64,000 nt of DNA from Phyllobacterium endophyticum (GTDB lineage: Bacteria; Pseudomonadota; Alphaproteobacteria; Rhizobiales; Rhizobiaceae), in the NCBI RefSeq assembly GCF_003010935.1, contig NZ_PGGN01000003.1, positions 496,001 through 560,000 on the forward strand, written 5' to 3'. The position numbers and the translations under genes are program-made. Each line of letters starts with the position of its first letter. The stretch's first letter is position 1. Below are positions 1 through 64,000 of this stretch, one piece after another. The notes below the pieces were generated by a model. It was not told the DNA's origin. It was given only the letters and a program-made list of their open reading frames with translations, and made no database searches.

Positions 1-626
1 GTTCCCACCACCAATTGTCCGGTTGCCAGGCGAAGGGACGGTAGCTTGAAGGTCCATTTCCGCACTCTCAAGGGTAGTCTCAGCCGCCAACACAAAACAA
101 GATAGACGCCAAGGGCTAACATGGCCGCCAGGCCCGACAGCCAAACCTGATATGGGCTCAAGCCTATAATCCTGGCGGCCGAGTCCGACCTGAACAGCAT
201 GGCCCAACTGCAAAGCGATAGAAGGCCTATACCCACGGTTATTCCTGAAAACAGCACTACTTTGGCGACATCTTCGACACCCAATCCCCAGCGCGAATAG
301 AAGCGATAGCGAATGGCTCCACTACTCAAGGCGGCCAGACCCACATTATGTCCTATCGAAAGACTTACGAATGACGTCAGCGCAGTCTTGCCGTAGGGCA
401 GTGGCTTGCCGGCATAAATGAGCCCGAGTACGTCGAAGCCGGTAAGCGCAATGTAACTGGCGCTTGTGAAAGCGATTGACAACAGCAGGTGTCGAACGGG
501 AATCGAGCCAAGCGATTGCATGATGTCGGTCAGGCTGTATCTGCTGACGCCATTGTAGATCAGCGCGAGGGATAGAACAATGGCTGCCGCAACCAGGATG
601 TTCACCAGATTTTTTCTTGCCTGCAT
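1..626 (-). CDS. YbhN-like membrane protein (UPF0104), partial
   Basis: Integral membrane protein of the lysylphosphatidylglycerol-synthase transmembrane superfamily, E. coli YbhN type. The left window edge cuts it after 208 codons. The ATG at 626 follows GAGGAAG by a few bases, which fixes the start. The visible part is mostly hydrophobic, with membrane segments near residues 8-25, 45-65, 80-100, 115-140 and 155-180. A basic RYRFYSRWGL stretch near residue 106 is typical of the family. In enterobacteria ybhN lies close to ybhP, and a YbhP homologue starts divergently about 90 bases away here. Whether a cytosolic MprF-type transferase domain follows cannot be seen. The substrate is unknown. 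Confidence 0.8.
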   Translation of the reverse strand, partial: MQARKNLVNILVAAAIVLSLALIYNGVSRYSLTDIMQSLGSIPVRHLLLSIAFTSASYIALTGFDVLGLIYAGKPLPYGKTALTSFVSLSIGHNVGLAALSSGAIRYRFYSRWGLGVEDVAKVVLFSGITVGIGLLSLCSWAMLFRSDSAARIIGLSPYQVWLSGLAAMLALGVYLVLCWRLRLPLRVRKWTFKLPSLRLATGQLVVG

Positions 627-716
627 TCGCTTCCTCGTCGCGCGGTATGGTCCCGTTGACTGGATGGGAACGGAAGTACGGCAAGGAAGTTCCCCTAAGA
701 ATAAGCCAGGAGCTGG

Positions 717-1505
717 ATCATCAAGATACTCACTTACAACGTTCACAGCTGCGTCGGCAGTGACGGGCAAGCATCACCGGGTCGGATAGCCGAGATAATC
801 GCGGGCTGCGATCCGGACATTGTTGCCTTGCAGGAGCTCGATGTAGGGCGCAAACGCACTGGCGGGGTAGACCAGGCTCATGCAATTGCGGCCCATCTCG
901 GCATGGGAGTAGTCTTCAACCCGACGATCCATATCGCTGAAGAGCAATATGGCGATGCCATACTCACTCCGTTGGAGATGCGTCTGGTCAAGTCAGGCCC
1001 CCTGCCCTCCATCGGCGAGCGTCGAGGCGCTCTATGCGTGGAAGTCGTTTATGATGGCGGTACCGTAACGATCGTCAACACGCATCTGGGGCTCTCAAGA
1101 CGTGACCGTTCGGCTCAGGTGGCAGCCTTGCTCGGACCGGGATGGCTCGACAACCCCCTCAACAAATCGCCCAGGATACTTTTGGGCGATTTCAATCTGG
1201 TCCCCTCCTCGCTCGTCTACAAACAGATTACGCGCGAACTGGTTGACGTTTGGTCGGGCAGTAGCAGTCGGCCGGGCAAGACCTTTCCTTCCCGTCTTCC
1301 ATTGCTAAGGATCGATCACATATTTACGGATCGGGCCGTCCGCGTTATCGACGTAGGCGTGATCAGGACGCGCGCGGCGCGCGCGGCCTCTGATCACCTT
1401 CCTCTATTTGCGCACCTCGATATAATACCGCAGTTACACCGCCCGCAACGACACCCGAGCTTGGCCCGTCGACGGGAAGAAGTGCGCGTCCTGCCTCCGG
1501 CGTAA
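717..1505 (+). CDS. Endonuclease/exonuclease/phosphatase family protein (YbhP-like), no canonical start codon
   Basis: Metal-dependent phosphodiesterase/nuclease fold (EEP superfamily, like E. coli YbhP). The frame reads IKILTYNVHSC, then an ALQELDV metal-binding motif, NTHLGLS, GDFNLVPSS, RIDHIF and the terminal catalytic SDHLPL, so every family motif is intact. The N-terminal strand KILTYNV begins at 720, but the frame has stops at 696 and 702 and no ATG, GTG or TTG before the TTG at 828, which lies past the QEL motif. An AGGAG at 708-712 stands just before two ATC codons (717, 720), where a start would be expected. Either a rare ATC start is used or an ATG was lost. The C-terminal tail overlaps the convergent gene by 72 bases. 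Confidence 0.75.
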   Translation: MIKILTYNVHSCVGSDGQASPGRIAEIIAGCDPDIVALQELDVGRKRTGGVDQAHAIAAHLGMGVVFNPTIHIAEEQYGDAILTPLEMRLVKSGPLPSIGERRGALCVEVVYDGGTVTIVNTHLGLSRRDRSAQVAALLGPGWLDNPLNKSPRILLGDFNLVPSSLVYKQITRELVDVWSGSSSRPGKTFPSRLPLLRIDHIFTDRAVRVIDVGVIRTRAARAASDHLPLFAHLDIIPQLHRPQRHPSLARRREEVRVLPPA

Positions 1506-2846
1506 CTCAAGCAGGCGAGAATCCTCGGCAGTCACATCGCCGAGACGCACTGCGCTGCCTGCCTTGACGGGACGAACCAGCCTTCGATTGGCGACGAGAT
1601 AGAACGGTGCCGGTTGTTCAGACTCCAAAGGCCTGGCCGGAACAAGTGCCGACGATATATCCTTGATCGCGTGATGATGACCAACAGCCGTCAATATTGT
1701 TCCGGCGTCGAGATCGGCGTCGGCGATCGCTATCAGGTCGAAGCGCGGCTGCGGCTCCCTAGCGCCACTGGAACGACCATTCACTGCAGCTTCGAGAACA
1801 CTTGTGGCTGCCTCGAGACCAAGAAGATGGCGCGGCAGATAGATCATTGCCGTTGTACCATTGCGGCTGATTACATGTCCCTTTCCAGCAAGAAGCTCCC
1901 AGCTCACCTCATCTTCACATCTGACAACGATGAAAACGCCGCCTGCGAAACTGACTTCGCCGGGGAGGCGCAGGCAGTGGAAGACGTCCATCCGCCGTTC
2001 CCCGTTAAGAAGCCCCCCGTCTGTTCGCGTGGAGAAGAAGGTCGGAACCTCCGAAATTCGCGCGATCGGACAATGAAGCTCCGGACGGTCAGGCGAGACA
2101 TTGACCGAGTGAGAGACGACGGCAAGTTCGCAAAGATCGGGAACCGCTCGCTGGGGCAGTTTAGACGCCGCAGCCGATCTGGCCGCGACGAGTTCAGCAA
2201 CGTCTCGCCCGCCAAGTTCGAAATGCCCGGCGAACCCTGGAGCGGGAACAGAAATACCGTTGCTGGTCAATGTTTCCGTTGCCGGGTCGAACACAAAATC
2301 ATACTCACTCGACTTTCCGGCACAGATTATCTCAAAACCGAGAATTTCTGCCCAAGTGACGAGGCCGATAAGAAGGCTTGGCTGATCGCCGTCAACAGGC
2401 GTGACCACTCGCCCGTTGCCGGCGGCCATTTTTGCCAGACCTGGACCCACCACGCTGTCTACCTCCTTGGAAACCAGTGCGACGTGTTTGCCTGCTGCGA
2501 TGGCAAGTTGAGCGTGACCGGCACCGGCTTCAGGGTGTCCGGTGGCTTCGACCAGAACATCGAACGGCAAATGAACAACATGTTGCAAGTCGCCGGCTGC
2601 GATGGGGCGACCGCTGTTCCAGGCTGCGCTTGCTTCGTCCCTGTTGCAGCACTCGGCGACGTCGTCCAGCCCAACGGATCGTAGGGCAGCGGCGGCAGTA
2701 TCGACGTCGATGTCGACAGCGATGCGGGTCTCCATAAGCGGAACGTGCAAACTTTGCGCGAGAAAGCTGCGCCCAAAACCGCCCGTGCCAACGATACAGA
2801 CCTCAACCGGCTTGGCCGCGCCAGCGAAGTGGTCATGATAATTCAT
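1434..2846 (-). CDS. DRL/COG4091-family NAD(P)-dependent oxidoreductase with C-terminal SAF domain
   Basis: A 470-residue protein of the family annotated as predicted homoserine dehydrogenase. It has an N-terminal Rossmann fold (GTGGFG at residues 20-25), a central oxidoreductase domain and a C-terminal SAF-like region near residues 375-460. From family knowledge, the Brucella DRL enzyme of this group replaces Dxr in the MEP pathway, while many paralogues are unassigned. The ATG at 2846 is preferred over 2855 because AAAGGG lies about nine bases before it. The gene ends the minus-strand run pdxA2-tctC-tctB-tctA, so a role in catabolising the imported acid is more likely than isoprenoid synthesis. 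The substrate is not evident. Its end overlaps the YbhP-like gene. Confidence 0.7.
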   Translation of the reverse strand: MNYHDHFAGAAKPVEVCIVGTGGFGRSFLAQSLHVPLMETRIAVDIDVDTAAAALRSVGLDDVAECCNRDEASAAWNSGRPIAAGDLQHVVHLPFDVLVEATGHPEAGAGHAQLAIAAGKHVALVSKEVDSVVGPGLAKMAAGNGRVVTPVDGDQPSLLIGLVTWAEILGFEIICAGKSSEYDFVFDPATETLTSNGISVPAPGFAGHFELGGRDVAELVAARSAAASKLPQRAVPDLCELAVVSHSVNVSPDRPELHCPIARISEVPTFFSTRTDGGLLNGERRMDVFHCLRLPGEVSFAGGVFIVVRCEDEVSWELLAGKGHVISRNGTTAMIYLPRHLLGLEAATSVLEAAVNGRSSGAREPQPRFDLIAIADADLDAGTILTAVGHHHAIKDISSALVPARPLESEQPAPFYLVANRRLVRPVKAGSAVRLGDVTAEDSRLLELRRRQDAHFFPSTGQARVSLRAV

Positions 2847-2892
2847 CGAAACCATCCCTTTAAATTTCTAGGAAGCAGGCGAAGTTCGAACG

Positions 2893-4413
2893 TCAAGCCT
2901 TGGCGGACTGCCCCGCACGGCGGCGAGAACCACGTAGCCCGATCGCAGTGGCAATCAGAGGCCAAACAAGCATGAGAAGTCCGAGCGCCATGATCGCGCT
3001 GACGAGCGGGTTGGACCAGAAGATGGTCAAGGACCCGTTCGACATGAGCATGGATTGGCGAAAGGCATCCTCTGCCTTGTCCCCGAGGACCATTGCAAGC
3101 ACCAAGGGAGCAATCGGGTAGTCCAGCTTCTTGAAGAGATAGCCGAATACACCGAACCCGAGGACAAGCCACAAATCGAAAGTAGAATTGGCAATCTGAT
3201 AGGCGCCGGAGAAGATGATAGCGACGATCACGGGCCCAACTATGGAGAAGGGCACGCGCAAGATAGAGGCGTAAAGCGGCACTGTCGTAAGCACCAGTAG
3301 AACTGCAACCACATTGCCGATGTACATCGATGCGATCAGTCCCCAGACAAAATCCGGACGATCGATAAAGAGCATGGGCCCCGGCGTCAGGCCCCAGATC
3401 ATCAGCCCGCCCATCATCACAGCAGCCGTTGCTGATCCCGGAACCCCTAAGGCAAGCATGGGCAACAATGCGGACGTCCCGGCCGAATGATCGGCAGTTT
3501 CCGGCGATACGATGCCGCGCGGGTCGCCCTTGCCGAATTGAGATTTGTCCTTGGCGAAACGCCGGGCCAGACCATAGCTCATGAAAGACGCCGCGGTCGG
3601 GCCGGCCGGCGTTATTCCCATCCAGATGCCGATGATTGTCGAGCGCAGGATCGACCAGCCGTAGCGCGGCATTTCCTTCAGCGTCCGCACCACGTCGATC
3701 GCCCTAACCCGCGCCTTGATACCTTCGAATCTCAGCCCTTCCTCGGTGGTCAGCAGCAATTCCCCCAACCCGAACAGCCCCATCACGGCGACCAGGAAGG
3801 AGACGCCCTTGATGAGATCTGTGAGGCCAAAGGTCAGTCGCAATCCGCCGGAAATCGTATCCATGCCGACTGTAGCGAAGGCGAAGCCCAGCATCATCAT
3901 TACCAATGTCTTGGCCGCTGAGTTGGAGCCCATGCCAATGAAGCTTGCAAAGGCCAAAAAGTAGACCGCGAAGAACTCTGGCGATGAGAATTGCAGCGCG
4001 AAGCGGGCAACCCAGCTTGACAGCAATGTGATCATCATCACGCCAGCGAGCGCTCCAATCCCGGCTGACATGAAGGCGAGCGTTAGAGCGCGCGTCGCCT
4101 GCCCGCTGCGGGCCATCGGATAACCGTCGAACGTCGTCGCGACAGAGGAAGGCTCGCCGGGGATGTTGAAGAGTATTGAGGTGGTCGATCCGCCGAAGAG
4201 TGCACCCCAGTACATACAGGAGAGAAGTATGATGGCCGAGATTGGATCCATCGTGAAGGTGAGCGGCAAAAGCAGGGAAACGCCATTGGGGGCGCCCAGA
4301 CCCGGCAGCACACCAACGAGGATGCCAAGCATAACCCCCGCTATCATGATGACGATGTGGTGCATGGTAATGACAGTGGCGAAACCATCCATCAAGTAGC
4401 CGAAATTGCCCAT
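2893..4413 (-). CDS. tctA: TTT family transporter, large membrane subunit TctA
   Basis: The large, roughly 12-helix subunit of a tripartite tricarboxylate (TTT) transporter, which imports carboxylates with a periplasmic binding protein. Family signatures are clear: GVLPGLGAPNG near residue 30, the GGSTTSILFNIPGEPSSVAT block near residue 73, and a second GITPAGPTAASF region with SAGTSALLPMLALGVPGSAT. The ATG at 4413 (506 aa) follows GGGAGGAACC; a longer frame from 4527 would read through the intergenic spacer. It lies 49 bases after tctB and 46 bases before the DRL gene, so all are probably one transcript. The substrate is likely a sugar acid, judging from the neighbours. Confidence 0.92.
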   Translation of the reverse strand: MGNFGYLMDGFATVITMHHIVIMIAGVMLGILVGVLPGLGAPNGVSLLLPLTFTMDPISAIILLSCMYWGALFGGSTTSILFNIPGEPSSVATTFDGYPMARSGQATRALTLAFMSAGIGALAGVMMITLLSSWVARFALQFSSPEFFAVYFLAFASFIGMGSNSAAKTLVMMMLGFAFATVGMDTISGGLRLTFGLTDLIKGVSFLVAVMGLFGLGELLLTTEEGLRFEGIKARVRAIDVVRTLKEMPRYGWSILRSTIIGIWMGITPAGPTAASFMSYGLARRFAKDKSQFGKGDPRGIVSPETADHSAGTSALLPMLALGVPGSATAAVMMGGLMIWGLTPGPMLFIDRPDFVWGLIASMYIGNVVAVLLVLTTVPLYASILRVPFSIVGPVIVAIIFSGAYQIANSTFDLWLVLGFGVFGYLFKKLDYPIAPLVLAMVLGDKAEDAFRQSMLMSNGSLTIFWSNPLVSAIMALGLLMLVWPLIATAIGLRGSRRRAGQSAKA

Positions 4414-4462
4414 TTTCTGGTTCCTCCCAACCCGATCTTCTTCGCGCAACCCGCCGAATGGA

Positions 4463-4963
4463 TCAGTAGATGCCGAGCCAGTTTTCAACCGGGCCCTTGA
4501 GCAGCGGGACCTGAAAACCAATCTCAAAAACGATGTAAAACAGCGCTGAAACGGCCAGAGCCGCGAGGATGCAGATCCACCAGCGGTAGCCTCCTTGCCA
4601 TTTCATCGACGCGAAAATGTACAGCGCAGTACCAATATAAAGGCCCAGGAACAGCGAAACGATGAGGAAGGCGACAATTGGCAGGAAGAAGCCAAAAACC
4701 GACCTGGCTCTCTTGCCATCAATGAATATTTCGCCCCTGAACCTGGACAGGAAAATGCTGCGAAGCAAGGTTACGAGACTGCCGAGAATAATCAGCACAC
4801 CGATGTAGAAGGGGAAATAACCCGCGCCGGGGCCCATCTCGCTCCAGCCGATACCGCTTCGCCAGGAGCCATAGCAAACCGAAAGTCCTGCGGCCGAAGT
4901 CAGGAGCGCAGTGACGATCTCCATCGTCCTTCGGGATACGGAACCCTTGTCAAACTCGGCCAT
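4463..4963 (-). CDS. tctB: TTT family transporter, small membrane subunit TctB
   Basis: Small membrane subunit of the TTT importer, 166 residues, four predicted helices (near residues 15-33, 48-68, 90-112 and 130-150). The sequence is poorly conserved, as is usual for TctB, and assignment rests on size, topology, the GAGYFPFYIG-like segment and its place between tctC and tctA. The ATG at 4963 follows GGGAGGCGCGC. A perfect 11-bp hairpin separates it from tctC upstream. Confidence 0.88.
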   Translation of the reverse strand: MAEFDKGSVSRRTMEIVTALLTSAAGLSVCYGSWRSGIGWSEMGPGAGYFPFYIGVLIILGSLVTLLRSIFLSRFRGEIFIDGKRARSVFGFFLPIVAFLIVSLFLGLYIGTALYIFASMKWQGGYRWWICILAALAVSALFYIVFEIGFQVPLLKGPVENWLGIY

Positions 4964-4988
4964 GCGCGCCTCCCAAGCGTTGTAGAGG

Positions 4989-5014
4989 TTCGGGACGCAA
5001 ATGTGCGTCCCGAA
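4989..5014 (-). terminator. Intercistronic hairpin between tctC and tctB
   Basis: Perfect 11-bp inverted repeat (TTCGGGACGCA, loop of four, TGCGTCCCGAA) directly after the binding-protein gene. No U-tract follows on the minus strand, so it more likely stabilises the tctC message or causes partial termination than ends the transcript. This would give more binding protein than permease. Confidence 0.6.
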
Positions 5015-5020
5015 ATGATC

Positions 5021-6004
5021 TTATTTCACCAGCCAACCTTCGCGCTGCAGCACCTTGCGAACATTCTCGCGGTCAGCGGTCTGGTAGGCATTGAAGTCAT
5101 CACCCGCCATGAACTTCGATGTCTGAGATGTCTTGGCAACGTAATCTGCCCATTCAGGAGTTTCCGACACCTTCTTCAGAACGTCCCTATAAAACGCAAC
5201 GACATCGTCCTCGACTCCGGCAGGCAGCCAGACAGTGCGCGGCATACGGTAACTGTCGATCGCCAGGCCAGCTTCTGCGCAGGTTGGGATATCGTGCCAG
5301 CCCTTGCCATCATGTACTGCCGTGCCCTTTGGAAAACGGTCAGGCCGGAAAACACAAAGCGGCTTCACCATGCCGGCCTGCCACTGGCCGCGGTTCTCAT
5401 TTGGATTGTTCACATTGGCATCGATGTGACCGCCGGCAAGCTGCACAGCAGCCTCGCCGCCACTTTTGAACGGAATATAGCGGAACTCCGCCCCCGCGGT
5501 CGCCGCGATCGTGGATACGAGGATTTGGTCAGTATCCTTGGACTGGCTGCCGCCGAACTGTACTGCCTTCGGCTCGGCTTTCGCTGCAGCAACAAAATCC
5601 TTGATATTGTTGAATTTGGATTCACCGTTGACCCATACGATAAATTCATCGAGCGCCAAGGCAGCTACGGGCGTTAGATCCTCAGGGGCGTAGGGAACGT
5701 CAGCTACGCTGGGAAGCAGATATTCATTGTTGGTGCCGAAGGTCAGCTTGTAAGGATCACCCTTGTAACCCGCGGCGTAAACAAAGCCTTCCGCTCCGCT
5801 GCCGCCGCCCTTGTTCGTAACCACTACCGGTGCCTTCATCAACTTGTGCTTGGAGATGATCGATTGCACGGTGCGGGCGAAATTGTCTGTGCCGCCACCC
5901 GGCCCGGATGTTACGACGAATTCGACAGGACGTGTCGGCTCGAAAGCCAGCGCAGGCGCTGCCATGGTCATTGCAAGCAATGCCAGAGTGATTTTTCTCA
6001 ACAT
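5021..6004 (-). CDS. tctC: TTT family transporter, periplasmic binding protein TctC (Bug family)
   Basis: Extracytoplasmic solute receptor of the TctC/Bug family, 327 residues, with a signal peptide over residues 1-20 (MLRKITLALLAMTMAAPALA). It carries the usual PTRPVEFVVTSGPGGGTDNF start of the mature protein. The ATG at 6004 follows GGGAGGACCC; an upstream alternative at 6040 would put charged residues before the signal peptide and is rejected. It lies 77 bases downstream of pdxA2. Bug proteins bind small carboxylates, and a tetronate or a related hydroxy acid would suit the surrounding enzymes, but the ligand cannot be read from sequence. Confidence 0.92.
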   Translation of the reverse strand: MLRKITLALLAMTMAAPALAFEPTRPVEFVVTSGPGGGTDNFARTVQSIISKHKLMKAPVVVTNKGGGSGAEGFVYAAGYKGDPYKLTFGTNNEYLLPSVADVPYAPEDLTPVAALALDEFIVWVNGESKFNNIKDFVAAAKAEPKAVQFGGSQSKDTDQILVSTIAATAGAEFRYIPFKSGGEAAVQLAGGHIDANVNNPNENRGQWQAGMVKPLCVFRPDRFPKGTAVHDGKGWHDIPTCAEAGLAIDSYRMPRTVWLPAGVEDDVVAFYRDVLKKVSETPEWADYVAKTSQTSKFMAGDDFNAYQTADRENVRKVLQREGWLVK

Positions 6005-6081
6005 ATTGGGTCCTCCCGGTAGTTGAACCGCCCGCCGCAAGCTCCTACCCCGGCGGTTCGGCTCTGTTTCGTGTTGATCGT

Positions 6082-7128
6082 TTATGCGACGCCTTTCAAT
6101 GTACCCTGCCGCGCAGCCATTCTCGCCGCCAGCAGTACTGCTTCGCGCGAAGCTCCTACGTCGGCGATGCCCCGGCCGGCGATGTCGTAGGCAGTGCCAT
6201 GAGCCGGCGTGCAGAGCGGAAAAGGTAAGCCACCCATCATCGTCACGCCTTTGTCGAATCCCATCATCTTCATCGCGATCTGACCTTGGTCGTGATACAT
6301 CGTCAGCACCGCGTGGAAGCCCTCCTTCACGGCACGAAGAAAGACAGTATCAGCCGGAAAGGGACCCTCGACGGCATGGCCTTTGGCTTTTGCGCGGGCG
6401 ACGGCGGGCTCGATGATCTCGATCTCCTCCATTCCGAAGCTGCCCCCATCGCCGGCGTGGGGGTTGAGCCCCGCGACCGCAATCCTGGGCGTGTCAATTC
6501 CGGCGAGACGCAGGCAAGTCTCGGTCAATTCTATTTCGGCGAGTATCGCATCCTCGTTGATATGGGCCGACACTGCCGATAACGGAATATGTGAGGTCAC
6601 CCGCGCGTTCCATATACGGTCGAGTACATTGAACTCGCGCATCCGGCCCTTGAACGAGAGAACATCGGAAACGAATCGAATCTCGTCGTCGTAGTTCGGG
6701 TAGGCGAAACGCATCGCCTTTTTATTGAATGGGGTAAAGCACACACCATCGACGCGGCCTTCATTGGCCAAGAGCAGTGCGAAGCGAAAGTTCTCCGTCG
6801 CAAAGGTGCCACCGGCAAGTGTTGCTTCACCGCGGATCACGTCAGCAGGATCGAGGTGTTCAAGGTCGACAAAGACAGGCCGTGCTGCAGGTTCGACCGA
6901 GAAATCATCTGCTTTGCGGTAATCAAGATCGAGCACGACATCTGCGACAGCACTGCCCTCTTCCAGAATGCGACGATCGCCGATCACCACGAAATGAGCC
7001 GCCTGCTTGAGCTCTGGCAACGATAGTATTTTGGCGGTCAACTCCGCACTGATGCCGGCGGGATCTCCCATGGCTAGCGCCAGGACAGGCCGATTTCTGC
7101 TAACGTCGACAGCTTCAGCAAGCGCCAT
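6082..7128 (-). CDS. pdxA2: PdxA2-type 4-phospho-D-threonate 3-dehydrogenase (PdxA family)
   Basis: PdxA-family NAD-dependent, metal-dependent oxidative decarboxylase. The conserved ligands are present: TSHIPL, the TMYHDQGQ motif and TPAHGTAYDIAG. PdxA proper makes vitamin B6 from 4-phosphohydroxythreonine. The PdxA2 subgroup turns 4-phospho-D-threonate or -erythronate into DHAP and CO2, and PdxA2 is preferred here because no pdx genes are near and the gene heads a TTT operon. The ATG at 7128 has GGAGGA upstream; a GTG at 7155 would translate the ribosome-binding site itself. The gene is divergent from a GntR regulator. No kinase belongs to this module, so the phosphorylated substrate must come from elsewhere. 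Confidence 0.82.
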   Translation of the reverse strand: MALAEAVDVSRNRPVLALAMGDPAGISAELTAKILSLPELKQAAHFVVIGDRRILEEGSAVADVVLDLDYRKADDFSVEPAARPVFVDLEHLDPADVIRGEATLAGGTFATENFRFALLLANEGRVDGVCFTPFNKKAMRFAYPNYDDEIRFVSDVLSFKGRMREFNVLDRIWNARVTSHIPLSAVSAHINEDAILAEIELTETCLRLAGIDTPRIAVAGLNPHAGDGGSFGMEEIEIIEPAVARAKAKGHAVEGPFPADTVFLRAVKEGFHAVLTMYHDQGQIAMKMMGFDKGVTMMGGLPFPLCTPAHGTAYDIAGRGIADVGASREAVLLAARMAARQGTLKGVA

Positions 7129-7190
7129 GAAAAGTTCTCCTCCGATGATCGCCACTGATTACCCGCAAAATTCCGACGGCGCAAGTATTT

Positions 7191-7198
7191 TGTATACA
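7191..7198. promoter_or_regulatory. Probable GntR operator TGTATACA
   Basis: A perfect 8-bp palindrome TGTATACA in an A+T-rich stretch (TTTTGTATACAGTATAAAA) in the divergent gap between pdxA2 and the GntR gene. TTGTATACAA-type sites are usual for FCD-class GntR repressors. It lies 63 bases upstream of the pdxA2 start, so binding could block that promoter. Confidence 0.55.
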
Positions 7199-7297
7199 GT
7201 ATAAAACATTATGTATGGGAACCCGTATCATTTTGCCGGATTCGATGCGAAACTGAGCCCGATTCCGGCTCGCTAGGAGCCTTGCAGGAGAGAGATA

Positions 7298-7981
7298 ATG
7301 GCCTCTGAAGTGTTCGAACCGGTTGGAAAGCGCACAGTTGCCACGATCTCGCGGCAGTCGCTGCACGGTGAGATAGTAACGCGGCTGCGCGACATGATCA
7401 TCGAGGGGGAGCTGCAGCCCGGAGAGCGGATATATGAAAATCAGCTGGGCGAAGAGTTGGGCGTCTCCCGCACGCCTTTACGCGAGGCTTTGAAATTTCT
7501 CGCCAGCGAAGGGCTGGTCGAACTGGTGCCAAGCCGCGGGGCAGTGGTCAAGCGGTTTTCTGCCAAGGACGTTGAGGACATGCTTATAGTCATCCGCTCC
7601 CTGGAGATGCTTGCCGGACGCCTGGCATGCGTGCAGGCCAGTGATGAAGATATCGCAAGGATACGCCAGCTTCACGATGCGATGGTGAACCATTACAGCC
7701 GGGGCGAAAGGCTCGAATATTACAAATTAAATCAGCAGATCCATACGGGAATCGTCTCCTTGGCCAATAGCGCGCCGCTTGCCGAGGTCCATGGGCTGTT
7801 GCAGTCGCGTGTCAAGCGCATCCGCTTCATCGGGCATGAGGGAGCGGAGCGCTGGGCAGGTGCCGTCGCCGAACATGAGCGCATTATCGGCGCGCTGGAA
7901 GCTCGAGACGCCGAAACATTGGCCCGTGAACTGGATACTCACCTCGTCAACGGCTGGGAACGGGTGAAGTCGGTCGTCTGA
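7298..7981 (+). CDS. GntR family regulator, FCD (FadR) subfamily
   Basis: DNA-binding regulator of 227 residues. The N-terminal winged helix-turn-helix covers residues 20-85 (GEELGVSRTPLREALKFLAS). The C-terminal all-helical FCD ligand domain covers residues 95-220 and usually binds a carboxylate through a metal held by Asp and His residues (HDAMVNHY, NQQIHTGI and EHERIIGAL are visible). The ATG at 7298 follows AGGAGAGAGATA. It is divergent from the pdxA2-tctCBA-DRL operon and is most likely its substrate-sensing repressor. It converges on otnC with a 27-base gap. Confidence 0.9.
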   Translation: MASEVFEPVGKRTVATISRQSLHGEIVTRLRDMIIEGELQPGERIYENQLGEELGVSRTPLREALKFLASEGLVELVPSRGAVVKRFSAKDVEDMLIVIRSLEMLAGRLACVQASDEDIARIRQLHDAMVNHYSRGERLEYYKLNQQIHTGIVSLANSAPLAEVHGLLQSRVKRIRFIGHEGAERWAGAVAEHERIIGALEARDAETLARELDTHLVNGWERVKSVV

Positions 7982-8008
7982 TTTGGCGGCCAAAATCGTT
8001 CGGCACTG

Positions 8009-8683
8009 TTATTCGCTATGATCGTGGCCATGCTCATGATCTGGAAGGTCAAGATCAAAATTCTTGGCGAGATCGCCAACCTGCGCCGGGCTGAGATAAC
8101 GTGGATTGAGATTTCGCAATAGGAGGTAAAGTTTCGCCGTCTCCTCCAGTTCCTCGGTCGCAAAAACCGCGGTTTCAAGACTGTCGCCCGCCACTACCGG
8201 CCCGTGATTTGCCAGCAGAACGGATGAATACCTGCCCGCAAGTCCGCGGATCGCATCGGCTACAGCCGGATCACCAGGGCGGTAGTAAGGTAGGAGAGCG
8301 GTCTGGCCAGCTCGCATGAGATAATAGGGCGTCATTGGCGGCAAAGCGGCGCGTGGATCGATCTCGGGCAACATTGTCAAGGCAACCGCATGAGTCGAAT
8401 GGAGGTGGACAATCGCCCGCGCGCTTCCTCGTGATTCATAAAGGGCGTTGTGAAGGGGGATCTCCTTCGTGGGCTGATCCCCTGAGACCAGCACTCCCCC
8501 GGCGTCGAGGCGAGCCAGCCGGGCGGGGTCGAGAAAGCCCAGAGACGCATTCGTCGGGGTTACCAACCAACCTCCGTCATCAAGCCGTAGGGATATGTTC
8601 CCCGACGAGCCGGGCGTCAGACCTCGTTCGAACAGCGAACGCCCGTATCGGCAAATTTCCTCTCGCAGGCGCGATTCAGACAT
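8009..8683 (-). CDS. otnC: OtnC-like 3-oxo-tetronate 4-phosphate decarboxylase (class II aldolase fold)
   Basis: Class II aldolase/adducin-fold enzyme, 224 residues. The zinc ligands H93, H95 (HLHSTH) and H160 (ANHGPV) and the catalytic acid E74 (PTKEIPLH) are all present. In the described L-threonate/D-erythronate route OtnC decarboxylates 3-oxo-tetronate 4-phosphate to DHAP. That role is inferred from the linked ltnD, otnI and otnK genes; by sequence alone it could be a fuculose-phosphate-type aldolase. The tail is rich in His and acidic residues (DHEHGHDH), possibly a metal-rich end. It sits 14 bases after the lacI gene, so regulator and enzyme are co-transcribed. GGAGGTACTT precedes the ATG. 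Confidence 0.85.
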   Translation of the reverse strand: MSESRLREEICRYGRSLFERGLTPGSSGNISLRLDDGGWLVTPTNASLGFLDPARLARLDAGGVLVSGDQPTKEIPLHNALYESRGSARAIVHLHSTHAVALTMLPEIDPRAALPPMTPYYLMRAGQTALLPYYRPGDPAVADAIRGLAGRYSSVLLANHGPVVAGDSLETAVFATEELEETAKLYLLLRNLNPRYLSPAQVGDLAKNFDLDLPDHEHGHDHSE

Positions 8684-8697
8684 AAGTACCTCCGGTG

Positions 8698-9699
8698 TCA
8701 GGCAGTTGCCCCTTCAATGAGCTCGAAGCCGAGATCGACAACCTGCGGGGACGCGTTGTCCATGATGAGTTTTGCCGCTAACTCTCCAGCCGCGACGCGC
8801 GGCGTGCGTATGGTGGAAAGAGCTTGCGGCATCACTCGGCCGAGATCGAGGCCATTATAGCCGAAAATCGCCAGTTGGGACGGGATGACGATTCCCCGCG
8901 CCAAACAATGGAAATAGCCACCGAGCGCCATGTCGTCGTTGGAAAAATAGACGGCGTCTAAATCCGGGGTCCGGGCCAACAGCCGATCAAGACCCAAACG
9001 CCCCCGTTCGACAGAAGACGCTTCACGATAAATTTCCTGATCCGCAAGCGGCGTGCCGTTCGCACTCAATGTATCGCAGAAACTCGAGTAGCGTTTGCCG
9101 GCGCGTGTATCGCGGTCAATATCATGACCCACATAGCCAATCCGGCGATAACCGCGCTTCAATAGAAACTCTGCGCTTTGACGACCCGCCGCTCGATTCG
9201 AAAAACCGACGGCAAGATCCAGCGCCGTACCGTCGACATCGAGTAGTTCAACTGCACGGCAATTCGACGCTCGAAGCATCTTGATGGTACGCTCCGTATG
9301 CTCATACCCTGCCAATATGACCGCCGCAGGCCGCCAAGCCAGCATAGACGCCACCAGCGCCTCCTCCCGAGCCGGATCATAGTCGGTTACCGCGAAAACC
9401 GCCTGATACTGATTATTTTCCAGCGTCGCGCTTGCGCCTCGAAGGACATCGGCAAAGACGATGTTGGACAGCGACGGTATGACAAAGGCGACGAGGCGAG
9501 AACCGGCCGAGGCGAGCGTACCGGCGATCCGGTTGGGAACATAGCCGAGCCGTTCAACGGCGGTCATGACACGTTCTCTTGTCTTGCCGGAGTAAGATCC
9601 GTGATTTCGCAGGACCCGGGAGACAGTGCTTTCGCCGACGCCGGCCGCCTTGGCAACCTGCGCGAGCGTCACTGACACCTGATCTCTGGACGTCATCAT
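8698..9699 (-). CDS. LacI family regulator of the tetronate genes
   Basis: LacI/GalR-type repressor, 333 residues. It has an N-terminal helix-turn-helix (TLAQVAKAAGVGESTVSRVL, about residues 10-30) followed by a periplasmic-binding-protein-like sensor domain from residue 65. It most resembles the gluconate GntR branch of the family. The start is uncertain between the paired ATGs at 9699 and 9696; GAGGA lies directly before the first, so the second has the better spacing. It is divergent from ltnD-otnI-otnK, and the gap holds two near-identical 14-bp palindromes, which fit direct control of both directions. The inducer is probably a pathway acid (inference). Confidence 0.9.
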   Translation of the reverse strand: MMTSRDQVSVTLAQVAKAAGVGESTVSRVLRNHGSYSGKTRERVMTAVERLGYVPNRIAGTLASAGSRLVAFVIPSLSNIVFADVLRGASATLENNQYQAVFAVTDYDPAREEALVASMLAWRPAAVILAGYEHTERTIKMLRASNCRAVELLDVDGTALDLAVGFSNRAAGRQSAEFLLKRGYRRIGYVGHDIDRDTRAGKRYSSFCDTLSANGTPLADQEIYREASSVERGRLGLDRLLARTPDLDAVYFSNDDMALGGYFHCLARGIVIPSQLAIFGYNGLDLGRVMPQALSTIRTPRVAAGELAAKLIMDNASPQVVDLGFELIEGATA

Positions 9700-9765
9700 T
9701 CCTCGTATTTCTTAAATCCGCATGACCTCGGGCGCTGAACCTATCCTTACCTATTCAAGTTTTTT

Positions 9766-9802
9766 TGGCAGCGCTACCATTTTGTCATTGGCAGCGCTGC
9801 CA
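9766..9802. promoter_or_regulatory. Two LacI-type operators, 23 bp apart
   Basis: TGGCAGCGCTACCA (9766-9779) and the perfect palindrome TGGCAGCGCTGCCA (9789-9802) lie in the divergent gap between lacI-otnC and ltnD. The first differs from the second at one base. Their centre distance of 23 bp is about two helical turns, so two dimers would bind the same face. The central CGCT-type symmetry fits LacI-family operators. Confidence 0.8.
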
Positions 9803-9867
9803 TTCTCGGTTTATCACTGGTGCACTGAACCCCACGAGCGATCCACGCCATATCCGGGAGGCTACCC

Positions 9868-10809
9868 ATGTCAGAAACCGTTACCGTCCGTCAGAATACC
9901 GTGGTGGCGGCAGTTATTGGACTTGGCTCAATGGGTATGGGGATGGCCAGATCCATGAATCAGGCCGGCCTCGATGTGGTCGGTTGTGACATTACACCCG
10001 ATGCGGTCGATCGTTTCGTCGCCAATGGCGGTCGTGGCGCCACCACGGCAATCGAAGCCGCAACAGATGCCGATATTGTCGTCTCCGTGGTTGTCAATGC
10101 CGCGCAGACGGAGGCGATACTATTCGGCCCCGATGGCATAGCCGGCACGATGAAGCCCGGCGCAGTGTTCATCTCATCGGCCACGATGGATCCCGCTATC
10201 GCACGTGATCTGTCGCGACGGGTCGAAGCTTGCGGCCACCATTATCTGGATGCCCCGATATCTGGCGGTGCGGCAAAGGCAGCGAGCGGTGAACTTACGA
10301 TCATGGCCTCTGGATCCAGGCAGGCTTTCGAGCTTGCCCGTCCAGCTCTGGATGCAATGGCCGCCAAGGTTTACGAACTCGGCGATGCTGCTGGTGCTGG
10401 TGCAGCCTTCAAGATGGTCAATCAGCTTCTTGCCGGCGTCCATATTGCGGCGGCCTGCGAGGCAATAAGCTTTGCTGCCAAGCAAGGCCTTGATCTCGAT
10501 AAGGTGTACGAAGTAATCACCGCATCCGCAGGCAATTCCTGGATGTTTCAAAATAGGGTTCCCCACGTGCTGGCGGGAGACTACACGCCCCTCAGTACCG
10601 TCGAAATCTTCGTCAAGGATCTTGGCATCGTTCAGGACATGGCGCGTGCCGAACGGTATCCTGTACCGCTCGTAGCTGCGGCTTTGCAGATGTATCTTGC
10701 TGCCTCAGGTGCTGGCATGGGCCGGGATGACGACGCGTCTCTTGCACGGATCTACGCCTTGCTTTCCGGCGCTAAGCTGCCGAATACCAGCGGCGGTTCG
10801 CTAGCCTGA
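9868..10809 (+). CDS. ltnD: L-threonate dehydrogenase-like 3-hydroxyacid dehydrogenase
   Basis: Beta-hydroxyacid dehydrogenase, 313 residues. The nucleotide site is GLGSMGMGMA (residues 18-27), the substrate loop is DAPISGGAAKAASGEL (128-143) and the catalytic lysine is K182 in FKMVNQLL. In the described pathway LtnD oxidises L-threonate to 2-oxo-tetronate. The family also holds tartronate semialdehyde reductase and 3-hydroxyisobutyrate dehydrogenase, so the name rests on the linked otnI, otnK and otnC genes. GGGAGGCTACCC precedes the ATG. It is the first gene of the plus-strand operon and follows two LacI operators. Confidence 0.86.
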   Translation: MSETVTVRQNTVVAAVIGLGSMGMGMARSMNQAGLDVVGCDITPDAVDRFVANGGRGATTAIEAATDADIVVSVVVNAAQTEAILFGPDGIAGTMKPGAVFISSATMDPAIARDLSRRVEACGHHYLDAPISGGAAKAASGELTIMASGSRQAFELARPALDAMAAKVYELGDAAGAGAAFKMVNQLLAGVHIAAACEAISFAAKQGLDLDKVYEVITASAGNSWMFQNRVPHVLAGDYTPLSTVEIFVKDLGIVQDMARAERYPVPLVAAALQMYLAASGAGMGRDDDASLARIYALLSGAKLPNTSGGSLA

Positions 10810-10823
10810 CGAGAGGATTCACT

Positions 10824-11600
10824 ATGCCCGTATTTGCCGCCAACCTGTCCATGATGTTCAACGAGTGGCCGTTTCTGGACCGTTTCGCTGCTGCTGCCGA
10901 TGCTGGCTTTGCGGCTGTTGAATATCTGTTCCCCTATGAAGTCACGCCCGAATCTATCTCGGAGAGGCTCCGCCGCAACAATCTTCAGCAGGCGTTGTTC
11001 AATCTTCCCCCTGGCGACTGGGCCGCGGGTGAGCGTGGCATTGCCGCGCTCCCCGGTCGGTTCGATGACTTGAAATCGGATGTGGAACGGGCGCTCGATT
11101 ATGCATCGGCAACCGGCGTTAAGCGAATGCACCTGATGGCGGGCATCGCCGATCCCCATGACGATGTGGCTGCGTCCTGCTATCGGCGCTCTGTAACCTA
11201 CACTGCCGGTCGGCTTGCCGAAGCGGGTATCGATCTGATGTTGGAGCCGATCAACGCGCGAAACATGCCAGGATATTTCCTCGATGATTTCGGCACTGCA
11301 GAACGGCTCATTGCGAATCTCGGCTTCGCAAACCTCAAGCTCCAGTTCGATATCTACCATCGCCAGATCATGCACGGCGATGTGACCATGGCTCTGCGCC
11401 GCCTGATGCCTGTGACTGGCCATGTTCAAATCGCCAGCGTTCCTTCGCGCCACGAACCCGACGGTGAAGAACTGAACTTCCCGTTTATTCTCCAGGAGAT
11501 CGACCGTCTCGGCTATGATGGCTTCGTGGGTTGCGAATATATCCCAAGAACCGGAACTCTGGACGGTTTGAGCTGGTTCGAACCCTTTAGACGGAGCTAG
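10824..11600 (+). CDS. otnI: 2-oxo-tetronate isomerase OtnI (hydroxypyruvate isomerase family)
   Basis: TIM-barrel isomerase of the Hyi/OtnI family, 258 residues. Characteristic pieces are FAANLSMMFNEWPFLDRF at the start, the metal-site acids in MLEPINARNMPGYFL and GCEYIPR, and LQFDIYHRQIMHGD. It is expected to interconvert 2-oxo-tetronate and 3-oxo-tetronate, supplying the kinase encoded next. Hydroxypyruvate isomerase is the alternative but fits the operon less well. AGAGGATTCACT precedes the ATG. It lies 14 bases after ltnD and 3 bases before otnK. Confidence 0.88.
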   Translation: MPVFAANLSMMFNEWPFLDRFAAAADAGFAAVEYLFPYEVTPESISERLRRNNLQQALFNLPPGDWAAGERGIAALPGRFDDLKSDVERALDYASATGVKRMHLMAGIADPHDDVAASCYRRSVTYTAGRLAEAGIDLMLEPINARNMPGYFLDDFGTAERLIANLGFANLKLQFDIYHRQIMHGDVTMALRRLMPVTGHVQIASVPSRHEPDGEELNFPFILQEIDRLGYDGFVGCEYIPRTGTLDGLSWFEPFRRS

Positions 11601-11603
11601 GCC

Positions 11604-12884
11604 ATGACGATATTGCTTGGATCAATTGCGGATGACTATACGGGGGCGTCTGATCTTGCCAATACGCTGACAAAAAATGGCCTGCGCACGATCCAGACGG
11701 TAGGCATCCCCGACGCAGCCTTGGACCTGCCAGATGTCGATGCCATCGTTATCGCCCTGAAGATTCGCTCCGTCCCTGCCGCGAGCGCTATATTTCTTGC
11801 GTCTGAAGCGTATCGATGGCTGTACGGTCTTGGCGCCAGACACGTCCTTTACAAGATTTGTTCGACATTCGACTCCACGGATGCCGGGAACATCGGCCCG
11901 GTTACCGAAGCACTCGGCAGCATGGCAGGAGCCGACACAGTCCTCGTGACGCCGGCTTTTCCCGAGACGGGTCGTACCGTCTATTTCGGTAATCTTTTTG
12001 TCAACGGACAACCGCTGAACGAAAGCCCGCTTAAAGATCATCCCCTCAATCCAATGCACGATGCCAATCTGGTACGCGTCCTGGCAAGACAGTCGCGGGG
12101 TGGCGTCGGGCTCGTCGAGCTCCCGACCGTCTCAGCAGGCACCGCTGCCGTGAAGTCGCGACTGTATGCGTTGCGCGACAAAGGTTTTTCGGCAGCGATT
12201 GCTGACGCACTCGTGGAGCGTGACCTTGAAACACTCGGTGCTGTCGCGCTTCAGATGAAGGTTTCGACAGGAGCATCCGGGCTGGGCTTGGGTCTTGCCC
12301 GGGCGCTCGTACAATCCGGTGATGTGCCGCTGAACCCCACAACTGCAGCCGACATTATTCGTCCCGTCGGCGGACTGGCCGCCATTGTTGTCGGCAGTTG
12401 CTCCAGCGCAACGCTCCGGCAAGTCGAGATTGCCGAACAGTCGATGCCCGTGCTGAGGCTTGACAGCGAAAGACTGATTGGCGGGTCTGACGAGATTTCC
12501 GCCGCGATATCCTGGGCAGGCGAGCGCGTCGCGAAAGGTCCTGTGCTTATCTCTGCCAGCGGGACGCCCGAAGCCGTCGCCGAGCTTCAATCGCGATACG
12601 GTCGCGATGTTTCAGGTCATGCTATCGAGGCTGCCACGTCACACATAGCGGCCGAGCTCGTGACAAGGGGCGTTCGTCGTCTCGTGATCGCAGGAGGCGA
12701 GACGTCCGGCGCGGCAGTTGACAGGCTTGGCATCCCAGCCTTCCTGATTGGACCCGAAATCGCGCCGGGTGTACCGGTTTTGCGCACCGTGGGAAATGCT
12801 CAGGGAGAAATGCTACTGGCCCTAAAGTCCGGCAATTTTGGAGGCGAGAACTTCTTTGCAACTGCTATGAGCATGATGCGTTGA
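11604..12884 (+). CDS. otnK: 3-oxo-tetronate kinase OtnK (DUF1537 four-carbon acid sugar kinase)
   Basis: DUF1537 kinase, 426 residues. The N-terminal sugar-acid-binding domain opens with ADDYTGASDLAN, followed by KICSTFDSTDAGNIGP near residue 90. The C-terminal ATP-binding domain has VVGSCSSATLRQ, VIAGGETSGAAVDRLG and LALKSGNFG. It phosphorylates the acid at C4. Paired with otnI and otnC it should act as OtnK; D-threonate kinase (DtnK) is the alternative and would supply the PdxA2 of the neighbouring module. It is the only DUF1537 kinase in the window. Confidence 0.9.
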   Translation: MTILLGSIADDYTGASDLANTLTKNGLRTIQTVGIPDAALDLPDVDAIVIALKIRSVPAASAIFLASEAYRWLYGLGARHVLYKICSTFDSTDAGNIGPVTEALGSMAGADTVLVTPAFPETGRTVYFGNLFVNGQPLNESPLKDHPLNPMHDANLVRVLARQSRGGVGLVELPTVSAGTAAVKSRLYALRDKGFSAAIADALVERDLETLGAVALQMKVSTGASGLGLGLARALVQSGDVPLNPTTAADIIRPVGGLAAIVVGSCSSATLRQVEIAEQSMPVLRLDSERLIGGSDEISAAISWAGERVAKGPVLISASGTPEAVAELQSRYGRDVSGHAIEAATSHIAAELVTRGVRRLVIAGGETSGAAVDRLGIPAFLIGPEIAPGVPVLRTVGNAQGEMLLALKSGNFGGENFFATAMSMMR

Positions 12885-12940
12885 TAGCAATAGCTCGCAC
12901 ACGAGCAGCGTTCGATCGTCATCTAGACTAGGCAGCAATC

Positions 12941-13228
12941 GTGGCCAAGCCCAAATCATTGATCGTTACAATCCGTGGCAAAGTGCAGGGTGTCGGTTTC
13001 CGCTACTGGACACAAACTGAGGCACAAAAGCTGGGACTTCGAGGCTGGGTGCGTAACGAAAGCGATGGCTCCGTTTGCGCCCTCATCGTCGGACCGGAAC
13101 ATGCTGTAGACAAGATGCTGAAGCGTTTCGAGGAGGGGCCGGGAGCAGCTTCGGTCTCGCGCGTCACCAGCGAATCCAGTGGTAAGGGCCAGTCCGCTGA
13201 CGGCTTCAATATTGTCGGTTCCGATTAA
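12941..13228 (+). CDS. acyP: Acylphosphatase
   Basis: Small acylphosphatase of 95 residues with both catalytic residues, R21 in VQGVGFRYW and N39 in RNESDG. It hydrolyses carboxyl-phosphate bonds in the cytosol. It starts with GTG at 12941 and has only a weak ribosome-binding site. It follows otnK by 56 bases without an obvious terminator, so it may ride on the tetronate transcript, although acylphosphatases are commonly stand-alone housekeeping genes. Confidence 0.93.
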
Positions 13229-13338
13229 GCAAGTAACTCCTCTAAAGACGGAACCTCTGGCCTTTTTTCGTGTTTACGAAGAATGGGAACCTTCGGGCGA
13301 AAGCTCGGGGTCTTCTTGCGTAACGATGGAGTATTATC

Positions 13339-13881
13339 ATGATCAGGAAACTCATAGCCGCCACAGCATGTGTGGCTTTTATGTCCGGGACAGCGTTGAG
13401 CCAAGGTGTCTCTCCGGCACCCGCCGAGAATCCTGCTCCGCTTACAGTCACCAGCAAGGAAATCTTCAAGCCAGCGCCTGGCAGTCCGCCAGCAGCGGAT
13501 GCAGCCAACCTTACCAAAGTATCGGACGGACAGATTCTCGCCTCCGGATTCATTGGCAAAGCCGTGTACAACGGCGATGACGACAATGCAGAGACAATAG
13601 GAAAGCTCAATGACCTGCTGATTGGACCTGACGGTATGGTTCAGGCCGCAATCGTCGGCGTCGGAGGGTTCCTTGGCGTGGGCGACAAGGATGTAGCGGT
13701 GGCTCCGGCGCAGTTGAAACTTTCGATGCGCAGCGATGGCGAAACATGGCTGGTGATGAACACGACGAAGGACCAGCTGAACGCCGCCCCGGCCTTCGAC
13801 AGGTCAACGAATTTCACGGACGGCGTGGCTGATCCGATGAAAACCGGAGCAAACCCACCGGCAACGGAGCCTGCTAAATAA
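13339..13881 (+). CDS. Exported PRC-barrel domain protein
   Basis: Exported protein of 180 residues. A signal peptide spans residues 1-22 (MIRKLIAATACVAFMSGTAL then SQG), followed by a Pro/Ala-rich linker to about residue 55. A PRC-barrel domain covers residues 65-140 (GKLNDLLIGPDGMVQAAIVG, GVGDKDVAVAP). The C-terminal tail is low-complexity. Such periplasmic PRC-barrel proteins are common in rhizobia and related bacteria, often linked to envelope stress, but no precise role is known. ATGGAGTATTATC precedes the ATG. A strong hairpin follows the stop codon. Confidence 0.88.
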   Translation: MIRKLIAATACVAFMSGTALSQGVSPAPAENPAPLTVTSKEIFKPAPGSPPAADAANLTKVSDGQILASGFIGKAVYNGDDDNAETIGKLNDLLIGPDGMVQAAIVGVGGFLGVGDKDVAVAPAQLKLSMRSDGETWLVMNTTKDQLNAAPAFDRSTNFTDGVADPMKTGANPPATEPAK

Positions 13882-13889
13882 TATCACGC

Positions 13890-13921
13890 GGAAGGCCGCT
13901 GCATTTCGCCGGCGGCCTTCC
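13890..13921. terminator. Bidirectional terminator between the PRC-barrel and Ni/Co permease genes
   Basis: Perfect 10-bp stem GGAAGGCCGC / GCGGCCTTCC with a 12-base loop, placed between convergent genes and touching the stop codon of the permease gene. The symmetry would serve both strands. Confidence 0.75.
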
Positions 13922-14982
13922 TACTGGCGGCATGCCGACACATCAACCTGGAGAGTGTCGTACCCTTTGGCGCGGTATATGATGACCGAGATCATCCAGC
14001 TCATGATGAATATCGCGACGACGGCGTAACCAAAGTTGGCCAAATCGTCATTCAGTCCCCCAATGAAGTGCCAGAACGGCCCCTGAAGTTCGAGTTTGTC
14101 GCTGATCAACCCGAGCGCTTCAACTCCGCCGATGAAAACAGCCACTATGACGGACGCTCCGGTGATTGTAAGATTGTACCAGAGCTTGCGCATCGGGTTT
14201 ATGGACGCCCAACCATAGGCCCCCGTCATCAATACGCTGTCGGTGGTGTCCATCAACGACATGCCTGCAGTGAAGAGCGCTGGAAACACGAGAATTGTCC
14301 AGAAAGACATGCCTTGGGTTGCTTGCGCTGCCGAAATTCCGAGCAGACCAATTTCGGTCGCAGTGTCGAACCCCAATCCGAACAGGAATCCGATTGGATA
14401 CATATGCCATGACCGGGATACGACACGAAAAATCGGGCGGAAGATGCGCGCAAGCAGCCCGCGGCCCGCGAGCAGCGCATCGAGGTCCTCGTCGACGATT
14501 CGCTCGCCGCGACGCGCACGGCTGAAAGCCGACCATATGCCCCGCAGGATGAAAAGATTGGCCAGACCGATGACGAGTAGGAAAACAGCCGAGACGGATG
14601 TGCCTATCACACCCCCTACGTCGTGAAAGGATTCGAGATTGCTCTGCATGGCGGCCGCAGTGGCGGCAATGACAAGTGAAGCGATCACCACGATGGTGGA
14701 ATGGCCAAGCGAGAAAAAGAAGCCTACCGAGTAGGGTGCCTTGCCCTCCTGGATCAGCCGGCGGACGACGTTATCGATCGCCGCTATGTGGTCGGCGTCA
14801 AATGCATGCCGTAGACCGAACATATAGGCGAGGAGAGCCATGCCCAGCAATGAAGGACTATCCGAAAAAGCTAACCAGGCCCAGGCCCAGGCGCCGACAT
14901 TGGCGGCGACCAGGATAATATAGGTAAAAATGAGCTTGGCTTTCAGTCGGGCGGGTTGATCGTCGAAGGGATTGGGAATCAC
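13921..14982 (-). CDS. Nickel/cobalt permease, NiCoT family
   Basis: Inner-membrane Ni2+/Co2+ uptake permease (HoxN/NixA/NicT type), 353 residues with about eight helices. The metal-binding signature RHAFDADHIAAIDN lies near residue 57, FFFSLGHSTIVV near residue 88, and GFLFGLGFDTATEIGLLG near residue 200. The start is GTG at 14982; AGGAG lies seven bases upstream. The overlapping ATG at 14984 is followed at once by TGA and cannot be used. Whether it prefers Ni or Co cannot be told; no urease, hydrogenase or cobalamin genes are near. Confidence 0.93.
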   Translation of the reverse strand: MIPNPFDDQPARLKAKLIFTYIILVAANVGAWAWAWLAFSDSPSLLGMALLAYMFGLRHAFDADHIAAIDNVVRRLIQEGKAPYSVGFFFSLGHSTIVVIASLVIAATAAAMQSNLESFHDVGGVIGTSVSAVFLLVIGLANLFILRGIWSAFSRARRGERIVDEDLDALLAGRGLLARIFRPIFRVVSRSWHMYPIGFLFGLGFDTATEIGLLGISAAQATQGMSFWTILVFPALFTAGMSLMDTTDSVLMTGAYGWASINPMRKLWYNLTITGASVIVAVFIGGVEALGLISDKLELQGPFWHFIGGLNDDLANFGYAVVAIFIMSWMISVIIYRAKGYDTLQVDVSACRQ

Positions 14983-15333
14983 ATAAGTCTCCTCTGCTGG
15001 CGGGTACCCACATGCTGGTCATGCGAGCCCTGCCGCGCGGCATCGAAGTGACCATAGAAAAATGGAAAGTGTGATGTCTACGCGAAAACGTCTTACTCAC
15101 CTGTGAATCATTTCGGAGCAAACAATCACCTTCGATGACGATCTGATGCAGGAACTAGGCATGGTGAAGGCCTAGCAAATCGCCGGGCGCACTCCGGTAT
15201 CTTGCAAGAGCTAAGGGTTAAGGCACGCCGATAGAACAGGCGCGGCTGCCATGTGCACGCCGTCCCTTGAGATAGCGAGCGGCCCTCAAGCACGCGAACA
15301 CATTGCTCTTGGCTGTCTCTGCGGCCTGGAGCC
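14983..15333. other. Gap without a complete gene (351 bp)
   Basis: The stretch holds the leader of the Ni/Co permease gene and the downstream side of the minus-strand pilin gene. No riboswitch or regulator palindrome was recognised. At 15116-15175 a short frame reads QTITFDDDLMQELG and then stops, resembling the first strand and helix of VapB/CopG-type antitoxins. It has no start codon and is at best a gene remnant. Confidence 0.4.
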
Positions 15334-15507
15334 TTATGGTTCGGGGCTTACCCTGTTTGATATCGCTTCGAATGTGTCCTTGATATTCGTGCCAAGCTTG
15401 CTGCTGGCGCCAATAATGGCGACTGCTATCAACGCAACGATCAGCGCGTATTCAACGGCACTCGCGCCGGTTTCGTCCCTGAGGAAGTGCGCGAAGAGCT
15501 TTGTCAT
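15334..15507 (-). CDS. Flp/Fap-type pilin, 57 aa
   Basis: Short type IVb (Flp) pilin of 57 residues. It begins MTKLFAHFLRDETGASAVEY: a basic leader, then the conserved Glu-Tyr of the Flp motif (ETGASAVEYALI) at the head of a hydrophobic helix (residues 19-38). A prepilin peptidase would cleave in the G-A-S-A region, with E19 as the key acid. The start ATG at 15507 follows GACAGGAGAGGCGAAC. It is divergent from a second pilin gene 336 bases away. No tad assembly genes are in the window, so assembly proteins must be encoded elsewhere. Confidence 0.87.
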   Translation of the reverse strand: MTKLFAHFLRDETGASAVEYALIVALIAVAIIGASSKLGTNIKDTFEAISNRVSPEP

Positions 15508-15843
15508 GTTCGCCTCTCCTGTCTTTACTCACGTCGCAGGATGGTCCTCCTCATCGCATCAATTGGCAAAAGGGACTACTTCTGATAGTTAATTAATTCC
15601 TTAGCGAAGCCGAAACAATTTAATAAATTACTATTGAACCTATAATGTTCTGACCGGTCACTCCAAGAAGTCTTCGTAACGGCTTTGAATGCGGGCAATT
15701 TGATTGACTTTGGTAAAGATAACTTAAGCAACAAATTGAGTCACAGTTCGGTAACTATATTAATTAGGGAAACCGAAATTGCCCGATACCTATCTTGACG
15801 ACGGTTCAACGAAACCATGCACAACAACAGGATAGGCAATCAA
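15508..15843. other. A+T-rich divergent promoter region between two pilin genes (336 bp)
   Basis: No frame in this stretch looks coding. It is much richer in A+T than its surroundings (for instance 15588-15645 and 15700-15780) and contains a TATAAT at about 15638 and several TTGAxx hexamers. It probably holds the promoters of both pilin genes and regulator sites, but none can be assigned with confidence. Confidence 0.5.
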
Positions 15844-16023
15844 ATGAACAAGCTCATCGCACGCTTCCTCAAGGACGAATCCGGCGCGACCGCCATCGAA
15901 TACGGCCTTATCGCTGCCCTCATCTCCGTCGGTATCATCGCTGGCGCTACCTCGCTGGGCGGCAGCATCAACAACACGTTCAATAAGCTCGGCGGCACAA
16001 TGACCAACGCTGCGCCGAAATAA
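15844..16023 (+). CDS. Flp/Fap-type pilin, 59 aa
   Basis: Type IVb (Flp) pilin of 59 residues with the classical motif DESGATAIEYGLIAALISVG: processing site before the mature helix, Glu-Tyr pair, and hydrophobic stretch at residues 18-38. The ATG at 15844 is preferred over 15817 because the basic leader MNKLIARFLK is typical; ACAGGATAGGC lies upstream. A hairpin terminator follows the stop. It shares about half its residues with the opposite-strand pilin but has a Gly/Asn/Thr-rich C-terminus in place of the charged one. Confidence 0.93.
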   Translation: MNKLIARFLKDESGATAIEYGLIAALISVGIIAGATSLGGSINNTFNKLGGTMTNAAPK

Positions 16024-16032
16024 GTCAGTGAC

Positions 16033-16058
16033 TTGGGGCTGCTGTTGCGCAGCCCCAA
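16033..16058 (+). terminator. Terminator after the plus-strand pilin gene
   Basis: Perfect 10-bp stem TTGGGGCTGC / GCAGCCCCAA with a six-base loop, starting 10 bases after the pilin stop codon. The trailing sequence is only moderately T-rich. Confidence 0.7.
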
Positions 16059-16210
16059 TATACCTTGAATATTGTGAAATCCGGCTAGTGCCGGATCTCG
16101 CCATGCCTTGCCACGCCAGACGCGAGTAAGGCCGCGACGCGCTTCAAACCAAACTGTCCAACTGCCAGGCAAGAGCTTGCAGGCAAAGCATAGAGCGAGC
16201 ACCGATTAGA

Positions 16211-17716
16211 ATGGTCGACGACACCTACGCTACACGGGCAGTCACCAGCGCAAGCTCATCTATAGAAGACGAAAACCTGCGTGTCAGGCTGCTCTTCTGT
16301 CTGGTACTTGCGGTCGCAAAAACGGCACTGCTGCTCTTCTCTGCAGGTTTACTTTTGCGGGATCCGGACAATTGGTGGCACGTGAAGGTTGGGCTCGACA
16401 TGCTGTCAACCCGGACTTTTCCCACGGTAGACACCTATTCCTATACGTTCGCAGGATCTCCCTGGATATCCAAGGAGTGGCTGGCGCAGCTATTCTTCGC
16501 ACTCGCTTATGACAGCAACAGCTGGAGCGGGGTCACATTGCTGACTGCCGCGACCGTCGGCCTGACCACTTTCCTGCTTGCGTGGTATCTCAGCGCCGCT
16601 TTCAAGCCGACGATTGCATTGGCACTGGCCGCCCTCCTGTCGTTTCTCATCAACCCCATCATGACGGCGCGTCCGCTTATATTCACCCTCCCGATAATCA
16701 TTGTCTGGACCGCGCAATTATTCCAGGCCGCGCGACGCGAACAATCACCGCCTTTATGGCTCCTGCCTCTGCTATGCCTGTGGGCAAACCTCCACGGCAC
16801 GTTCACATTCGGCTTTGTCATTGCGGCCTTCGCGGCCCTGGACCTGCTCGTCCGCGTGCGACTTACCGAGCCTCGTGTCCTGGGCGCCTGGGTAAGTTTT
16901 GGGTTGCTCTGCCCCATTGTAACCCTGCTGAACCCGTACGGGATCAAGGCAATTCTCGCGACCTTTACCGTGGCCTACGGGAACGAAGCAGTTCCCTATA
17001 TTGACGAATGGCAGCCCTTCAACGCCTCCAATTCCTACGTCACTGAAGCTTTTCTGCTGCTGGCGCTTCTGGGATTGCTCGTCTCCAGACTGCAGATCGC
17101 TTGGCCGAAAGCCTTGTTTCTCCTCTTTACACTCCACCTGTTTCTCACACACCAGCGGTTTTGTTATCTGTTCGTCTTACTGGTTCCGCTTGTCCTTGCG
17201 GTGGAAGTCGGTGAGCAATTCACGTGGGTCTCAGCGCGAAAGTGGGCGAGCGAGAAGCGCGACCGGCTCGAGCAAATACTTGCCCACCGCTTCCATTCTG
17301 TTCTCGCAGTCACGTGCATCTTGGGCGTGTTCACAGCCGCGATATTCGCGTCAAGTTCAAAGGTGGAGCCAAGCCACGATACTTCCGCGAAGGGTGCACT
17401 CGCCTACGCTAAAGAGCACAATTTGTCGGGCCGGGTCTTCAACTCGTATAATTTCGGCGGAACGCTCGTCTTTCACGGGATCAAGACCTTCATCGATGGA
17501 AGAACTGACCAACTCTTCCTCGGTGGCTTCATGGACAAGACGATGTCAGCAGGAAGCAGTTCGGGCAGACCTGTCTTGCAGGAGTTGTTGAAGACCTATG
17601 GAGTTGAGTGGGCGTTGCTGGTCACCGGTGACAGCCGTATTCCGTTCTTCGAGGATCTTGGCTGGCGCCGGGCGTACTCCGACGCAGATTCCGTTATCTT
17701 CGTGCCGCGGCACTAA
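16211..17716 (+). CDS. Multi-spanning membrane protein, glycosyltransferase-39-like architecture
   Basis: Integral membrane protein of 501 residues with about ten helices between residues 25 and 375. A periplasmic C-terminal domain of about 130 residues contains FNSYNFGGTLVFHGIKTFID then GRTDQLF, a motif shared by uncharacterised bacterial membrane proteins related to GT-C glycosyltransferases. An early loop carries DPDNWWHVKVG near residue 52, comparable to the D-W-H motifs of that fold. Function is unknown. It lies downstream of the pilin gene, but a terminator separates them, so pilin modification is only a guess. Confidence 0.7.
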   Translation: MVDDTYATRAVTSASSSIEDENLRVRLLFCLVLAVAKTALLLFSAGLLLRDPDNWWHVKVGLDMLSTRTFPTVDTYSYTFAGSPWISKEWLAQLFFALAYDSNSWSGVTLLTAATVGLTTFLLAWYLSAAFKPTIALALAALLSFLINPIMTARPLIFTLPIIIVWTAQLFQAARREQSPPLWLLPLLCLWANLHGTFTFGFVIAAFAALDLLVRVRLTEPRVLGAWVSFGLLCPIVTLLNPYGIKAILATFTVAYGNEAVPYIDEWQPFNASNSYVTEAFLLLALLGLLVSRLQIAWPKALFLLFTLHLFLTHQRFCYLFVLLVPLVLAVEVGEQFTWVSARKWASEKRDRLEQILAHRFHSVLAVTCILGVFTAAIFASSSKVEPSHDTSAKGALAYAKEHNLSGRVFNSYNFGGTLVFHGIKTFIDGRTDQLFLGGFMDKTMSAGSSSGRPVLQELLKTYGVEWALLVTGDSRIPFFEDLGWRRAYSDADSVIFVPRH

Positions 17717-17886
17717 CTCGTTTTGAGTTCGCACGCGATGTCCTACCGTTGATCTCAATACGTTCCAAACGCGCCGCATGCTACTTCATCAAGCCGATGA
17801 TAGATCAGGCAAAACGTGCTTTTCGCGTAAGTTGACCATCAGTGAACAGCCGTGACTGGCGCCAGGGCATCGAACAACGTCCCCCA

Positions 17887-18660
17887 TTAGATCCCCTCGC
17901 CGTGCATATGGCCTTCATGGGTCAGCGTAGCGATAAAGCGTCTTGTGCGCTCATGCTTCGGCTTCGTGAATATGTCCCGCGACGCACCAGTCTCAACAAT
18001 AACGCCACCATCCAGCACGGTCACCTCATTGGCGATCCTCGACGCCAGCCGAAGATCATGGGTCGCCATGACCATGGTCGTACCTTCACGCGCCAATTGT
18101 GCAAGTACATCGACCACTTCCCCGGAAAGTTCAGGATCGAGCGCCGACGTCGGCTCATCACAGAGAAGCACTTTAGGCGATGGGGCCAGTGCACGGGCGA
18201 TTGCCACGCGCTGTTGCTGGCCGCCGGAGAGCGTTGACGGCCAGACATCCGTCTTATGCGCCAGCCCAACCTTCGCAAGCAAGGCGATTGCCCGCTCCCT
18301 CGCCCGTTCCTTTGGCCATTTGAGAACTGTGGTCAGCCCCTCGGTCACATTCTCGATGACGGTACGATGCGGGAATAGCTGGAAGTTCTGAAAAACCATG
18401 CCCGTATGGCGGCGCAGCAGTTGGATTTGCCTCATGCCAACACGCACGCCCGATTGGAACTCCAAGCGGTCTCCGGCCACTTCAACCGAACCTGACGTTG
18501 GGATTTCCAGAAGGTTCATGCAGCGCAGCAGGGTGCTTTTGCCACCACCGGACGGACCGACAAGAGCCATGACGGAGCCTTCGGCCACGCTGATGGAGAC
18601 GTTTTTGAGCACGGTGTGGTCGCCAAAACGCTTTTCGATATTCGTCAGTTCAACCATCAT
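17887..18660 (-). CDS. Polar amino-acid ABC transporter ATPase (GlnQ/TcyN-like)
   Basis: ATP-binding subunit of a polar amino-acid importer, 257 residues. Walker A is GPSGGGKST near residue 35, the Q-loop is FQNFQLFPHRT, the signature is LSGGQQQRVAIARAL, Walker B is VLLCDEPTSALD and the switch histidine is in ATHDLR. The C-terminus ends in an unusual His-containing tail. It overlaps the permease gene by four bases (ATGA). It is the last gene of the long minus-strand block. Confidence 0.93.
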   Translation of the reverse strand: MMVELTNIEKRFGDHTVLKNVSISVAEGSVMALVGPSGGGKSTLLRCMNLLEIPTSGSVEVAGDRLEFQSGVRVGMRQIQLLRRHTGMVFQNFQLFPHRTVIENVTEGLTTVLKWPKERARERAIALLAKVGLAHKTDVWPSTLSGGQQQRVAIARALAPSPKVLLCDEPTSALDPELSGEVVDVLAQLAREGTTMVMATHDLRLASRIANEVTVLDGGVIVETGASRDIFTKPKHERTRRFIATLTHEGHMHGEGI

Positions 18661-19337
18661 GACCGTGCCTCCAGGAAGCCACCATAGCGGTTAAGGCGAG
18701 TCTCGATCCGCGCTTGAAGCGACGATAATACCGAACTCAGGGCGAGATAGATCAACGCAGCTTCTATGTAGAGTATGAGAGGTTCATAGCTGGTGGCAAC
18801 GATGCGTTGCGCCGCTTGAAACAGTTCGGGTACGGTGATGGCGGCCGCAAGCGAGGTATCCTTTACGAGAGAAATAAAGGTATTCGAAAGGGGCGGAACA
18901 GCAACTCTGGCCGCTTGTGGAAGAATTGTCCGCTGCATTGCCTGGCGCCAGTTCATGCCAATGGAATAAGCGGCTTCCCACTGACCCTTGGGCACAGAGG
19001 ATATGACGGCGCGCAGAATCTCAGATGTATAGGCGCCGATATTCAAGGTGAAGCCGATCAGCGCTGCGGTGAAGGCATCGAGGATGATACCAACGCTCGG
19101 CAGACCATAGAAAATGAGGAAAAGCTGGACCAGCAGCGGCGTGCCTCGGATGATCCAGACATAGAACCTTACGATTGCCGCCAACGGACCGGGTAAGAAA
19201 AGCCTGATCAATGCAGCTGATAGGCCGACCGCGAGCCCAAACATGAATGATAGGAGCGTGAGCGGAATGGTGAAAATCAATCCCGCCCACAACAGCGACG
19301 GAAGCGATTCAAGCATCAAGGTCAGCCAATGAGGCAA
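18657..19337 (-). CDS. Polar amino-acid ABC transporter permease (HisM/TcyL-like)
   Basis: Permease of 226 residues with about five helices and the EAA-loop region GQWEAAYSIGMNWRQAMQRT near residue 118, as in His/Glu/Gln permeases. The WIIRGTPLLVQLFLIFYGLP segment near residue 62 is characteristic. Only one permease gene is present, so the importer should use a homodimer, as in the cystine TcyJLN system. It starts 85 bases after the binding-protein gene, with a hairpin in between. Confidence 0.92.
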   Translation of the reverse strand: MPHWLTLMLESLPSLLWAGLIFTIPLTLLSFMFGLAVGLSAALIRLFLPGPLAAIVRFYVWIIRGTPLLVQLFLIFYGLPSVGIILDAFTAALIGFTLNIGAYTSEILRAVISSVPKGQWEAAYSIGMNWRQAMQRTILPQAARVAVPPLSNTFISLVKDTSLAAAITVPELFQAAQRIVATSYEPLILYIEAALIYLALSSVLSSLQARIETRLNRYGGFLEARS

Positions 19338-19361
19338 AGTCGATCTCCCTCAAAAGATAAA

Positions 19362-19385
19362 GGCAGGGAATTCATGTTCCCTGCC
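19362..19385 (-). terminator. Intercistronic hairpin after the cystine-type binding-protein gene
   Basis: Perfect 9-bp stem GGCAGGGAA / TTCCCTGCC with a six-base loop, followed on the minus strand by a T-rich run (TTTATCTTTT). It looks like a partial terminator between the binding-protein gene and the permease gene. Confidence 0.7.
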
Positions 19386-19422
19386 CTCTTAGAGCGTAAT
19401 TTGTAACGGCCGTAAACGATCG

Positions 19423-20193
19423 TTACTTGGAAACGTCCTGCCCGAAATATTTGTCGGCGATCTTCTTGTAGGTACCGTCCGCCTTGATAGTTTCCAGCGC
19501 TTTATTGATTGCGGCCAGAAAATCCGGTTCTCCCTTGCGGATGATGATACCTGAGAAATCCGCATTTTCCTGCTGTGCTGCTATCTTAACAGGAGCATTG
19601 GGCTTGTGCTTCTTGAAATCCAGGAAGGACAGGCTGTCATTGATCGTCGCATCAGCGCGGCCATTGATCAACAATTGGATCGATTGGTCAAAACCGTCGG
19701 TACCCACGAGTTCGGCGCCATTGCTCTCGGCGATCTTGCCAAAGTTGCTGGTAAGTGACTGCGCCGATTTCTTGCCCTTCAAATCAGCGAAACCCTTGAT
19801 CTCGTCATTGTCGCTTTTGACAATGAGGACGGCCTTGGAGGCGATATACGGTTCCGAAAAGTCGTACTTCGCCTTGCGTGCCTCCGTGATGCCGACCTGG
19901 TTGATCACCGCGTCGTACCGGTCGGCGTCAAGACCGGCGATCAGGCCATCCCACTTGCCCTCCAGGAACTGCGCCTTGACGCCCAGGGCCTTGGCAATCG
20001 CCTCCCCGATCTCCACGTCGAAACCTACCAGTTTGCCAGAGGCATCATGATAGGTAAAAGGGGCATATGTCCCCTCCGTACCAATCCTGAAGACGCCGGT
20101 TGTCTTGATTTGTTCGAGTTTGGAGGCAGCTTGTGCCTGAACAGTAAGGCTTGCTAGCGCGCCGGCGACGAGGAGTGTTTTCAACCAGTTCAT
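19423..20193 (-). CDS. Polar amino-acid ABC transporter binding protein (cystine FliY/TcyJ-like)
   Basis: Periplasmic family-3 binding protein of 256 residues with a signal peptide (residues 1-22, ending AQAA). Ligand-site motifs are GTEGTYAPFTYHD, LVGFDVEIGEAI, QVGITEARKAKYDFSEPYI, KSAQSLTSNFG and GRADATINDSL. The overall pattern is closest to cystine/diaminopimelate receptors of the FliY type. The nearby PLP enzyme, which resembles C-S lyases, supports a sulfur amino-acid ligand, but this is inference. A 173-base gap separates it from the sugar ATPase gene upstream, so it may have its own promoter. Confidence 0.9.
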   Translation of the reverse strand: MNWLKTLLVAGALASLTVQAQAASKLEQIKTTGVFRIGTEGTYAPFTYHDASGKLVGFDVEIGEAIAKALGVKAQFLEGKWDGLIAGLDADRYDAVINQVGITEARKAKYDFSEPYIASKAVLIVKSDNDEIKGFADLKGKKSAQSLTSNFGKIAESNGAELVGTDGFDQSIQLLINGRADATINDSLSFLDFKKHKPNAPVKIAAQQENADFSGIIIRKGEPDFLAAINKALETIKADGTYKKIADKYFGQDVSK

Positions 20194-20366
20194 TGTGTTT
20201 CCATCCGTTTGTTATTGCCTTATTGGCGTGATCGAAAAATGTCACTTTGCCGCGAGGCTGCATAGGCATCCATGGCCGTGAGCAACGACAGAACGGTGAA
20301 ATTTATACCAGAACTTGCCCTTTCCGGAAAATCCCATTCCTGGGGCGGCCCGGATTACACGATGTG

Positions 20367-21434
20367 CTAGGCAATCCGCAGCCCGCTCGCCTCATGAAAG
20401 ACATGCACATCAGCCTGTTTGATACCGAGACTGATCGTCTCTCCTGGAGCCCGATCGGTGCGGCCCATGGCGAATATACAGACCTGCTTATCGGCAAGTT
20501 TGACATAGAACTGTGTGGAGAGCCCCAACGGCTCGATCACTTCGATCGTTGCTTGAAGATCTTCTCCGCCAACCTCGATATTCTCGGGCCGGATGCCTAC
20601 AGTCACCCGGTCGCCATCGTCCACGCCAAGTTCTGGGCTCAATGCGATCATCTGGCGGTCGGCTATTTCCGCCATGAGCTTGCCGCCTGTGCGCCTCACG
20701 ACGGCCGGCAAGAAATTCATTCCCGGCGAACCTATGAACCCGGCGACGAATATATTGGCTGGACGATCATAAAGTTCAAGCGGTGTCCCCACCTGCTGGA
20801 TATAGCCGTCGTGCATGACGACGATGCGGTCGGCCATCGTCATGGCCTCTATCTGATCATGTGTGACATAGACCGACGTCGTCTTCAGCTGTTGGTGCAG
20901 CGCCTTTATTTCTGTCCGCATATGGACGCGCAGTTTCGCATCCAGGTTCGAGAGTGGTTCATCGAACAAAAAAACCTTCGGATCACGCACGATGGCACGT
21001 CCCATCGCTACGCGCTGACGTTGCCCACCCGAGAGCTGCCGCGGCAGGCGCTGCAGCAGAAGGTCGAGGCCGAGCCGCTTTGCCGTGCTGCCGACGCGGT
21101 TCATCACAAGTTCCTTGGCCGTTTTTCGCAAGAGCAGACTGAAACCCATGTTCGACGCCACATCCATGTGCGGGTAGAGCGCATAGGACTGAAATACCAT
21201 GGCTATGTCCCGGTCCTTGGGCGCGACATCGTTGACAACCCTTTCGCCAATCCTGATCTCGCCTGCGGAGATTTCCTCAAGACCGGCTATCATCCGCAAA
21301 AGAGTGGACTTGCCGCATCCGGATGGACCAACCAGAACAACAAACTCACCATCGGCAATTGAAAGATCCACCGCCGAAAGCACATTCATGGCGCCGTAGT
21401 TTTTCTGGACATTGGAAATTGTGACAGAAGCCAT
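20367..21434 (-). CDS. Sugar ABC transporter ATPase (UgpC/MsmX/MalK family)
   Basis: ATP-binding subunit of a CUT1 sugar importer, 355 residues. Walker A GPSGCGKST (residues 36-44), signature LSGGQRQRVAMGRA, Walker B VFLFDEPLSNLDAKL, switch VTHDQIEAMT. A C-terminal TOBE/MOI regulatory domain (from about residue 235, with VGIRPENIEV) is typical of MalK-type ATPases. It lies seven bases after the second permease gene and closes the sugar-transport part of the block. Confidence 0.94.
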   Translation of the reverse strand: MASVTISNVQKNYGAMNVLSAVDLSIADGEFVVLVGPSGCGKSTLLRMIAGLEEISAGEIRIGERVVNDVAPKDRDIAMVFQSYALYPHMDVASNMGFSLLLRKTAKELVMNRVGSTAKRLGLDLLLQRLPRQLSGGQRQRVAMGRAIVRDPKVFLFDEPLSNLDAKLRVHMRTEIKALHQQLKTTSVYVTHDQIEAMTMADRIVVMHDGYIQQVGTPLELYDRPANIFVAGFIGSPGMNFLPAVVRRTGGKLMAEIADRQMIALSPELGVDDGDRVTVGIRPENIEVGGEDLQATIEVIEPLGLSTQFYVKLADKQVCIFAMGRTDRAPGETISLGIKQADVHVFHEASGLRIA

Positions 21435-21441
21435 CGATTGA

Positions 21442-22290
21442 TTATCCCTTGACTGCGCCAGCGGTAAGACCGGTGACGAGGTAGCGTTGCAGGAAAGCGA
21501 AGAACAGGCAGGCGGGAATAAGGGCGAGTACTGACGCCGCCATCATCTGTCCCCAGTCGACCGCGAACTTGCCTATGAAGGTCAGAAGCCCGACAGCGAA
21601 GGTCTTCTGACTGTCACTGCTGATGAGCATCAGCGCAAACAGCAGTTCGCTCCATGCGGCCGTGAAGACAAATCCCAGCGTCGCCCCCATCCCCGGCAAT
21701 GTCAGGGGAATGATGACCTTGCGCAGCGCCTGGGAGCGGCTGCATCCGTCGATCATTGCTGCCTCCTCGAGGTCTTTTGGGATGCCATCGAAGAATGACT
21801 GCATCAGGAACGTCGCAAAGGCGATGTTGAACGCGACATAGATGATGATGAGGCCCGTCAGGCTATTCGTGAGTCCGAGTTGGCCCATGATGCGGTATAT
21901 CGGTGGTATCACCATGACCAGCGGAAAGGTCTGCGTCAGCAGCAGCATTATTGCCACCGTCGATTTGCCCCGGAATGAGAACCGGGACATGGCATAGCCA
22001 GCCGCCGAGGCAACCACGGTGACAAGCACGGCGGTGATTACCGAAACGATGACGCTGTTCATGAAATAACGCGGGAAATCCGTGGCTCGCAACACGGTTT
22101 TGTAGTTCTCCCATGTCGCGATCGAGGGCCACAGGGTGATGCCCTCCGAATAGAGCAATGACTGCGGCGTCACCGAAATCTTCAACGTCCAGAACAATGG
22201 AAACAGCGCGAAAATCACATAGGCACCGACTGCTGCGTAGAGGCCGAAGCCGCCAAGCATGCGCGCGTTGCGGGAACGACCTGCGATCAT
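21442..22290 (-). CDS. Sugar ABC transporter permease 2 (MalG-like)
   Basis: CUT1 permease of 282 residues with six helices. The EAA motif EEAAMIDGCSRSQALRKVIIP lies near residue 190 (first residues EEAAMIDGC). The TGLTAGAVKG end is the usual MalG-type C-terminus. The ATG at 22290 overlaps the stop of permease 1 by four bases (ATGA); the same frame is open further upstream, but that part only mirrors permease 1. Preceding helix near residues 14-34. Confidence 0.93.
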   Translation of the reverse strand: MIAGRSRNARMLGGFGLYAAVGAYVIFALFPLFWTLKISVTPQSLLYSEGITLWPSIATWENYKTVLRATDFPRYFMNSVIVSVITAVLVTVVASAAGYAMSRFSFRGKSTVAIMLLLTQTFPLVMVIPPIYRIMGQLGLTNSLTGLIIIYVAFNIAFATFLMQSFFDGIPKDLEEAAMIDGCSRSQALRKVIIPLTLPGMGATLGFVFTAAWSELLFALMLISSDSQKTFAVGLLTFIGKFAVDWGQMMAASVLALIPACLFFAFLQRYLVTGLTAGAVKG

Positions 22291-23216
22291 GACGCCCTCA
22301 CAAGCGATTTTCGGATACGGATCAAAACAACGGCATAGAGGATGAGAAGGACCAGCAACAGCACTGCCACCGCTGAGGCATAGCCCTTGTCGAGCGTCTT
22401 GAACGCGCTGACATAGATATATGTTGCAACCGTGTTGGTCGCGCCGGCGGGGCCGCCCTCTGTCATCACATAGATCAAATCGGCAAACGTCGCGATCCAT
22501 ATCGTCCGCAGCATCACTGTGATCGCGATGGTCGGCGCCAGGAACGGCAGCGTCACCTTGGTGAAGCGTTGCCATGGATTGGCGCCGTCGATTGCCGCGG
22601 CCTCGTGCAACTCCCCCGGAATCGACTTCAGTGCGGCTAGAAGCGTGATTGCGAAGAACGGTACACCGAACCAAACATTTGCGATGATCGGGCCCCACAT
22701 AGCAGTAGCGGGGTTGGAGAGAATATTGGTCGGCGCTGACTGGATGCCGAGCGCATAGAGCCAGTGGGGCAAAGGCCCGACGATCGGGTTAAACAGCCAT
22801 GCCCAGGTCAAGCCCGACAGAAAGGATGGCACGGCCCAAGGCAGGAAGACAATCGCCTGCACGAACCTTTTGCCAACGAACTCCCTGTCGAGGAGTAGCG
22901 CGAGGCCGAGACCAAGAAAGAATTGCAGAAACAGGCTTGCGACTGTCCACCACAGGGTATTCATCAGCGCCTGCGCGAGGTTGGGATCGTGCAGAAGGGC
23001 CTGATATTGCGCAAGGCCGACATATTCGGATTTGAAAGCCGAGAACTTCCGGAACGAATAGCTGATGCCGAAGATCAGCGGCACCACCAACACCAGCATG
23101 AGCAAAACCATGGCGGGGCTTAGATAAAGCCATGGTTCGAAAATGGTGGCAAAGCCACGCTTGCCAGCCTTTTCTCTGTCATGCGGCAGGCCCGCCGTCG
23201 TCGATTGCATCACCAT
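22287..23216 (-). CDS. Sugar ABC transporter permease 1 (MalF-like)
   Basis: CUT1 permease of 309 residues with six helices and the EAA loop HEAAAIDGANPWQRFTKVTL near residue 208. Two start codons are possible, ATG 23216 and ATG 23210. GAGGGGCC lies 8-14 bases upstream. A hairpin with a U-tract sits between this gene and the binding-protein gene. Sugar specificity cannot be read from the permease. Confidence 0.93.
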   Translation of the reverse strand: MVMQSTTAGLPHDREKAGKRGFATIFEPWLYLSPAMVLLMLVLVVPLIFGISYSFRKFSAFKSEYVGLAQYQALLHDPNLAQALMNTLWWTVASLFLQFFLGLGLALLLDREFVGKRFVQAIVFLPWAVPSFLSGLTWAWLFNPIVGPLPHWLYALGIQSAPTNILSNPATAMWGPIIANVWFGVPFFAITLLAALKSIPGELHEAAAIDGANPWQRFTKVTLPFLAPTIAITVMLRTIWIATFADLIYVMTEGGPAGATNTVATYIYVSAFKTLDKGYASAVAVLLLVLLILYAVVLIRIRKSLVRAS

Positions 23217-23269
23217 GTTTATTGGCCCCTCATTGGTCGGCTCCTCTTACGCTCGTGCGCAAAAAGAAT

Positions 23270-23297
23270 ATGCTCCGGCACGTAAGCACCGGAGCAT
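23270..23297 (-). terminator. Intercistronic hairpin after the sugar binding-protein gene
   Basis: Perfect 9-bp stem ATGCTCCGG / CCGGAGCAT with a 10-base loop, then ATTCTTTTT on the minus strand. It lies between the binding-protein gene and permease 1 and should reduce read-through into the permease genes. Confidence 0.75.
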
Positions 23298-23311
23298 CTT
23301 TTCATTGCTTG

Positions 23312-24595
23312 TTATTTCTTGTTTTTGGCCATCCATGCCTGCTGCTGTTCGGTCAGGAACGCGGCCCACTCGTCGGCGACAGCCTTTGCAGTTTTCTGGC
23401 CAAGCAGCACTTCCTGGAAATTCTTGACTGAAACGGAGTCGTAGAAGTTGCCGAGGTTCTCGAGATAGGTCGGAGGGGTGACGAACTCGAACGTCTTCGG
23501 ATCGTTCATTTCCTCGAACCAGCCCTTGAAGCTGTCGGCACCAAAATAAGGATCCTTGTCAGCGCCGTTGTGGATAGGAATGACGCCGACGTTCTTCGCG
23601 AATTCGAGGTTGTCCTCCGGCGAGAGTAGCGTTCCCATCAACTTCCAGGCATCGTCCTTGACCTTGGAATTGGCAAACATCGCCCAGCCTGCATAGCCTA
23701 GTGTCGGATAGGATTTTCCGTTCGGCCCGGTTGGCAGCGGCGCAACGCCAAAATCTTCCGCTTTCATCTTCTCCGCAATACCGATCAATGCATCCGGATC
23801 CTGATCGAGCATGGCGCAGGTACCGGAATAGAAACCGGTCACGACTTCGTTGAAGCCCCAACTGACGCTGTCCTTGGGCGCATAGCCGTTCTTGTAGATG
23901 TCGGCTAGCATCTCGAGACCTTTGACGGCGCCCGGCTCGTTCAGGGTCGCGGTGCCATCTGCGTTGAAGTAGCCACCCTTGCCATTGGCGATGTTCATGA
24001 ACATCTGAACGCCGTTGAAGCCCCCAGGACCGCCGCGAAGGCAATAGCCATACTTGCCCTCTAGCGCCGAGATTTTCTTGTTGGCTTCCATGAACTCGTC
24101 AAGCGTCTTCGGTGCTTCCTTCAGACCGGCCTCGGCGAAGAGCTTCTTGTTCCAGAACATGGCCCGGATATAGTAGCCGTAGGGGATCATGTACTGCTTG
24201 TTATCGACGACCGATCCGAATTGTTTTGCCCGCTCGCCGAGCGTGCCTGCATCCTTCCACTTGGCCATATAGGGCCCAAGATCCTCAAGCTGGCCGTTGG
24301 TTGCATAAAGACCCATCCAACGTTCCGGCATCTCGACAATATCAGGCGTGTCGCCGGCCTGAACCATGGTCAGGAATTTCTCGAATGCCTGCCCCCAAGG
24401 CAGTGATACAAGCTCTACCTTGCTTCCGGGATTGGCCTGCTCGAAGCTGGCGATCTGCTTCTTAAGCAGTTCTGTGCGAGGTGGGCTGGTAATCACCTCC
24501 ACCACCTTGATCGTCGTGTCAGCCAGCGCCGTCGTAGCGGTCATCGACAGGGCAGCGATTGCACCTGCCAGAAATGTTCCCATTCGTTTCTGCAT
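23312..24595 (-). CDS. Sugar ABC transporter substrate-binding protein (CUT1)
   Basis: Family-1 periplasmic binding protein, 427 residues, with a signal peptide (residues 1-25, ending ALA). It shows the usual FEQANPGSKVELVSLPWGQ and GDTPDIVEMPERW lobes and aromatic residues suited to stacking on a sugar. It lies 23 bases after the PLP-enzyme gene, with which it is surely co-transcribed. CUT1 systems import oligosaccharides, polyols or glycosides; the partner enzyme suggests a conjugate carrying an amino acid or sulfur, but this is speculation. Confidence 0.92.
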   Translation of the reverse strand: MQKRMGTFLAGAIAALSMTATTALADTTIKVVEVITSPPRTELLKKQIASFEQANPGSKVELVSLPWGQAFEKFLTMVQAGDTPDIVEMPERWMGLYATNGQLEDLGPYMAKWKDAGTLGERAKQFGSVVDNKQYMIPYGYYIRAMFWNKKLFAEAGLKEAPKTLDEFMEANKKISALEGKYGYCLRGGPGGFNGVQMFMNIANGKGGYFNADGTATLNEPGAVKGLEMLADIYKNGYAPKDSVSWGFNEVVTGFYSGTCAMLDQDPDALIGIAEKMKAEDFGVAPLPTGPNGKSYPTLGYAGWAMFANSKVKDDAWKLMGTLLSPEDNLEFAKNVGVIPIHNGADKDPYFGADSFKGWFEEMNDPKTFEFVTPPTYLENLGNFYDSVSVKNFQEVLLGQKTAKAVADEWAAFLTEQQQAWMAKNKK

Positions 24596-24618
24596 TGTTT
24601 AGCTCCCATTTTTAGAGT

Positions 24619-25806
24619 TCAGCGTTTTGCTATTGTCAGTGCATTCACGAGGTCCGCCCAAAGTTCCTCTACACTTTCAAGTCCCACGTGAAGGCGGATC
24701 GTCCGGGGGCTGACACCGAAGCGCCCGATCGAATTGGCATCCGGTGTCTGCTGCAAGGACGCGAGTGCCGGAACCACGAGACTTTCGTGACCGCCCCAGC
24801 TGACGCCGATGCGGAACAGCTTCAGCGCATCGACGAAGGCAGGCACATCGATGTCGTCCGTAACCTCAAAGGAAAACAGGCCCGAGTAGCCCGTCAGCGT
24901 CGCCTTGCCCGGATGATTGGAATAGACCGGATGCATTACGCGCTCCACATTGCCATGCGCCATGAGGCGTTCGGCAATAGTCAATCCGCTTTTCATGTGA
25001 TGCGGCAGCCGGAGTGTCAGCGTGCGCAGACCGCGCAGCAGAAGCCAGGCCTCGAACGGCGACAGCTTGGCGCCGAGATAGGAATAGGTCCGCCCGTTGA
25101 TCCGTTCGATCATTTCGCGCGATCCGGCGACAACGCCGGCAACGGTGTCACTGTGCCCGCCCAAATATTTCGAAGCCGAGTGCATGACAAGATCGATGCC
25201 ATGGCTGATTGGCTTCTGAAAAAGCGGCGTTGCCCACGAGTTGTCGATGGTGGTCACGATGCCATGCTGCTTTGCGAGTTTCGCATAATGCGCAATGTCC
25301 TGCAGTTCGAACATCATCGAACTCGGGCTTTCAAGGTATAACAATTTTGCACCTGGTAAGGCAGAAGCAACCGCATCCGGGTCAGAGCCGTCCACGTAGT
25401 CGACCCTGATGCCAAGGTGCGGTAAAAGCCTCTCGAACAGACGATACGCATCGCCATAACAGTTCCGTACCGCAACGATACGATCGCCTGCTCCGACAAA
25501 GGCGAGCACCATCGCGCTGATGGCACCCATTCCGCTGGAAAACGCACGCGCGGCTTCCGCTCCTTCGAGCGCAGCAATCTTGCTCTCGAATTCCATGACG
25601 GTCGGATTGTCACCACGCGAATACATCGGCTGGCGCTTGCGACCGGCAAATGCATCTGCCATTGCCGCATAATTTTCGAAAGTAAAAAGCGATGTTTGAT
25701 AGATCGGGGGAACAACAGACCCACCGGGGAAAGGTTCATCATGCGCGAGCAATGTTGCAGCTTGCGCCATCATGTCCTGGTCGTGAAAATATGGATTATC
25801 GCTCAT
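24619..25806 (-). CDS. Cys/Met-metabolism PLP-dependent enzyme (cystathionine lyase-like)
   Basis: PLP enzyme of the cystathionine gamma-synthase/lyase family, 395 residues. PLP is bound by K213 (SASKYLGGHSD). Other motifs are YSRGDNPTV, EGAEAARAFSSGMGAIS and the C-terminal FGVSPRTIRLHVGLESVEEL typical of the family. Substrate choice among cystathionine, methionine, homoserine esters or another C-S conjugate cannot be decided. It overlaps the GntR gene by four bases and lies directly before a sugar importer, which is unusual for a biosynthetic trans-sulfuration enzyme and favours a catabolic role. Confidence 0.88.
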   Translation of the reverse strand: MSDNPYFHDQDMMAQAATLLAHDEPFPGGSVVPPIYQTSLFTFENYAAMADAFAGRKRQPMYSRGDNPTVMEFESKIAALEGAEAARAFSSGMGAISAMVLAFVGAGDRIVAVRNCYGDAYRLFERLLPHLGIRVDYVDGSDPDAVASALPGAKLLYLESPSSMMFELQDIAHYAKLAKQHGIVTTIDNSWATPLFQKPISHGIDLVMHSASKYLGGHSDTVAGVVAGSREMIERINGRTYSYLGAKLSPFEAWLLLRGLRTLTLRLPHHMKSGLTIAERLMAHGNVERVMHPVYSNHPGKATLTGYSGLFSFEVTDDIDVPAFVDALKLFRIGVSWGGHESLVVPALASLQQTPDANSIGRFGVSPRTIRLHVGLESVEELWADLVNALTIAKR

Positions 25807-26558
25807 TCTGCGGCTCTGCTCTTGTTCTGTTTTTTCAGGTTTGCGGCACCGCGCCTGAGGTCATCCTCGACGGTCGCTATCAGCTTCAGTGCCTCCGCAC
25901 GTGCGGCAACCGGGTCGCGGGCCGCAATCGCGTTGAAAAGCGTCCTATGATAGGGGAAGCTCGCATGACCAAAATCCCGTACACCCAGGGGATGCTCCCA
26001 GAACCGGTGAAACATCTCGTACATCGCGGCGATGATCTGCTCGAACAACGGATTTCCGGACGTTCGGAATACGGCAAGGTGAAAGTCCCAATCCTCATCG
26101 GCGGACATGCCGTGGCGAACGTGGAAGGCTTCTTCCATTACAATCAGTTTGTGTTCAATCAGCGCGAGATCGGCATCATTGGCGCGCTCGGCACAAAGAA
26201 CCGCCGCTTCGGCCTCGAGGCCGCGACGGATTTCCAGCGTGTGCATCAAACTGTTGAAATCATTGCCTGACGGCAGCGTCAACGGCATATGCAGCATGTT
26301 GCGTGTGACAACCGCCTTTAGATATGTACCGCTGCCTTGCCTGCGCTCTACAAGCCCGAGTTCCTGCCAGCGGGTCAGCGCTTCACGCACGGTTGTTCGG
26401 CTGACTTTCAAATGTTCCGCGAGCAGTCGTTCGGTCGGCAGCCGGTCTCCGGGGTTCAATGCCTCCCCGGTGACGAAATCCACCAGCGCTTGCAGCACCG
26501 CGTCATCACGTGATGCCGTCTGAACCGGCAAAAGAACCGAACCTGTCACGGAGCGCAT
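25803..26558 (-). CDS. GntR family regulator, FCD (FadR) subfamily
   Basis: Regulator of 251 residues with a winged helix-turn-helix at residues 20-85 (LKVSRTTVREALTRWQELGL) and an FCD sensor domain (residues 100-235, with DEDWDFHLAVFRTSGN). It heads the operon that contains the PLP enzyme and the sugar importer and overlaps the next gene by four bases. A near-perfect palindrome immediately upstream of its start suggests autoregulation of the whole operon. The effector is unknown. Confidence 0.9.
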   Translation of the reverse strand: MRSVTGSVLLPVQTASRDDAVLQALVDFVTGEALNPGDRLPTERLLAEHLKVSRTTVREALTRWQELGLVERRQGSGTYLKAVVTRNMLHMPLTLPSGNDFNSLMHTLEIRRGLEAEAAVLCAERANDADLALIEHKLIVMEEAFHVRHGMSADEDWDFHLAVFRTSGNPLFEQIIAAMYEMFHRFWEHPLGVRDFGHASFPYHRTLFNAIAARDPVAARAEALKLIATVEDDLRRGAANLKKQNKSRAAE

Positions 26559-26913
26559 GCCTCAATTGGTTGGACCATTGGGCCAATCCACCACATATAG
26601 AAGCCGAAGTCAAACGCCGGGCATGACTTTTGCCGCGGGAAAGAGCGCCGGGTGTCGTGTTGTTCCTGAGCGCCTGTTAACCGACTGCCGCACCGCGCAC
26701 TGGAATGATGCGCCGCTTCGACAGACAAACCAAAAGGGTAAGGCTGGACACAAGTTAATGGAGCAGTTCGATACTTACACTGCGAATTCTGTGTAAACGC
26801 CTATCCGGCCCATCATCCTCAAACAGTAACCAACCTGAGGGAAATACCGAGTTGCGTTCAAGAACTTCATTATTAACGCAGATTAACCAAAACGGCGGGG
26901 CAATCGAAGTGTT
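26559..26913. other. Gap of 355 bp upstream of the GntR operon
   Basis: No gene was recognised on either strand. The left end carries the probable GntR operator and therefore the promoter of the long minus-strand block. The remainder (26600-26913) shows a plus-strand open frame without family features and an A+T-rich piece at 26820-26890 with no recognisable motif. Confidence 0.5.
26565..26579. promoter_or_regulatory. Probable GntR (FadR-class) operator
   Basis: ATTGGT-TGG-ACCATT, an inverted repeat with one mismatch that matches the TGGTNNGACCA-like and ATTGGTnnnACCAAT sites of FadR-subfamily regulators. It lies only seven bases upstream of the GntR start, where bound protein would block its own promoter. 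A second partial copy (GGGCCAATCC) adjoins at 26579-26588. Confidence 0.65.
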
Positions 26914-27084
26914 TCACCACTTCTTTTTCTTGCGTTTTTGATCCGCCGGCTTCGGCTCGAACAGATCGGTATCGGATACTTCCCTGGCATCCGATGACTC
27001 CGGTTCGGTAGATTTCAGTGCGGTTGGTTTAGTCTCGGGCTGGGACTTTGAACCGGTGTCTTTCAACGCGAATTTGATCGCCAT
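26914..27084 (-). CDS. Small basic protein of unknown function, 56 aa
   Basis: Predicted protein of 56 residues, not recognised. It starts MAIKFALKDTGSK, is rich in Lys, Pro, Glu and Ser, has no hydrophobic segment, and ends in the basic run RKKKKW. Low complexity suggests a disordered, perhaps nucleic-acid-binding peptide. The ATG at 27084 is preferred to a TTG at 27117, although no strong ribosome-binding site is visible. It is divergent from the ftsK-like gene 183 bases away. Existence as a protein is likely but not certain. Confidence 0.5.
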   Translation of the reverse strand: MAIKFALKDTGSKSQPETKPTALKSTEPESSDAREVSDTDLFEPKPADQKRKKKKW

Positions 27085-27267
27085 TACGAACTGCTTTCTG
27101 ATGTAAAATCTGCGCAAGGCAGAGAATGCTGGTGCTTAGCATGAAGGGCAAATAATTGCGCGTGAAATCGAGCCCCGATCGTCGGAAGTAGCGACTTGTT
27201 AACCTTGGTTTTCTATTCAGGATAAGCCCCCCTTTGGGTCAACTCACATAGTTCCGCTGCAGGCATC

Positions 27268-29787
27268 ATGCGTATCCCCAGAACAAACTTTCCCCTAAAG
27301 GCAGATGAATTCGAGTTCGAAAGTCGCGACAGGAAGGACCCGATTCACGTGCCGGTTCCACCGGCGCCCAGGCTGGACCCTGCGAATGAAGAACCTGGCG
27401 GGCTCTACGAGAGCGTCGTCGTCAGGAGGTCAACGGCCCCAGCGTCGCCAAAGACGTTGTTCGAGGCAAAGCGCTCGGCCATTTCTGACCAAAACATATT
27501 TGGTACGGATAAATCGTCAGCGCCGATCTCAAAACGTATGTTCTCGCTATCAGAAAATGTCCGCTTCACCCGGACCCCCGACAGTGAACTTGTGAAAGGC
27601 AAGGGTTCGGTCACGGAGCAAGCAATCACACTTCCGGAAGACGAACCTATGGTTGCCGAACACCTGCCCTCAAGCCCGAAGACGGTTGAGGTACCCGGCC
27701 TGGCGGCCGAAACCTTACCGTCTCTCCTCTTCAGCCAGGCCATACAAGTTCAGTCTCCCGGGGCTGCCCACCCGCAGACACTCGCCAAAGCCCTTCCCGA
27801 CATAAAAGCAACGCCGCTGACCGCTTCACCACTCGTTTACGTGTCCGATTATGCTTTCTTCGAGACCGCTAGCTTTATTGGCGCGATCGCCCCTGTTGTT
27901 ACCGCTGCTGCAAAGCCAGGTCCGAGATTCAGTCCCGATGAAATCACGGCTCGCTTCCGCGTGCTGGAGTACAATAAGACTAAGGCGCACGAGGAACCGA
28001 TCAAGCCACAGCCTATCTCGCCGCTCCTGCCACCGGCTGTCGAAACACACCAGGATGAGCCAACGGCAGAACAGCGACTGGAAAAGCGCAACGTCATTGA
28101 CGTGAATACGAGCGACATTTGCCCACCAGGTCCGCCGCTCGCCGTTCAGCGCACTCTTCCCCGCCGCCGGGATATTGCACCTGCCCAGTCGCCGCTTCCA
28201 CCCCGGCGCACCGCAATGCTGGATTCTGCCGAACCGCGGATTTCTCCGGCCAGCCACATCACCTACGAAAAGCCGTCCGTAACCCTGCTGCAGGAAGCGG
28301 TCACGCATGATGTAATTACCATTTCGCAGGAAACCCTTGAGCAGAACGCAGGGCTTCTTGAAAGCGTGCTTGAGGACTTCGGCATTCGCGGAGAGATCAT
28401 CCACGTGCGTCCCGGACCGGTCGTCACACTCTATGAGTTTGAGCCGGCTCCGGGCGTAAAATCCTCACGTGTCATAGGCTTGGCCGACGACATCGCTCGT
28501 TCCATGTCCGCGCTGTCCGCGCGCGTTGCCGTCGTCCCCGGTCGCAATGTTATCGGTATCGAATTGCCCAATGCCACGCGCGAAACCGTCTATCTGCGCG
28601 AGATGGTAGCATCGGAAAACTTCGACAAGACGAGGTTCAAACTTGCGCTGTGCCTCGGCAAGACAATTGGAGGAGAGCCTGTCATCGCCGAACTGGCGAA
28701 GATGCCGCATCTACTCGTTGCCGGGACGACAGGTTCGGGCAAATCAGTTGCCATCAACACGATGATATTGTCGCTGCTTTACCGGCTGACGCCGGAGGAG
28801 TGCCGTCTGATCATGGTCGATCCGAAAATGCTCGAACTGTCCATTTATGACGGCATCCCACATCTGCTTACCCCGGTGGTCACCGATCCGAAGAAAGCCG
28901 TGATGGCTCTCAAATGGGCTGTGCGTGAGATGGAAGACCGCTACCGGAAAATGTCGAAGTTGGGGGTTCGCAACATCGATGGCTTCAACGCCCGCGTTAC
29001 CGCCGCGCAGGAAAAGGGTGAGACGGTGATGTGCACGGTACAAACAGGTTTCGACAAGGGAACAGGCGAGGCCCAGTATCAGCAGGAGCCGCTGGATCTC
29101 ACGCCGATGCCCTATATCGTCATCATCGTGGACGAGATGGCCGACCTGATGATGGTAGCTGGCAAAGACATTGAGGGTGCCATCCAGCGGCTCGCCCAGA
29201 TGGCGCGCGCCGCCGGAATTCACCTCATCATGGCGACACAGCGTCCGTCGGTCGATGTCATCACCGGAACCATAAAGGCAAACTTCCCCACGCGTATTTC
29301 GTTTCAGGTAACCTCCAAGATCGACAGCCGCACCATCCTCGGCGAGCAGGGTGCGGAGCAACTGCTCGGCCAGGGCGACATGCTGCATATGGTCGGTGGC
29401 GGCCGGATTTCCCGCGTCCATGGCCCATTCGTTTCGGATGAAGAAGTCGAAAAGGTTGTCGCGCACCTGAAGACACAAGGCCAGCCGGACTATCTCGATA
29501 CCGTAACGGCCGATGAAAGCGACGAGGAAGACGCGGATGCCGACGACAGTTCTGTCTTCGACAAGGGCGCCGTCGCCGCTGAAGATGGCAACGAGCTCTA
29601 TGATCAGGCAGTCAAGGTGATGCTGCGTGACAAGAAGTGCTCGACGTCCTACATCCAGCGACGGCTGCAGATCGGTTATAACCGCGCTGCTTCGCTGGTG
29701 GAGAGGATGGAAAAGGAAGGCCTCGTCGGCCCCGCCAACCACGTTGGCAAGCGTGAGATTCTCAACAGCAGCAGGGACACATCCTGA
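27268..29787 (+). CDS. ftsK: FtsK/SpoIIIE DNA translocase lacking the N-terminal membrane domain
   Basis: DNA translocase of 839 residues. Residues 1-340 are Pro/Ser/Thr-rich, low-complexity and without any membrane helix. The alpha domain starts near residue 345, the RecA-like motor has Walker A GTTGSGKS (about 485-492) and Walker [11 protein letters not shown] (about 619), with [20 protein letters not shown] following. A C-terminal gamma winged-helix domain (residues 775-835, [20 protein letters not shown]) reads KOPS-type sites and contacts XerD. Classical FtsK carries four membrane helices at the N-terminus; these are absent, so a second, membrane-anchored FtsK probably exists elsewhere in the genome. 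No cell-division genes are near. Confidence 0.92.
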
Positions 29788-29805
29788 GCGTCGACAGCCA
29801 CGAAC

Positions 29806-30036
29806 CTATTGACGCAGAGCAGCCTTGACGGACTTTAATGGCGAACATCTGATCTTGATGAACTCGTCAGGTGAACGACCGACGATTGCTGTGCGGGCGA
29901 CAAAAGCTTGTCCCTGCATCCCGCACATCATGGCATTGCTGGTCTGTGGCCCATAGATTACGTCCAGAGCGGTACTGGATTGGCAATCCATAGGCGATAG
30001 GCTTGTTGAGCAAATGAGTATGACGACCTGGAGCAT
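29806..30036 (-). CDS. Small protein of unknown function, 76 aa
   Basis: Predicted protein of 76 residues, not recognised by family. It starts MLQVVILICSTSLSPMDCQS, possibly a weak signal sequence, and contains four cysteines (C9, C19, C39 and C64) that could form disulfides after export. The ATG at 30036 follows AAGGGGATACTAGC. It is convergent with ftsK (18-base gap). Upstream are two 15-bp direct repeats resembling PhaR/AniA sites. It is probably a small periplasmic protein, but this is inference. Confidence 0.6.
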   Translation of the reverse strand: MLQVVILICSTSLSPMDCQSSTALDVIYGPQTSNAMMCGMQGQAFVARTAIVGRSPDEFIKIRCSPLKSVKAALRQ

Positions 30037-30091
30037 GCTAGTATCCCCTTGCGAACGGTTGCTCCTCCCGATCGGCGTAAGAGTACGGCAG

Positions 30092-30128
30092 TTTTGCTGC
30101 AATGCAACCTAAATTTTGTTGCAGTGCA
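30092..30128. promoter_or_regulatory. Two PhaR/AniA-like direct repeats
   Basis: TTTTGCTGCAATGCA (30092-30106) and TTTTGTTGCAGTGCA (30114-30128) are direct repeats with two mismatches and a 22-bp period, two helical turns. TGCA/TTGC-rich sites of this type are bound by the PHB regulator PhaR (AniA) in alphaproteobacteria. They lie 56-92 bases upstream of the small gene ending at 29806 and just after the end of the acyl-CoA synthetase gene. Confidence 0.5.
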
Positions 30129-30134
30129 GAAGAG

Positions 30135-31754
30135 TCAGCGTTTCAAGAGTTCATCCAGTTGACCACGCCTGACCAGTTCTTCACGGATCAGTTTCTTGCT
30201 GATCTTGCCATATGCCGATTTGGGCATCTCGGACCAGAACACCAGCCGTTTCGGTATTTTGTACCGGGCGACCTTGTCTGAAAGCCAGTCGATAATTTCC
30301 GCGCAATCAGGGGCCGTGCCGGGGCGGGCAACGCAAACTGCGATCCCGACCTCACCCCATACCAGATCTGGAACACCCAATACCGCAACTTCACTTATGT
30401 CCGGATGGGAAAGCATCTTCTCCTCGATCTCACGCGGATAAATGTTGGAACCACCCGAAATATACATGTCCGAGGCTCTTCCCGTGATAAACAGAAATCC
30501 CGCCTCGTCCATATGCCCAAGATCGCCGGTCCGAAACCAGCCATTGCGGAAGGCTTTCGCATTGGCTTCCGGATTATTGTAATAGCCTGCAAAAACCGCA
30601 GGACCGATTACACAGATTTCGCCGGTTTTGCCTGGAGCAATTTCATTGCCGTCACTATCCTGAATGGATATCTGCATTCCGGTTCGCGTATAGCCGCAGG
30701 TGCCTGGCCGCGGATCGGCATCATGGTCCAGATAATGCGCGGCTGCCGGCAGTACGGTGATATTCCCGGTGACCTCACCCAGACCGTAATATTGCACGAT
30801 AACCTGGCCCAACGTCTTCAAGGCGTTGTTCTGGTCGGTCTGGTACATCGGCGCGCCTGCATAGATTACATGGCGCAGGTACGAGTGATCCCGCTTGTGC
30901 ACGTCAGGGTGTTCGACCAGCATCTTGAGGATGGTCGGCACGGTGAACATGTTGCTTACCCGCCATTCTTCGACAAGACGCCAAGCTTCGGCGATGTCGA
31001 GCTTTTCCGTGGGCAGCAAAATGGTCTTGGCGCCGCGTGCGACCTGGGTCAACTGATGTATGCCGGCGCCGTGTGACAGAGGCGCCACCACCAGCGACGC
31101 GTCTTCGTGTGTCGTGTCAGGCATCAGATCGCATAGATGGCTCGTCACCACAAAAGCCATTTGGCCATGCGTCAGAACTGCAGCTTTTGCCCGCCCCGTC
31201 GTTCCGGAAGTGAAGAAGAACCAGCATGGATCGTCGTGATCCACAATGGCCGTCGGCGTCGTTTCACCATCGAAACGGTTTATAATGTCGTCATAATCCT
31301 CCGCAAAAGCAGCGCTTCCAATGGCAATGACGAATTTCAGAGCGGGGCTTCCTCTCCGGCAGGCCTCCACATGCTCTGGAAATGACTGCCCGCAGATCAT
31401 ACCTACTGCGCCGCTGGCTGAGGCCAGATACGCAACTTCATCGGGCGTCTGCCGGAAGTTTGTCGGCACCCATACGGCTCCGATTTGGAAGCAGGCAAAC
31501 ATGGATTCGAACATTTGGTTGCAGTTTTGGGATTGAACAAGCACACGATCGCCTTTGACGACGCCGAATTGCCTTTGCAACGCTGCGGCCATGGCGCTGA
31601 CACGCCGCTGTAGCTGCGAAAAGGTCCAGGTTTCTTCCCCCCACACAAGTGCAATATCGTCCGGGAATCGCCGCGCCGATTGCGCGAGAAGCCCATGAAG
31701 GTTCATGACCCGTTTCGACATAGGCTCGATCATCAATCCATGTCTGCCGGTCAT
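30135..31754 (-). CDS. Acyl-CoA synthetase (AMP-forming, ANL superfamily)
   Basis: AMP-forming acyl/aryl-CoA ligase, 539 residues. The phosphate loop is FFTSGTTGRAKAAVLTHGQ near residue 189, followed by YYGLGEVTGN, GWFRTGDLGHMDEAGFLF and the catalytic lysine in SAYGKISKK near residue 520. It activates a carboxylic acid with ATP and CoA. The chain-length or aromatic preference cannot be told. The start at 31754 overlaps the IclR stop by four bases (ATGA), so it is co-transcribed with its probable regulator. Confidence 0.92.
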   Translation of the reverse strand: MTGRHGLMIEPMSKRVMNLHGLLAQSARRFPDDIALVWGEETWTFSQLQRRVSAMAAALQRQFGVVKGDRVLVQSQNCNQMFESMFACFQIGAVWVPTNFRQTPDEVAYLASASGAVGMICGQSFPEHVEACRRGSPALKFVIAIGSAAFAEDYDDIINRFDGETTPTAIVDHDDPCWFFFTSGTTGRAKAAVLTHGQMAFVVTSHLCDLMPDTTHEDASLVVAPLSHGAGIHQLTQVARGAKTILLPTEKLDIAEAWRLVEEWRVSNMFTVPTILKMLVEHPDVHKRDHSYLRHVIYAGAPMYQTDQNNALKTLGQVIVQYYGLGEVTGNITVLPAAAHYLDHDADPRPGTCGYTRTGMQISIQDSDGNEIAPGKTGEICVIGPAVFAGYYNNPEANAKAFRNGWFRTGDLGHMDEAGFLFITGRASDMYISGGSNIYPREIEEKMLSHPDISEVAVLGVPDLVWGEVGIAVCVARPGTAPDCAEIIDWLSDKVARYKIPKRLVFWSEMPKSAYGKISKKLIREELVRRGQLDELLKR

Positions 31755-32593
31755 GTCGCCACCTTCGAGGCATTCGGCCGCCTTGGTCGATCATCTTGAG
31801 ACTGGAGATGCGCCAACCGCGCTTCGATTTTCCTGGTTTCACTTCGCATCAGCGCCGCCAGTTCCCCTTGGCGTCCAGGCTGCATGCGGCTGTCGATAGC
31901 CGCTATGCTGAGAGCGCCCGCTGGTCGCCCGTCCGGGTAGCGAATGGCGATTCCGATCCCCCAGGAATTGGTGAGGATCAGACCGGGATTGAGAGCAAAG
32001 CCCTTGTCACGGGCCGCTGCAATATCAGCGCGAATGCGATCGGGATTAAGATTTGGGTATTCGGCGAGAAGCGTGGCTTCGTTCACGGCCAGAATGGTTT
32101 CAACTTCATCATCGGGCATCGCGGCCAGAATCGCCAACGACCCGGCGCCAACACCCAGGGGATGGCGATAGCCTGCCTGCAAGGCATGAGTGCGGATGGG
32201 ATAAGTCCCTTCCTCCCGGTGCAGGCAGACGGAATAGCTATCACGCTGGATGGAAAGAAAGCTGGTGTCCTGCGTCTTGGCCGAAAGGAACCCGAGGCTG
32301 TCACGAGATATCTGTAAAAGCCCATATCGCCGTGTCGCCAAAGTGCCAAGTACGTAGGCTTCCTGACCAAGATAGTAGCGTCTCGTCAAGCGGTCCTGCT
32401 CCAGCAAGCCGGATCGTATGAGCGCCAGGAGCAGTCGCCGAGCAGTAGGTTTGTTGAGGCCGCTTTGTTCGACAATATCAGTGAGCGTGCTGCCGTCGTC
32501 GCCGGAATAACTGACAAGGCTAAGGAGACCAAGCGCCCGATCGACGCTTTGTGAACCATTGAGACCAGCCATCGGCCTGACTTCTTGCTCCAT
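31751..32593 (-). CDS. IclR family regulator
   Basis: IclR-type regulator, 280 residues. The winged helix-turn-helix covers residues 10-70 (TLTDIVEQSGLNKPTARRLL) and the GAF-like effector domain residues 85-255 (GYRHPLGVGAGSLAILAAMP, NSWGIGIAIRYPDGRPAGAL). The ATG at 32593 has AGAGGAAACGGG upstream; the longer frame from 32617 is less likely. Two palindromes lie directly upstream. It is divergent from the PPC-domain gene and leads into the acyl-CoA synthetase gene, so it probably governs uptake or activation of an organic acid. Confidence 0.92.
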   Translation of the reverse strand: MEQEVRPMAGLNGSQSVDRALGLLSLVSYSGDDGSTLTDIVEQSGLNKPTARRLLLALIRSGLLEQDRLTRRYYLGQEAYVLGTLATRRYGLLQISRDSLGFLSAKTQDTSFLSIQRDSYSVCLHREEGTYPIRTHALQAGYRHPLGVGAGSLAILAAMPDDEVETILAVNEATLLAEYPNLNPDRIRADIAAARDKGFALNPGLILTNSWGIGIAIRYPDGRPAGALSIAAIDSRMQPGRQGELAALMRSETRKIEARLAHLQSQDDRPRRPNASKVAT

Positions 32594-32607
32594 CCCGTTT
32601 CCTCTGT

Positions 32608-32626
32608 TGATCCACATTGTGGATCA
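32608..32626. promoter_or_regulatory. IclR operator 1, 19-bp palindrome
   Basis: TGATCCACATTGTGGATCA, two perfect 9-bp arms around one central base, 15 bases upstream of the IclR start codon. IclR-family sites are often TGGAxxxxTCCA-like, and this one fits autorepression. Confidence 0.75.
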
Positions 32627-32636
32627 TTTTGCTCAT

Positions 32637-32655
32637 TTGTGGAACTATGCCACAA
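32637..32655. promoter_or_regulatory. IclR operator 2, inverted repeat
   Basis: TTGTGG-N7-CCACAA, a perfect 6-bp inverted repeat 29 bp (centre to centre) from operator 1. Arms share the GTGG/CCAC core with operator 1. It is the better placed of the two for control of the divergent PPC-domain gene at 32729. Confidence 0.55.
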
Positions 32656-32728
32656 GTCTGCCGGCTGAGTTCAAAATTAGGAAAGCTCCAAGTTGATATT
32701 CGTCATGCAACACATTTGGCGGTGACCT

Positions 32729-33580
32729 GTGCCCAAACGTTTCTTGCGACAACCCGGACCCTCACGCTCACAGCGCTTCGAAAGTTTCGAGGGCGTCGGC
32801 CGGCGCCTGGAATTCGTTCTTGAACCGGGCCGCAATCTCAACGAGGCCGTCGCCGGGCCGCTCAAGGCGTCCGGCATCAAGGCAGCGTCACTTGTTCTCG
32901 AAGGCGGAGCTCTCGATCCGCTCCACTATCTTATGCCGGCACTTGCGAGTGACGGCCACCACGCGGCCTGGTACAGCGATATATTTTCGCTGGCCGGCGA
33001 AACGCGGCTCAGCAATGGCAACGTCACGTTCGGTGAGCGTGACGGCTCTCCTTTCATTCACTGCCACGCAGCTTGGGTCGGGCCGGATGACAAGCCCGGC
33101 GTTGGACACGTACTGCCGCATGAAACCATCGTAAGCCAGCCCATTCGTGCAATCAGCTGGGGTGTCGAAGAGGTGCGGATGGTGTCGGAACCCGATGGGG
33201 AAACCGCTTTCACGCTGTTTCGTCCAATACCTTCGGTAGGGACAAATGCCGCCAAGAGAGGTCCGCGGACGGTGATCGCACGTGTTGGTCCCAATGAGGA
33301 TGTCATCACAGCCGTGGAAGCGATCTGCCTGAAGCACGACTTCACAGCAGCAATGCTGCGTGGTGGCGTAGGCAGCTTGATCGGTGTGCGCTACGCGAAC
33401 GCTTTGCAAGTTGACGATATTGCGACCGAGGTTTTCGTTATCGGCGGCTCTGTGGTGAGCCAGTCGGCCCGCGTCGCAATCATGGCGGTCGACACCCGTG
33501 GCAGCATTACACACGGGGAACTCCTTCGTGGTGAAAACCCGGTCTGCATCACATTTGAACTGTGCCTCGAAGAAGCCTGA
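32729..33580 (+). CDS. Tandem PPC (DUF296) domain protein
   Basis: Protein of 283 residues with two PPC/DUF296 domains, about residues 25-165 and 175-283. The first has a metal-binding HCHAAW motif and a further HVLPHET; the second keeps GGVGSLIGVRYANAL and a single ITHGE histidine. Bacterial PPC proteins are metal-binding trimers without known enzymatic role; plant relatives carry AT-hooks, which are missing here. The start is GTG at 32729. It is divergent from the IclR/acyl-CoA synthetase pair and is probably under the same control. A function cannot be assigned. Confidence 0.82.
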   Translation: MPKRFLRQPGPSRSQRFESFEGVGRRLEFVLEPGRNLNEAVAGPLKASGIKAASLVLEGGALDPLHYLMPALASDGHHAAWYSDIFSLAGETRLSNGNVTFGERDGSPFIHCHAAWVGPDDKPGVGHVLPHETIVSQPIRAISWGVEEVRMVSEPDGETAFTLFRPIPSVGTNAAKRGPRTVIARVGPNEDVITAVEAICLKHDFTAAMLRGGVGSLIGVRYANALQVDDIATEVFVIGGSVVSQSARVAIMAVDTRGSITHGELLRGENPVCITFELCLEEA

Positions 33581-33601
33581 GTGAAGAGCAAGCGGAAGTT
33601 G

Positions 33602-34657
33602 CTAACGCTGATCGTGTTGGCCGGGAGAGCTGAGGCTCTGCAATTCCCGCGCATCCACGCCTTCTATGCGCCGCAACACTGCTCGCGCCAGCTCGCGCCC
33701 GGCGTGGCGGACGTCTTCATTGAACACGATGATCTGCGGACGAAACCATTGCAGCACGTCGGTGGATTGCTTCGACACCAGATCCACATCCTCGCCAATT
33801 TTCAATCCAGCGGCTTCGATTCCCGCGACAATCGCGATAGCCGCGCTGCCGCTGCAGCTGACGATGCCGTCGGGGCGGTGCGGTCCTGACATGATCTCCT
33901 CCATTCGGTCACGGATACGGCCGAGCGAGGTGTCGACGTCGATATCGGGCACTGGAACTGACGTAGCGCGCCCCTCCTCCACAGCACGTTTGAAACCGCG
34001 ATCAAGGTGCCGGTAATAGGTGACGGAAGGTGACGGCCCGGCAACCATTGCGATTCTGTGGCGTCCCCTTGCTATTAGTCTCTTCACGGAAAGATAGGCG
34101 AAAGCCTCATTGTCGAAATCGTGAAATGGATGCTCTATCCCCATCTCGGTCCGCCCGTGCGTGGCGAATGGTATGCCATGTTCGGTCAGGTATCTGACCC
34201 TCGGGTCATCTGGCTCCGTACGCGACATGATGATCCCGTCTGCCGAGCCGGTTTCGACAATGTAACGAATCGGCTGCATCGGGTCATTTTTCACCGAATA
34301 GGGGGTGACGGTCAGATGATAAGGTGTCTCCGACAGCACTTCGGAAATTCCGTAGACCATGTTGGAGGTAAGCCCCATAATCTCCGATTGAGAATTGAGC
34401 ACAAGGCTGATCACATTCGTCTTGCCGGTGCGAAGTCGCACACCCGCACGATTGGGCCGGTAACCGATTTGCTTGGCGATGAGCTGCACGCGGTTTTTGG
34501 TTGCCTGGCCGATTTCAGGCGCGTCCTTGAGCGCACGGGAAACCGTGGTGACACCAAGGCCCGCCATAAAAGCGATGGTCCTCAACGTTGGCCTTTCGCC
34601 CTCGCCGAGTTCGCCTGGTTCCGCTGATTCTTTCTGACCGGCCGCCTTCGTCTTCAT
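33602..34657 (-). CDS. LacI family regulator (AglR-like)
   Basis: LacI/GalR repressor of 351 residues with an N-terminal extension of about 24 residues. The helix-turn-helix follows (IAFMAGLGVTTVSRALKDAP, about residues 28-47) and then GYRPNRAGVRLRTGKTNVIS, a hallmark of the rhizobial AglR branch. The sensor domain fills the rest. It is divergent from a sugar ABC operon, and the gap holds three LacI-type palindromes. It converges on the PPC-domain gene with 21 bases between. Confidence 0.9.
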   Translation of the reverse strand: MKTKAAGQKESAEPGELGEGERPTLRTIAFMAGLGVTTVSRALKDAPEIGQATKNRVQLIAKQIGYRPNRAGVRLRTGKTNVISLVLNSQSEIMGLTSNMVYGISEVLSETPYHLTVTPYSVKNDPMQPIRYIVETGSADGIIMSRTEPDDPRVRYLTEHGIPFATHGRTEMGIEHPFHDFDNEAFAYLSVKRLIARGRHRIAMVAGPSPSVTYYRHLDRGFKRAVEEGRATSVPVPDIDVDTSLGRIRDRMEEIMSGPHRPDGIVSCSGSAAIAIVAGIEAAGLKIGEDVDLVSKQSTDVLQWFRPQIIVFNEDVRHAGRELARAVLRRIEGVDARELQSLSSPGQHDQR

Positions 34658-34688
34658 ATCGTGAACTACTCGAGTCCTTCTTCAGTCT

Positions 34689-34702
34689 CTGTATCGTTTC
34701 AG
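34689..34702. promoter_or_regulatory. LacI half-conserved operator, copy 1
   Basis: CTGTATCGTTTCAG, 13 of 14 bases identical to the site at 34914. It lies 32 bases upstream of the LacI regulator start, so it may serve autoregulation. Confidence 0.55.
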
Positions 34703-34712
34703 CAATCAAGTG

Positions 34713-34722
34713 CAATCGATTG
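34713..34722. promoter_or_regulatory. LacI-type palindrome CAATCGATTG
   Basis: Perfect 10-bp palindrome within GTGCAATCGATTGGTGC. AATCGATT cores are common in LacI-family operators. It lies mid-gap beside copy 1. Confidence 0.55.
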
Positions 34723-34913
34723 GTGCACCATAGGGCACTTCATGGCGTAACCATAGCTGAAATTTGCCTGGCTTGGCAATGGCGTACTTTAGCTAGAATT
34801 AACTAGTTGACTGATTTCATTAAACTTTTTTGACACGTTTTCAATATTGTAACAATATCAGCAAAAATGTGGCTTGCGGCGATTGCGCTCGGCTTGGGTT
34901 TGGACTAGCCTAC

Positions 34914-34927
34914 CTGTAACGTTTCAG
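34914..34927. promoter_or_regulatory. LacI operator, copy 2
   Basis: CTGTAACGTTTCAG, a palindrome with one mismatched pair and an AACGTT centre, located immediately before the ribosome-binding site (GGGAGG) of the sugar binding-protein gene. Binding here would block transcription of the operon. The 225-bp distance from copy 1 would allow DNA looping. Confidence 0.65.
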
Positions 34928-34942
34928 ATTTGGGAGGATGCG

Positions 34943-36187
34943 ATGCGTTACCGTTCCATCATGGCTGTTCTTGCGACATCCACATTTCTTTTCGCCGCCA
35001 GCCAGGTTCGAGCCGCCGACCTTGAGGTAACCCACTGGTGGACGTCTGGCGGTGAGGCAGCTGCTGCCAAGGTTCTCGCCTCGTCCTACGACAAGCTTGG
35101 CGGTGACAAATGGGTGGATGGCGCGATCGCAGGTAGCGGCAGCACTGCTCGCCCAATCATTGTCAGCCGCATTCTGGGGGGAAATCCCATGGGCGCGACG
35201 CAGCTTAACACCGGTCGCGACGCCGAGGATCTGGTCAAAGCCGGATTGATGACGGATTTAACCGAGCTTGCTACCAAGGAGGGTTGGGCTGATTTCATCC
35301 GCCCCTCCAAACTGCTCGACGCATGCAAGTATGAGGGAAAGATTTATTGCGTTCCAGTCAATATTCACTCCTGGCAATGGATGTGGATCAATCCGAATGC
35401 TTTCAAGCAAGCAGGCGCGGCGGTTCCCACCAACTGGCAAGAATTCGTGGCTGCAGCACCCAAGCTCAAGGAAAAAGGCATTATTCCGCTCGCGACTGGT
35501 GACGCTTGGCAGATTGACGGTGTGTTCCGCGTGATGTTGGCCAATCTTGGCGGCAAGGACCTCTATCTCAAGATCTTGGACCAGAAGAGCACCGAAGCGG
35601 CGGGCGGTCCCGAGACGAAGGCTATCTGGCAAGCGTTTGCAGACGCGCGAGAGCTTGCCGACCCCGGCTATGTTGGACGGCAGTGGAATGAAGCAACGTC
35701 ACTTGTCCTTACGGGTAAGGCCGCCGGCCAGATCATGGGGGATTGGGCACAGGGCGAATTCGGCGTGGCCGGAAAGGTCGCAGGAACCGATTACGATTGC
35801 CTTCCCGGCTTGGGGGTTCATCCTGCACTCGACACAGGCGGCGATGCCTTTTACTTTCCAAAGAATGCAAATCCCGAAATCACCAAGGCCCAACTGAAGC
35901 TTGCCAGCATGCTGGTTTCCAAGGAGACTCAGGTCGCCTTCAATCTCGCCAAGGGCTCGTTGCCGATCCGCGGTGACATAGACATGCAAGCCGCCAATGA
36001 ATGCATGAAAAAAGGCATTAAAATATTGACCGACAGCAATAATGTGCTGCCTTCGTACGAACAGGCTTTCTCCTCCGACACTCAAGGCCAGATCGAAGAT
36101 CTGACGACGGAGTTTTTCGCAGATAAGACTATGACGGTCGAGGACGCTCAAGCCCGTTACGTCGAGATCATCGGCGAAGCAAAGTAG
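34943..36187 (+). CDS. Sugar ABC transporter substrate-binding protein (GtsA-like, CUT1)
   Basis: Family-1 binding protein of 414 residues with a signal peptide (residues 1-24, ending VRA). The mature N-terminus ADLEVTHWWTSGGEAAAAKV and the MGDWAQGEF segment near residue 265 match glucose/mannose-type receptors (GtsA group). The ATG at 34943 follows GGGAGGATGCG; an earlier ATG at 34874 would precede the operator. It is the first gene of a six-gene operon. A hairpin follows its stop codon. Confidence 0.92.
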   Translation: MRYRSIMAVLATSTFLFAASQVRAADLEVTHWWTSGGEAAAAKVLASSYDKLGGDKWVDGAIAGSGSTARPIIVSRILGGNPMGATQLNTGRDAEDLVKAGLMTDLTELATKEGWADFIRPSKLLDACKYEGKIYCVPVNIHSWQWMWINPNAFKQAGAAVPTNWQEFVAAAPKLKEKGIIPLATGDAWQIDGVFRVMLANLGGKDLYLKILDQKSTEAAGGPETKAIWQAFADARELADPGYVGRQWNEATSLVLTGKAAGQIMGDWAQGEFGVAGKVAGTDYDCLPGLGVHPALDTGGDAFYFPKNANPEITKAQLKLASMLVSKETQVAFNLAKGSLPIRGDIDMQAANECMKKGIKILTDSNNVLPSYEQAFSSDTQGQIEDLTTEFFADKTMTVEDAQARYVEIIGEAK

Positions 36188-36210
36188 AAATTGAACCTAT
36201 CGACGTGAGA

Positions 36211-36238
36211 TATGCCGGCCAACCCTTGGGCCGGCATA
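36211..36238 (+). terminator. Intercistronic hairpin after the sugar binding-protein gene
   Basis: Perfect 10-bp stem TATGCCGGCC / GGCCGGCATA with an eight-base loop, between the binding-protein gene and permease 1. No U-tract follows, so it probably acts as an RNA-stabilising 3' end. Confidence 0.7.
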
Positions 36239-36260
36239 CACCGAGAGGCTGGAGATTTCC

Positions 36261-37163
36261 GTGAGCCGACGCCCCTTTGCCCCCCTGCGCAACTTGAACG
36301 CCAAGATCGCTGCGGTACCGATGATCGTCACGGTGCTTGTTGTCTTTGTCGGCTGCACTTTGTGGACGGTGCTCTATTCCTTCACATCCTCACGGTCGCT
36401 GCCAACGCTCGATTTCGTTGGGTTTGACCAATATACGCGGCTGTTCCGAACATCGCGCTGGACTGTGTCTCTTAAAAACCTGGCAATCTTCGGCCTGTTG
36501 TCATTGGCCTTCTCCCTCATTATCGGCTTCATACTGGCTGCCTTGATGGATCAGAAAATCCGCTTCGAGAATACTTTTCGCACGATTTTTCTCTATCCGC
36601 ACGCCCTGTCGTTCATCGTCACAGGTCTCGTCTGGCAGTGGATCCTCACGCCGGCCTACGGCGTGCAGAAGGTCGTCCGGGATCTCGGTTTTGAAACTTT
36701 CAGTTTTCCGATCCTGACCGACGGCCGTTTCACCATCTATGCGATCGTCATCGCGGGCCTTTGGCAAGGGACAGGCCTTGTCATGGCTTTGATGCTCGCG
36801 GGCCTGCGCAACATTGATGACGAAATCTGGAAAGCCGCGCGGGTCGATGGAATACCGGCGTGGAAGACGTATCTTTTCATCATCATTCCGATGATGCGGC
36901 CTGTCTTCATCACTACGCTGGTCATCATTTCAGCGGCTATCGTCAAGGTTTATGACCTCGTCGTTGCGCTGACGAATGGCGGTCCCGGCATCTCCTCCGA
37001 GGTTCCCGCCAAATACGTCTACGATCTCATGTTCTCGCGCGGGAATCTGGGTCAGGGCCTTGCCGCCTCGACGATCATGCTCACCACGGTGCTCATCATT
37101 CTCGTTCCCTGGGCACTACTGGAGTTCCGGCCACGATACCGCAAGGGGAAAATCCCGAAATGA
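36261..37163 (+). CDS. Sugar ABC transporter permease 1
   Basis: CUT1 permease of 300 residues with six helices. The EAA-loop equivalent is EIWKAARVDGIPAWKTYLFI near residue 192. The start is GTG at 36261, after GGCTGGAGATTTCC. It overlaps permease 2 by four bases. Confidence 0.93.
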   Translation: MSRRPFAPLRNLNAKIAAVPMIVTVLVVFVGCTLWTVLYSFTSSRSLPTLDFVGFDQYTRLFRTSRWTVSLKNLAIFGLLSLAFSLIIGFILAALMDQKIRFENTFRTIFLYPHALSFIVTGLVWQWILTPAYGVQKVVRDLGFETFSFPILTDGRFTIYAIVIAGLWQGTGLVMALMLAGLRNIDDEIWKAARVDGIPAWKTYLFIIIPMMRPVFITTLVIISAAIVKVYDLVVALTNGGPGISSEVPAKYVYDLMFSRGNLGQGLAASTIMLTTVLIILVPWALLEFRPRYRKGKIPK

Positions 37164-38059
37164 ACTCAAGTCTCTCTGGTGCAGAACCGCGAGGAAGTCG
37201 CCCGAAGCGTTTCCTGTCGCCCGCGTCGATCATGATCTATTCCATACTTTTCATAGCCGCGGTTTATTACCTCATTCCCCTCTACGTAATGGTCATGACA
37301 TCGCTGAAAGGCATGCCGGAGATCCGGCTCGGCAACATCTTCTCGCCGCCTGTCGAGGTCACCTTTCAGCCCTGGGCGACGGCCTGGAACAGTGCATGTA
37401 CCGGGCTTTACTGCGAGGGCATCAAGGTCGGTTTCTTCAATTCGATGAAGATCCTCGTTCCAAGTGTAATCCTCTCCATAATCATCGCATCGGTTAACGG
37501 TTACGCGCTTGCCAATTGGCGCTTCAAAGGATCGGAGCTGTTCTTCACGACGCTTATTTTCGGCGCCTTCATTCCCTATCAGGTGATGCTCTACCCGCTG
37601 GTGATCATTACGCGAAACCTCGGCATCTTCGGTACGCTGACCGGCGTCATCGTCATCCATACGATCTTCGGCATGCCGATCCTCACCCTGCTCTTCCGCA
37701 ATTATTTTGTCTCGCTACCTCCGGAGCTATTCAAAGCCGCACGCGTCGATGGCGCCGGCTTCTGGCGCATCTTCCTGCAGATCATGCTTCCCATGTCACT
37801 GCCGATATTCGTCGTAGCGGTGATCCTGCAGGTGACGGGCATTTGGAACGACTTCCTCTTCGGCGTGATCTTCGCCGGTACGAAGAACTTCCCCATGACC
37901 GTGCAGCTCAACAACATCGTCAACTCAACCCAAGGGGTGAAGGAATACAACGTCAACATGGCGGCAACCATTCTCACCGGAGCCGTACCCCTCCTCGTTT
38001 ATTTCTTCTCAGGCAAATATTTCGTCAGGGGCATTGCCGCTGGCGCCGTAAAAGGGTGA
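37160..38059 (+). CDS. Sugar ABC transporter permease 2
   Basis: CUT1 permease of 299 residues, six helices, with the EAA-type loop ELFKAARVDGAGFWRIFLQI near residue 193 and the common C-terminus IAAGAVKG. An unusual Cys-containing periplasmic loop (SACTGLYCEG, near residue 77) occurs in the glucose-type GtsC group. It overlaps both neighbours by four bases. Confidence 0.93.
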   Translation: MNSSLSGAEPRGSRPKRFLSPASIMIYSILFIAAVYYLIPLYVMVMTSLKGMPEIRLGNIFSPPVEVTFQPWATAWNSACTGLYCEGIKVGFFNSMKILVPSVILSIIIASVNGYALANWRFKGSELFFTTLIFGAFIPYQVMLYPLVIITRNLGIFGTLTGVIVIHTIFGMPILTLLFRNYFVSLPPELFKAARVDGAGFWRIFLQIMLPMSLPIFVVAVILQVTGIWNDFLFGVIFAGTKNFPMTVQLNNIVNSTQGVKEYNVNMAATILTGAVPLLVYFFSGKYFVRGIAAGAVKG

Positions 38060-39153
38060 CCTCAGTGCATAGCGTTCTCATCAAGGATCTCTCACTCAAT
38101 TTCGGTTCGATCAGCGTCTTGAAGAACCTCAATATCGAGGTGGCAGATGGCGAATTCCTCGTGCTTCTCGGACCATCCGGTTGCGGAAAATCCACCTTGC
38201 TCAATTGCATCGCAGGGCTGCTCGATATCTCCGACGGACAGATCTTCATCAAGGGCAAGAACGTAACCTGGGAAGAGCCGAAGGATCGCGGCATCGGCAT
38301 GGTATTCCAGTCCTATGCGCTCTACCCGCAAATGACTGTCGAGAAAAACCTGTCATTCGGCCTGCGGGTGGCTGGACTGCCCGCTGCGGAAATCCAGAAG
38401 CGCATCGCGCACGCCGCCGAGATTTTGCAGATCGGGCCATTGCTCAACCGCAAGCCCGCCGAGTTATCCGGCGGCCAGCGGCAGCGCGTCGCCATCGGCC
38501 GCGCGCTGGTTCGCGATGTCGATGTATTCCTCTTCGACGAACCTTTGTCCAACCTCGATGCAAAGCTCCGCTCGGAACTGCGCGTGGAGATCAAGCGCTT
38601 GCACCACAAGCTTGCCAATACGATGATCTATGTCACCCATGACCAGATCGAGGCACTCACTCTGGCGGATCGCATCGCTGTCATGAAGGGCGGTCTGATC
38701 CAGCAGCTCGATGATCCGCTGACTATCTATAACAGACCGCGCAATCTTTTTGTCGCAAGCTTCATAGGCTCACCCGCCATGAACTTTCTCAAGGGCGAGA
38801 TCGTCGATAAGGACGGCTCGCCGGTCTTCCGCGCCGCAGACCTTGACATCTCGCTCGCCGCCTATCGGCCGCAACAGCGGCTCGCGCCGGGCCATGCCGT
38901 CATTTTTGGTTTCCGTCCGGAACACATCGCCATCAGCGGCCAGGCCGGACCAGCCGGCTGCTCCTGTGAGGCCATCGTCGATCTTGATGAGCCGATGGGT
39001 GCCGATAGTCTTGTCTGGTTGAAGGTCGCGGGAAAAGCCATCTCGGTTCGCGTCGATTCCGGCAGGCGCTATCAGCCTGGTGAAAAAGTCTTCCTGACAT
39101 TCAACCCAGCCATGGCTTCGCTATTCGATGCCGTGACCGAAAATCGCCTTTAA
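38056..39153 (+). CDS. Sugar ABC transporter ATPase (MalK/UgpC family)
   Basis: ATP-binding subunit, 365 residues: Walker A GPSGCGKST, signature LSGGQRQRVAIGRAL, Walker B VFLFDEPLSNLDAKL, switch VTHDQIEALT, then a C-terminal TOBE domain. The GTG at 38056 overlaps the permease stop by four bases (GTGA), matching the operon style; the GTG at 38065 is the alternative. An upstream extension of the frame only covers permease 2 in another frame. Confidence 0.92.
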   Translation: MTSVHSVLIKDLSLNFGSISVLKNLNIEVADGEFLVLLGPSGCGKSTLLNCIAGLLDISDGQIFIKGKNVTWEEPKDRGIGMVFQSYALYPQMTVEKNLSFGLRVAGLPAAEIQKRIAHAAEILQIGPLLNRKPAELSGGQRQRVAIGRALVRDVDVFLFDEPLSNLDAKLRSELRVEIKRLHHKLANTMIYVTHDQIEALTLADRIAVMKGGLIQQLDDPLTIYNRPRNLFVASFIGSPAMNFLKGEIVDKDGSPVFRAADLDISLAAYRPQQRLAPGHAVIFGFRPEHIAISGQAGPAGCSCEAIVDLDEPMGADSLVWLKVAGKAISVRVDSGRRYQPGEKVFLTFNPAMASLFDAVTENRL

Positions 39154-39181
39154 CCTTCCCAAGCATTCATGGAGAAATGAC

Positions 39182-39928
39182 GTGACCGACTTTTCCTATC
39201 AGCTCTACAGCTCCCGAAACTTCCCGCCGCTCGAGCAGACGTTCGAAATGTTGAAGCGCAATGGTTATGCCCAGGTCGAGGCCTATGGCGGAGTCTACGC
39301 CGATCCCGAAGCAACGAAGCTCGCGCTCGATGCCAACGGGTTGACCATGCCTACGGGCCATTTCAGCATCGACCTTCTTGAAAAAGAACCGCAAAAGGTC
39401 CTCGATATCGCCGGCGCGCTCGGCATGAAAGCCATTTATTGCCCGCACCTTGCCGTCGATGTGCGTCCCCTTGATGCAGCAGGCTGGTCGGCTTTCGGAG
39501 AGAGATTGGAAGCGGCGCATGCCACCTACAGCAAGGCAGGATATGTTTTCGGCTGGCACAATCATGACTTCGAATTCAAAGCGCTGCCTGACAACTCGCT
39601 GCCGCAGAAGCTGATATTCGATGCAGCCCCAAGCATATCGTGGGAGGCGGACATTGCCTGGATCATCCGCGGCGGCGGCGACCCGTTCGAATGGATCGGG
39701 AACTATGGCTCACGCATCAGTGCCGTGCACGTCAAGGATATCGCTGCTCCCGGCCAGAATACGGACGAGGACGGCTGGGCTGATGTCGGTTATGGCACGG
39801 TCGACTGGAAGGCGTTGATGACGAGGCTCAAAGACACGCCTGTCCAGTACTTCATCATGGAGCACGACAATCCATCGGACGATGAGCGCTTCGCCCGCCG
39901 CTCGATCGCCACAGTCAATTCATTCTGA
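39182..39928 (+). CDS. Sugar phosphate isomerase/epimerase (AP-endonuclease-2-like TIM barrel)
   Basis: Xylose-isomerase-like TIM-barrel protein of 248 residues. Probable metal ligands lie in GWHNHDFEF, SWEADIAWI, AVHVKDI and FIMEHDNP. It starts with GTG at 39182 after GGAGAAATGAC. It lies between the sugar ATPase and a Gfo/Idh oxidoreductase. Pairs of this kind convert imported sugars through keto intermediates by oxidation and epimerisation or elimination; the exact substrate is unknown. Confidence 0.85.
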   Translation: MTDFSYQLYSSRNFPPLEQTFEMLKRNGYAQVEAYGGVYADPEATKLALDANGLTMPTGHFSIDLLEKEPQKVLDIAGALGMKAIYCPHLAVDVRPLDAAGWSAFGERLEAAHATYSKAGYVFGWHNHDFEFKALPDNSLPQKLIFDAAPSISWEADIAWIIRGGGDPFEWIGNYGSRISAVHVKDIAAPGQNTDEDGWADVGYGTVDWKALMTRLKDTPVQYFIMEHDNPSDDERFARRSIATVNSF

Positions 39929-39939
39929 GGAACATCCCC

Positions 39940-41079
39940 ATGGCCAGGACACTTGGCATCGGCATAATCGGTGCTGGCAATATCTCTGCGACCTATCTGC
40001 GCCTTGCCCCACTCTTCAGAGGCATTGAAATGCGCGCCATCGCGGACATCAGCAAGGCGGCTGCCATTGCACGGGCATCCGAATACGGTGTCGAAGCGCG
40101 AACTATCGACGACCTGCTCTCCAGCGAGGACATCGATCTTGTTGTCAATCTCACGGTTCCTGACGCGCATTTTGACGTGTCGAAGCAGATCCTGTCGGGG
40201 GGCAAGCACCTTTACTCGGAAAAGCCGCTGACGCTGTCGCTCAAAGAAGGGCTTGAACTGCAAAAGATTGCTTCAAAGAACAAGTTGAAGGCGGGATGCG
40301 CTCCCGATACTTATCTCGGCGGTGCACACCAGCTTGCACGCAAGCTCATCGATGACGGTCAGCTTGGAACCATTACCTCCGGCACCGCTCACGTCATGAA
40401 TCATGGCATGGAACATTGGCATCCGAACCCGGATTTCTTCTATCGCCCGGGTGGTGGGCCCATACTCGATCTTGGCCCTTACTACATCGCCAATTTGATC
40501 AATCTCATCGGTCCGGTCAGGCGCGTTGCCGCGCTCACTTCAACGGCAACGCCTACCCGCACGATTTCAAGCGAGCCGCGTAAGGGTGAGACAATAAAGG
40601 TGACGACGCCGACGACCATTCAGGCCCTGCTCGAGTTTGAAAGCGGTGCATCGATCACCTTGTCGGCCAGCTGGGATGTCTGGGCACATCACCATCCCAA
40701 CATGGAGCTCTACGGCACGGAAGGCTCAATCTTCCTACCGGATCCGAACTTCTTCGGCGGGGAAGTCAAGCTGGCGAAGCCGGGCAAGAAACCGCGCGCT
40801 GTCAAGGCTTGGGCCCATCCTTTCGGCGCACCAAATCAAAAACATGCAGCGGGAATGATGGCTAATTATCGCACGGCCGGGCTCGCCGATATGGCCGCCG
40901 CCATTCTCACAGGCCGAGACATCCGCTGCTCGATCGACAGAGCTTTGCACGGGGTTGAAATTATGGTTTCGATCCTGCGTTCCGGCGAGGAGAGGAAGTT
41001 TATCGACATCAAGACAACCTGCTCGCGGCCGGAGGCCCTGGGCATCAGGGAAGCCAAGTCTCTTTTGAAAAAGGCTTGA
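39940..41079 (+). CDS. Gfo/Idh/MocA family oxidoreductase
   Basis: NAD(P)-dependent sugar oxidoreductase of 379 residues. The Rossmann motif is GIIGAGNIS (residues 8-16), the catalytic lysine region is YSEKPLTLSL near residue 91, and GGGPILDLGPYYIANLINL is a typical C-terminal domain helix with the conserved aspartate. It is the last gene of the LacI-controlled operon, 11 bases after the isomerase gene. Similar sets (ABC, TIM-barrel isomerase, Gfo/Idh) handle uncommon glycosides or inositol-like sugars. Confidence 0.9.
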   Translation: MARTLGIGIIGAGNISATYLRLAPLFRGIEMRAIADISKAAAIARASEYGVEARTIDDLLSSEDIDLVVNLTVPDAHFDVSKQILSGGKHLYSEKPLTLSLKEGLELQKIASKNKLKAGCAPDTYLGGAHQLARKLIDDGQLGTITSGTAHVMNHGMEHWHPNPDFFYRPGGGPILDLGPYYIANLINLIGPVRRVAALTSTATPTRTISSEPRKGETIKVTTPTTIQALLEFESGASITLSASWDVWAHHHPNMELYGTEGSIFLPDPNFFGGEVKLAKPGKKPRAVKAWAHPFGAPNQKHAAGMMANYRTAGLADMAAAILTGRDIRCSIDRALHGVEIMVSILRSGEERKFIDIKTTCSRPEALGIREAKSLLKKA

Positions 41080-41145
41080 AGCATCGTTCCCAAGCGATTG
41101 CGGTCATGATCGGGCGCCACTATGTTGGCCGCTCGATCATGATTC

Positions 41146-43470
41146 ATGGAATATCTCGTGACTATTGCAAATACTGTCCGCATTGCTCGCCTTATCGCCG
41201 CTGAGATCAACGCGAGGCCGGAACAGGCAAGTGCGGCGATTGAACTCCTCGATGGTGGGGCGACAGTTCCTTTCATTGCGCGCTATCGCAAGGAGGTTAC
41301 CGGCGGCCTGGACGATACGCAGCTCCGTAATCTCGATGAGCGGCTGGTTTACCTGCGTGAGCTCGAGGCCCGCCGCGATACGATCATCGAGTCCATTCGC
41401 GTCCAGAGCAAGCTCACGGATGAGCTTGAAAACAAGATTGCCTCCGCCGTGACCAAGGCGGAACTGGAAGATATATATCTGCCCTATAAGCCCAAACGGC
41501 GGACCAAAGCCGAGATCGCGCGTGAACGCGGACTTGGTCCATTGGCGGAAACAATCCTGTCAGACCGACGCACCATTCCTTCCGGCCTGGCAACGGAGTT
41601 TCTCTCTGAGGATGTTCCCGATGTAAAGGCCGCGCTCGACGGCGCGCGGGACATTCTTGTGGAGACGTTTTCGGAAAACGCCGACCTCGTCGGCAGGCTG
41701 CGCAACCACATGAAGGATCGCGCCATTCTTCGAGCGAAAGTTATAGATGGCAAACAAGAGCCGGGCGCAAAGTTTGCCGATTACTTCAATCATTTCGAGC
41801 GCTGGGCAGCGGTGCCCGGCCACCGCGCACTCGCCATGCTGCGTGGCCGCAATGAGGACGTGCTCTCTCTTGAAATCGAGGTCGATGCCGACGACAGCTC
41901 TGCGGTCAAGCCGGTCGAGCGCATGATTGCCGAGACCTACGCGATCCGGGCAAATGGCGGTGCCGCCGATAGCTGGTTGATGGAAGTGGTGCGTTGGACA
42001 TGGCGTATCCGGCTGTCGCTCAATCTCTCCGTCGATCTCATGACCGCCCTGCGAGAGCGCGCCGAGGAAGAGGCGATCCACGTCTTTGCCCGCAATCTGA
42101 AGGATTTGCTGCTGGCAGCGCCTGCGGGCTCGCGCACAACCATGGGCCTGGATCCCGGCATCCGTACAGGCGTCAAGGTCGCGGTCATCGACGGCACCGG
42201 CAAAGTGCTCGATACAACGACGGTCTACCCTTTCCCGCCTCGCAATGACGTGCGCGGAACGCAGGGCGAACTCGCGCGACTTCTCATCAAGCACAAGGTC
42301 GAGCTCATCGCGATCGGCAACGGGACTGGCAGCCGCGAGACGGAACGGCTGGTTGCCGACATGCTGGCGGATATGCCAGCGCCAAAACCGCTGAAGGTCA
42401 TCGTGAGCGAGGCTGGAGCTTCTGTCTATTCCGCATCTGCCACCGCTGCTGCTGAATTTCCGGGGCTTGACGTGTCGCTGCGCGGTGCAGTCTCTATTGG
42501 CCGCCGGTTGCAGGATCCGCTGGCCGAACTCGTGAAAATCGAACCGAAATCAATTGGCGTGGGGCAGTACCAGCATGATGTTGACCAATTCCGCCTTGCG
42601 CGGTCACTGGAAGGTGTCGTGGAAGACGCGGTAAATGCCGTCGGCGTCGATCTGAACACAGCATCCGCATCACTTCTTGCGCGTATCTCCGGACTTGGGA
42701 CCTCACTTGCTGAAGCCATCATCGCCTATCGCGACGATGTGGGTCCGTTCAGGACACGTCGCGATCTGCTCAAAGTCGCCCGGCTCGGACCGCGCGCCTT
42801 TGAACAATGCGCAGGGTTCCTGCGCATCACTGACGGCACTGAACCCCTCGACGCTTCCGCGGTGCATCCGGAGGCCTATGGCGTCGCCAAGAAAATCGTC
42901 AGCGCATGTGGCCGGGATGTGCGCTCATTGATGAATGACAGCAGTGCGTTGAAAGCACTTGATCCGCGGGTCTTTGTCGACGACCGATTCGGCCTGCCGA
43001 CGGTGCGCGACATTATTGCAGAACTCGAAAAGCCCGGCCGCGATCCCCGGCCTGAATTCAAGACGGCATCGTTTACTGACGGTATCGACAGTATAAAGGA
43101 TCTCAGGCCCGGAATGCTTTTGGAAGGGACGGTTACCAATGTTGCCGCTTTCGGAGCGTTCGTCGATATTGGCGTGCATCAGGACGGTCTCGTGCACCTG
43201 TCACAACTGGCGGATCGTTTCGTCAAGGATGCGCATGAGGTGGTCAAGGCGGGGGATGTCGTCAAAGTGCGGGTTGTCGATGTTGATCCGAAGCGAAATC
43301 GCATCAGCCTGACCATGCGCAAGGATGGCGGCACCGCTCAGCCGCCGAGGGGTTCACGTCCTGTCGATGACGCCCCCCGGACGCGCGTGCCGGCTCCCGG
43401 CCCGAAGCAACAACCTGCATCTCAAGGCGCATTCGGTGCGGCTTTGGCAGACGCGCTGCGCAAGAAATAG
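41146..43470 (+). CDS. tex: Tex family RNA-binding transcription accessory protein
   Basis: Tex protein, 774 residues from the ATG at 41146 (770 from a GTG at 41158, whose N-terminus [13 protein letters not shown] also fits the family). It has the N-terminal helical region, a YqgF/RNase-H-like domain near residues 330-460 ([20 protein letters not shown]), tandem helix-hairpin-helix segments ([30 protein letters not shown]) and a C-terminal S1 RNA-binding domain ([20 protein letters not shown], about residues 655-725). It binds RNA and influences transcription; it is conserved in most bacteria. It is unrelated to the sugar genes around it. Confidence 0.95.
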
Positions 43471-43496
43471 CTGGCACAATCATGGGGAGAGAGACC

Positions 43497-44483
43497 GTGG
43501 ATATGCGCGCAATAGGCAATACGCCACTCGCAGTAACGCAATTCGGATTTGGTGGGGCGGCGATCGGCGGACTCTACCGGGAATGCACGCGAGAAGCAGC
43601 GATGGAGACGTTGCAGGCCGCGTGGGACGCAGGAATGCGTTATTTCGACACCGCGCCTTTTTATGGTTTCGGCTTGTCCGAACGGCGGATGGGCGATTTC
43701 CTGCGCAACAAGCCCAGGGAGACCTATGTTCTCTCGACCAAGGTCGGTCGCCTCTTGCGCCCGGTCCCGGAAGACAAGGTTCCGGACCATTCCTATGTCA
43801 ATCCGCTGCCGTTCACAGTCGATTATGACTATAGCTATGACGGCATTATGCGGTCATTCGAGTTCAGCTTTGCACGGCTGGGGTTGAACAGGATCGACAT
43901 CCTCTATGTGCACGATATCGGCGTCTACACCCACGGCGCGGAGAAAAATGCAGTCTACCAACGCCAGCTTCTCGATAGCGGCATGAAGGCCTTGGATGAA
44001 CTGAAAACGTCCGGAGCGATCTCCGCCTATGGTCTCGGCGTCAATGAGGTCGAGGTCTGCCTCGACGTGATTGCCAGACACCCGATTGACTGCATCCTTC
44101 TCGCCGGGCGTTATTCGCTACTGGACCGGTCCGCCGAGCGCGGTTTGCTTGAAGCCTGCCGCAGACAAAAGATTTCGCTGGTGATCGGCGGTGTTTTCAA
44201 CTCCGGCATCCTCGCAACCGGCCCGGTTCCGGGCGCTAATTTCGATTACGGCCCCGCGTCGGAAGATATTGTTGAGCGCGTGCGCGCCATGCAAGCAATA
44301 GCAGAAGCAAATCTGGTTCCGCTCGCCGCAGCAGCCATGCAATTTCCGTTGCGCGAGCCAGTTGTCGCCAATGTCCTGATAGGAACGGCCAAACCATCGA
44401 GCCTGGCCCGAAACATGGAACTGCTGAACGTCACTGTGCCGGATGCGGCCTATTCCGCCTTTGAGCCATTCACAATTAGATAG
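43497..44483 (+). CDS. Aldo/keto reductase (D-threo-aldose/L-fucose dehydrogenase-like)
   Basis: NAD(P)H-dependent aldo/keto reductase of 328 residues. The tetrad is visible: Asp and Tyr in FDTAPFYGFGLSE, Lys in STKVGRLL and His in YVHDIG. The sequence is nearest the group oxidising L-fucose or other aldoses at C1. The GTG at 43497 is chosen because GGGGAGAGAG lies before it. It is 26 bases after tex. A strong bidirectional terminator separates it from the convergent isomerase gene. Confidence 0.88.
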   Translation: MDMRAIGNTPLAVTQFGFGGAAIGGLYRECTREAAMETLQAAWDAGMRYFDTAPFYGFGLSERRMGDFLRNKPRETYVLSTKVGRLLRPVPEDKVPDHSYVNPLPFTVDYDYSYDGIMRSFEFSFARLGLNRIDILYVHDIGVYTHGAEKNAVYQRQLLDSGMKALDELKTSGAISAYGLGVNEVEVCLDVIARHPIDCILLAGRYSLLDRSAERGLLEACRRQKISLVIGGVFNSGILATGPVPGANFDYGPASEDIVERVRAMQAIAEANLVPLAAAAMQFPLREPVVANVLIGTAKPSSLARNMELLNVTVPDAAYSAFEPFTIR

Positions 44484-44489
44484 GTGGCA

Positions 44490-44519
44490 AAGACGCGGCC
44501 ATGCAGCTCGCCGCGTCTT
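44490..44519. terminator. Bidirectional terminator
   Basis: Perfect 10-bp stem AAGACGCGGC / GCCGCGTCTT with a 10-base loop, centred between the convergent aldo/keto reductase and isomerase genes. Confidence 0.8.
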
Positions 44520-44525
44520 CGAACC

Positions 44526-45446
44526 TTACGCTGCTATTCGGCGGCTATTGACCATCTCCACGAGCTTCCGCGCGCGAGCAAGGCTATCCGCTTGCTCACC
44601 GGCAAAACGGTCCCCGGTTATTTCCATGATCAGCATCGTGTCCGGCAGGAATGTAAGCTTTGAAAAAATCTCCTCCCAAGGAATGTCGCCCCAGCCGATC
44701 GGCAGATGCAGGTCGCCTATGCCGAGCGCGGTTGCTTCGGCCGGGTGATAAAACTTCGTCATGCTGTATGGACGGCCAAAGCTGTCATGCACATGCAAAT
44801 GGCCGGTGACCGGAGCCATGGCTCCGATCTGCTCCTGCCAATCGAGACCAAGCCTTGTGCACTCGATATAGGCATGGCTGAAGTCGATAAGCGCACAGAC
44901 GTTCGGACTGTTGACGGCGCAAACAGTTTCACCAATCTTTGCCGGCGTCTGGCGATAATCCGCATCGCTGAGCGCAAAGATGTTTTCCAATGCAATCCTG
45001 ACGCCGTAGCCCTGCGCAACTTCGGCCATTTCTGCCAATGTATCGCGCTCCATCTGGTCGAGATCGCCAATCCGCGTCAGCGCCGGCATCTTGGCATGCC
45101 CGCCATGGTGGACGAGAATTCCCGCCTCCACGCGATTGCACAACTCGAGCATCGCGCGAACGACCGACTTCTGCAGCGCCAGATGTTCCCTGTCCATGAA
45201 GTTGGATACGATCTGGCCGTGGACGCTATAACGCAGATCGAACTGGCGGGTAATTTCCAGCAGGCGCTCTGCCCGTCCGGGGATGATCCGGCCCCCGGAA
45301 ATGAGTTGTTCGCCATAGAGTGAGAGTTCGGCAGCGGTCGCGCCAAGGTCACTGATCGACCGCAACGAACCCTCCAGCACGTCGAAATTGCCGACGCCTG
45401 TATAGGTGCAGAAACCAACGGCCGATATGATAGATCCGGCATTCAT
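44526..45446 (-). CDS. Sugar phosphate isomerase/epimerase (TIM barrel)
   Basis: Xylose-isomerase-like TIM-barrel protein of 306 residues, distinct from the one at 39182. Probable metal-site residues are in HHGGHAKMP, IALENIF, CALIDFSHAY, HLHVHDSFG and LIMEITGDRF. GAAAGGAACAATC precedes the ATG at 45446. It is a single gene on the minus strand, divergent from the GST gene. Reaction unknown; epimerase or dehydratase activity on a sugar derivative is possible. Confidence 0.83.
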   Translation of the reverse strand: MNAGSIISAVGFCTYTGVGNFDVLEGSLRSISDLGATAAELSLYGEQLISGGRIIPGRAERLLEITRQFDLRYSVHGQIVSNFMDREHLALQKSVVRAMLELCNRVEAGILVHHGGHAKMPALTRIGDLDQMERDTLAEMAEVAQGYGVRIALENIFALSDADYRQTPAKIGETVCAVNSPNVCALIDFSHAYIECTRLGLDWQEQIGAMAPVTGHLHVHDSFGRPYSMTKFYHPAEATALGIGDLHLPIGWGDIPWEEIFSKLTFLPDTMLIMEITGDRFAGEQADSLARARKLVEMVNSRRIAA

Positions 45447-45617
45447 GATTGTTCCTTTCGAATGCAGCCTAAGCTGCCGCGATCGACTTTTTTCTATTGT
45501 GTTTCAACTTGGGCGCCTCGTCGAGACGCAAACCTCCCGGGAGAACAAATAGCTGGCGATTACCACATTGCCATGTTTGGCTGCTAAACCACCCGTCGAA
45601 ACCTGAAGGAGACCTCG

Positions 45618-46340
45618 ATGGCCTATGAACTCTACTACTGGGACGGATTGCAGGGTCGCGGCGAATTCGTGCGGCTGGCCTTCGAAGAGGCTGGTGTCGA
45701 ATATATAGACGTTGCGCGGCAGGAGGATGGTACCGGATCGATGATGAAATGGATGAAGAGCAAATCCGACGCCCACATCCCCTTTGCGCCGCCCTTCATA
45801 AAAGACGGCGATCTCATCGTGTCCCATGTGGCCAATATTTTGCTCTATCTCGGACCCAGGCTGGACCTTGCGCCGCAGGATGAAGCATTGCGCTTTGTCG
45901 CGAACGGGTTGCAGTTAACGATCACCGACTTTGTGGCCGAGGTGCATGATACGCACCATCCAATCGCCACGACCCGATATTATGAGGACCAGAAGGACGC
46001 CGCAAAACAGCGCTCGGCCGACTTCATCGAGAATCGCATACCGAAATTCATGTCCTACTTCGAGCGTGTGCTTGAGAACAATCCGGAGGGGAGCGAACGC
46101 GCTGTGGGGAGCGCACTCAGCTATGTCGACCTGTCCCTGTTCCAGATAGTCGAAGGCTTGCGATATGCATTTCCGCGAGGCACGAAGCATCTTGGCGTCC
46201 GCTATCCAAAGATCATCGCCGTTCACGATGCTGTCGAAAAGCGGCCCAACATTCAAAGTTATCTTGCCTCGGGTCGCCGGCTCAAATTTAATGAATCCGG
46301 CATTTTCCGTCATTATCCCGAACTCGATCAGGACAATTGA
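45618..46340 (+). CDS. Glutathione S-transferase family protein
   Basis: Cytosolic GST-fold protein of 240 residues. The N-terminal thioredoxin-like domain is at residues 1-85 (ELYYWDGLQGRGEFVRLAFE; PPFIKDGDLIVSHVANILLY) and the helical C-terminal domain occupies the rest. The active-site tyrosine would be Tyr6 or Tyr7. It lies just before gamma-glutamyltransferase, another glutathione enzyme. Substrate unknown. Confidence 0.9.
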   Translation: MAYELYYWDGLQGRGEFVRLAFEEAGVEYIDVARQEDGTGSMMKWMKSKSDAHIPFAPPFIKDGDLIVSHVANILLYLGPRLDLAPQDEALRFVANGLQLTITDFVAEVHDTHHPIATTRYYEDQKDAAKQRSADFIENRIPKFMSYFERVLENNPEGSERAVGSALSYVDLSLFQIVEGLRYAFPRGTKHLGVRYPKIIAVHDAVEKRPNIQSYLASGRRLKFNESGIFRHYPELDQDN

Positions 46341-46428
46341 ACCACCCTCCCGCGTGCTTTTATGCTGGACATAAAGTGCAGGAACGGTTCCATTGCAGCG
46401 CAAGATTTTTCATGTGGGAGGGATGATC

Positions 46429-48174
46429 ATGGACTGTCGTTCTCTGAGAACCAGCGTGTTTGGCCTGGCGTTGAGCATTGCCACGATGCCCGCGTTTACG
46501 GCCTTCGCCGCATCGCCGGACCCGGTCAAGGCAGAGCATGGCATGGTGGTCACCGCGCAGCATCTGGCATCGCAGGTCGGCGTGGACGTTCTGAAAAATG
46601 GCGGCAACGCCGTCGATGCAGCTGTGGCTGTCGGGTATGCGCTGGCGGTTGTTTATCCGACAGCGGGCAATATCGGCGGCGGGGGCTTCATGACCATCCG
46701 CCTGAAAGATGGCAAGACCACCTTCCTTGATTTTCGCGAGCGTGCACCACTTGCTTCGACCAAGACCATGTACCTGGATGACAAGGGCAATATGGTCAAA
46801 GGTCTAAGCACCGATGGATATCTTGCCATCGGCGTGCCCGGTTCCGTTCTCGGCTTCGAAACGGCAAGAACGAAATATGGGACCAAATCGCGCGAAGAGT
46901 TGATGGGCCCCGCCATTCGTTACGCACGCGATGGTTTCGTCCTTGATCAGGGTGATGTGACCTCGCTCCAAAGCGGCGCAAAAAAACTTGGCAAGGACAA
47001 AGCGGCAGCGGAGATATTCCTGAAGCCTGACGGCAAGACCTACGCGATTGGAGAAACCCTGATCCAGACGGACCTGGCGGCGACCCTCTCCGGCATTTCG
47101 CAGAAAGGTCCGGAAGCCTTCTACAAGGGTCCCACGGCCGATGCCATCGTCAAAGCCAGCGAGGCGACCGGCGGCATCCTCGCCAAGGCCGATTTCGAAC
47201 AATATACGGTTCGCGAGCTCGAACCGGTCAAATGCAATTACCGGGGATATGAAATCGCGTCCTCTCCGCCGCCAAGCTCTGGAGGCGTCATCATTTGCGA
47301 GATTTTGAACATCCTTGAGGGCTACCCGCTGGGATACCTGGGATATGGCTCGGCTGAGACTGTTCACGCAATGATCGAAGCGATGCGCTTTGCCTATGTC
47401 GATCGCAACACGTCTCTTGGCGACCCGGATTTTGTCGACAATCCCGTCAAGAAATTGCTCGACAAGCAATATGCCAGGGAAATCCGCGAGAAAATAAGCC
47501 CCTTCAAGGCGGGCGTGTCCCAGGAATTGATGCCGAAAGGCTTTGGCGAAAGCACAGAGACGACACATTATTCAATTGTCGACGACGAAGGAAACGCAGT
47601 CGCCGTGACCTACACGCTCAATGGCTCCTTCGGCGCCGGGGTGGTTGCACCGGGAACTGGCATATTGCTCAACAATGAAATGGACGATTTCACTGCTAAG
47701 CCCGGTGCGCCCAATCTCTACGGCCTGGTCCAAGGCGAAGCGAACGCCATTCAGCCGAAGAAAACGCCGCTATCCTCGATGAGCCCGACGATCATCTCTA
47801 AAGACGGGAAGCCGTTCATGGTCATTGGCAGCCCGGGGGGCGCGCGCATCATCACGATTACGCTTGAAGCGATTGTCAATGTCGTTGACCACGGCATGAA
47901 TATCCAGGAAGCCATCGATACGCCACGCATTCATCATCAGTGGCTGCCGGACAAGGTCTACATGGAGCCCTATGCACTTTCCGCCGATACTCGCAAGATT
48001 TTGGCGGAGATGGGTCATGATGTCGAGATCGACAAGAGCTGGACCATCTGGGGACAAGCTGCCGGCATTCTCGTTGGCGGCGAAAGCCTTGGCGATATCG
48101 AAAAGGGCGGTGGCGCACGCTATAACGGAGCTATCGACAGCCGCTCGGGATCAGGGGAAGCGCTAGGATACTAG
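46429..48174 (+). CDS. ggt: Gamma-glutamyltransferase (GGT)
   Basis: Periplasmic N-terminal-nucleophile enzyme, 581 residues, that cleaves or transfers the gamma-glutamyl group of glutathione. A signal peptide covers about residues 1-28 (ending TAFAAS). The autoprocessing nucleophile is T378 in TTHYSIVDDEG, and the gamma-glutamyl site motifs NNEMDDF, PLSSMSPTI and GSPGGARIIT are intact. Cleavage gives a large subunit of about 39 kDa and a small one of about 21 kDa. The ATG at 46429 has GGGAGGG at proper distance; two earlier ATGs do not. Confidence 0.96.
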   Translation: MDCRSLRTSVFGLALSIATMPAFTAFAASPDPVKAEHGMVVTAQHLASQVGVDVLKNGGNAVDAAVAVGYALAVVYPTAGNIGGGGFMTIRLKDGKTTFLDFRERAPLASTKTMYLDDKGNMVKGLSTDGYLAIGVPGSVLGFETARTKYGTKSREELMGPAIRYARDGFVLDQGDVTSLQSGAKKLGKDKAAAEIFLKPDGKTYAIGETLIQTDLAATLSGISQKGPEAFYKGPTADAIVKASEATGGILAKADFEQYTVRELEPVKCNYRGYEIASSPPPSSGGVIICEILNILEGYPLGYLGYGSAETVHAMIEAMRFAYVDRNTSLGDPDFVDNPVKKLLDKQYAREIREKISPFKAGVSQELMPKGFGESTETTHYSIVDDEGNAVAVTYTLNGSFGAGVVAPGTGILLNNEMDDFTAKPGAPNLYGLVQGEANAIQPKKTPLSSMSPTIISKDGKPFMVIGSPGGARIITITLEAIVNVVDHGMNIQEAIDTPRIHHQWLPDKVYMEPYALSADTRKILAEMGHDVEIDKSWTIWGQAAGILVGGESLGDIEKGGGARYNGAIDSRSGSGEALGY

Positions 48175-48178
48175 CCGT

Positions 48179-49354
48179 CTAAAGCTTGAGATCCAGCATT
48201 CGCCCACGCAATTGCCGGATCGTCCCGGCATTGGCATTGGCGAAGGCAAAGCGAAGAAACTGTTTTTGCCCGGCGCCAAAATACTCGCCGGGGACGCTAA
48301 GTATGCCAGCCTCCTTGGCCAGGTGCTCCGCTACTTCCGCCGATGCCCGGTCCTCAAATGGGTGACGGACAAAGGCAAAATAGGCGCCAAGCGCTTCAAG
48401 CCGCCAGCCGCCGAGATCGGTCATGTTTTCGGATAGCGCCTGCGCACGCGCTTCAATCTCCAACCGGTTGCCCGCTCGCCATTCAGCCAGGGCCGGCAAG
48501 GCCCGCGCGACCGCACCTTGTGCGGCGCGAGGCGCGCAAATCTGCAGATTGTCCATGATCTTGGCGATTTCTTCTACGACGTTTTCGCCGGCAGTGAGTG
48601 CGCCCAGCCGATGTCCGGGAATACAGAACGATTTTGAGAAACTGTAGAGCTGGATCAGGTGGTCCTGCCAGTTTTCCTCGCTGAGCAAGCCATGCGGTAC
48701 TCCGAAATCGCTGGGCAGGAAATCGCGATAGGTTTCGTCCAGAATAAGCCAGATAGCATTTTTCCTGCAGACATCGAAAATCGCTTGCAACTGCGCAGGC
48801 GGATAGATGGCGCCCGTCGGATTGTTCGGCGTCACCAATGCAAGCGCACGCACGCCGGGGGTGAGAGCCTCCTCGACGGCTTCGACGGTAGGCACGAAAC
48901 CCTTGGCAGCGCCGCACTCGACCAAGCCTGTCTTGATCCCCAGCATGGAAAGCGTCGTTTCATGGTTGAAATAGAAGGGATCGGTCATCAGCACAGTGTC
49001 ACCAGCTTTCGCAACAGCCATAACTGCGCAGATAAAGGCCTGATTGCAGCCCGATGTGACATGGATGTTGGCACCGGAGATGTTTGCGCGATAGAGCTCG
49101 CACACATGTGCCGCGTAGGCCTCGCGCAGGTCTGCTTCACCCTCGATTGCGCCGTAGTTGGTGTAGGCAAGCGATGAGGCGGCTTCACCCAGCCAACGCA
49201 GCATGTCCGGATGTGGCGGATAGCCGGGAACGGCCTGAGAGAGATCGATCAAAGGGCCGAAGCTGCCATTGTAGTCTTTGCCCCAAGCTTGTACGGCCGG
49301 TATGGGCGGGGGCGACAGGCGGGTGACAAGCGGGTTGAGCAATGCAGCAGTCAT
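48179..49354 (-). CDS. Aminotransferase class I/II
   Basis: Fold-type I PLP aminotransferase, 391 residues. K241 (SFSKSFCIPGHRLG) binds PLP, D206 (LILDETYRDF) contacts the pyridine nitrogen, and VTPNNPTGAIYP holds the conserved Asn. It lies nine bases after a LysR gene and converges on ggt (four-base gap). Being in the same run as a LysR regulator that is divergent from a ureohydrolase operon, it may transaminate an amino acid of that pathway, for instance arginine or GABA. That link is inference. Confidence 0.9.
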   Translation of the reverse strand: MTAALLNPLVTRLSPPPIPAVQAWGKDYNGSFGPLIDLSQAVPGYPPHPDMLRWLGEAASSLAYTNYGAIEGEADLREAYAAHVCELYRANISGANIHVTSGCNQAFICAVMAVAKAGDTVLMTDPFYFNHETTLSMLGIKTGLVECGAAKGFVPTVEAVEEALTPGVRALALVTPNNPTGAIYPPAQLQAIFDVCRKNAIWLILDETYRDFLPSDFGVPHGLLSEENWQDHLIQLYSFSKSFCIPGHRLGALTAGENVVEEIAKIMDNLQICAPRAAQGAVARALPALAEWRAGNRLEIEARAQALSENMTDLGGWRLEALGAYFAFVRHPFEDRASAEVAEHLAKEAGILSVPGEYFGAGQKQFLRFAFANANAGTIRQLRGRMLDLKL

Positions 49355-49363
49355 GGGATTGTC

Positions 49364-50416
49364 CTATCGGGTATCGGTCTTGGCACGGCGCTTGAGAGCC
49401 GCGCGATCAAGCCGTTTCGGGCGTGTCGTCGGAATGGATGGGGGTGCTGCCAGGCGCTCCGGCGAGCTTACCTTGCCGCCGTTGCGCCGCCGGATGATCC
49501 GGCGAGCCGATGTTTGCGGTTCCGTGATCGTATCGGTCTCCAGCGATGCAAACAGCCAGTCGATGAAAACCTTGACAATGGGGGCATTGCGCACCTCGTT
49601 GCGGCAGGCGACATAGAACGCATCATTGGCGGGTACCGTCAGGTCGAAGGGCACGATCAACTCGCCCTTTGCAATAAGATTACTTGCCGTAATCGTATCA
49701 CCCAAGGCCACGCCCTGGCTGTAGACCGCAGCCTCCGTCGAGAGCCGTGCATCGCTCATGAAGTGCTGGGCGCCACGGGCATGCTCCGTCGCGTCGGCAG
49801 CCGCGAGCCAGGTGTTCCACTCGCGTCCATCATCACCATGCAGGAGAACGTGATTGCGAAGATCGCGCACGGATCGCAGCGGCCGCATGTTGAGCAGGGT
49901 CGGGCTGGCGACAGGAAAAAGTTTAAGCGTGGTCCAGAGACGTACCCAGCAGTCGGTCCAATTGCCATGACCATAAAGCACGCAGACGTCGACATCCGCC
50001 GAGTGCAACTGGCTCGATTCGTTCGAGGCGATAAGGGTAAGCCTGATATCAGGATATTGCTCGGTAAACTGGTTCATCCTTGGAATAAGCCAAAGTGAAA
50101 GCAGCGCCGGCACGCACGTCACTGTCAGCTCGCCGCTCGTCGTCGGACGCTTTATCAATGCGGTCGTCGCCGCAATGTCTTCGAATGCTTTCGACACCGT
50201 CGGCAGCAGGAGCGCACCCTGTGGCGTCAGCTTGAGCCGTTGCGCCCCGCGTTCGAAAAGCTGGACATCGAGCGTGGCCTCCAGAGCCTTGATCTGATGG
50301 CTGATCGCTCCGTGGGTTACGTTGAGCTCGCGCGCGGCGGCGCTTACAGAGCCATGCCGCGCGGTCGCCTCGAAAGCGCGCAGGGGGTTCAGGGGGGGCA
50401 GCCGGCCTGGGGTCAT
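49364..50416 (-). CDS. LysR family regulator (GcvA-like)
   Basis: LysR-type regulator of 350 residues with an N-terminal helix-turn-helix at 8-66 (GSVSAAARELNVTHGAISHQ) and an effector domain from about residue 92. An Arg/Pro-rich C-terminal extension of about 45 residues (after WLFASLETDT) is unusual for the family. It is divergent from the ureohydrolase operon, and an LTTR-type site lies between. It probably activates that operon in response to a guanidino or amino compound. Confidence 0.9.
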   Translation of the reverse strand: MTPGRLPPLNPLRAFEATARHGSVSAAARELNVTHGAISHQIKALEATLDVQLFERGAQRLKLTPQGALLLPTVSKAFEDIAATTALIKRPTTSGELTVTCVPALLSLWLIPRMNQFTEQYPDIRLTLIASNESSQLHSADVDVCVLYGHGNWTDCWVRLWTTLKLFPVASPTLLNMRPLRSVRDLRNHVLLHGDDGREWNTWLAAADATEHARGAQHFMSDARLSTEAAVYSQGVALGDTITASNLIAKGELIVPFDLTVPANDAFYVACRNEVRNAPIVKVFIDWLFASLETDTITEPQTSARRIIRRRNGGKVSSPERLAAPPSIPTTRPKRLDRAALKRRAKTDTR

Positions 50417-50451
50417 GCATTTCCCTTAGCTGTCAAACGTTCAAAAGTCAT

Positions 50452-50466
50452 GTGAGATTTACTCAC
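50452..50466. promoter_or_regulatory. LysR box between the LysR gene and the ureohydrolase operon
   Basis: GTGAG-ATTTA-CTCAC, a perfect inverted repeat. It contains the T-N11-A form of LysR sites (T at 50453, A at 50465). It lies 36 bases from the LysR start and about 160 bases upstream of the ureohydrolase start. Confidence 0.65.
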
Positions 50467-50628
50467 GCGGCAAGCTATAACAATGTCAATTGCTTTTCCG
50501 TTCGTTTTGCAACGATAATGGGCCCAACGAGGCAAAAGCCCGGGGAACAGATTGCGACGGATTTATTCATAAGCCCGAGAGGCCACGTCCTTCTTACCCC
50601 CCGCGGCCGCAGATAATGGGACATTGTC

Positions 50629-51690
50629 ATGGCATCCTGGGATGAGGCAAAGCTAAATGAGCTTCGCGCGAAATATGGCGAGAGCCATGGCGGCGAGCTT
50701 TTTGATCCGACGTTCCGCAAAGTCGCAGACAAGATATTCTCCAAGAGCGGTACCCGCCTTGCGCCTTATGCCGGCGTCCCTACGTTTCTTGCTGCCCCCC
50801 ACATGTCCGTCGACGCTGCAGCGCCGGATTTTGGCAATCTGCAGGTGGCCATTGTTGGCGTTCCCATGGATCTTGGCGTGACCAATCGCACCGGCTCGCG
50901 CTTCGGACCACGGGCACTGCGCACAATTGAACGGATCGGGCCCTACAACCACGTCCTCGAATGCGCGCCGGTATTTGACCTGCGCGTCGCTGATATCGGC
51001 GATGTCCCATTTGCCAGCCGCTACAGGCTGGAGCAGAGCCATGATGATATCGAACGCCGCATCAATCAGATCGTCGATGCAGGCGTGGTACCGCTCAGCG
51101 TAGGTGGCGACCACTCGATCACCCACCCGATCCTTAAAGCAATCGGCAAGAACCGGCCCGTGGGCTTGATCCACATCGACGCCCATTGCGACACCGGTGG
51201 CGCTTTCGACCAGACCAAGTTCCACCACGGCGGTCCTTTCCGCAATGCTGTTCTCGATGGCGTGCTCGATTCGAGCCGCACCATCCAGATCGGCATTCGC
51301 GGTTCGGCGGAATACCTGTGGGAGTTCTCGTACGAATCGGGAATGACCGTCATACATGCGGAAGAAGTGACCGGCATGGGCATCCCTGCCATCATAGCGA
51401 AAGCACGCGAAATCATCGGGGATGGTCCGACCTATCTTTCCTTCGACATCGACAGTCTCGATCCGAGTTTCGCGCCGGGTACCGGAACGCCTGAAATCGG
51501 CGGCCTGACGACGCGCGAGGTCCTTGAACTCATCCGGGGCCTGAAGGGTATCAATCTCGTCGGCGGCGACGTGGTGGAAGTAGCACCGCAGTATGACTCG
51601 ACGACAAACACGGCCCATGCAGGCGCACAGGTCCTGTTCGAGATACTCAGCCTGATGGTGTTCAGCCCGTTTGTACAGGGCACACGCTGA
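50629..51690 (+). CDS. Ureohydrolase (agmatinase/guanidinobutyrase-like)
   Basis: Dinuclear-manganese ureohydrolase of 353 residues that releases urea from a guanidino compound. Metal ligands occur in SVGGDHSITH (His), IHIDAHCDT (Asp, His, Asp) and SFDIDSLDPSF (two Asp). The N-terminal 60 residues precede the catalytic core, as in agmatinase and guanidinobutyrase/guanidinopropionase. Which substrate is used cannot be fixed; the operon (nitrilase, FAD oxidase, polyamine-type importer) favours agmatine or a guanidino acid over arginine. Confidence 0.88.
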   Translation: MASWDEAKLNELRAKYGESHGGELFDPTFRKVADKIFSKSGTRLAPYAGVPTFLAAPHMSVDAAAPDFGNLQVAIVGVPMDLGVTNRTGSRFGPRALRTIERIGPYNHVLECAPVFDLRVADIGDVPFASRYRLEQSHDDIERRINQIVDAGVVPLSVGGDHSITHPILKAIGKNRPVGLIHIDAHCDTGGAFDQTKFHHGGPFRNAVLDGVLDSSRTIQIGIRGSAEYLWEFSYESGMTVIHAEEVTGMGIPAIIAKAREIIGDGPTYLSFDIDSLDPSFAPGTGTPEIGGLTTREVLELIRGLKGINLVGGDVVEVAPQYDSTTNTAHAGAQVLFEILSLMVFSPFVQGTR

Positions 51691-51699
51691 TGCACAAAA

Positions 51700-51747
51700 A
51701 ATCCGGAAACCAAGAATGTTGAAGCCAAAGATGGCATCATCCGGATT
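51700..51747 (+). other. Structured spacer between ureohydrolase and binding-protein genes
   Basis: Perfect 8-bp inverted repeat AATCCGGA / TCCGGATT enclosing 32 bases that contain a smaller GCC-N6-GGC helix. It lies in the 90-base spacer after the ureohydrolase stop. It may be an RNA processing or stability element; no U-tract follows. Confidence 0.45.
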
Positions 51748-51780
51748 GTCCCAAACAAATAACAACGAAGGGGAATACAG

Positions 51781-52587
51781 ATGACAATCTACAACACACT
51801 GAAATCATCGTTTGCGGCGCTGTTGCTGTTCGGCGGAGCAACCATCGGCGCTATCACGCATGCTCAGGCGGACGCGATCGACGACATCACCAAGGCAGGC
51901 GTGCTCAATGTCGGTGTCTTTGCCGATTTTCCGCCATTCTCGTCAGCCAGCGCCGATATGACCCTCAAGGGGTACGACATGGACGTCGCTCAGGCTCTCG
52001 CAGACGCCCTCAAGGTCAAGCTCGTTCCGGTCAGTGTTACCGGACAGAACCGCATTCCTTATCTGACCGAGCATCGCGTCGATCTGTTGATGAGCGTCGG
52101 TTATAGCAAGGAGCGCGAACAGGTTATCGACTTCGCCGCTGCCTATGCGCCCTATTACATTGCTGTGATCGGGCCCAAGGCTCTTGAAGTAAGGAACAAG
52201 GACGATCTCGCCGGCAAAAGCATCGCAGTCAATCGCGGCACCCTGGAGGACACATCACTGACCGAAGTTGTTCCAGCGTCTGCTGACGTCAAGCGTTTCG
52301 ACAATTACAATTCAGTTATTCAGGCGTTCATCTCGGGCCAGACACAGCTCATGGTGGTCGGCAACGACGTCGGTGCACAGGTTCTTTCCCGTCAGGAAGC
52401 ACTCGCGCCCGAGCAGAAGTTTCAGTTGCTGACGTCGCCTTCCCACATAGCACTCAACAAGAACGAAGATCGTCTCAAGCAGGCCATCAACGATACGGTC
52501 ACCAAGATGCTGGCGGATGGCAGCCTGAACAAAAGCTCTGAGGCATGGCTCAAGACACCGCTCAATCCAGCGAACCTCAAGGATTGA
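51781..52587 (+). CDS. Amino-acid-type ABC transporter binding protein
   Basis: Family-3 periplasmic binding protein of 268 residues with a signal peptide (residues 1-31, ending AQA-DA). Motifs: GVLNVGVFADFPPFSSASAD, GYDMDVAQALADAL, SVGYSKEREQVIDFAAAY and SIAVNRGTLEDT. GAAGGGGAATACAG precedes the ATG. It is contiguous with two permease genes but no matching ATPase gene directly follows; the only ATPase in the operon is the PotA-like one at 55144. Confidence 0.9.
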   Translation: MTIYNTLKSSFAALLLFGGATIGAITHAQADAIDDITKAGVLNVGVFADFPPFSSASADMTLKGYDMDVAQALADALKVKLVPVSVTGQNRIPYLTEHRVDLLMSVGYSKEREQVIDFAAAYAPYYIAVIGPKALEVRNKDDLAGKSIAVNRGTLEDTSLTEVVPASADVKRFDNYNSVIQAFISGQTQLMVVGNDVGAQVLSRQEALAPEQKFQLLTSPSHIALNKNEDRLKQAINDTVTKMLADGSLNKSSEAWLKTPLNPANLKD

Positions 52588-52590
52588 TTG

Positions 52591-53259
52591 GTGGGCTACA
52601 CGCTCGACTTCGGTTGGTTGAACGGAGCCGTCGGCATGATCGCCAGAGGCGCGGCCATGACGATCTTCCTGATCGCCGTGACCTCCGTCGCCGGCACGAT
52701 CCTCAGCATTTTCGGGGCGGCTGCACGGCGCAGCCGCTATCCGATTTTGCGCGGGGCCGTCGGCGCCTATGTCGAGCTGATACGTAACACGCCTTTTCTG
52801 GTTCAGCTTTTTTTCATCTTCTTTGGGCTGCCGCGTTTGGGCATCCGGCTTGATCCGGTCATCGCCGCGATGCTCGCCATGACGTTGAACATGTCCGCTT
52901 ATACGACGGAAATCGTCGGGTCCGGTCTGGATGCGGTGCCGAAGGGCCAGAAAGAAGCCGCCGCGGCGCTCGGTCTTCAGCCCTGGCTGATATTCATCAA
53001 GATTATCCTGCCGCAGGCGCTGAAGGTCATCTTTCCAGCCCTCACCAGCCAGATCGTCATCATGATGCTGGAGTCTGCGGTCGTCTCGCAGATTGCCGTG
53101 CGCGAACTCACCTATGAAGCAGACATGCTGCAGGCGCGGACCTTCCGTGCTTTCGAAACCTATTTCGTCATCACCCTGGTTTATCTCGGCATGAGCATCG
53201 GCCTGCGCCGTCTGCTGTTTGCCGCCGGGCGCCGCGCGATAGCCGGGGGCATGGCATGA
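52591..53259 (+). CDS. Amino-acid-type ABC transporter permease 1
   Basis: HisM/GlnP-type permease, 222 residues. It has VELIRNTPFLVQLFFIFFG near residue 60 and the EAA-like GQKEAAAALGLQPWLIFIKI near residue 120. GTG at 52591 (AAGGA upstream) is preferred to the TTG at 52588, which directly follows the previous stop. It overlaps permease 2 by four bases. Confidence 0.9.
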   Translation: MGYTLDFGWLNGAVGMIARGAAMTIFLIAVTSVAGTILSIFGAAARRSRYPILRGAVGAYVELIRNTPFLVQLFFIFFGLPRLGIRLDPVIAAMLAMTLNMSAYTTEIVGSGLDAVPKGQKEAAAALGLQPWLIFIKIILPQALKVIFPALTSQIVIMMLESAVVSQIAVRELTYEADMLQARTFRAFETYFVITLVYLGMSIGLRRLLFAAGRRAIAGGMA

Positions 53260-53906
53260 TCGAGTTCACCTTCTGGGACATATTGCGCAATCTCCTTTTG
53301 GCCGCCCGCTGGACGATCCTTCTGTCGATCGTCGCTTTTGCCGGAGGCACGATCGCCGGCCTGGCAATCTTGCTGCTGCGCATATCCAAGCGGCGCTGGC
53401 TGCGTCGTGCCGCCGAATATTACATCGGCCTCTTCCAGGGAACGCCGCTTCTGATGCAACTGTTCCTGCTGTTTTTCGGTTTGCCCCTGCTCGGTTTTCG
53501 AATAGAGGCCTGGACCGCCGCGGTTCTGGGGCTGACACTTTGCGCAAGTGCATTCCTTGCCGAAATCTGGCGCGGCGGTGTGCAGTCACTGCCAAGCGGA
53601 CAATGGGATGCCGGAAGCAGCCTCGGTCTACATTATTTTACACAGCTGCGACTTATCATACTTCCCCAGGCGTTTGTTATCACCCGCGCGCCGACGGTGG
53701 GCTTTCTGGTGCAGTTGATCAAGAGCACTGCATTGACCTCGATCATTGGTTTTGAGGAACTCGTCAGAACATCAAATGCCATCAACAACGCGACTTTTGA
53801 ACCTTTTACCGTCTATGGCCTGGTAGCGCTCATCTATTTTGTTCTGTGCTATCCGCTGACGCGTTATACAAAGATATTGGAGCTTCGCGCCGTAAACCAG
53901 CATTGA
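53256..53906 (+). CDS. Amino-acid-type ABC transporter permease 2
   Basis: HisQ/GlnP-type permease, 216 residues, with FQGTPLLMQLFLLFFGLP near residue 62 and the EAA-type loop GQWDAGSSLGLHYFTQLRLI near residue 115. Two different permeases imply a heterodimer. It overlaps permease 1 by four bases and is followed after 72 bases by a second binding-protein gene. Confidence 0.91.
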   Translation: MIEFTFWDILRNLLLAARWTILLSIVAFAGGTIAGLAILLLRISKRRWLRRAAEYYIGLFQGTPLLMQLFLLFFGLPLLGFRIEAWTAAVLGLTLCASAFLAEIWRGGVQSLPSGQWDAGSSLGLHYFTQLRLIILPQAFVITRAPTVGFLVQLIKSTALTSIIGFEELVRTSNAINNATFEPFTVYGLVALIYFVLCYPLTRYTKILELRAVNQH

Positions 53907-53978
53907 TTGGCGAACGGTCACTTGACAACAAAGCGGGAAATCAGCCGGAACAACGGCTTCAAAAAAGGAGAGATGATT

Positions 53979-55067
53979 ATGAACAATATGCTCAAGAAGA
54001 GCGTCAGCCGCCGCGCCGTGCTGGGTGCCGGTGTGATGGGTGCCGCTATCCTTGCCATGCCCACTATCTTGCGCGCTCAGGACAAGTCGCTGAAGGTCGG
54101 CGTCTATGGCGGCTACTTCAAGGATTCCTTCGACAAGAATATCTTCCCGGAGTTCACCAAGGCAAGCGGTATTGCCATTGAATCGGTAGCCGAGCCAACT
54201 GGCGAAGCCTGGCTGGTACAGCTCGAGCAGGCCGCCAAGGCCGGCGCCGCGCCCGCAGACGTTTCCATGATGTCGCAGGTCGCCATGCTCAAGGGTCAGA
54301 CGACCAAGCTATGGGCGCCGCTCGACATGGCCAAGATTCCCAATTCGAAGAACCTGATCGACCATTTCATAAATAAATACCCGGATGGCGGCGTTGCGGG
54401 CATTGGCGCGGTCGCCTGGTACATCACCCTTGTCACCAACACGCAGGCCTATAAGGAAGCACCGGAATCCTGGGCGGCTTTCTGGGATAAGGCAAACGCC
54501 GACAAGCTCGGCTTGCTGGCGCTCGTTTCCAACTCCTTCCTGCTGGAGATCACCGCAAAGACTTTTCTTGGCGGAACCAATGCTCTCGACACGGAAGAAG
54601 GACTATTGAAGGCCTTCGACAAGCTCGCCGAGGTCAAGCCGAACGTTCGTCTCTGGTACCGCGACGAGGCGCAGTTCGAACAGTCTCTGAAGTCCGGTGA
54701 AATTCCAATGGGCCAATATTACCACGATGTTACCGGTCTTGCCGCTTCCGAAGGGCATCCCGTTCGTTCCACATTCCCGAAAGAGGGCGGTGTTCAGGAC
54801 TCCGGTTGCTGGGCACTCTCCCGCGCATCGAAAAAGGTGGAGGAAGCCCATGTCTTCATCGACTACATGAGCCAGCCGGCAATCCAGGCAACGCTATCGC
54901 GCAAGGTAGGTACGGCGCCGACAGTCAAGCGCGAACTGCTTGATCTCAATGAAAAGGAGTTCGGCGCCGTGTCGTCTGCCATCGCGCCGATCATCCCGCG
55001 CTATGATCTGTATACGACGAAGTCGGACTGGCTCAACCAGAAGTGGACAGAGTTGATAGTCGGCTGA
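53979..55067 (+). CDS. Spermidine/putrescine-type ABC binding protein (PotD-like), Tat-exported
   Basis: Periplasmic PotD/PotF-type binding protein of 362 residues. The N-terminus carries a twin-arginine motif (SVSRRAVLGAGV) before a hydrophobic stretch ending RAQD, so export by Tat is likely. The mature part opens LKVGVYGGYFKDSFDKNIF and has ADVSMMSQVAM. The ATG at 53979 follows AAGGAGAG by a proper distance; 53973 is too close. It serves the PotA/B/C-like transporter encoded next. Confidence 0.9.
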   Translation: MNNMLKKSVSRRAVLGAGVMGAAILAMPTILRAQDKSLKVGVYGGYFKDSFDKNIFPEFTKASGIAIESVAEPTGEAWLVQLEQAAKAGAAPADVSMMSQVAMLKGQTTKLWAPLDMAKIPNSKNLIDHFINKYPDGGVAGIGAVAWYITLVTNTQAYKEAPESWAAFWDKANADKLGLLALVSNSFLLEITAKTFLGGTNALDTEEGLLKAFDKLAEVKPNVRLWYRDEAQFEQSLKSGEIPMGQYYHDVTGLAASEGHPVRSTFPKEGGVQDSGCWALSRASKKVEEAHVFIDYMSQPAIQATLSRKVGTAPTVKRELLDLNEKEFGAVSSAIAPIIPRYDLYTTKSDWLNQKWTELIVG

Positions 55068-55082
55068 TTCCGGTCAGTCACA

Positions 55083-55112
55083 CCACCCCGCGCCAGCGGG
55101 TGCAGGGTGGTA
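55083..55112 (+). terminator. Intercistronic hairpin after the PotD-like gene
   Basis: Seven-bp outer stem ACCACCC / GGGTGGT around an inner CCGC/GCGG helix, followed by the T-rich ATTCTATTTT. It lies between the binding-protein gene and the ATPase gene and should terminate part of the transcripts. Confidence 0.7.
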
Positions 55113-55143
55113 TTCTATTTTGTACGAAAGCATGTGAGGGCGG

Positions 55144-56181
55144 ATGTCCGGACTGGTCTTGAACAACGTTAGCAAGCAATTCGGCACTTTCACGGCGGTC
55201 GAGAATGTACAGCTGTCGGTGCCGCATGGCACGTTCGTGTGCATGCTCGGACCATCCGGCTGTGGCAAGACCACGTTGCTGCGCATGATTGCGGGGCTGG
55301 ACGATCCAACCAGCGGCTCGATCCTTCTCGACGGTCAAGACATCACAAAAGTCCCGACCCACAAGCGAAACCTCGGCATGGTGTTTCAGTCGCTGGCCCT
55401 GTTCCCGCATTTGACTGTTGGCGAGAACATCGCCTACCCGCTCCGCATTCGAGGTGCTGCACGCGAGGACCAAAAGAAGCGGGTCGACGAGCTTCTTGCC
55501 CTCATTCACCTGACGGGGTTTGGCGACAGGCCGGTGTCAAAGCTGTCAGGCGGTCAGCGCCAGCGCGTCGCGATCGCACGGGCTCTGGCTCTCTCGCCGA
55601 AACTCTTTCTGCTGGACGAGCCACTTTCCGCGCTCGATGCGAAGCTGCGCGAGGCGATGCAGGTGGAATTGCGCCAGCTTCAGCAGAAGCTCGGTATCAC
55701 AACCATCGTGGTAACCCATGATCAGCGCGAAGCGATGACCATGGCCGATACGGTGGTTGTCATGAATGGCGGTCACATAAGACAGGCCGCCTCACCCATC
55801 GAGATCTATCGCAGGCCCGCCGATACTTTCGTCGCCGATTTCATCGGTTCGACAAATCTGATCGAGACGCGGGCAAATAGTTCCGGCGTAGCGACAGTCT
55901 TCGGCAACCCCGTTCCTGGTTTCGCATTGCCCGATGGTGTTCAGACGGCAACGATCTCGGTGCGCCCCGAAGACGTTCATCTGACGGCACCCGGCAACGG
56001 CGCTATCGACGGAACGGTCACGTTCGTGCGTGACCTCGGCGGCACGATCGAAACATTCGTCGAAACCGGCGGCAAGCAGATCATTGCTGTCTCGACCCCG
56101 CGCGAACGGCCTGATGTCGTAGCTGGACAGGCGGTCGGTATCGTCCTTTCGCCCGAGGTCTGCGTGGTACTGAAGCAATGA
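55144..56181 (+). CDS. Polyamine-type ABC transporter ATPase (PotA-like)
   Basis: ATP-binding subunit of 345 residues: Walker A GPSGCGKTT (about 37-45), LSGGQRQRVAIARAL, LFLLDEPLSALDAKL, VTHDQREAMT, and a C-terminal TOBE domain (VRPEDVHLT near 278). GTGAGGGCGG precedes the ATG. It overlaps the first permease by four bases. It may also power the amino-acid-type permeases encoded upstream, which lack their own ATPase in this operon (inference). Confidence 0.93.
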   Translation: MSGLVLNNVSKQFGTFTAVENVQLSVPHGTFVCMLGPSGCGKTTLLRMIAGLDDPTSGSILLDGQDITKVPTHKRNLGMVFQSLALFPHLTVGENIAYPLRIRGAAREDQKKRVDELLALIHLTGFGDRPVSKLSGGQRQRVAIARALALSPKLFLLDEPLSALDAKLREAMQVELRQLQQKLGITTIVVTHDQREAMTMADTVVVMNGGHIRQAASPIEIYRRPADTFVADFIGSTNLIETRANSSGVATVFGNPVPGFALPDGVQTATISVRPEDVHLTAPGNGAIDGTVTFVRDLGGTIETFVETGGKQIIAVSTPRERPDVVAGQAVGIVLSPEVCVVLKQ

Positions 56182-57032
56182 AGCGCGAACCTCCCCAATC
56201 GATCGCCGATTACGGGCCTCTTTTCTTTCCGGCGGGAATGCTGCTGCTCTTCTTCGTCGTGCCCTTTGGCACGATGATCGCGGTCAGCTTCTTCCAGAGA
56301 CAGGAGGGCGGCTTTTACACACCAGCTTTCGTCTTCTCCAACTATGAGCGCTTCCTCAGCGCCTTCTTTGGAGGGGTGCTTGGTTTTTCGCTAATGCTCG
56401 CTGTGACGGTTGCCATCTGCTGCGTCGTCCTCGCCCTTCCCTTCACCTATCTTCTGACCAAGCTCACGCGGCGCCTCCAGGTATTCTGGCTTGTGGCCCT
56501 GCTCTCCGTGCTTTCGCTTTCAGAAGTAATTATCGGCTTTGCCTGGTCAACGCTCCTGTCGCGCACGGCCGGCATCAGCAACTTGCTGGTAAGGACCGGA
56601 CTGCTCGATCAACCGGTCGCACTGTTTCCGAGCTTCGGCGCAGTGCTGACCGGGATGGTATACCAGGCGCTACCTTATACGATCCTCGTACTCTATCCCG
56701 CCATTATCCGGCTCGACCCGACCCTGATGGAAGCGGCACGAACATTGGGGTCTTCCCCGATACGCGCTTTTTTCAACGTGCTCGTACCCGCGCTTCGCAA
56801 CACAATCATGGCGACGCTGATCATGGTCTTTATCTTCGCATTGGGCTCTTACCTTCTTCCGCAGATCCTCGGCCGTCCACAGCATTGGACCCTCTCCGTG
56901 CTCATCACGGACCAGGCGATCTACCAATCGAACATGCCCTTCGCCGCAGCGATGGCTGTTTTTCTGGTGCTTGTTACCCTTGGCCTGGTTGCCCTGACTT
57001 TGCTTGTCGGGCGCAAGGGAGAAAAAGCATGA
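56178..57032 (+). CDS. Polyamine-type ABC transporter permease (PotB-like)
   Basis: Permease of 284 residues, six helices, with the EAA loop LMEAARTLGSSPIRAFFNVL near residue 189. The ATG overlaps the ATPase stop (ATGA), and its own stop overlaps the next ATG. Confidence 0.92.
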   Translation: MKREPPQSIADYGPLFFPAGMLLLFFVVPFGTMIAVSFFQRQEGGFYTPAFVFSNYERFLSAFFGGVLGFSLMLAVTVAICCVVLALPFTYLLTKLTRRLQVFWLVALLSVLSLSEVIIGFAWSTLLSRTAGISNLLVRTGLLDQPVALFPSFGAVLTGMVYQALPYTILVLYPAIIRLDPTLMEAARTLGSSPIRAFFNVLVPALRNTIMATLIMVFIFALGSYLLPQILGRPQHWTLSVLITDQAIYQSNMPFAAAMAVFLVLVTLGLVALTLLVGRKGEKA

Positions 57033-57829
57033 TCCATTGGCTCAAGCGCTTTTACTTTCTGGGGATCGGTCTATTCCTTGCCCTTCCGCTGATCGTCGTG
57101 GCGGGTGTCTCGGTGAATGCAAAGCAGACGCTGGCCTTTCCCCCTCAAGGATTCTCCCTTGGTTGGTATGGCGAGATCTTCACCAATCCGGAATGGCGCG
57201 CCGCCCTTGTCGCCTCCGTTGTGCTGGCCACGACCTCGGCCGCGCTGGCGGTTCTGATTGCCTTGCCGCTCTCCTGGTTTCTCTGGCGGCGCATTGCTCC
57301 TTGGGCCAACATCTTCCAGGTGCTGGGGATCGCGCCTTTCACCCTTCCGCCGGTAATCACAGCCCTCGGGCTGCTTACGTTCTGGGCAACGACAGGGTTC
57401 TACGGTCAGCCGTGGACCGCCGTAATTGGCCACGCAATCTTTTTCGTCACCTTGCCGCTGGTGACCTTGTCACTGGGTTTTTCCGCAATCGATCGTTCCT
57501 TTGTCGAGGCGGCCGCCACCATGGGCGCGAATGACAGGACGATTTTTCGCACGATCGTTCTGCCGCTGATCCTGCCATATCTGGTCTCCGGCTATGCGTT
57601 TGCCTTCGTGCTGTCGCTTAATGAATATATCGTTGCCTATATGACCGTGGGTTTCACTCTGGAGACATTGCCGATCAAGATTTTCAACGCGCTTCGTTAT
57701 GGTTATACGCCAACGATGGCATCGGTAACGGTTCTCTTCGTGTTCATTGCTGCCCTCATCTTTTCGCTCGTTGCGAGATTCGGTGATCTGCCCAAGCTAC
57801 TTGGGGCAATGGCGTCGGATGAACCATGA
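57029..57829 (+). CDS. Polyamine-type ABC transporter permease (PotC-like)
   Basis: Permease of 266 residues, six helices, EAA-type loop FVEAAATMGANDRTIFRTIV near residue 160. The ATG at 57029 overlaps the preceding gene by four bases; the open frame further upstream only lies over the PotB-like gene. It overlaps the nitrilase gene by four bases. Confidence 0.92.
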   Translation: MIHWLKRFYFLGIGLFLALPLIVVAGVSVNAKQTLAFPPQGFSLGWYGEIFTNPEWRAALVASVVLATTSAALAVLIALPLSWFLWRRIAPWANIFQVLGIAPFTLPPVITALGLLTFWATTGFYGQPWTAVIGHAIFFVTLPLVTLSLGFSAIDRSFVEAAATMGANDRTIFRTIVLPLILPYLVSGYAFAFVLSLNEYIVAYMTVGFTLETLPIKIFNALRYGYTPTMASVTVLFVFIAALIFSLVARFGDLPKLLGAMASDEP

Positions 57830-58602
57830 AGATCGCAGCACTCCAGATGCAGTCCGCCACAGGCGATGTGCGAGACAACCTCAACCATATTGAGCGAGCG
57901 GCTGTCGAGGCCGCGAGAGCTGGGGCCAAACTCCTGATCACCCCCGAGCTCTGCGTCACAGGCTATGGCGCCGGTCCTGAAATTATCTCGTTGGCGGAAC
58001 CATGCGATGGTGACCAGATCAAGGCTTTGCAAGCCGTGTCATCAAGCCACCATATCGCAATCGTCGCGGGATTTGCCGAACGCGCCGTCGCGGACGTTTA
58101 CAACAGTGCTGCGTTCATAGACGGCTTCAAGGAACCCGCGATCTATCGCAAGTCACACCTTTATGGTGATTATGAAAAATCACTCTTCAAGCCTTCGAAG
58201 CCTGAAAATTGCATTGTCGAAATGGAGGGTTTGAAGTTCGGCCTGCTCATTTGTTATGACGTGGAGTTTCCCGAGAACGTTCGGCGTCTTGCTCTCGGCG
58301 GCGTCGATGCAATCCTCGTGCCGACGGCCCTACCCGCCGGACCCTCCGGAAGCTTCATCGCCAACCATATGATCCAGGTCCGTGCGTTCGAAAACCAGAT
58401 CTTCATCGCCTATGTCAACCATGCAGGGGCAGACGCACGCTTTACATTTGCCGGAAACTCGCGCATTGCCGCGCCGGACGGCAGCCTGATAGCATCCAGT
58501 GACGATACCGCGGAGCACTTGCTATTCGCCGATATCGAACCCGCCATTTTTGCTGCATCGATCGGCGACAACCCCTACCTGAAAGACGTGACTCCTCTAT
58601 GA
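57826..58602 (+). CDS. Carbon-nitrogen hydrolase (nitrilase superfamily)
   Basis: Nitrilase-fold amidase of 258 residues with the Glu-Lys-Cys triad E41 (TPELC), K109 (YRKSHL) and C143 (ICYDVEFPE). It cleaves a non-peptide C-N bond, probably an amide or carbamoyl group. In this operon plausible substrates are N-carbamoylputrescine, 4-guanidinobutyramide or an omega-amide. It is coupled by four-base overlaps to the PotC-like gene and the FAD oxidase gene, which argues that all act on the imported compound. Confidence 0.9.
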   Translation: MKIAALQMQSATGDVRDNLNHIERAAVEAARAGAKLLITPELCVTGYGAGPEIISLAEPCDGDQIKALQAVSSSHHIAIVAGFAERAVADVYNSAAFIDGFKEPAIYRKSHLYGDYEKSLFKPSKPENCIVEMEGLKFGLLICYDVEFPENVRRLALGGVDAILVPTALPAGPSGSFIANHMIQVRAFENQIFIAYVNHAGADARFTFAGNSRIAAPDGSLIASSDDTAEHLLFADIEPAIFAASIGDNPYLKDVTPL

Positions 58603-59711
58603 GCGAAATAATCGAAACGGATGTCCTCGTTATCGGAGCCGGCATTGCTGGCGTGGGCGTCGCAGCCGCGTTGGCAGATACGCACAGGGTCGTCGTCCTC
58701 GAGCGCGAGAGCCAGCCGGGATATCATTCTACGGGCCGCTCCGCCGCGATCTTTCTGCCGAATTATGGCAACGCCGTTATTCGCGGCCTGAACCGGGCAA
58801 GTGCGCCGCTTTTCGCCGATCGCGATACAAGCCTTTTCCCCGACCCGCTGCTTACCCAGCGCGGCTCATTGACCGTTGCCGATGAGAACGGCGTCGAGGC
58901 TTGCGCACAATTCGTACGCGATGGGACGGGCGTCGAGGCGATCAGCGTCGACCGTGCTCTGTCGATGGTTCCGATACTCAGCCGCGACTATGTCAAGGCG
59001 GCGGCATATCAAGATGATGCGCAGGATATCGATGTGAATGCCTTGCATCAGGGCTGGATGCGCAAGGCAACGGCTCTCGGCGTGAAGCTTTTCACACGCC
59101 AGGAGGTGGTCAGGGCCGAACGCGCGGCAGGGGGATGGCGGGTCGAGACCGCCGATCGGACCTTCATCGCTGAAGGCGTGGTGAACGCCTCGGGCGCATG
59201 GGCGGATGTGACAGCCGGGCTGTTCGGCGCAACACCTCTCGGATTGATACCGATGCGCCGCTCGATCGCCGTACTCCCCGCGCCTGACGGTTACGACACG
59301 CGCGGCTGGCCGCTTGTCGATGAGATCAATGAGACCTGGTATCTGAAGCCGGATGGCGGACGGATGTTCGTCTCACCCTGCGATGAAACGCCTGTCGAGC
59401 CGCATGACGCTTATGTCGATGACATGATCCTTGCCGAAGGCCTTTATAGATTTGAACAGGCGGTCACCATACCCGTCACCCGTGTGGAGAGCAGCTGGGC
59501 GGGCCTGCGCACGTTCGCCCCTGACCGGACACCTGTCGCCGGGTTCGACAGCAAGGTGGATGGCTTCTTCTGGCTGGCGGGTCAGGGCGGCTACGGCATC
59601 CAGACTTCCCCTGCCCTCTCAGCTCTTGCAGCAGCGCTCATTGGCGGACGAGATCCGGACAGCACCGTCGAGCCGCTCCTTGCACAATTGTCTCCCGGCC
59701 GCTTCGTCTAG
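58599..59711 (+). CDS. FAD-dependent amino-acid/amine oxidoreductase (DAO fold)
   Basis: FAD oxidoreductase of the DadA/DAO family, 370 residues. The dinucleotide motif is VLVIGAGIAGVGVAAAL (residues 9-25), followed by STGRSAAIF, and the C-terminal FAD-contact segment is GFFWLAGQGGYGIQTSPALS. It oxidises an amine or amino acid to an imine, which hydrolyses to a carbonyl product. As last gene of the operon it would oxidise the amino product after loss of urea, or an alpha-amino acid before it. Convergent with the next LysR gene. Confidence 0.9.
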   Translation: MSEIIETDVLVIGAGIAGVGVAAALADTHRVVVLERESQPGYHSTGRSAAIFLPNYGNAVIRGLNRASAPLFADRDTSLFPDPLLTQRGSLTVADENGVEACAQFVRDGTGVEAISVDRALSMVPILSRDYVKAAAYQDDAQDIDVNALHQGWMRKATALGVKLFTRQEVVRAERAAGGWRVETADRTFIAEGVVNASGAWADVTAGLFGATPLGLIPMRRSIAVLPAPDGYDTRGWPLVDEINETWYLKPDGGRMFVSPCDETPVEPHDAYVDDMILAEGLYRFEQAVTIPVTRVESSWAGLRTFAPDRTPVAGFDSKVDGFFWLAGQGGYGIQTSPALSALAAALIGGRDPDSTVEPLLAQLSPGRFV

Positions 59712-59720
59712 GGTCGATAT

Positions 59721-60632
59721 TCAATCCAGAAGCGGCTGGCCCGCAAAGGCAAGAGCCTGGCTTTCCAGTTCCGACTTGATGAAGTTGCTCAGCACTCTTA
59801 TCCGCGGCGTGTTGACGATATCCTCGTGGCAGATCAGCCAATAATCCCGGTTCAGGTGCAACTCCTTCGGCATGACCGGCACCAACTCCGGATAGTTGCA
59901 GGCGATATAATAGGGCAGGATGCATAACCCAAAGCCTGAGCGAGCCGCGCTGAGCTGTGCGAAAATGCTGGAACTCTGGTACGAGGCGCGCAAACCCGGC
60001 AGGATTTCTCGCATATAATCGAGCCCCGGCGTGAAGATCATGTCTTCGATATAGCCAATGAACTGATGGTTCGAGAGGTCCGATTGCCGATTTATCCGGG
60101 GATGGCGCGAAAGATAGTCTTTCGAGCCATAAATGAACAGCCGGTAAGGCATCAGCTTTTCCTGGTGATAGGACCCCGTTCGTGTCGCGTGCAGCGTGAT
60201 CGAAAGATCAGCTTCGCGCCGGGACAATGAAACAATCTGTTGAATCGTGACCATTTCTATCGAGAGACTTGGATAGTTCTGCGCCATATGCGGCAGCCGG
60301 TCGGCCAAAAAAAAATTTGCAAAGCCCTCCAAAATGCTGAGGCGGACGACGCCGCTGAGGGAGATTGTTCCGCCGGAGGCCTCGTTCTGGAACCGGTCAG
60401 CCTCGCGTTCCACGATCTCAGCCGACTCGATAAGCTTCTCGCCAAGTGCGGTCAGGATATAGCCGCGCGGATTACGTTCGAAGAGCCGCGCCGACAGAGC
60501 TTCTTCCAGCCGGTCGATACGTCTGGAAACGGTTACATGATTGGTGCGCAAGCGGCGGGCCGCTGTGGTCAACTGCCCCGTGCGTGCGACTGCGAGAAAA
60601 TATTGCAGATCGTCCCAAGTAAACTGCCGCAT
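59721..60632 (-). CDS. LysR family regulator
   Basis: LysR regulator of 303 residues with a helix-turn-helix at about 15-65 (GQLTTAARRLRTNHVTVSRR) and an effector domain from residue 90. The ATG at 60632 is taken; a GTG directly before it (60635) is the alternative. It is divergent from the branched-chain-type ABC operon and probably governs it. An 8-bp-arm palindrome lies upstream. Confidence 0.9.
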   Translation of the reverse strand: MRQFTWDDLQYFLAVARTGQLTTAARRLRTNHVTVSRRIDRLEEALSARLFERNPRGYILTALGEKLIESAEIVEREADRFQNEASGGTISLSGVVRLSILEGFANFFLADRLPHMAQNYPSLSIEMVTIQQIVSLSRREADLSITLHATRTGSYHQEKLMPYRLFIYGSKDYLSRHPRINRQSDLSNHQFIGYIEDMIFTPGLDYMREILPGLRASYQSSSIFAQLSAARSGFGLCILPYYIACNYPELVPVMPKELHLNRDYWLICHEDIVNTPRIRVLSNFIKSELESQALAFAGQPLLD

Positions 60633-60679
60633 CACCCAGCTTCTGCATCTATGTACATTTTTGTACTTTATATGTGCAA

Positions 60680-60703
60680 AAATAGGTGTTTGTGTACCTA
60701 TTT
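60680..60703. promoter_or_regulatory. Probable LysR site, AAATAGGT-N8-ACCTATTT
   Basis: Perfect 8-bp inverted repeat with an 8-base spacer, 47 bases upstream of the LysR start and in an A+T-rich promoter-like stretch. It is the best operator candidate in this gap. Confidence 0.6.
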
Positions 60704-60819
60704 GTCAATGTTACAGTTTTTTCAACAACGTGGTTGCCGGTCGGAAGAAACAGGGCAATCATGAGGGTGAAGATTGTCCGGCTTGACAGTCGAGCTGGAT
60801 TGAGGAGGACAGGCAACCG

Positions 60820-60861
60820 GAAGATGCTGGCGGTACCCGCAGCATCTTCGTCGACGTTTTT
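60820..60861 (+). terminator. Intrinsic terminator in the leader of the livK-like gene
   Basis: Stem GAAGATGCTG / CAGCATCTTC (perfect 10 bp, extended by three inner pairs with one bulge), then TCGTCGACGTTTTT. It ends 75 bases before the ATG at 60937 and faces the operon. If the promoter lies near 60680-60720, this hairpin must be bypassed for expression, as in attenuation; otherwise it ends a small RNA and a second promoter follows. Confidence 0.7.
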
Positions 60862-60936
60862 CAATTGAACCGTTCCGTCCGCGACAGCCATCGAGTGATG
60901 ATCCTGTCAGCGGTCAATCTTTGGGAGGAGATACGA

Positions 60937-62142
60937 ATGAAATTACTCGCAATTGCAACTGCTGCACTGATGGCAGCCACAGTCATTCCTGCGGCGAGTG
61001 CCGAGCTATCCGACGGCAAGGTCAAGATCGGCATTTTGAACGACCAGTCCGGCGTCTATGCAGATTTTGGCGGCAAGTGGTCGTTCGAGGCTGCCAAGAT
61101 GGCCGCCGAGGATTTCGGCGGCAAGGTGCTTGACGCGCCGATCGAGATCATCACAGCGGATCACCAGAACAAGCCCGACATCGCTTCCAACATCGCGCGC
61201 CAGTGGTACGACACCGAACAGGTCGATAGTATCATGGAACTGACCACTTCTTCCGTTGCACTCGCCGTGCAGGGCATCTCCAAGGAAAAGAAGAAGATTA
61301 ATCTTGTCACCGGCGCCGCCACCACAGAACTGACCGGCAAGCAATGCTCGCCCTACGGGTTCCATTGGGCCTATGACACCCACGCACTCGCAGTCGGCAC
61401 CGGCGGCGCGCTCGTCGCCCAAGGCGGCGACAGCTGGTTCTTCCTGACCGCCGACTATGCGTTCGGTTATTCGCTCGAAGAACAAACGTCCAAGTTTGTA
61501 ACCTCCAAGGGAGGCAAGGTCGTGGGTTCCGTCCGCCACCCCTTGGCAACCACCGACTATTCTTCGTTTCTGTTGCAGGCGCAGTCCTCCGGTGCCAAAG
61601 TCATCGGTCTCGCCAATGCTGGCCTTGATACTGCCAACGCCATCAAGCAAGCGTCGGAGTTCGGGATAGTCTCAGGTGGCCAACGTCTGGCCGCACTGCT
61701 CTTCACTTTGGCGGAAGTGCATGGACTCGGTCTTGAGGCGGCGCAGGGGCTGACCCTTACCGAAAGCTTCTATTGGGATCGCGACGATCAATCACGTGAA
61801 TTCGGACAGAAGTTCTTCAAGCGCACCGGTCGCATGCCCAATATGATCCAGGCCGCGACATATTCCGGCGTGACGCAATATTTGAAAGCAATCCAGAAGG
61901 CAGGCACTGACGACACCGAGAAGGTTGCGGCCGCTATGCATGAAATGCCCGTTGACGACGTTTTCGGGCGCGGCGCCAAAGTCGGCGCCAATGGCCGCCT
62001 GATCAGCGACGTTTTCCTGATGGAAGTGAAGAAGCCGGACGAGAGCAAGCAGCCGTGGGATTACTACAAGGTGCTGGCGACCGTCCCCGGCGCGGAAGCC
62101 TATATCAAGCCAGCCGAAAGCGGCTGCGAATTGGCCAAGTAG
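60937..62142 (+). CDS. Branched-chain amino-acid-type ABC binding protein (LivK-like)
   Basis: Periplasmic binding protein of the LivK/aliphatic-amide family, 401 residues, with a signal peptide (residues 1-22, ending ASA-E). Motifs: VKIGILNDQSGVYADFGGKW and EIITADHQNKPDIASNIARQ. The ATG at 60937 follows GGGAGGAG; an upstream ATG-like start at 60865 would cross the leader. The divergent sequence from classical LivK means the ligand may be another small amide or acid. Only six bases separate it from the first ATPase gene. Confidence 0.9.
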   Translation: MKLLAIATAALMAATVIPAASAELSDGKVKIGILNDQSGVYADFGGKWSFEAAKMAAEDFGGKVLDAPIEIITADHQNKPDIASNIARQWYDTEQVDSIMELTTSSVALAVQGISKEKKKINLVTGAATTELTGKQCSPYGFHWAYDTHALAVGTGGALVAQGGDSWFFLTADYAFGYSLEEQTSKFVTSKGGKVVGSVRHPLATTDYSSFLLQAQSSGAKVIGLANAGLDTANAIKQASEFGIVSGGQRLAALLFTLAEVHGLGLEAAQGLTLTESFYWDRDDQSREFGQKFFKRTGRMPNMIQAATYSGVTQYLKAIQKAGTDDTEKVAAAMHEMPVDDVFGRGAKVGANGRLISDVFLMEVKKPDESKQPWDYYKVLATVPGAEAYIKPAESGCELAK

Positions 62143-62147
62143 AACGC

Positions 62148-62966
62148 ATGTCCACAATATCCGACACCGCGCCCGGGGGAGCACTTTCCTCTCCCGGCGC
62201 CACCGGCCAGCAGACATCACGTGTCGTTCTCTCTGCACGTGGCTTGCGCCGTGATTTTGGCGGGTTTGTTGCCGTCAACAATGTTGATCTCGACGTCCAT
62301 CATGCCAAGGTTCATGCGCTGATTGGGCCGAATGGGGCGGGCAAGACGACGGTCTTCAATCTTCTGACGAAATTTCTGCAGCCTTCCAGCGGAACCATCA
62401 CGCTGCTCGACCAGGATATCACCAAGACCGACCCTGCCAAGGTCGCCCGGATGGGGCTCGTTCGTTCGTTCCAGATTTCCGCGGTGTTTCCGCATCTGAC
62501 CGTTCTCGACAATGTCCGCGTTGCCCTTCAGCGCCCAAGTGGTCTTTCCACCCAGTTCTGGCTGCCCATAGGTGCCTTGGACCGCCTGAACGAGCGGGCG
62601 ATGGAGTTGATTGCGGCAGTCGGACTGCAGGACGCGCGCGATAAACTCGCTGCTGATCTGTCCTATGGCCGCAAGCGCGTGCTTGAGATCGCAACCACGC
62701 TCGCGCTCGATCCTAAGGTACTCTTGCTCGATGAACCCATGGCCGGCATGGGGCATGAAGACGTTCACATCGTCTCCGATATCATCCGCGAGGTTGCCAA
62801 GGACCGTGCCATACTCATGGTCGAGCACAATCTGAAAGTTGTCGCTGATTTGTGCGATCAGGTAACCGTGCTTCAGCGCGGCGAGATCCTGACGTCCGGG
62901 GATTATCGCACTGTCAGTCAGGACGACCGCGTGCGCGTAGCCTATATGGGGACTGACCATGAGTGA
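62148..62966 (+). CDS. livG: Branched-chain amino-acid-type ABC ATPase (LivG-like)
   Basis: ATP-binding subunit of 272 residues: Walker A GPNGAGKTT near residue 62, Walker B VLLLDEPMAGMGHEDV, with SYGRKRVLEIATTLALD as the signature region typical of LivG (signature Ser-Tyr-Gly). An N-terminal tail of about 25 residues is extra. It overlaps livF by eight bases. Confidence 0.93.
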   Translation: MSTISDTAPGGALSSPGATGQQTSRVVLSARGLRRDFGGFVAVNNVDLDVHHAKVHALIGPNGAGKTTVFNLLTKFLQPSSGTITLLDQDITKTDPAKVARMGLVRSFQISAVFPHLTVLDNVRVALQRPSGLSTQFWLPIGALDRLNERAMELIAAVGLQDARDKLAADLSYGRKRVLEIATTLALDPKVLLLDEPMAGMGHEDVHIVSDIIREVAKDRAILMVEHNLKVVADLCDQVTVLQRGEILTSGDYRTVSQDDRVRVAYMGTDHE

Positions 62967-63669
62967 CGGTAAAGCCCTTCTATCGGTCCGCGACCTTCAT
63001 GCCTGGTATGGCGAAGGTCACGCGCTGCATGGGGTCAATCTTGACATTCACCAGGGCGAGACCGTCACCCTGCTTGGCCGCAACGGTGTCGGCAAGACCA
63101 CGACATTGCGTGCCATCGTGGGCATCATCCGCAAGCGCACGGGGACCATAAGCTTCGACGGCAAGGACATGATGCGTGTGCCGCTACACAGGACCGCCCA
63201 TGCCGGGATCGGTTTCGTTCCGGAAGAGCGCGGTATCTTCGCTACTCTTTCCGTGGACGAAAATCTCAATCTCCCGCCAATCGTCGCCGCAGGCGGCATG
63301 ACGGTCGCGGAGATTTACGATCTCTTCCCCAATCTGAAAGAGCGGCGAAACAGTCCCGGCACCAAATTGTCCGGCGGTGAGCAGCAGATGCTGGCAATTG
63401 CCCGCATCCTGCGCACAGGAGTCAAACTCCTGCTTCTCGATGAGCCGACGGAGGGTCTCGCACCCGTAATCATCCAGCGCATCGGCGAGGTCCTGGTGAC
63501 GCTCAAGCAAAGGGGAATGACCATTCTCCTCGTCGAACAGAACTTTCGTTTCGCCAGCAAGGTAGCCGACCGTTTTTACGTCGTCGATCATGGCAGGGTC
63601 ATCGATAATTTCCACGTCAAGGAGTTGCCTGACCGCATGAACATGCTCAACGAAGCGTTGGGGGTCTGA
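62959..63669 (+). CDS. livF: Branched-chain amino-acid-type ABC ATPase (LivF-like)
   Basis: ATP-binding subunit of 236 residues: Walker A GRNGVGKTT near residue 39, signature LSGGEQQMLAIARIL, Walker B LLLLDEPTEGLAPVI, and FVPEERGIFATLSVDENL, which is characteristic of LivF. It sits between livG and the permease gene, with a two-base gap to the latter. Confidence 0.94.
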   Translation: MSDGKALLSVRDLHAWYGEGHALHGVNLDIHQGETVTLLGRNGVGKTTTLRAIVGIIRKRTGTISFDGKDMMRVPLHRTAHAGIGFVPEERGIFATLSVDENLNLPPIVAAGGMTVAEIYDLFPNLKERRNSPGTKLSGGEQQMLAIARILRTGVKLLLLDEPTEGLAPVIIQRIGEVLVTLKQRGMTILLVEQNFRFASKVADRFYVVDHGRVIDNFHVKELPDRMNMLNEALGV

Positions 63670-63671
63670 CC

Positions 63672-64000
63672 ATGACAATGATCTTCGGGGTTCCTATTCA
63701 GGCTTTTCTCGGACAGCTCCTTATCGGGCTCATCAATGGCTCCTTCTACGCCATGCTCAGCCTCGGGCTCGCCATCATTTTCGGGCTGTTGCGGGTGATA
63801 AATTTTGCCCATGGGGCGCAATACATGGTTGGCGCTTTCGTGGGCTACCTTCTCCTGGCTGAACTCGGCATCGGTTACTGGCCCGCACTCGTTCTGGCGC
63901 CCGTCGTCGTCGGTCTTGCCGGCGCTGTCATCGAGCGCGTCGCCTTGTCACGGCTGTACAATCTCGACCATCTCTATGGCCTGTTGTTTACGTTCGGGCT
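63672..64000 (+). CDS. livH: Branched-chain amino-acid-type ABC permease (LivH-like), partial
   Basis: N-terminal 109 residues of a LivH-type permease, cut by the right window edge. The ATG at 63672 (alternative ATG at 63678) opens MTMIFGVPIQAFLGQLLIGL, and NGSFYAMLSLGLAIIFG and RVINFAHGAQYMVGAF follow, which are hallmark LivH segments. Three to four membrane helices are visible. A LivM-type permease is expected beyond the edge. Confidence 0.92.
   Translation, partial: MTMIFGVPIQAFLGQLLIGLINGSFYAMLSLGLAIIFGLLRVINFAHGAQYMVGAFVGYLLLAELGIGYWPALVLAPVVVGLAGAVIERVALSRLYNLDHLYGLLFTFG

Follow-up and report, generated by a model that had tools for sequence, protein, structure and literature searches.

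A DXR-II-like oxidoreductase in a kinase-free PdxA and tripartite transporter operon probably acts on a C4-type acid

The window, by which we mean the whole 64,000-nt stretch of Phyllobacterium endophyticum DNA analysed here, contains a minus-strand operon that encodes a PdxA-family protein, an importer and a DXR-II-like oxidoreductase (DLO), with a divergent regulator gene on its upstream side (Table 1). The preliminary description had placed pdxA2, a TTT importer and a DRL-family enzyme in one minus-strand run opposite a GntR gene; the reading frames lie where it put them, and all six encode proteins above the cut-off for the corresponding Pfam family. TctA, TctB and TctC are all present, giving a complete tripartite tricarboxylate transporter; the TTG start listed for TctA is the earliest possible, and the true start may lie further in. 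None of the six genes is a kinase according to Pfam, again as described. The DUF1537 kinase attributed to the adjoining LacI-controlled module is OtnK, and the LtnD, OtnI, OtnK and OtnC proteins of that module all exceed their NCBIfam equivalog cut-offs. The genome search for another DUF1537 gene that the description had proposed found one outside the window (G000:C6:152860), and the genome holds four PdxA-family genes.

Table 1. Genes and predicted regulatory sites of the operon and of the neighbouring module (window coordinates)
Feature	Position	Strand	Basis
DLO, DXR-II-like oxidoreductase (PF21135/NAD_binding_3), 'PD' clade	1434..2855	-	Pfam, phmmer, Foldseek, tree
TctA, TTT importer permease	2893..4527	-	Pfam, 467 bits
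TctB, TTT importer small permease	4463..4963	-	Pfam, 64.5 bits
TctC, TTT solute-binding protein	5021..6040	-	Pfam, 87.5 bits
PdxA-family protein	6082..7155	-	Pfam PdxA PF04166, 279.8 bits
Predicted GntR operator ATTTTGTATACAGTAT	7187..7202		Divergent promoter
GntR/FCD regulator, divergent	7298..7981	+	Pfam GntR plus FCD
OtnC, 3-oxo-tetronate 4-P decarboxylase	8009..8683	-	NCBIfam, 324.2 bits, cut-off 250
LacI regulator, neighbouring module	8698..9699	-	Pfam
Two LacI-type boxes, lacI-ltnD gap	9766..9802		9766-9779 one mismatch, 9789-9802 exact
LtnD, L-threonate dehydrogenase	9868..10809	+	NCBIfam, 452.4 bits, cut-off 350
OtnI, 2-oxo-tetronate isomerase	10824..11600	+	NCBIfam, 366.4 bits, cut-off 325
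OtnK, DUF1537 3-oxo-tetronate kinase	11604..12884	+	NCBIfam, 509.4 bits, cut-off 350

We compared the operon with the loci of 80 named relatives of DLO, using a composition-filtered map in place of longest-ORF clustering, which was noisy in this GC-rich DNA. At 45% identity or more, the examined flanks held a PdxA2 match at 64 loci, a TctA match at 64 and both at 61, a recurrence indicating that the DLO-PdxA2-TctA order is not due to chance. Several flanks end at contig ends (for example L049, L055 and L099), and some of the 16 loci that showed no PdxA2 are of this kind.

DLO has the DRL catalytic domain (DRL_cat PF21135, 67.7 bits against a cut-off of 27) together with NAD_binding_3, and its best PDB match is 3UPL (phmmer E 4.6e-28). 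Its predicted model (pLDDT 93) gave 3upl_B as the top Foldseek match (E 2.1e-33, TM 0.76), while the next other structure followed at E 7.9e-8. Fold and family are thus shared with Brucella DXR-II/DRL (PDB 3UPL and 3UPY), as are residues K191 and E232; however, the two proteins are 23% identical in the Foldseek match and fall into different clades. In a tree of 78 rows, the DXR-II (5), 'KG' (28) and 'PD' (45) sequences, the last two labels being coined here for the two non-DXR-II clades, each lay on one side of a branch with SH-aLRT values of 99-100, and DLO fell in the PD clade; the rows were chosen from available sequences, the method was a quick one, and the tool issued a warning about long branches that meet.

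The residues by which Brucella DXR-II anchors fosmidomycin are Lys191, Lys193 and Thr229 (PMC3847144). DLO retains K191 but has serine in place of K193 and aspartate (D240) in place of T229, losing two of these three residues, and the same pattern was found by alignment in all 80 named relatives; S193 and D229 (80/80) would accordingly mark a sugar-acid DLO. Position R320 is mostly aliphatic in the relatives and is leucine in DLO. The DLO1 and DLO2 proteins of Carretero-Paulet 2013 (PMC3847144), described there as uncharacterised, likewise lie outside the DXR-II clade, a likeness drawn from their description. No paper assigning a function to DLO proteins was found in the accessible portions of the open literature searched.

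The preliminary description had held that a genome lacking dxr would make the DRL protein its MEP enzyme. The search gave no dxr match in the genome, yet that conclusion fails, as two near-identical DRL_cat genes on contig C7 (231.6 bits each), identified as DXR-II by Pfam, motif residues and tree, can take the MEP role; dxs and ispH were also found. DLO is therefore not needed for MEP synthesis, and we rejected that role for it. That DLO is nevertheless a third MEP-forming DXR-II is extremely improbable: the missing dxr and its homology and matching fold to the Brucella enzyme speak for it, but the two other genes, the residue changes and the encoding of DLO in a transporter operon speak against it. 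In addition, four DLO1/DLO2 proteins that were tried did not complement a dxr mutant, according to PMC3847144.

The PdxA-type protein has also departed from its better-known homologues. It scores below every NCBIfam equivalog cut-off listed, including those for PdxA (251 bits against 290.35) and for D-threonate 4-phosphate dehydrogenase (193.1 against 583). Residues H136, T137, N283 and R292, which we take to be the substrate and phosphate contacts of E. coli PdxA, are replaced by E, I, T and L, respectively. We made the same comparison at 62 DLO loci, counting a single protein longer than 250 aa per locus, and found E at 136, T at 283 and L, I or V at 292 in all 62, so that these three would mark a sugar-acid PdxA; T137 is replaced in 61, L079 retaining it. 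By contrast, H166, H211 and H266, presumably the metal-binding histidines that together with Lys274 mark PdxA domain function, are kept along with Lys274 and D247 in the window protein and in all the DLO-linked proteins compared. All ten compared residues are kept in E. coli PdxA, in a Pantoea protein annotated as D-threonate 4-phosphate dehydrogenase and in this genome's PdxA proteins on contigs C5 and C6. Proteins this similar to the window PdxA (E 1e-70 or better) occur in 58 of 397 genomes of the order, and for 42 of these no close DLO appears among the matches listed.

The claim that PdxA2 needs a 4-phosphorylated acid is not supported, given these replacements, and on them we rejected a phospho-acid role for the window protein. 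If these residues do contact the phosphorylated substrate, no kinase is needed before it, and the puzzle of an operon without a kinase largely dissolves. We predict that the protein is a dehydrogenase/decarboxylase of a free hydroxy acid and that DLO is an NAD-linked sugar-acid dehydrogenase; both probably act on free acids, as far as their residues can tell.

The description's other proposal was that the two modules share the kinase, with the acid phosphorylated by the adjoining OtnK before PdxA2 and DLO act on the resulting 4-phosphate. A DUF1537-PdxA2 route for D-threonate was reportedly established in 2016, and in that pathway, as here, a PdxA paralogue adjoins sugar-acid genes; OtnK also lies near DLO both in the window and in 33 of the 80 relatives. 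The window operon differs from that pathway in having no kinase and in its replaced phosphate contacts, and DLO itself carries aspartate at T229. Moreover, a C6 cluster of this genome already pairs a contact-bearing PdxA with the second DUF1537 gene, and the window kinase belongs to the 3-oxo-tetronate class and scores far too low for a D-threonate kinase (122.1 against a cut-off of 450). Linkage to OtnK at the family level stands, a phosphorylated substrate for PdxA is not supported, and we consider a shared kinase improbable.

A Rhodococcus PdxA homologue that adjoins ring-hydroxylating dioxygenase genes also lacks the four contacts, and would fit a terephthalate-type operon in which the PdxA homologue is a dihydrodiol dehydrogenase and TctC binds an aromatic acid. 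However, the Rhodococcus dioxygenase alpha and beta subunits had no match among the ORFs of loci L001-L120 (E 1e-5, 40% coverage), and the five minus-strand genes of the operon all belong to other Pfam families. We rejected this candidate on the dioxygenase result; such an operon, which would also leave the linkage of DLO to OtnK and OtnC unexplained, is highly improbable.

That linkage is real at the family level. Each of the 33 loci with OtnK in the flanks also has OtnC, and 27 of them show no LtnD or DenD match at 45% identity or more in the examined flanks. DLO and OtnK are same-strand neighbours at 22 of the 80 loci, all from three genera (16 Microvirga, 5 Paracoccus and 1 Gemmobacter), and all nine OtnK proteins scanned, that of the window included, exceeded the 3-oxo-tetronate kinase cut-off. 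A distant DLO of the KG clade lies in a TRAP-DLO-OtnI-OtnK-OtnC-DeoR run in two genomes (L137 and L138), with no LtnD or DenD match within the 15 kb examined; at the KG-group loci L133-L136, the queries used found no tetronate gene. In several relatives, DLO stands at the position normally taken by the dehydrogenase that opens four-carbon sugar-acid catabolism. The label 'OtnK in cis', carried by 19 of the 48 rows scored including the window, requires at least 11 changes on the tree.

Rival dehydrogenases were sought across all loci as the LtnD and DenD families, with a further scan of ten neighbouring genes at four loci. LtnD or DenD modules that look intact lie close to DLO at L041, L056, L057, L063, L070 and L114 and at L139 and L148, so DLO is not a simple replacement of either enzyme. 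The MAG that contains L057 is named as a cyanobacterium; since the L057 DenD shares 94% identity with the one from L056, labelled alphaproteobacterial, the contig may be foreign. At L078, the gene of an unrelated zinc dehydrogenase is located some 3.5 kb from DLO, on the opposite strand.

No OtnK was counted in the flanks of the other 47 loci, one of which (L093) shows a cut-off OtnK end. We searched the genomes of 36 of these loci, 35 in number, and found an OtnK above the cut-off elsewhere in every one; L052, L053, L055, L068, L086, L093, L099, L100, L108, L116 and L120 stood outside this test. Such an OtnK in trans is partly expected from its frequency in the order. OtnK passed in the window genome and in 17 of the 18 others with a close DLO (E 2.7e-70 or better among the matches listed), compared to 173 of the 397 order genomes overall (Fisher P = 2e-6, uncorrected for kinship).

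Taken with the gene order, these data lead us to favour, at a probability of about 0.58, an operon for import and oxidation of a free C4-type acid in which DLO feeds OtnI, OtnK and OtnC and the PdxA-type protein works independently of a kinase. Counting against it are the loci with no OtnK or PdxA2 in their flanks, the frequency of OtnK in the order, the separate regulators of the two window modules, the DLO copies close to LtnD or DenD modules, the similar PdxA proteins of genomes with no close DLO among the matches listed, the confinement of the DLO-OtnK adjacencies to three genera and the lack of an operator match at Microvirga gntR genes. The imported substrate would be a small acid, probably a sugar acid; we infer this class, as well as the reaction direction, cofactor and products. 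TctABC would take up a small hydroxy acid, the likeliest being a tetronate (C4 aldonate) or a closely related compound, which is oxidised free, before any phosphorylation. DLO, an NAD-linked dehydrogenase of the DXR-II superfamily departed from MEP synthesis, would yield 2-oxo- or 3-oxo-tetronate, which would pass through the OtnI/OtnK/OtnC route to dihydroxyacetone phosphate; the genes for these enzymes join the DLO run in some relatives and belong to the adjoining LacI module in the window. The PdxA-type protein would catalyse a separate oxidation, probably with decarboxylation, of a free hydroxy acid, most likely giving a free ketose such as dihydroxyacetone for a Dak kinase to phosphorylate. 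In some relatives Dak is encoded next to the PdxA-type protein, and it lies on the same strand as PdxA2 at all 11 loci that have both.

The LtnD-OtnI-OtnK-OtnC tetronate pathway is outlined in PMC12540250. The DLO-linked kinase, decarboxylase and isomerase belong to its families, but the first dehydrogenase would be of the DXR-II type rather than 6PGDH-like (LtnD) or epimerase-like (DenD). On our best reading of its context, DLO is then a third, non-homologous type of tetronate dehydrogenase feeding OtnK and OtnC. The preliminary description had suggested a DRL step on a C4 or C5 phospho-acid; the DRL relationship holds, outside the DXR-II clade, and DLO probably carries out an unassigned step on a C4-type acid, while the phospho part is not supported by the residues. 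The question of what DLO does narrows to a small testable set, in which a free sugar acid is converted to an oxo-tetronate with OtnK and OtnC downstream. Where an operon of this kind is annotated with 'DRL' or 'PdxA', these names may mislead, pointing to isoprenoids, vitamin B6 and phospho-acids.

The substrate could instead be larger or branched, with PdxA2, DLO or both using C5-C6 or branched acids, and DLO perhaps keeping a DXR-like rearrangement as an oxidoisomerase whose C4 product enters OtnK/OtnC or an erythrulose-type kinase. An amidohydrolase near DLO at 11 of the 80 loci, one being best matched by a fuconolactonase model far below its cut-off (106.2 bits of 400), together with genes from other sugar-acid routes (a dehydratase at L081 and a DHDPS-family gene at L117), points to such acids; the presence at some loci of Dak and of a xylose-isomerase-like gene is in keeping with them. 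Stack reportedly described in 2020 a decarboxylase of the PdxA family that acts in L-ascorbate catabolism on a branched acid lacking phosphate. DXR-II itself is a reductoisomerase (PMC3847144). Against this, the linked kinases scanned fit the 3-oxo-tetronate rather than the 3-oxo-isoapionate model (for example, 607.8 against 133.6 bits), and we hold larger or branched substrates to be unlikely, if deserving of some weight. A specific form of the idea, which we regard as quite doubtful, is that a PD-clade DLO keeps the DXR-II rearrangement as an oxidoisomerase of a free branched or C5 sugar acid and forms, with a contact-less PdxA decarboxylase, a kinase-free two-enzyme route into the oxo-tetronate pool. 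If true, this would be a new pathway assembled from homologues of enzymes of isoprenoid and vitamin B6 synthesis.

The two modules of the window answer to different regulators. GntR would control the divergent promoter in response to the acid or a metabolite. The sequence ATNNTGTATACANNAT has one exact match in the whole genome, at the predicted GntR operator, and we therefore rejected, for this genome, a GntR regulon that extends to the otn module; the site at 13101-13116, which has one mismatch, falls within a downstream ORF. For the LacI-type boxes, a search allowing up to 2 mismatches reached two matches in 9 of 100 shuffles, so the support for them comes from their position and the exact copy. 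The operator octamer TGTATACA was absent from 47 of the 80 loci and was not detected beside the gntR genes of Microvirga, where shared GntR control of OtnK is consequently a matter of gene order. It is conserved no more than 450 nt from the start of a module gene at 32 of the 80 loci, and at four Paracoccus-type loci it occurs at gntR/TIM-Dak, with a second copy ahead of the PdxA-TctCBA-DLO-OtnK run.

In the Phyllobacterium endophyticum genome (5.5 Mb, 99.98% complete; window at G000:C6:496001-560000), the ORF map reproduced the described minus-strand run and its divergent GntR gene, positions included, and a Pfam scan placed all of the operon's genes and GntR in their own families above cut-off, with no kinase among the operon's families, as had been reported. 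The adjoining module, described as LacI-regulated, does have a LacI regulator and forms a full L-threonate/oxo-tetronate set; its LtnD, OtnI, OtnK and OtnC each score above the NCBIfam equivalog cut-off. A plus-strand ORF, endonuclease/exonuclease/phosphatase-like by eye, is convergent with the gene of the DXR-II-like oxidoreductase (DLO) and overlaps its 3′ end by 72 bases.

The preliminary description held that PdxA2 needs a 4-phosphorylated acid. We take H136, T137, K274, N283 and R292 as the residues of E. coli PdxA that touch its phosphorylated substrate, with H166, H211 and H266 as metal ligands; all are intact in E. coli PdxA, in a Pantoea protein annotated as D-threonate 4-phosphate dehydrogenase and in further copies on contigs C5 and C6 of the window genome. 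In the window protein and all 62 DLO-linked PdxA proteins, H136 is replaced by Glu, N283 by Thr and R292 by Leu, Ile or Val, and T137 is lost from 61 of the 62 (55 have Ile and 6 some other residue; L079 retains Thr), whereas D247, K274 and the metal ligands never vary. The requirement for a phosphorylated acid is thus not supported, and we plainly infer from these residues that the window's PdxA-type protein is a putative dehydrogenase/decarboxylase of a free acid. If it acts on a free acid, the premise of a missing kinase falls away. The PdxA homologue of L131, which lies next to genes for a ring-hydroxylating dioxygenase and has a presumably unphosphorylated substrate, also lacks the four clamp residues (H136, T137, N283 and R292).

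The suggested search for another DUF1537 gene found a second one on contig C6. It scores 93.7 bits with the D-threonate kinase model, whose cut-off is 450, and its cluster also holds a clamp-bearing PdxA and, judged by eye, a DeoR-like regulator gene and a sugar-type binding protein. The cluster looks like an ordinary kinase-dependent arrangement and would encode a kinase-PdxA pathway that is as yet unassigned. Another PdxA paralogue without the clamp lies on contig C8, immediately behind a tartrate dehydrogenase gene scoring above its NCBIfam cut-off, and shares 43-45% identity with the window protein.

Absence of dxr had been expected to make the DLO the MEP enzyme. The genome search gave no match for dxr (the same search was positive in 9 of 14 control genomes), and dxs and ispH were both above cut-off. 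However, contig C7 holds two strong DRL_cat genes (231.6 bits each, versus two parts of 43 and 26.4 bits, 71.1 together, for the window DLO in the same search), both with DXR-II motifs in the alignment and clustering in the tree with three other motif-bearing proteins. Consequently, it does not follow from the missing dxr that the window DLO is the MEP enzyme. The C7 genes are almost identical in differing neighborhoods, which looks like a recent duplication, and one adjoins thiamine-diphosphate-dehydrogenase-like genes (by eye and from weak dxs-model matches).

The DLO's only sequence relatives in the PDB at E 0.001 are Brucella DXR-II (3UPL and 3UPY), and its predicted structure (pLDDT 93, pTM 0.90) matches 3UPL best (E 2.1e-33, TM 0.76; next other structure, E 7.9e-8). 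An Asp where the second beta strand ends often marks NAD enzymes; its presence as D48 in 76 of 80 named DLO relatives is a weak hint that the DLO could be NAD-linked and oxidative. In a 78-row tree, well-supported branches separate DXR-II and the clades that we label KG and PD each from all other rows, and the window DLO falls in PD; the tree was built on the whole alignment, and the groups were named by the same residues compared below. A published family survey also splits the family into DXR-II and two groups without assigned function, DLO1 and DLO2, names that we do not equate with PD and KG; it reports that four DLOs tested did not complement a dxr mutant and that Thr229, Lys191 and Lys193 anchor fosmidomycin in DXR-II (PMC3847144). 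Compared to Brucella DXR-II, Lys191 is kept, Lys193 becomes Ser and Thr229 becomes Asp in the window DLO and in 80/80 named relatives.

These 80 loci (by record title, 66 Alphaproteobacteria, 7 Gammaproteobacteria, 2 Betaproteobacteria, 1 actinomycete, 1 labelled cyanobacterial MAG and 3 unplaced) carry PdxA2 (64), TctA (64), OtnC (34), OtnK (33), OtnI (26), Dak (12) or an amidohydrolase (11) in the flanks examined. All 33 OtnK-bearing loci have OtnC, and LtnD or DenD (at least 45% identity) occurs in 6 and in none of the other 27. DLO and OtnK are same-strand neighbors in 22 loci (16 Microvirga, 5 Paracoccus, 1 Gemmobacter). Within the flanks examined, PdxA2 is absent from Candidimonas (DLO-TctCBA-OtnK-OtnC, with a zinc dehydrogenase ~3.5 kb off on the opposite strand) and from Streptomyces (OtnC-OtnK divergent from DLO-GntP). 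Two KG-clade DLOs lie in TRAP-DLO-OtnI-OtnK-OtnC runs followed by a DeoR regulator (L137, L138; the L137 kinase, isomerase and decarboxylase reach equivalog cut-offs), and another (L139) adjoins LtnD-OtnK-OtnC-OtnI. All nine kinases scanned fit the model for 3-oxo-tetronate, and none reaches the D-threonate or the 3-oxo-isoapionate cut-off; Streptomyces OtnC (212.8, cut-off 250) and two OtnI (320.7 and 259.1, cut-off 325) score below theirs. Most likely, the DLO would stand in for LtnD or DenD, oxidizing a free acid of the tetronate type to give an oxo-tetronate, and OtnI, OtnK and OtnC would then complete the route to DHAP, a pathway described in PMC12540250. At two loci where no OtnC match was found (L141, L142), DLO and OtnK have an Asp/Glu-racemase-family gene nearby, whose product might be an alternative racemase or decarboxylase.

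OtnK was above cut-off in all 35 genomes that hold 36 of the 47 loci without a counted OtnK in cis. Across 397 genomes of the window's order, it was above cut-off in 17 of the 18 other genomes with a close DLO (E 2.7e-70 or better) among the matches listed, the exception being G002, and in 173 overall (Fisher p ~2e-6 with the window genome and 5e-6 without, relatedness uncorrected). A match close to the window PdxA (E 1e-70) occurs in 15 of these 18 genomes and in 58 of the 397, yet 42 of the 58 have no close DLO among the matches listed, indicating that the two are linked but separable.

The PdxA-type protein would oxidize a free hydroxy acid and probably also decarboxylate it. Dak lies on PdxA2's strand in all 11 loci having both (58 to 178 bp apart in seven), suggesting dihydroxyacetone, or a ketose related to it, as the product; Dak1 has three matches elsewhere in the window genome. 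One DLO-linked amidohydrolase (Amidohydro_2) matches a fuconolactonase model best, far below cut-off, and thus the acid may derive from an external sugar lactone. In 16 of 80 loci (L083, L091, L051, L090 and others), the PdxA/DLO module comes with a TIM-barrel gene resembling xylose isomerase; the L091 copy had no NCBIfam match. We know of no published catabolic route for L-erythronate, which makes it an attractive candidate substrate, and the present data favor no isomer. The open literature searched assigned no function to a DLO, which is no proof, as most subscription papers lie outside that search; this type of pathway is known, and a DLO as first enzyme and a kinase-free PdxA would be new variants.

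Coordinates of predicted regulatory sites and of accompanying genes
Feature	Position	Placement
Predicted GntR operator, palindrome ATTTTGTATACAGTAT	window 7187-7202	between gntR and pdxA2
One-mismatch operator copy	window 13101-13116	inside short ORF downstream of otnK
Predicted LacI-type boxes	window 9766-9802	otn module
Convergent ORF	window 828-1505	DLO gene 3′ end
DXR-II genes	C7:272663-273154, C7:556182-556673	L003, L004
DUF1537-PdxA cluster	L121:4964-11941	C6
Clamp-less PdxA paralogue	C8:139218-140090	L122:9114-10136
Racemase-family genes	L141:8452-9228, L142:4240-4926	
Amidohydro_2 matches (examples)	L095:8925-10004, L079:5904-6977, L085:1943-2866	

The otn module has its own predicted LacI-type boxes, and therefore the two window modules appear to be regulated apart, in agreement with the preliminary description; their products may nevertheless meet. 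The octamer TGTATACA lies at most 450 nt from a gntR, pdxA2, tctC, DLO or TIM-barrel gene start in 32 of the 80 loci, occurs solely elsewhere in one further locus and is absent from 47. In four Paracoccus-type loci (L083, L091, L113, L115), one copy is found at gntR/TIM-Dak and another in front of the PdxA-TctCBA-DLO-OtnK run; L059 has it between gntR and PdxA2 and also preceding a PdxA fragment and TctCBA-DLO. The full ATTTTGTATACAGTAT pattern has a single exact match in the whole genome; its two matches in the window, the second with one mismatch, were reached by 0 of 100 shuffles.
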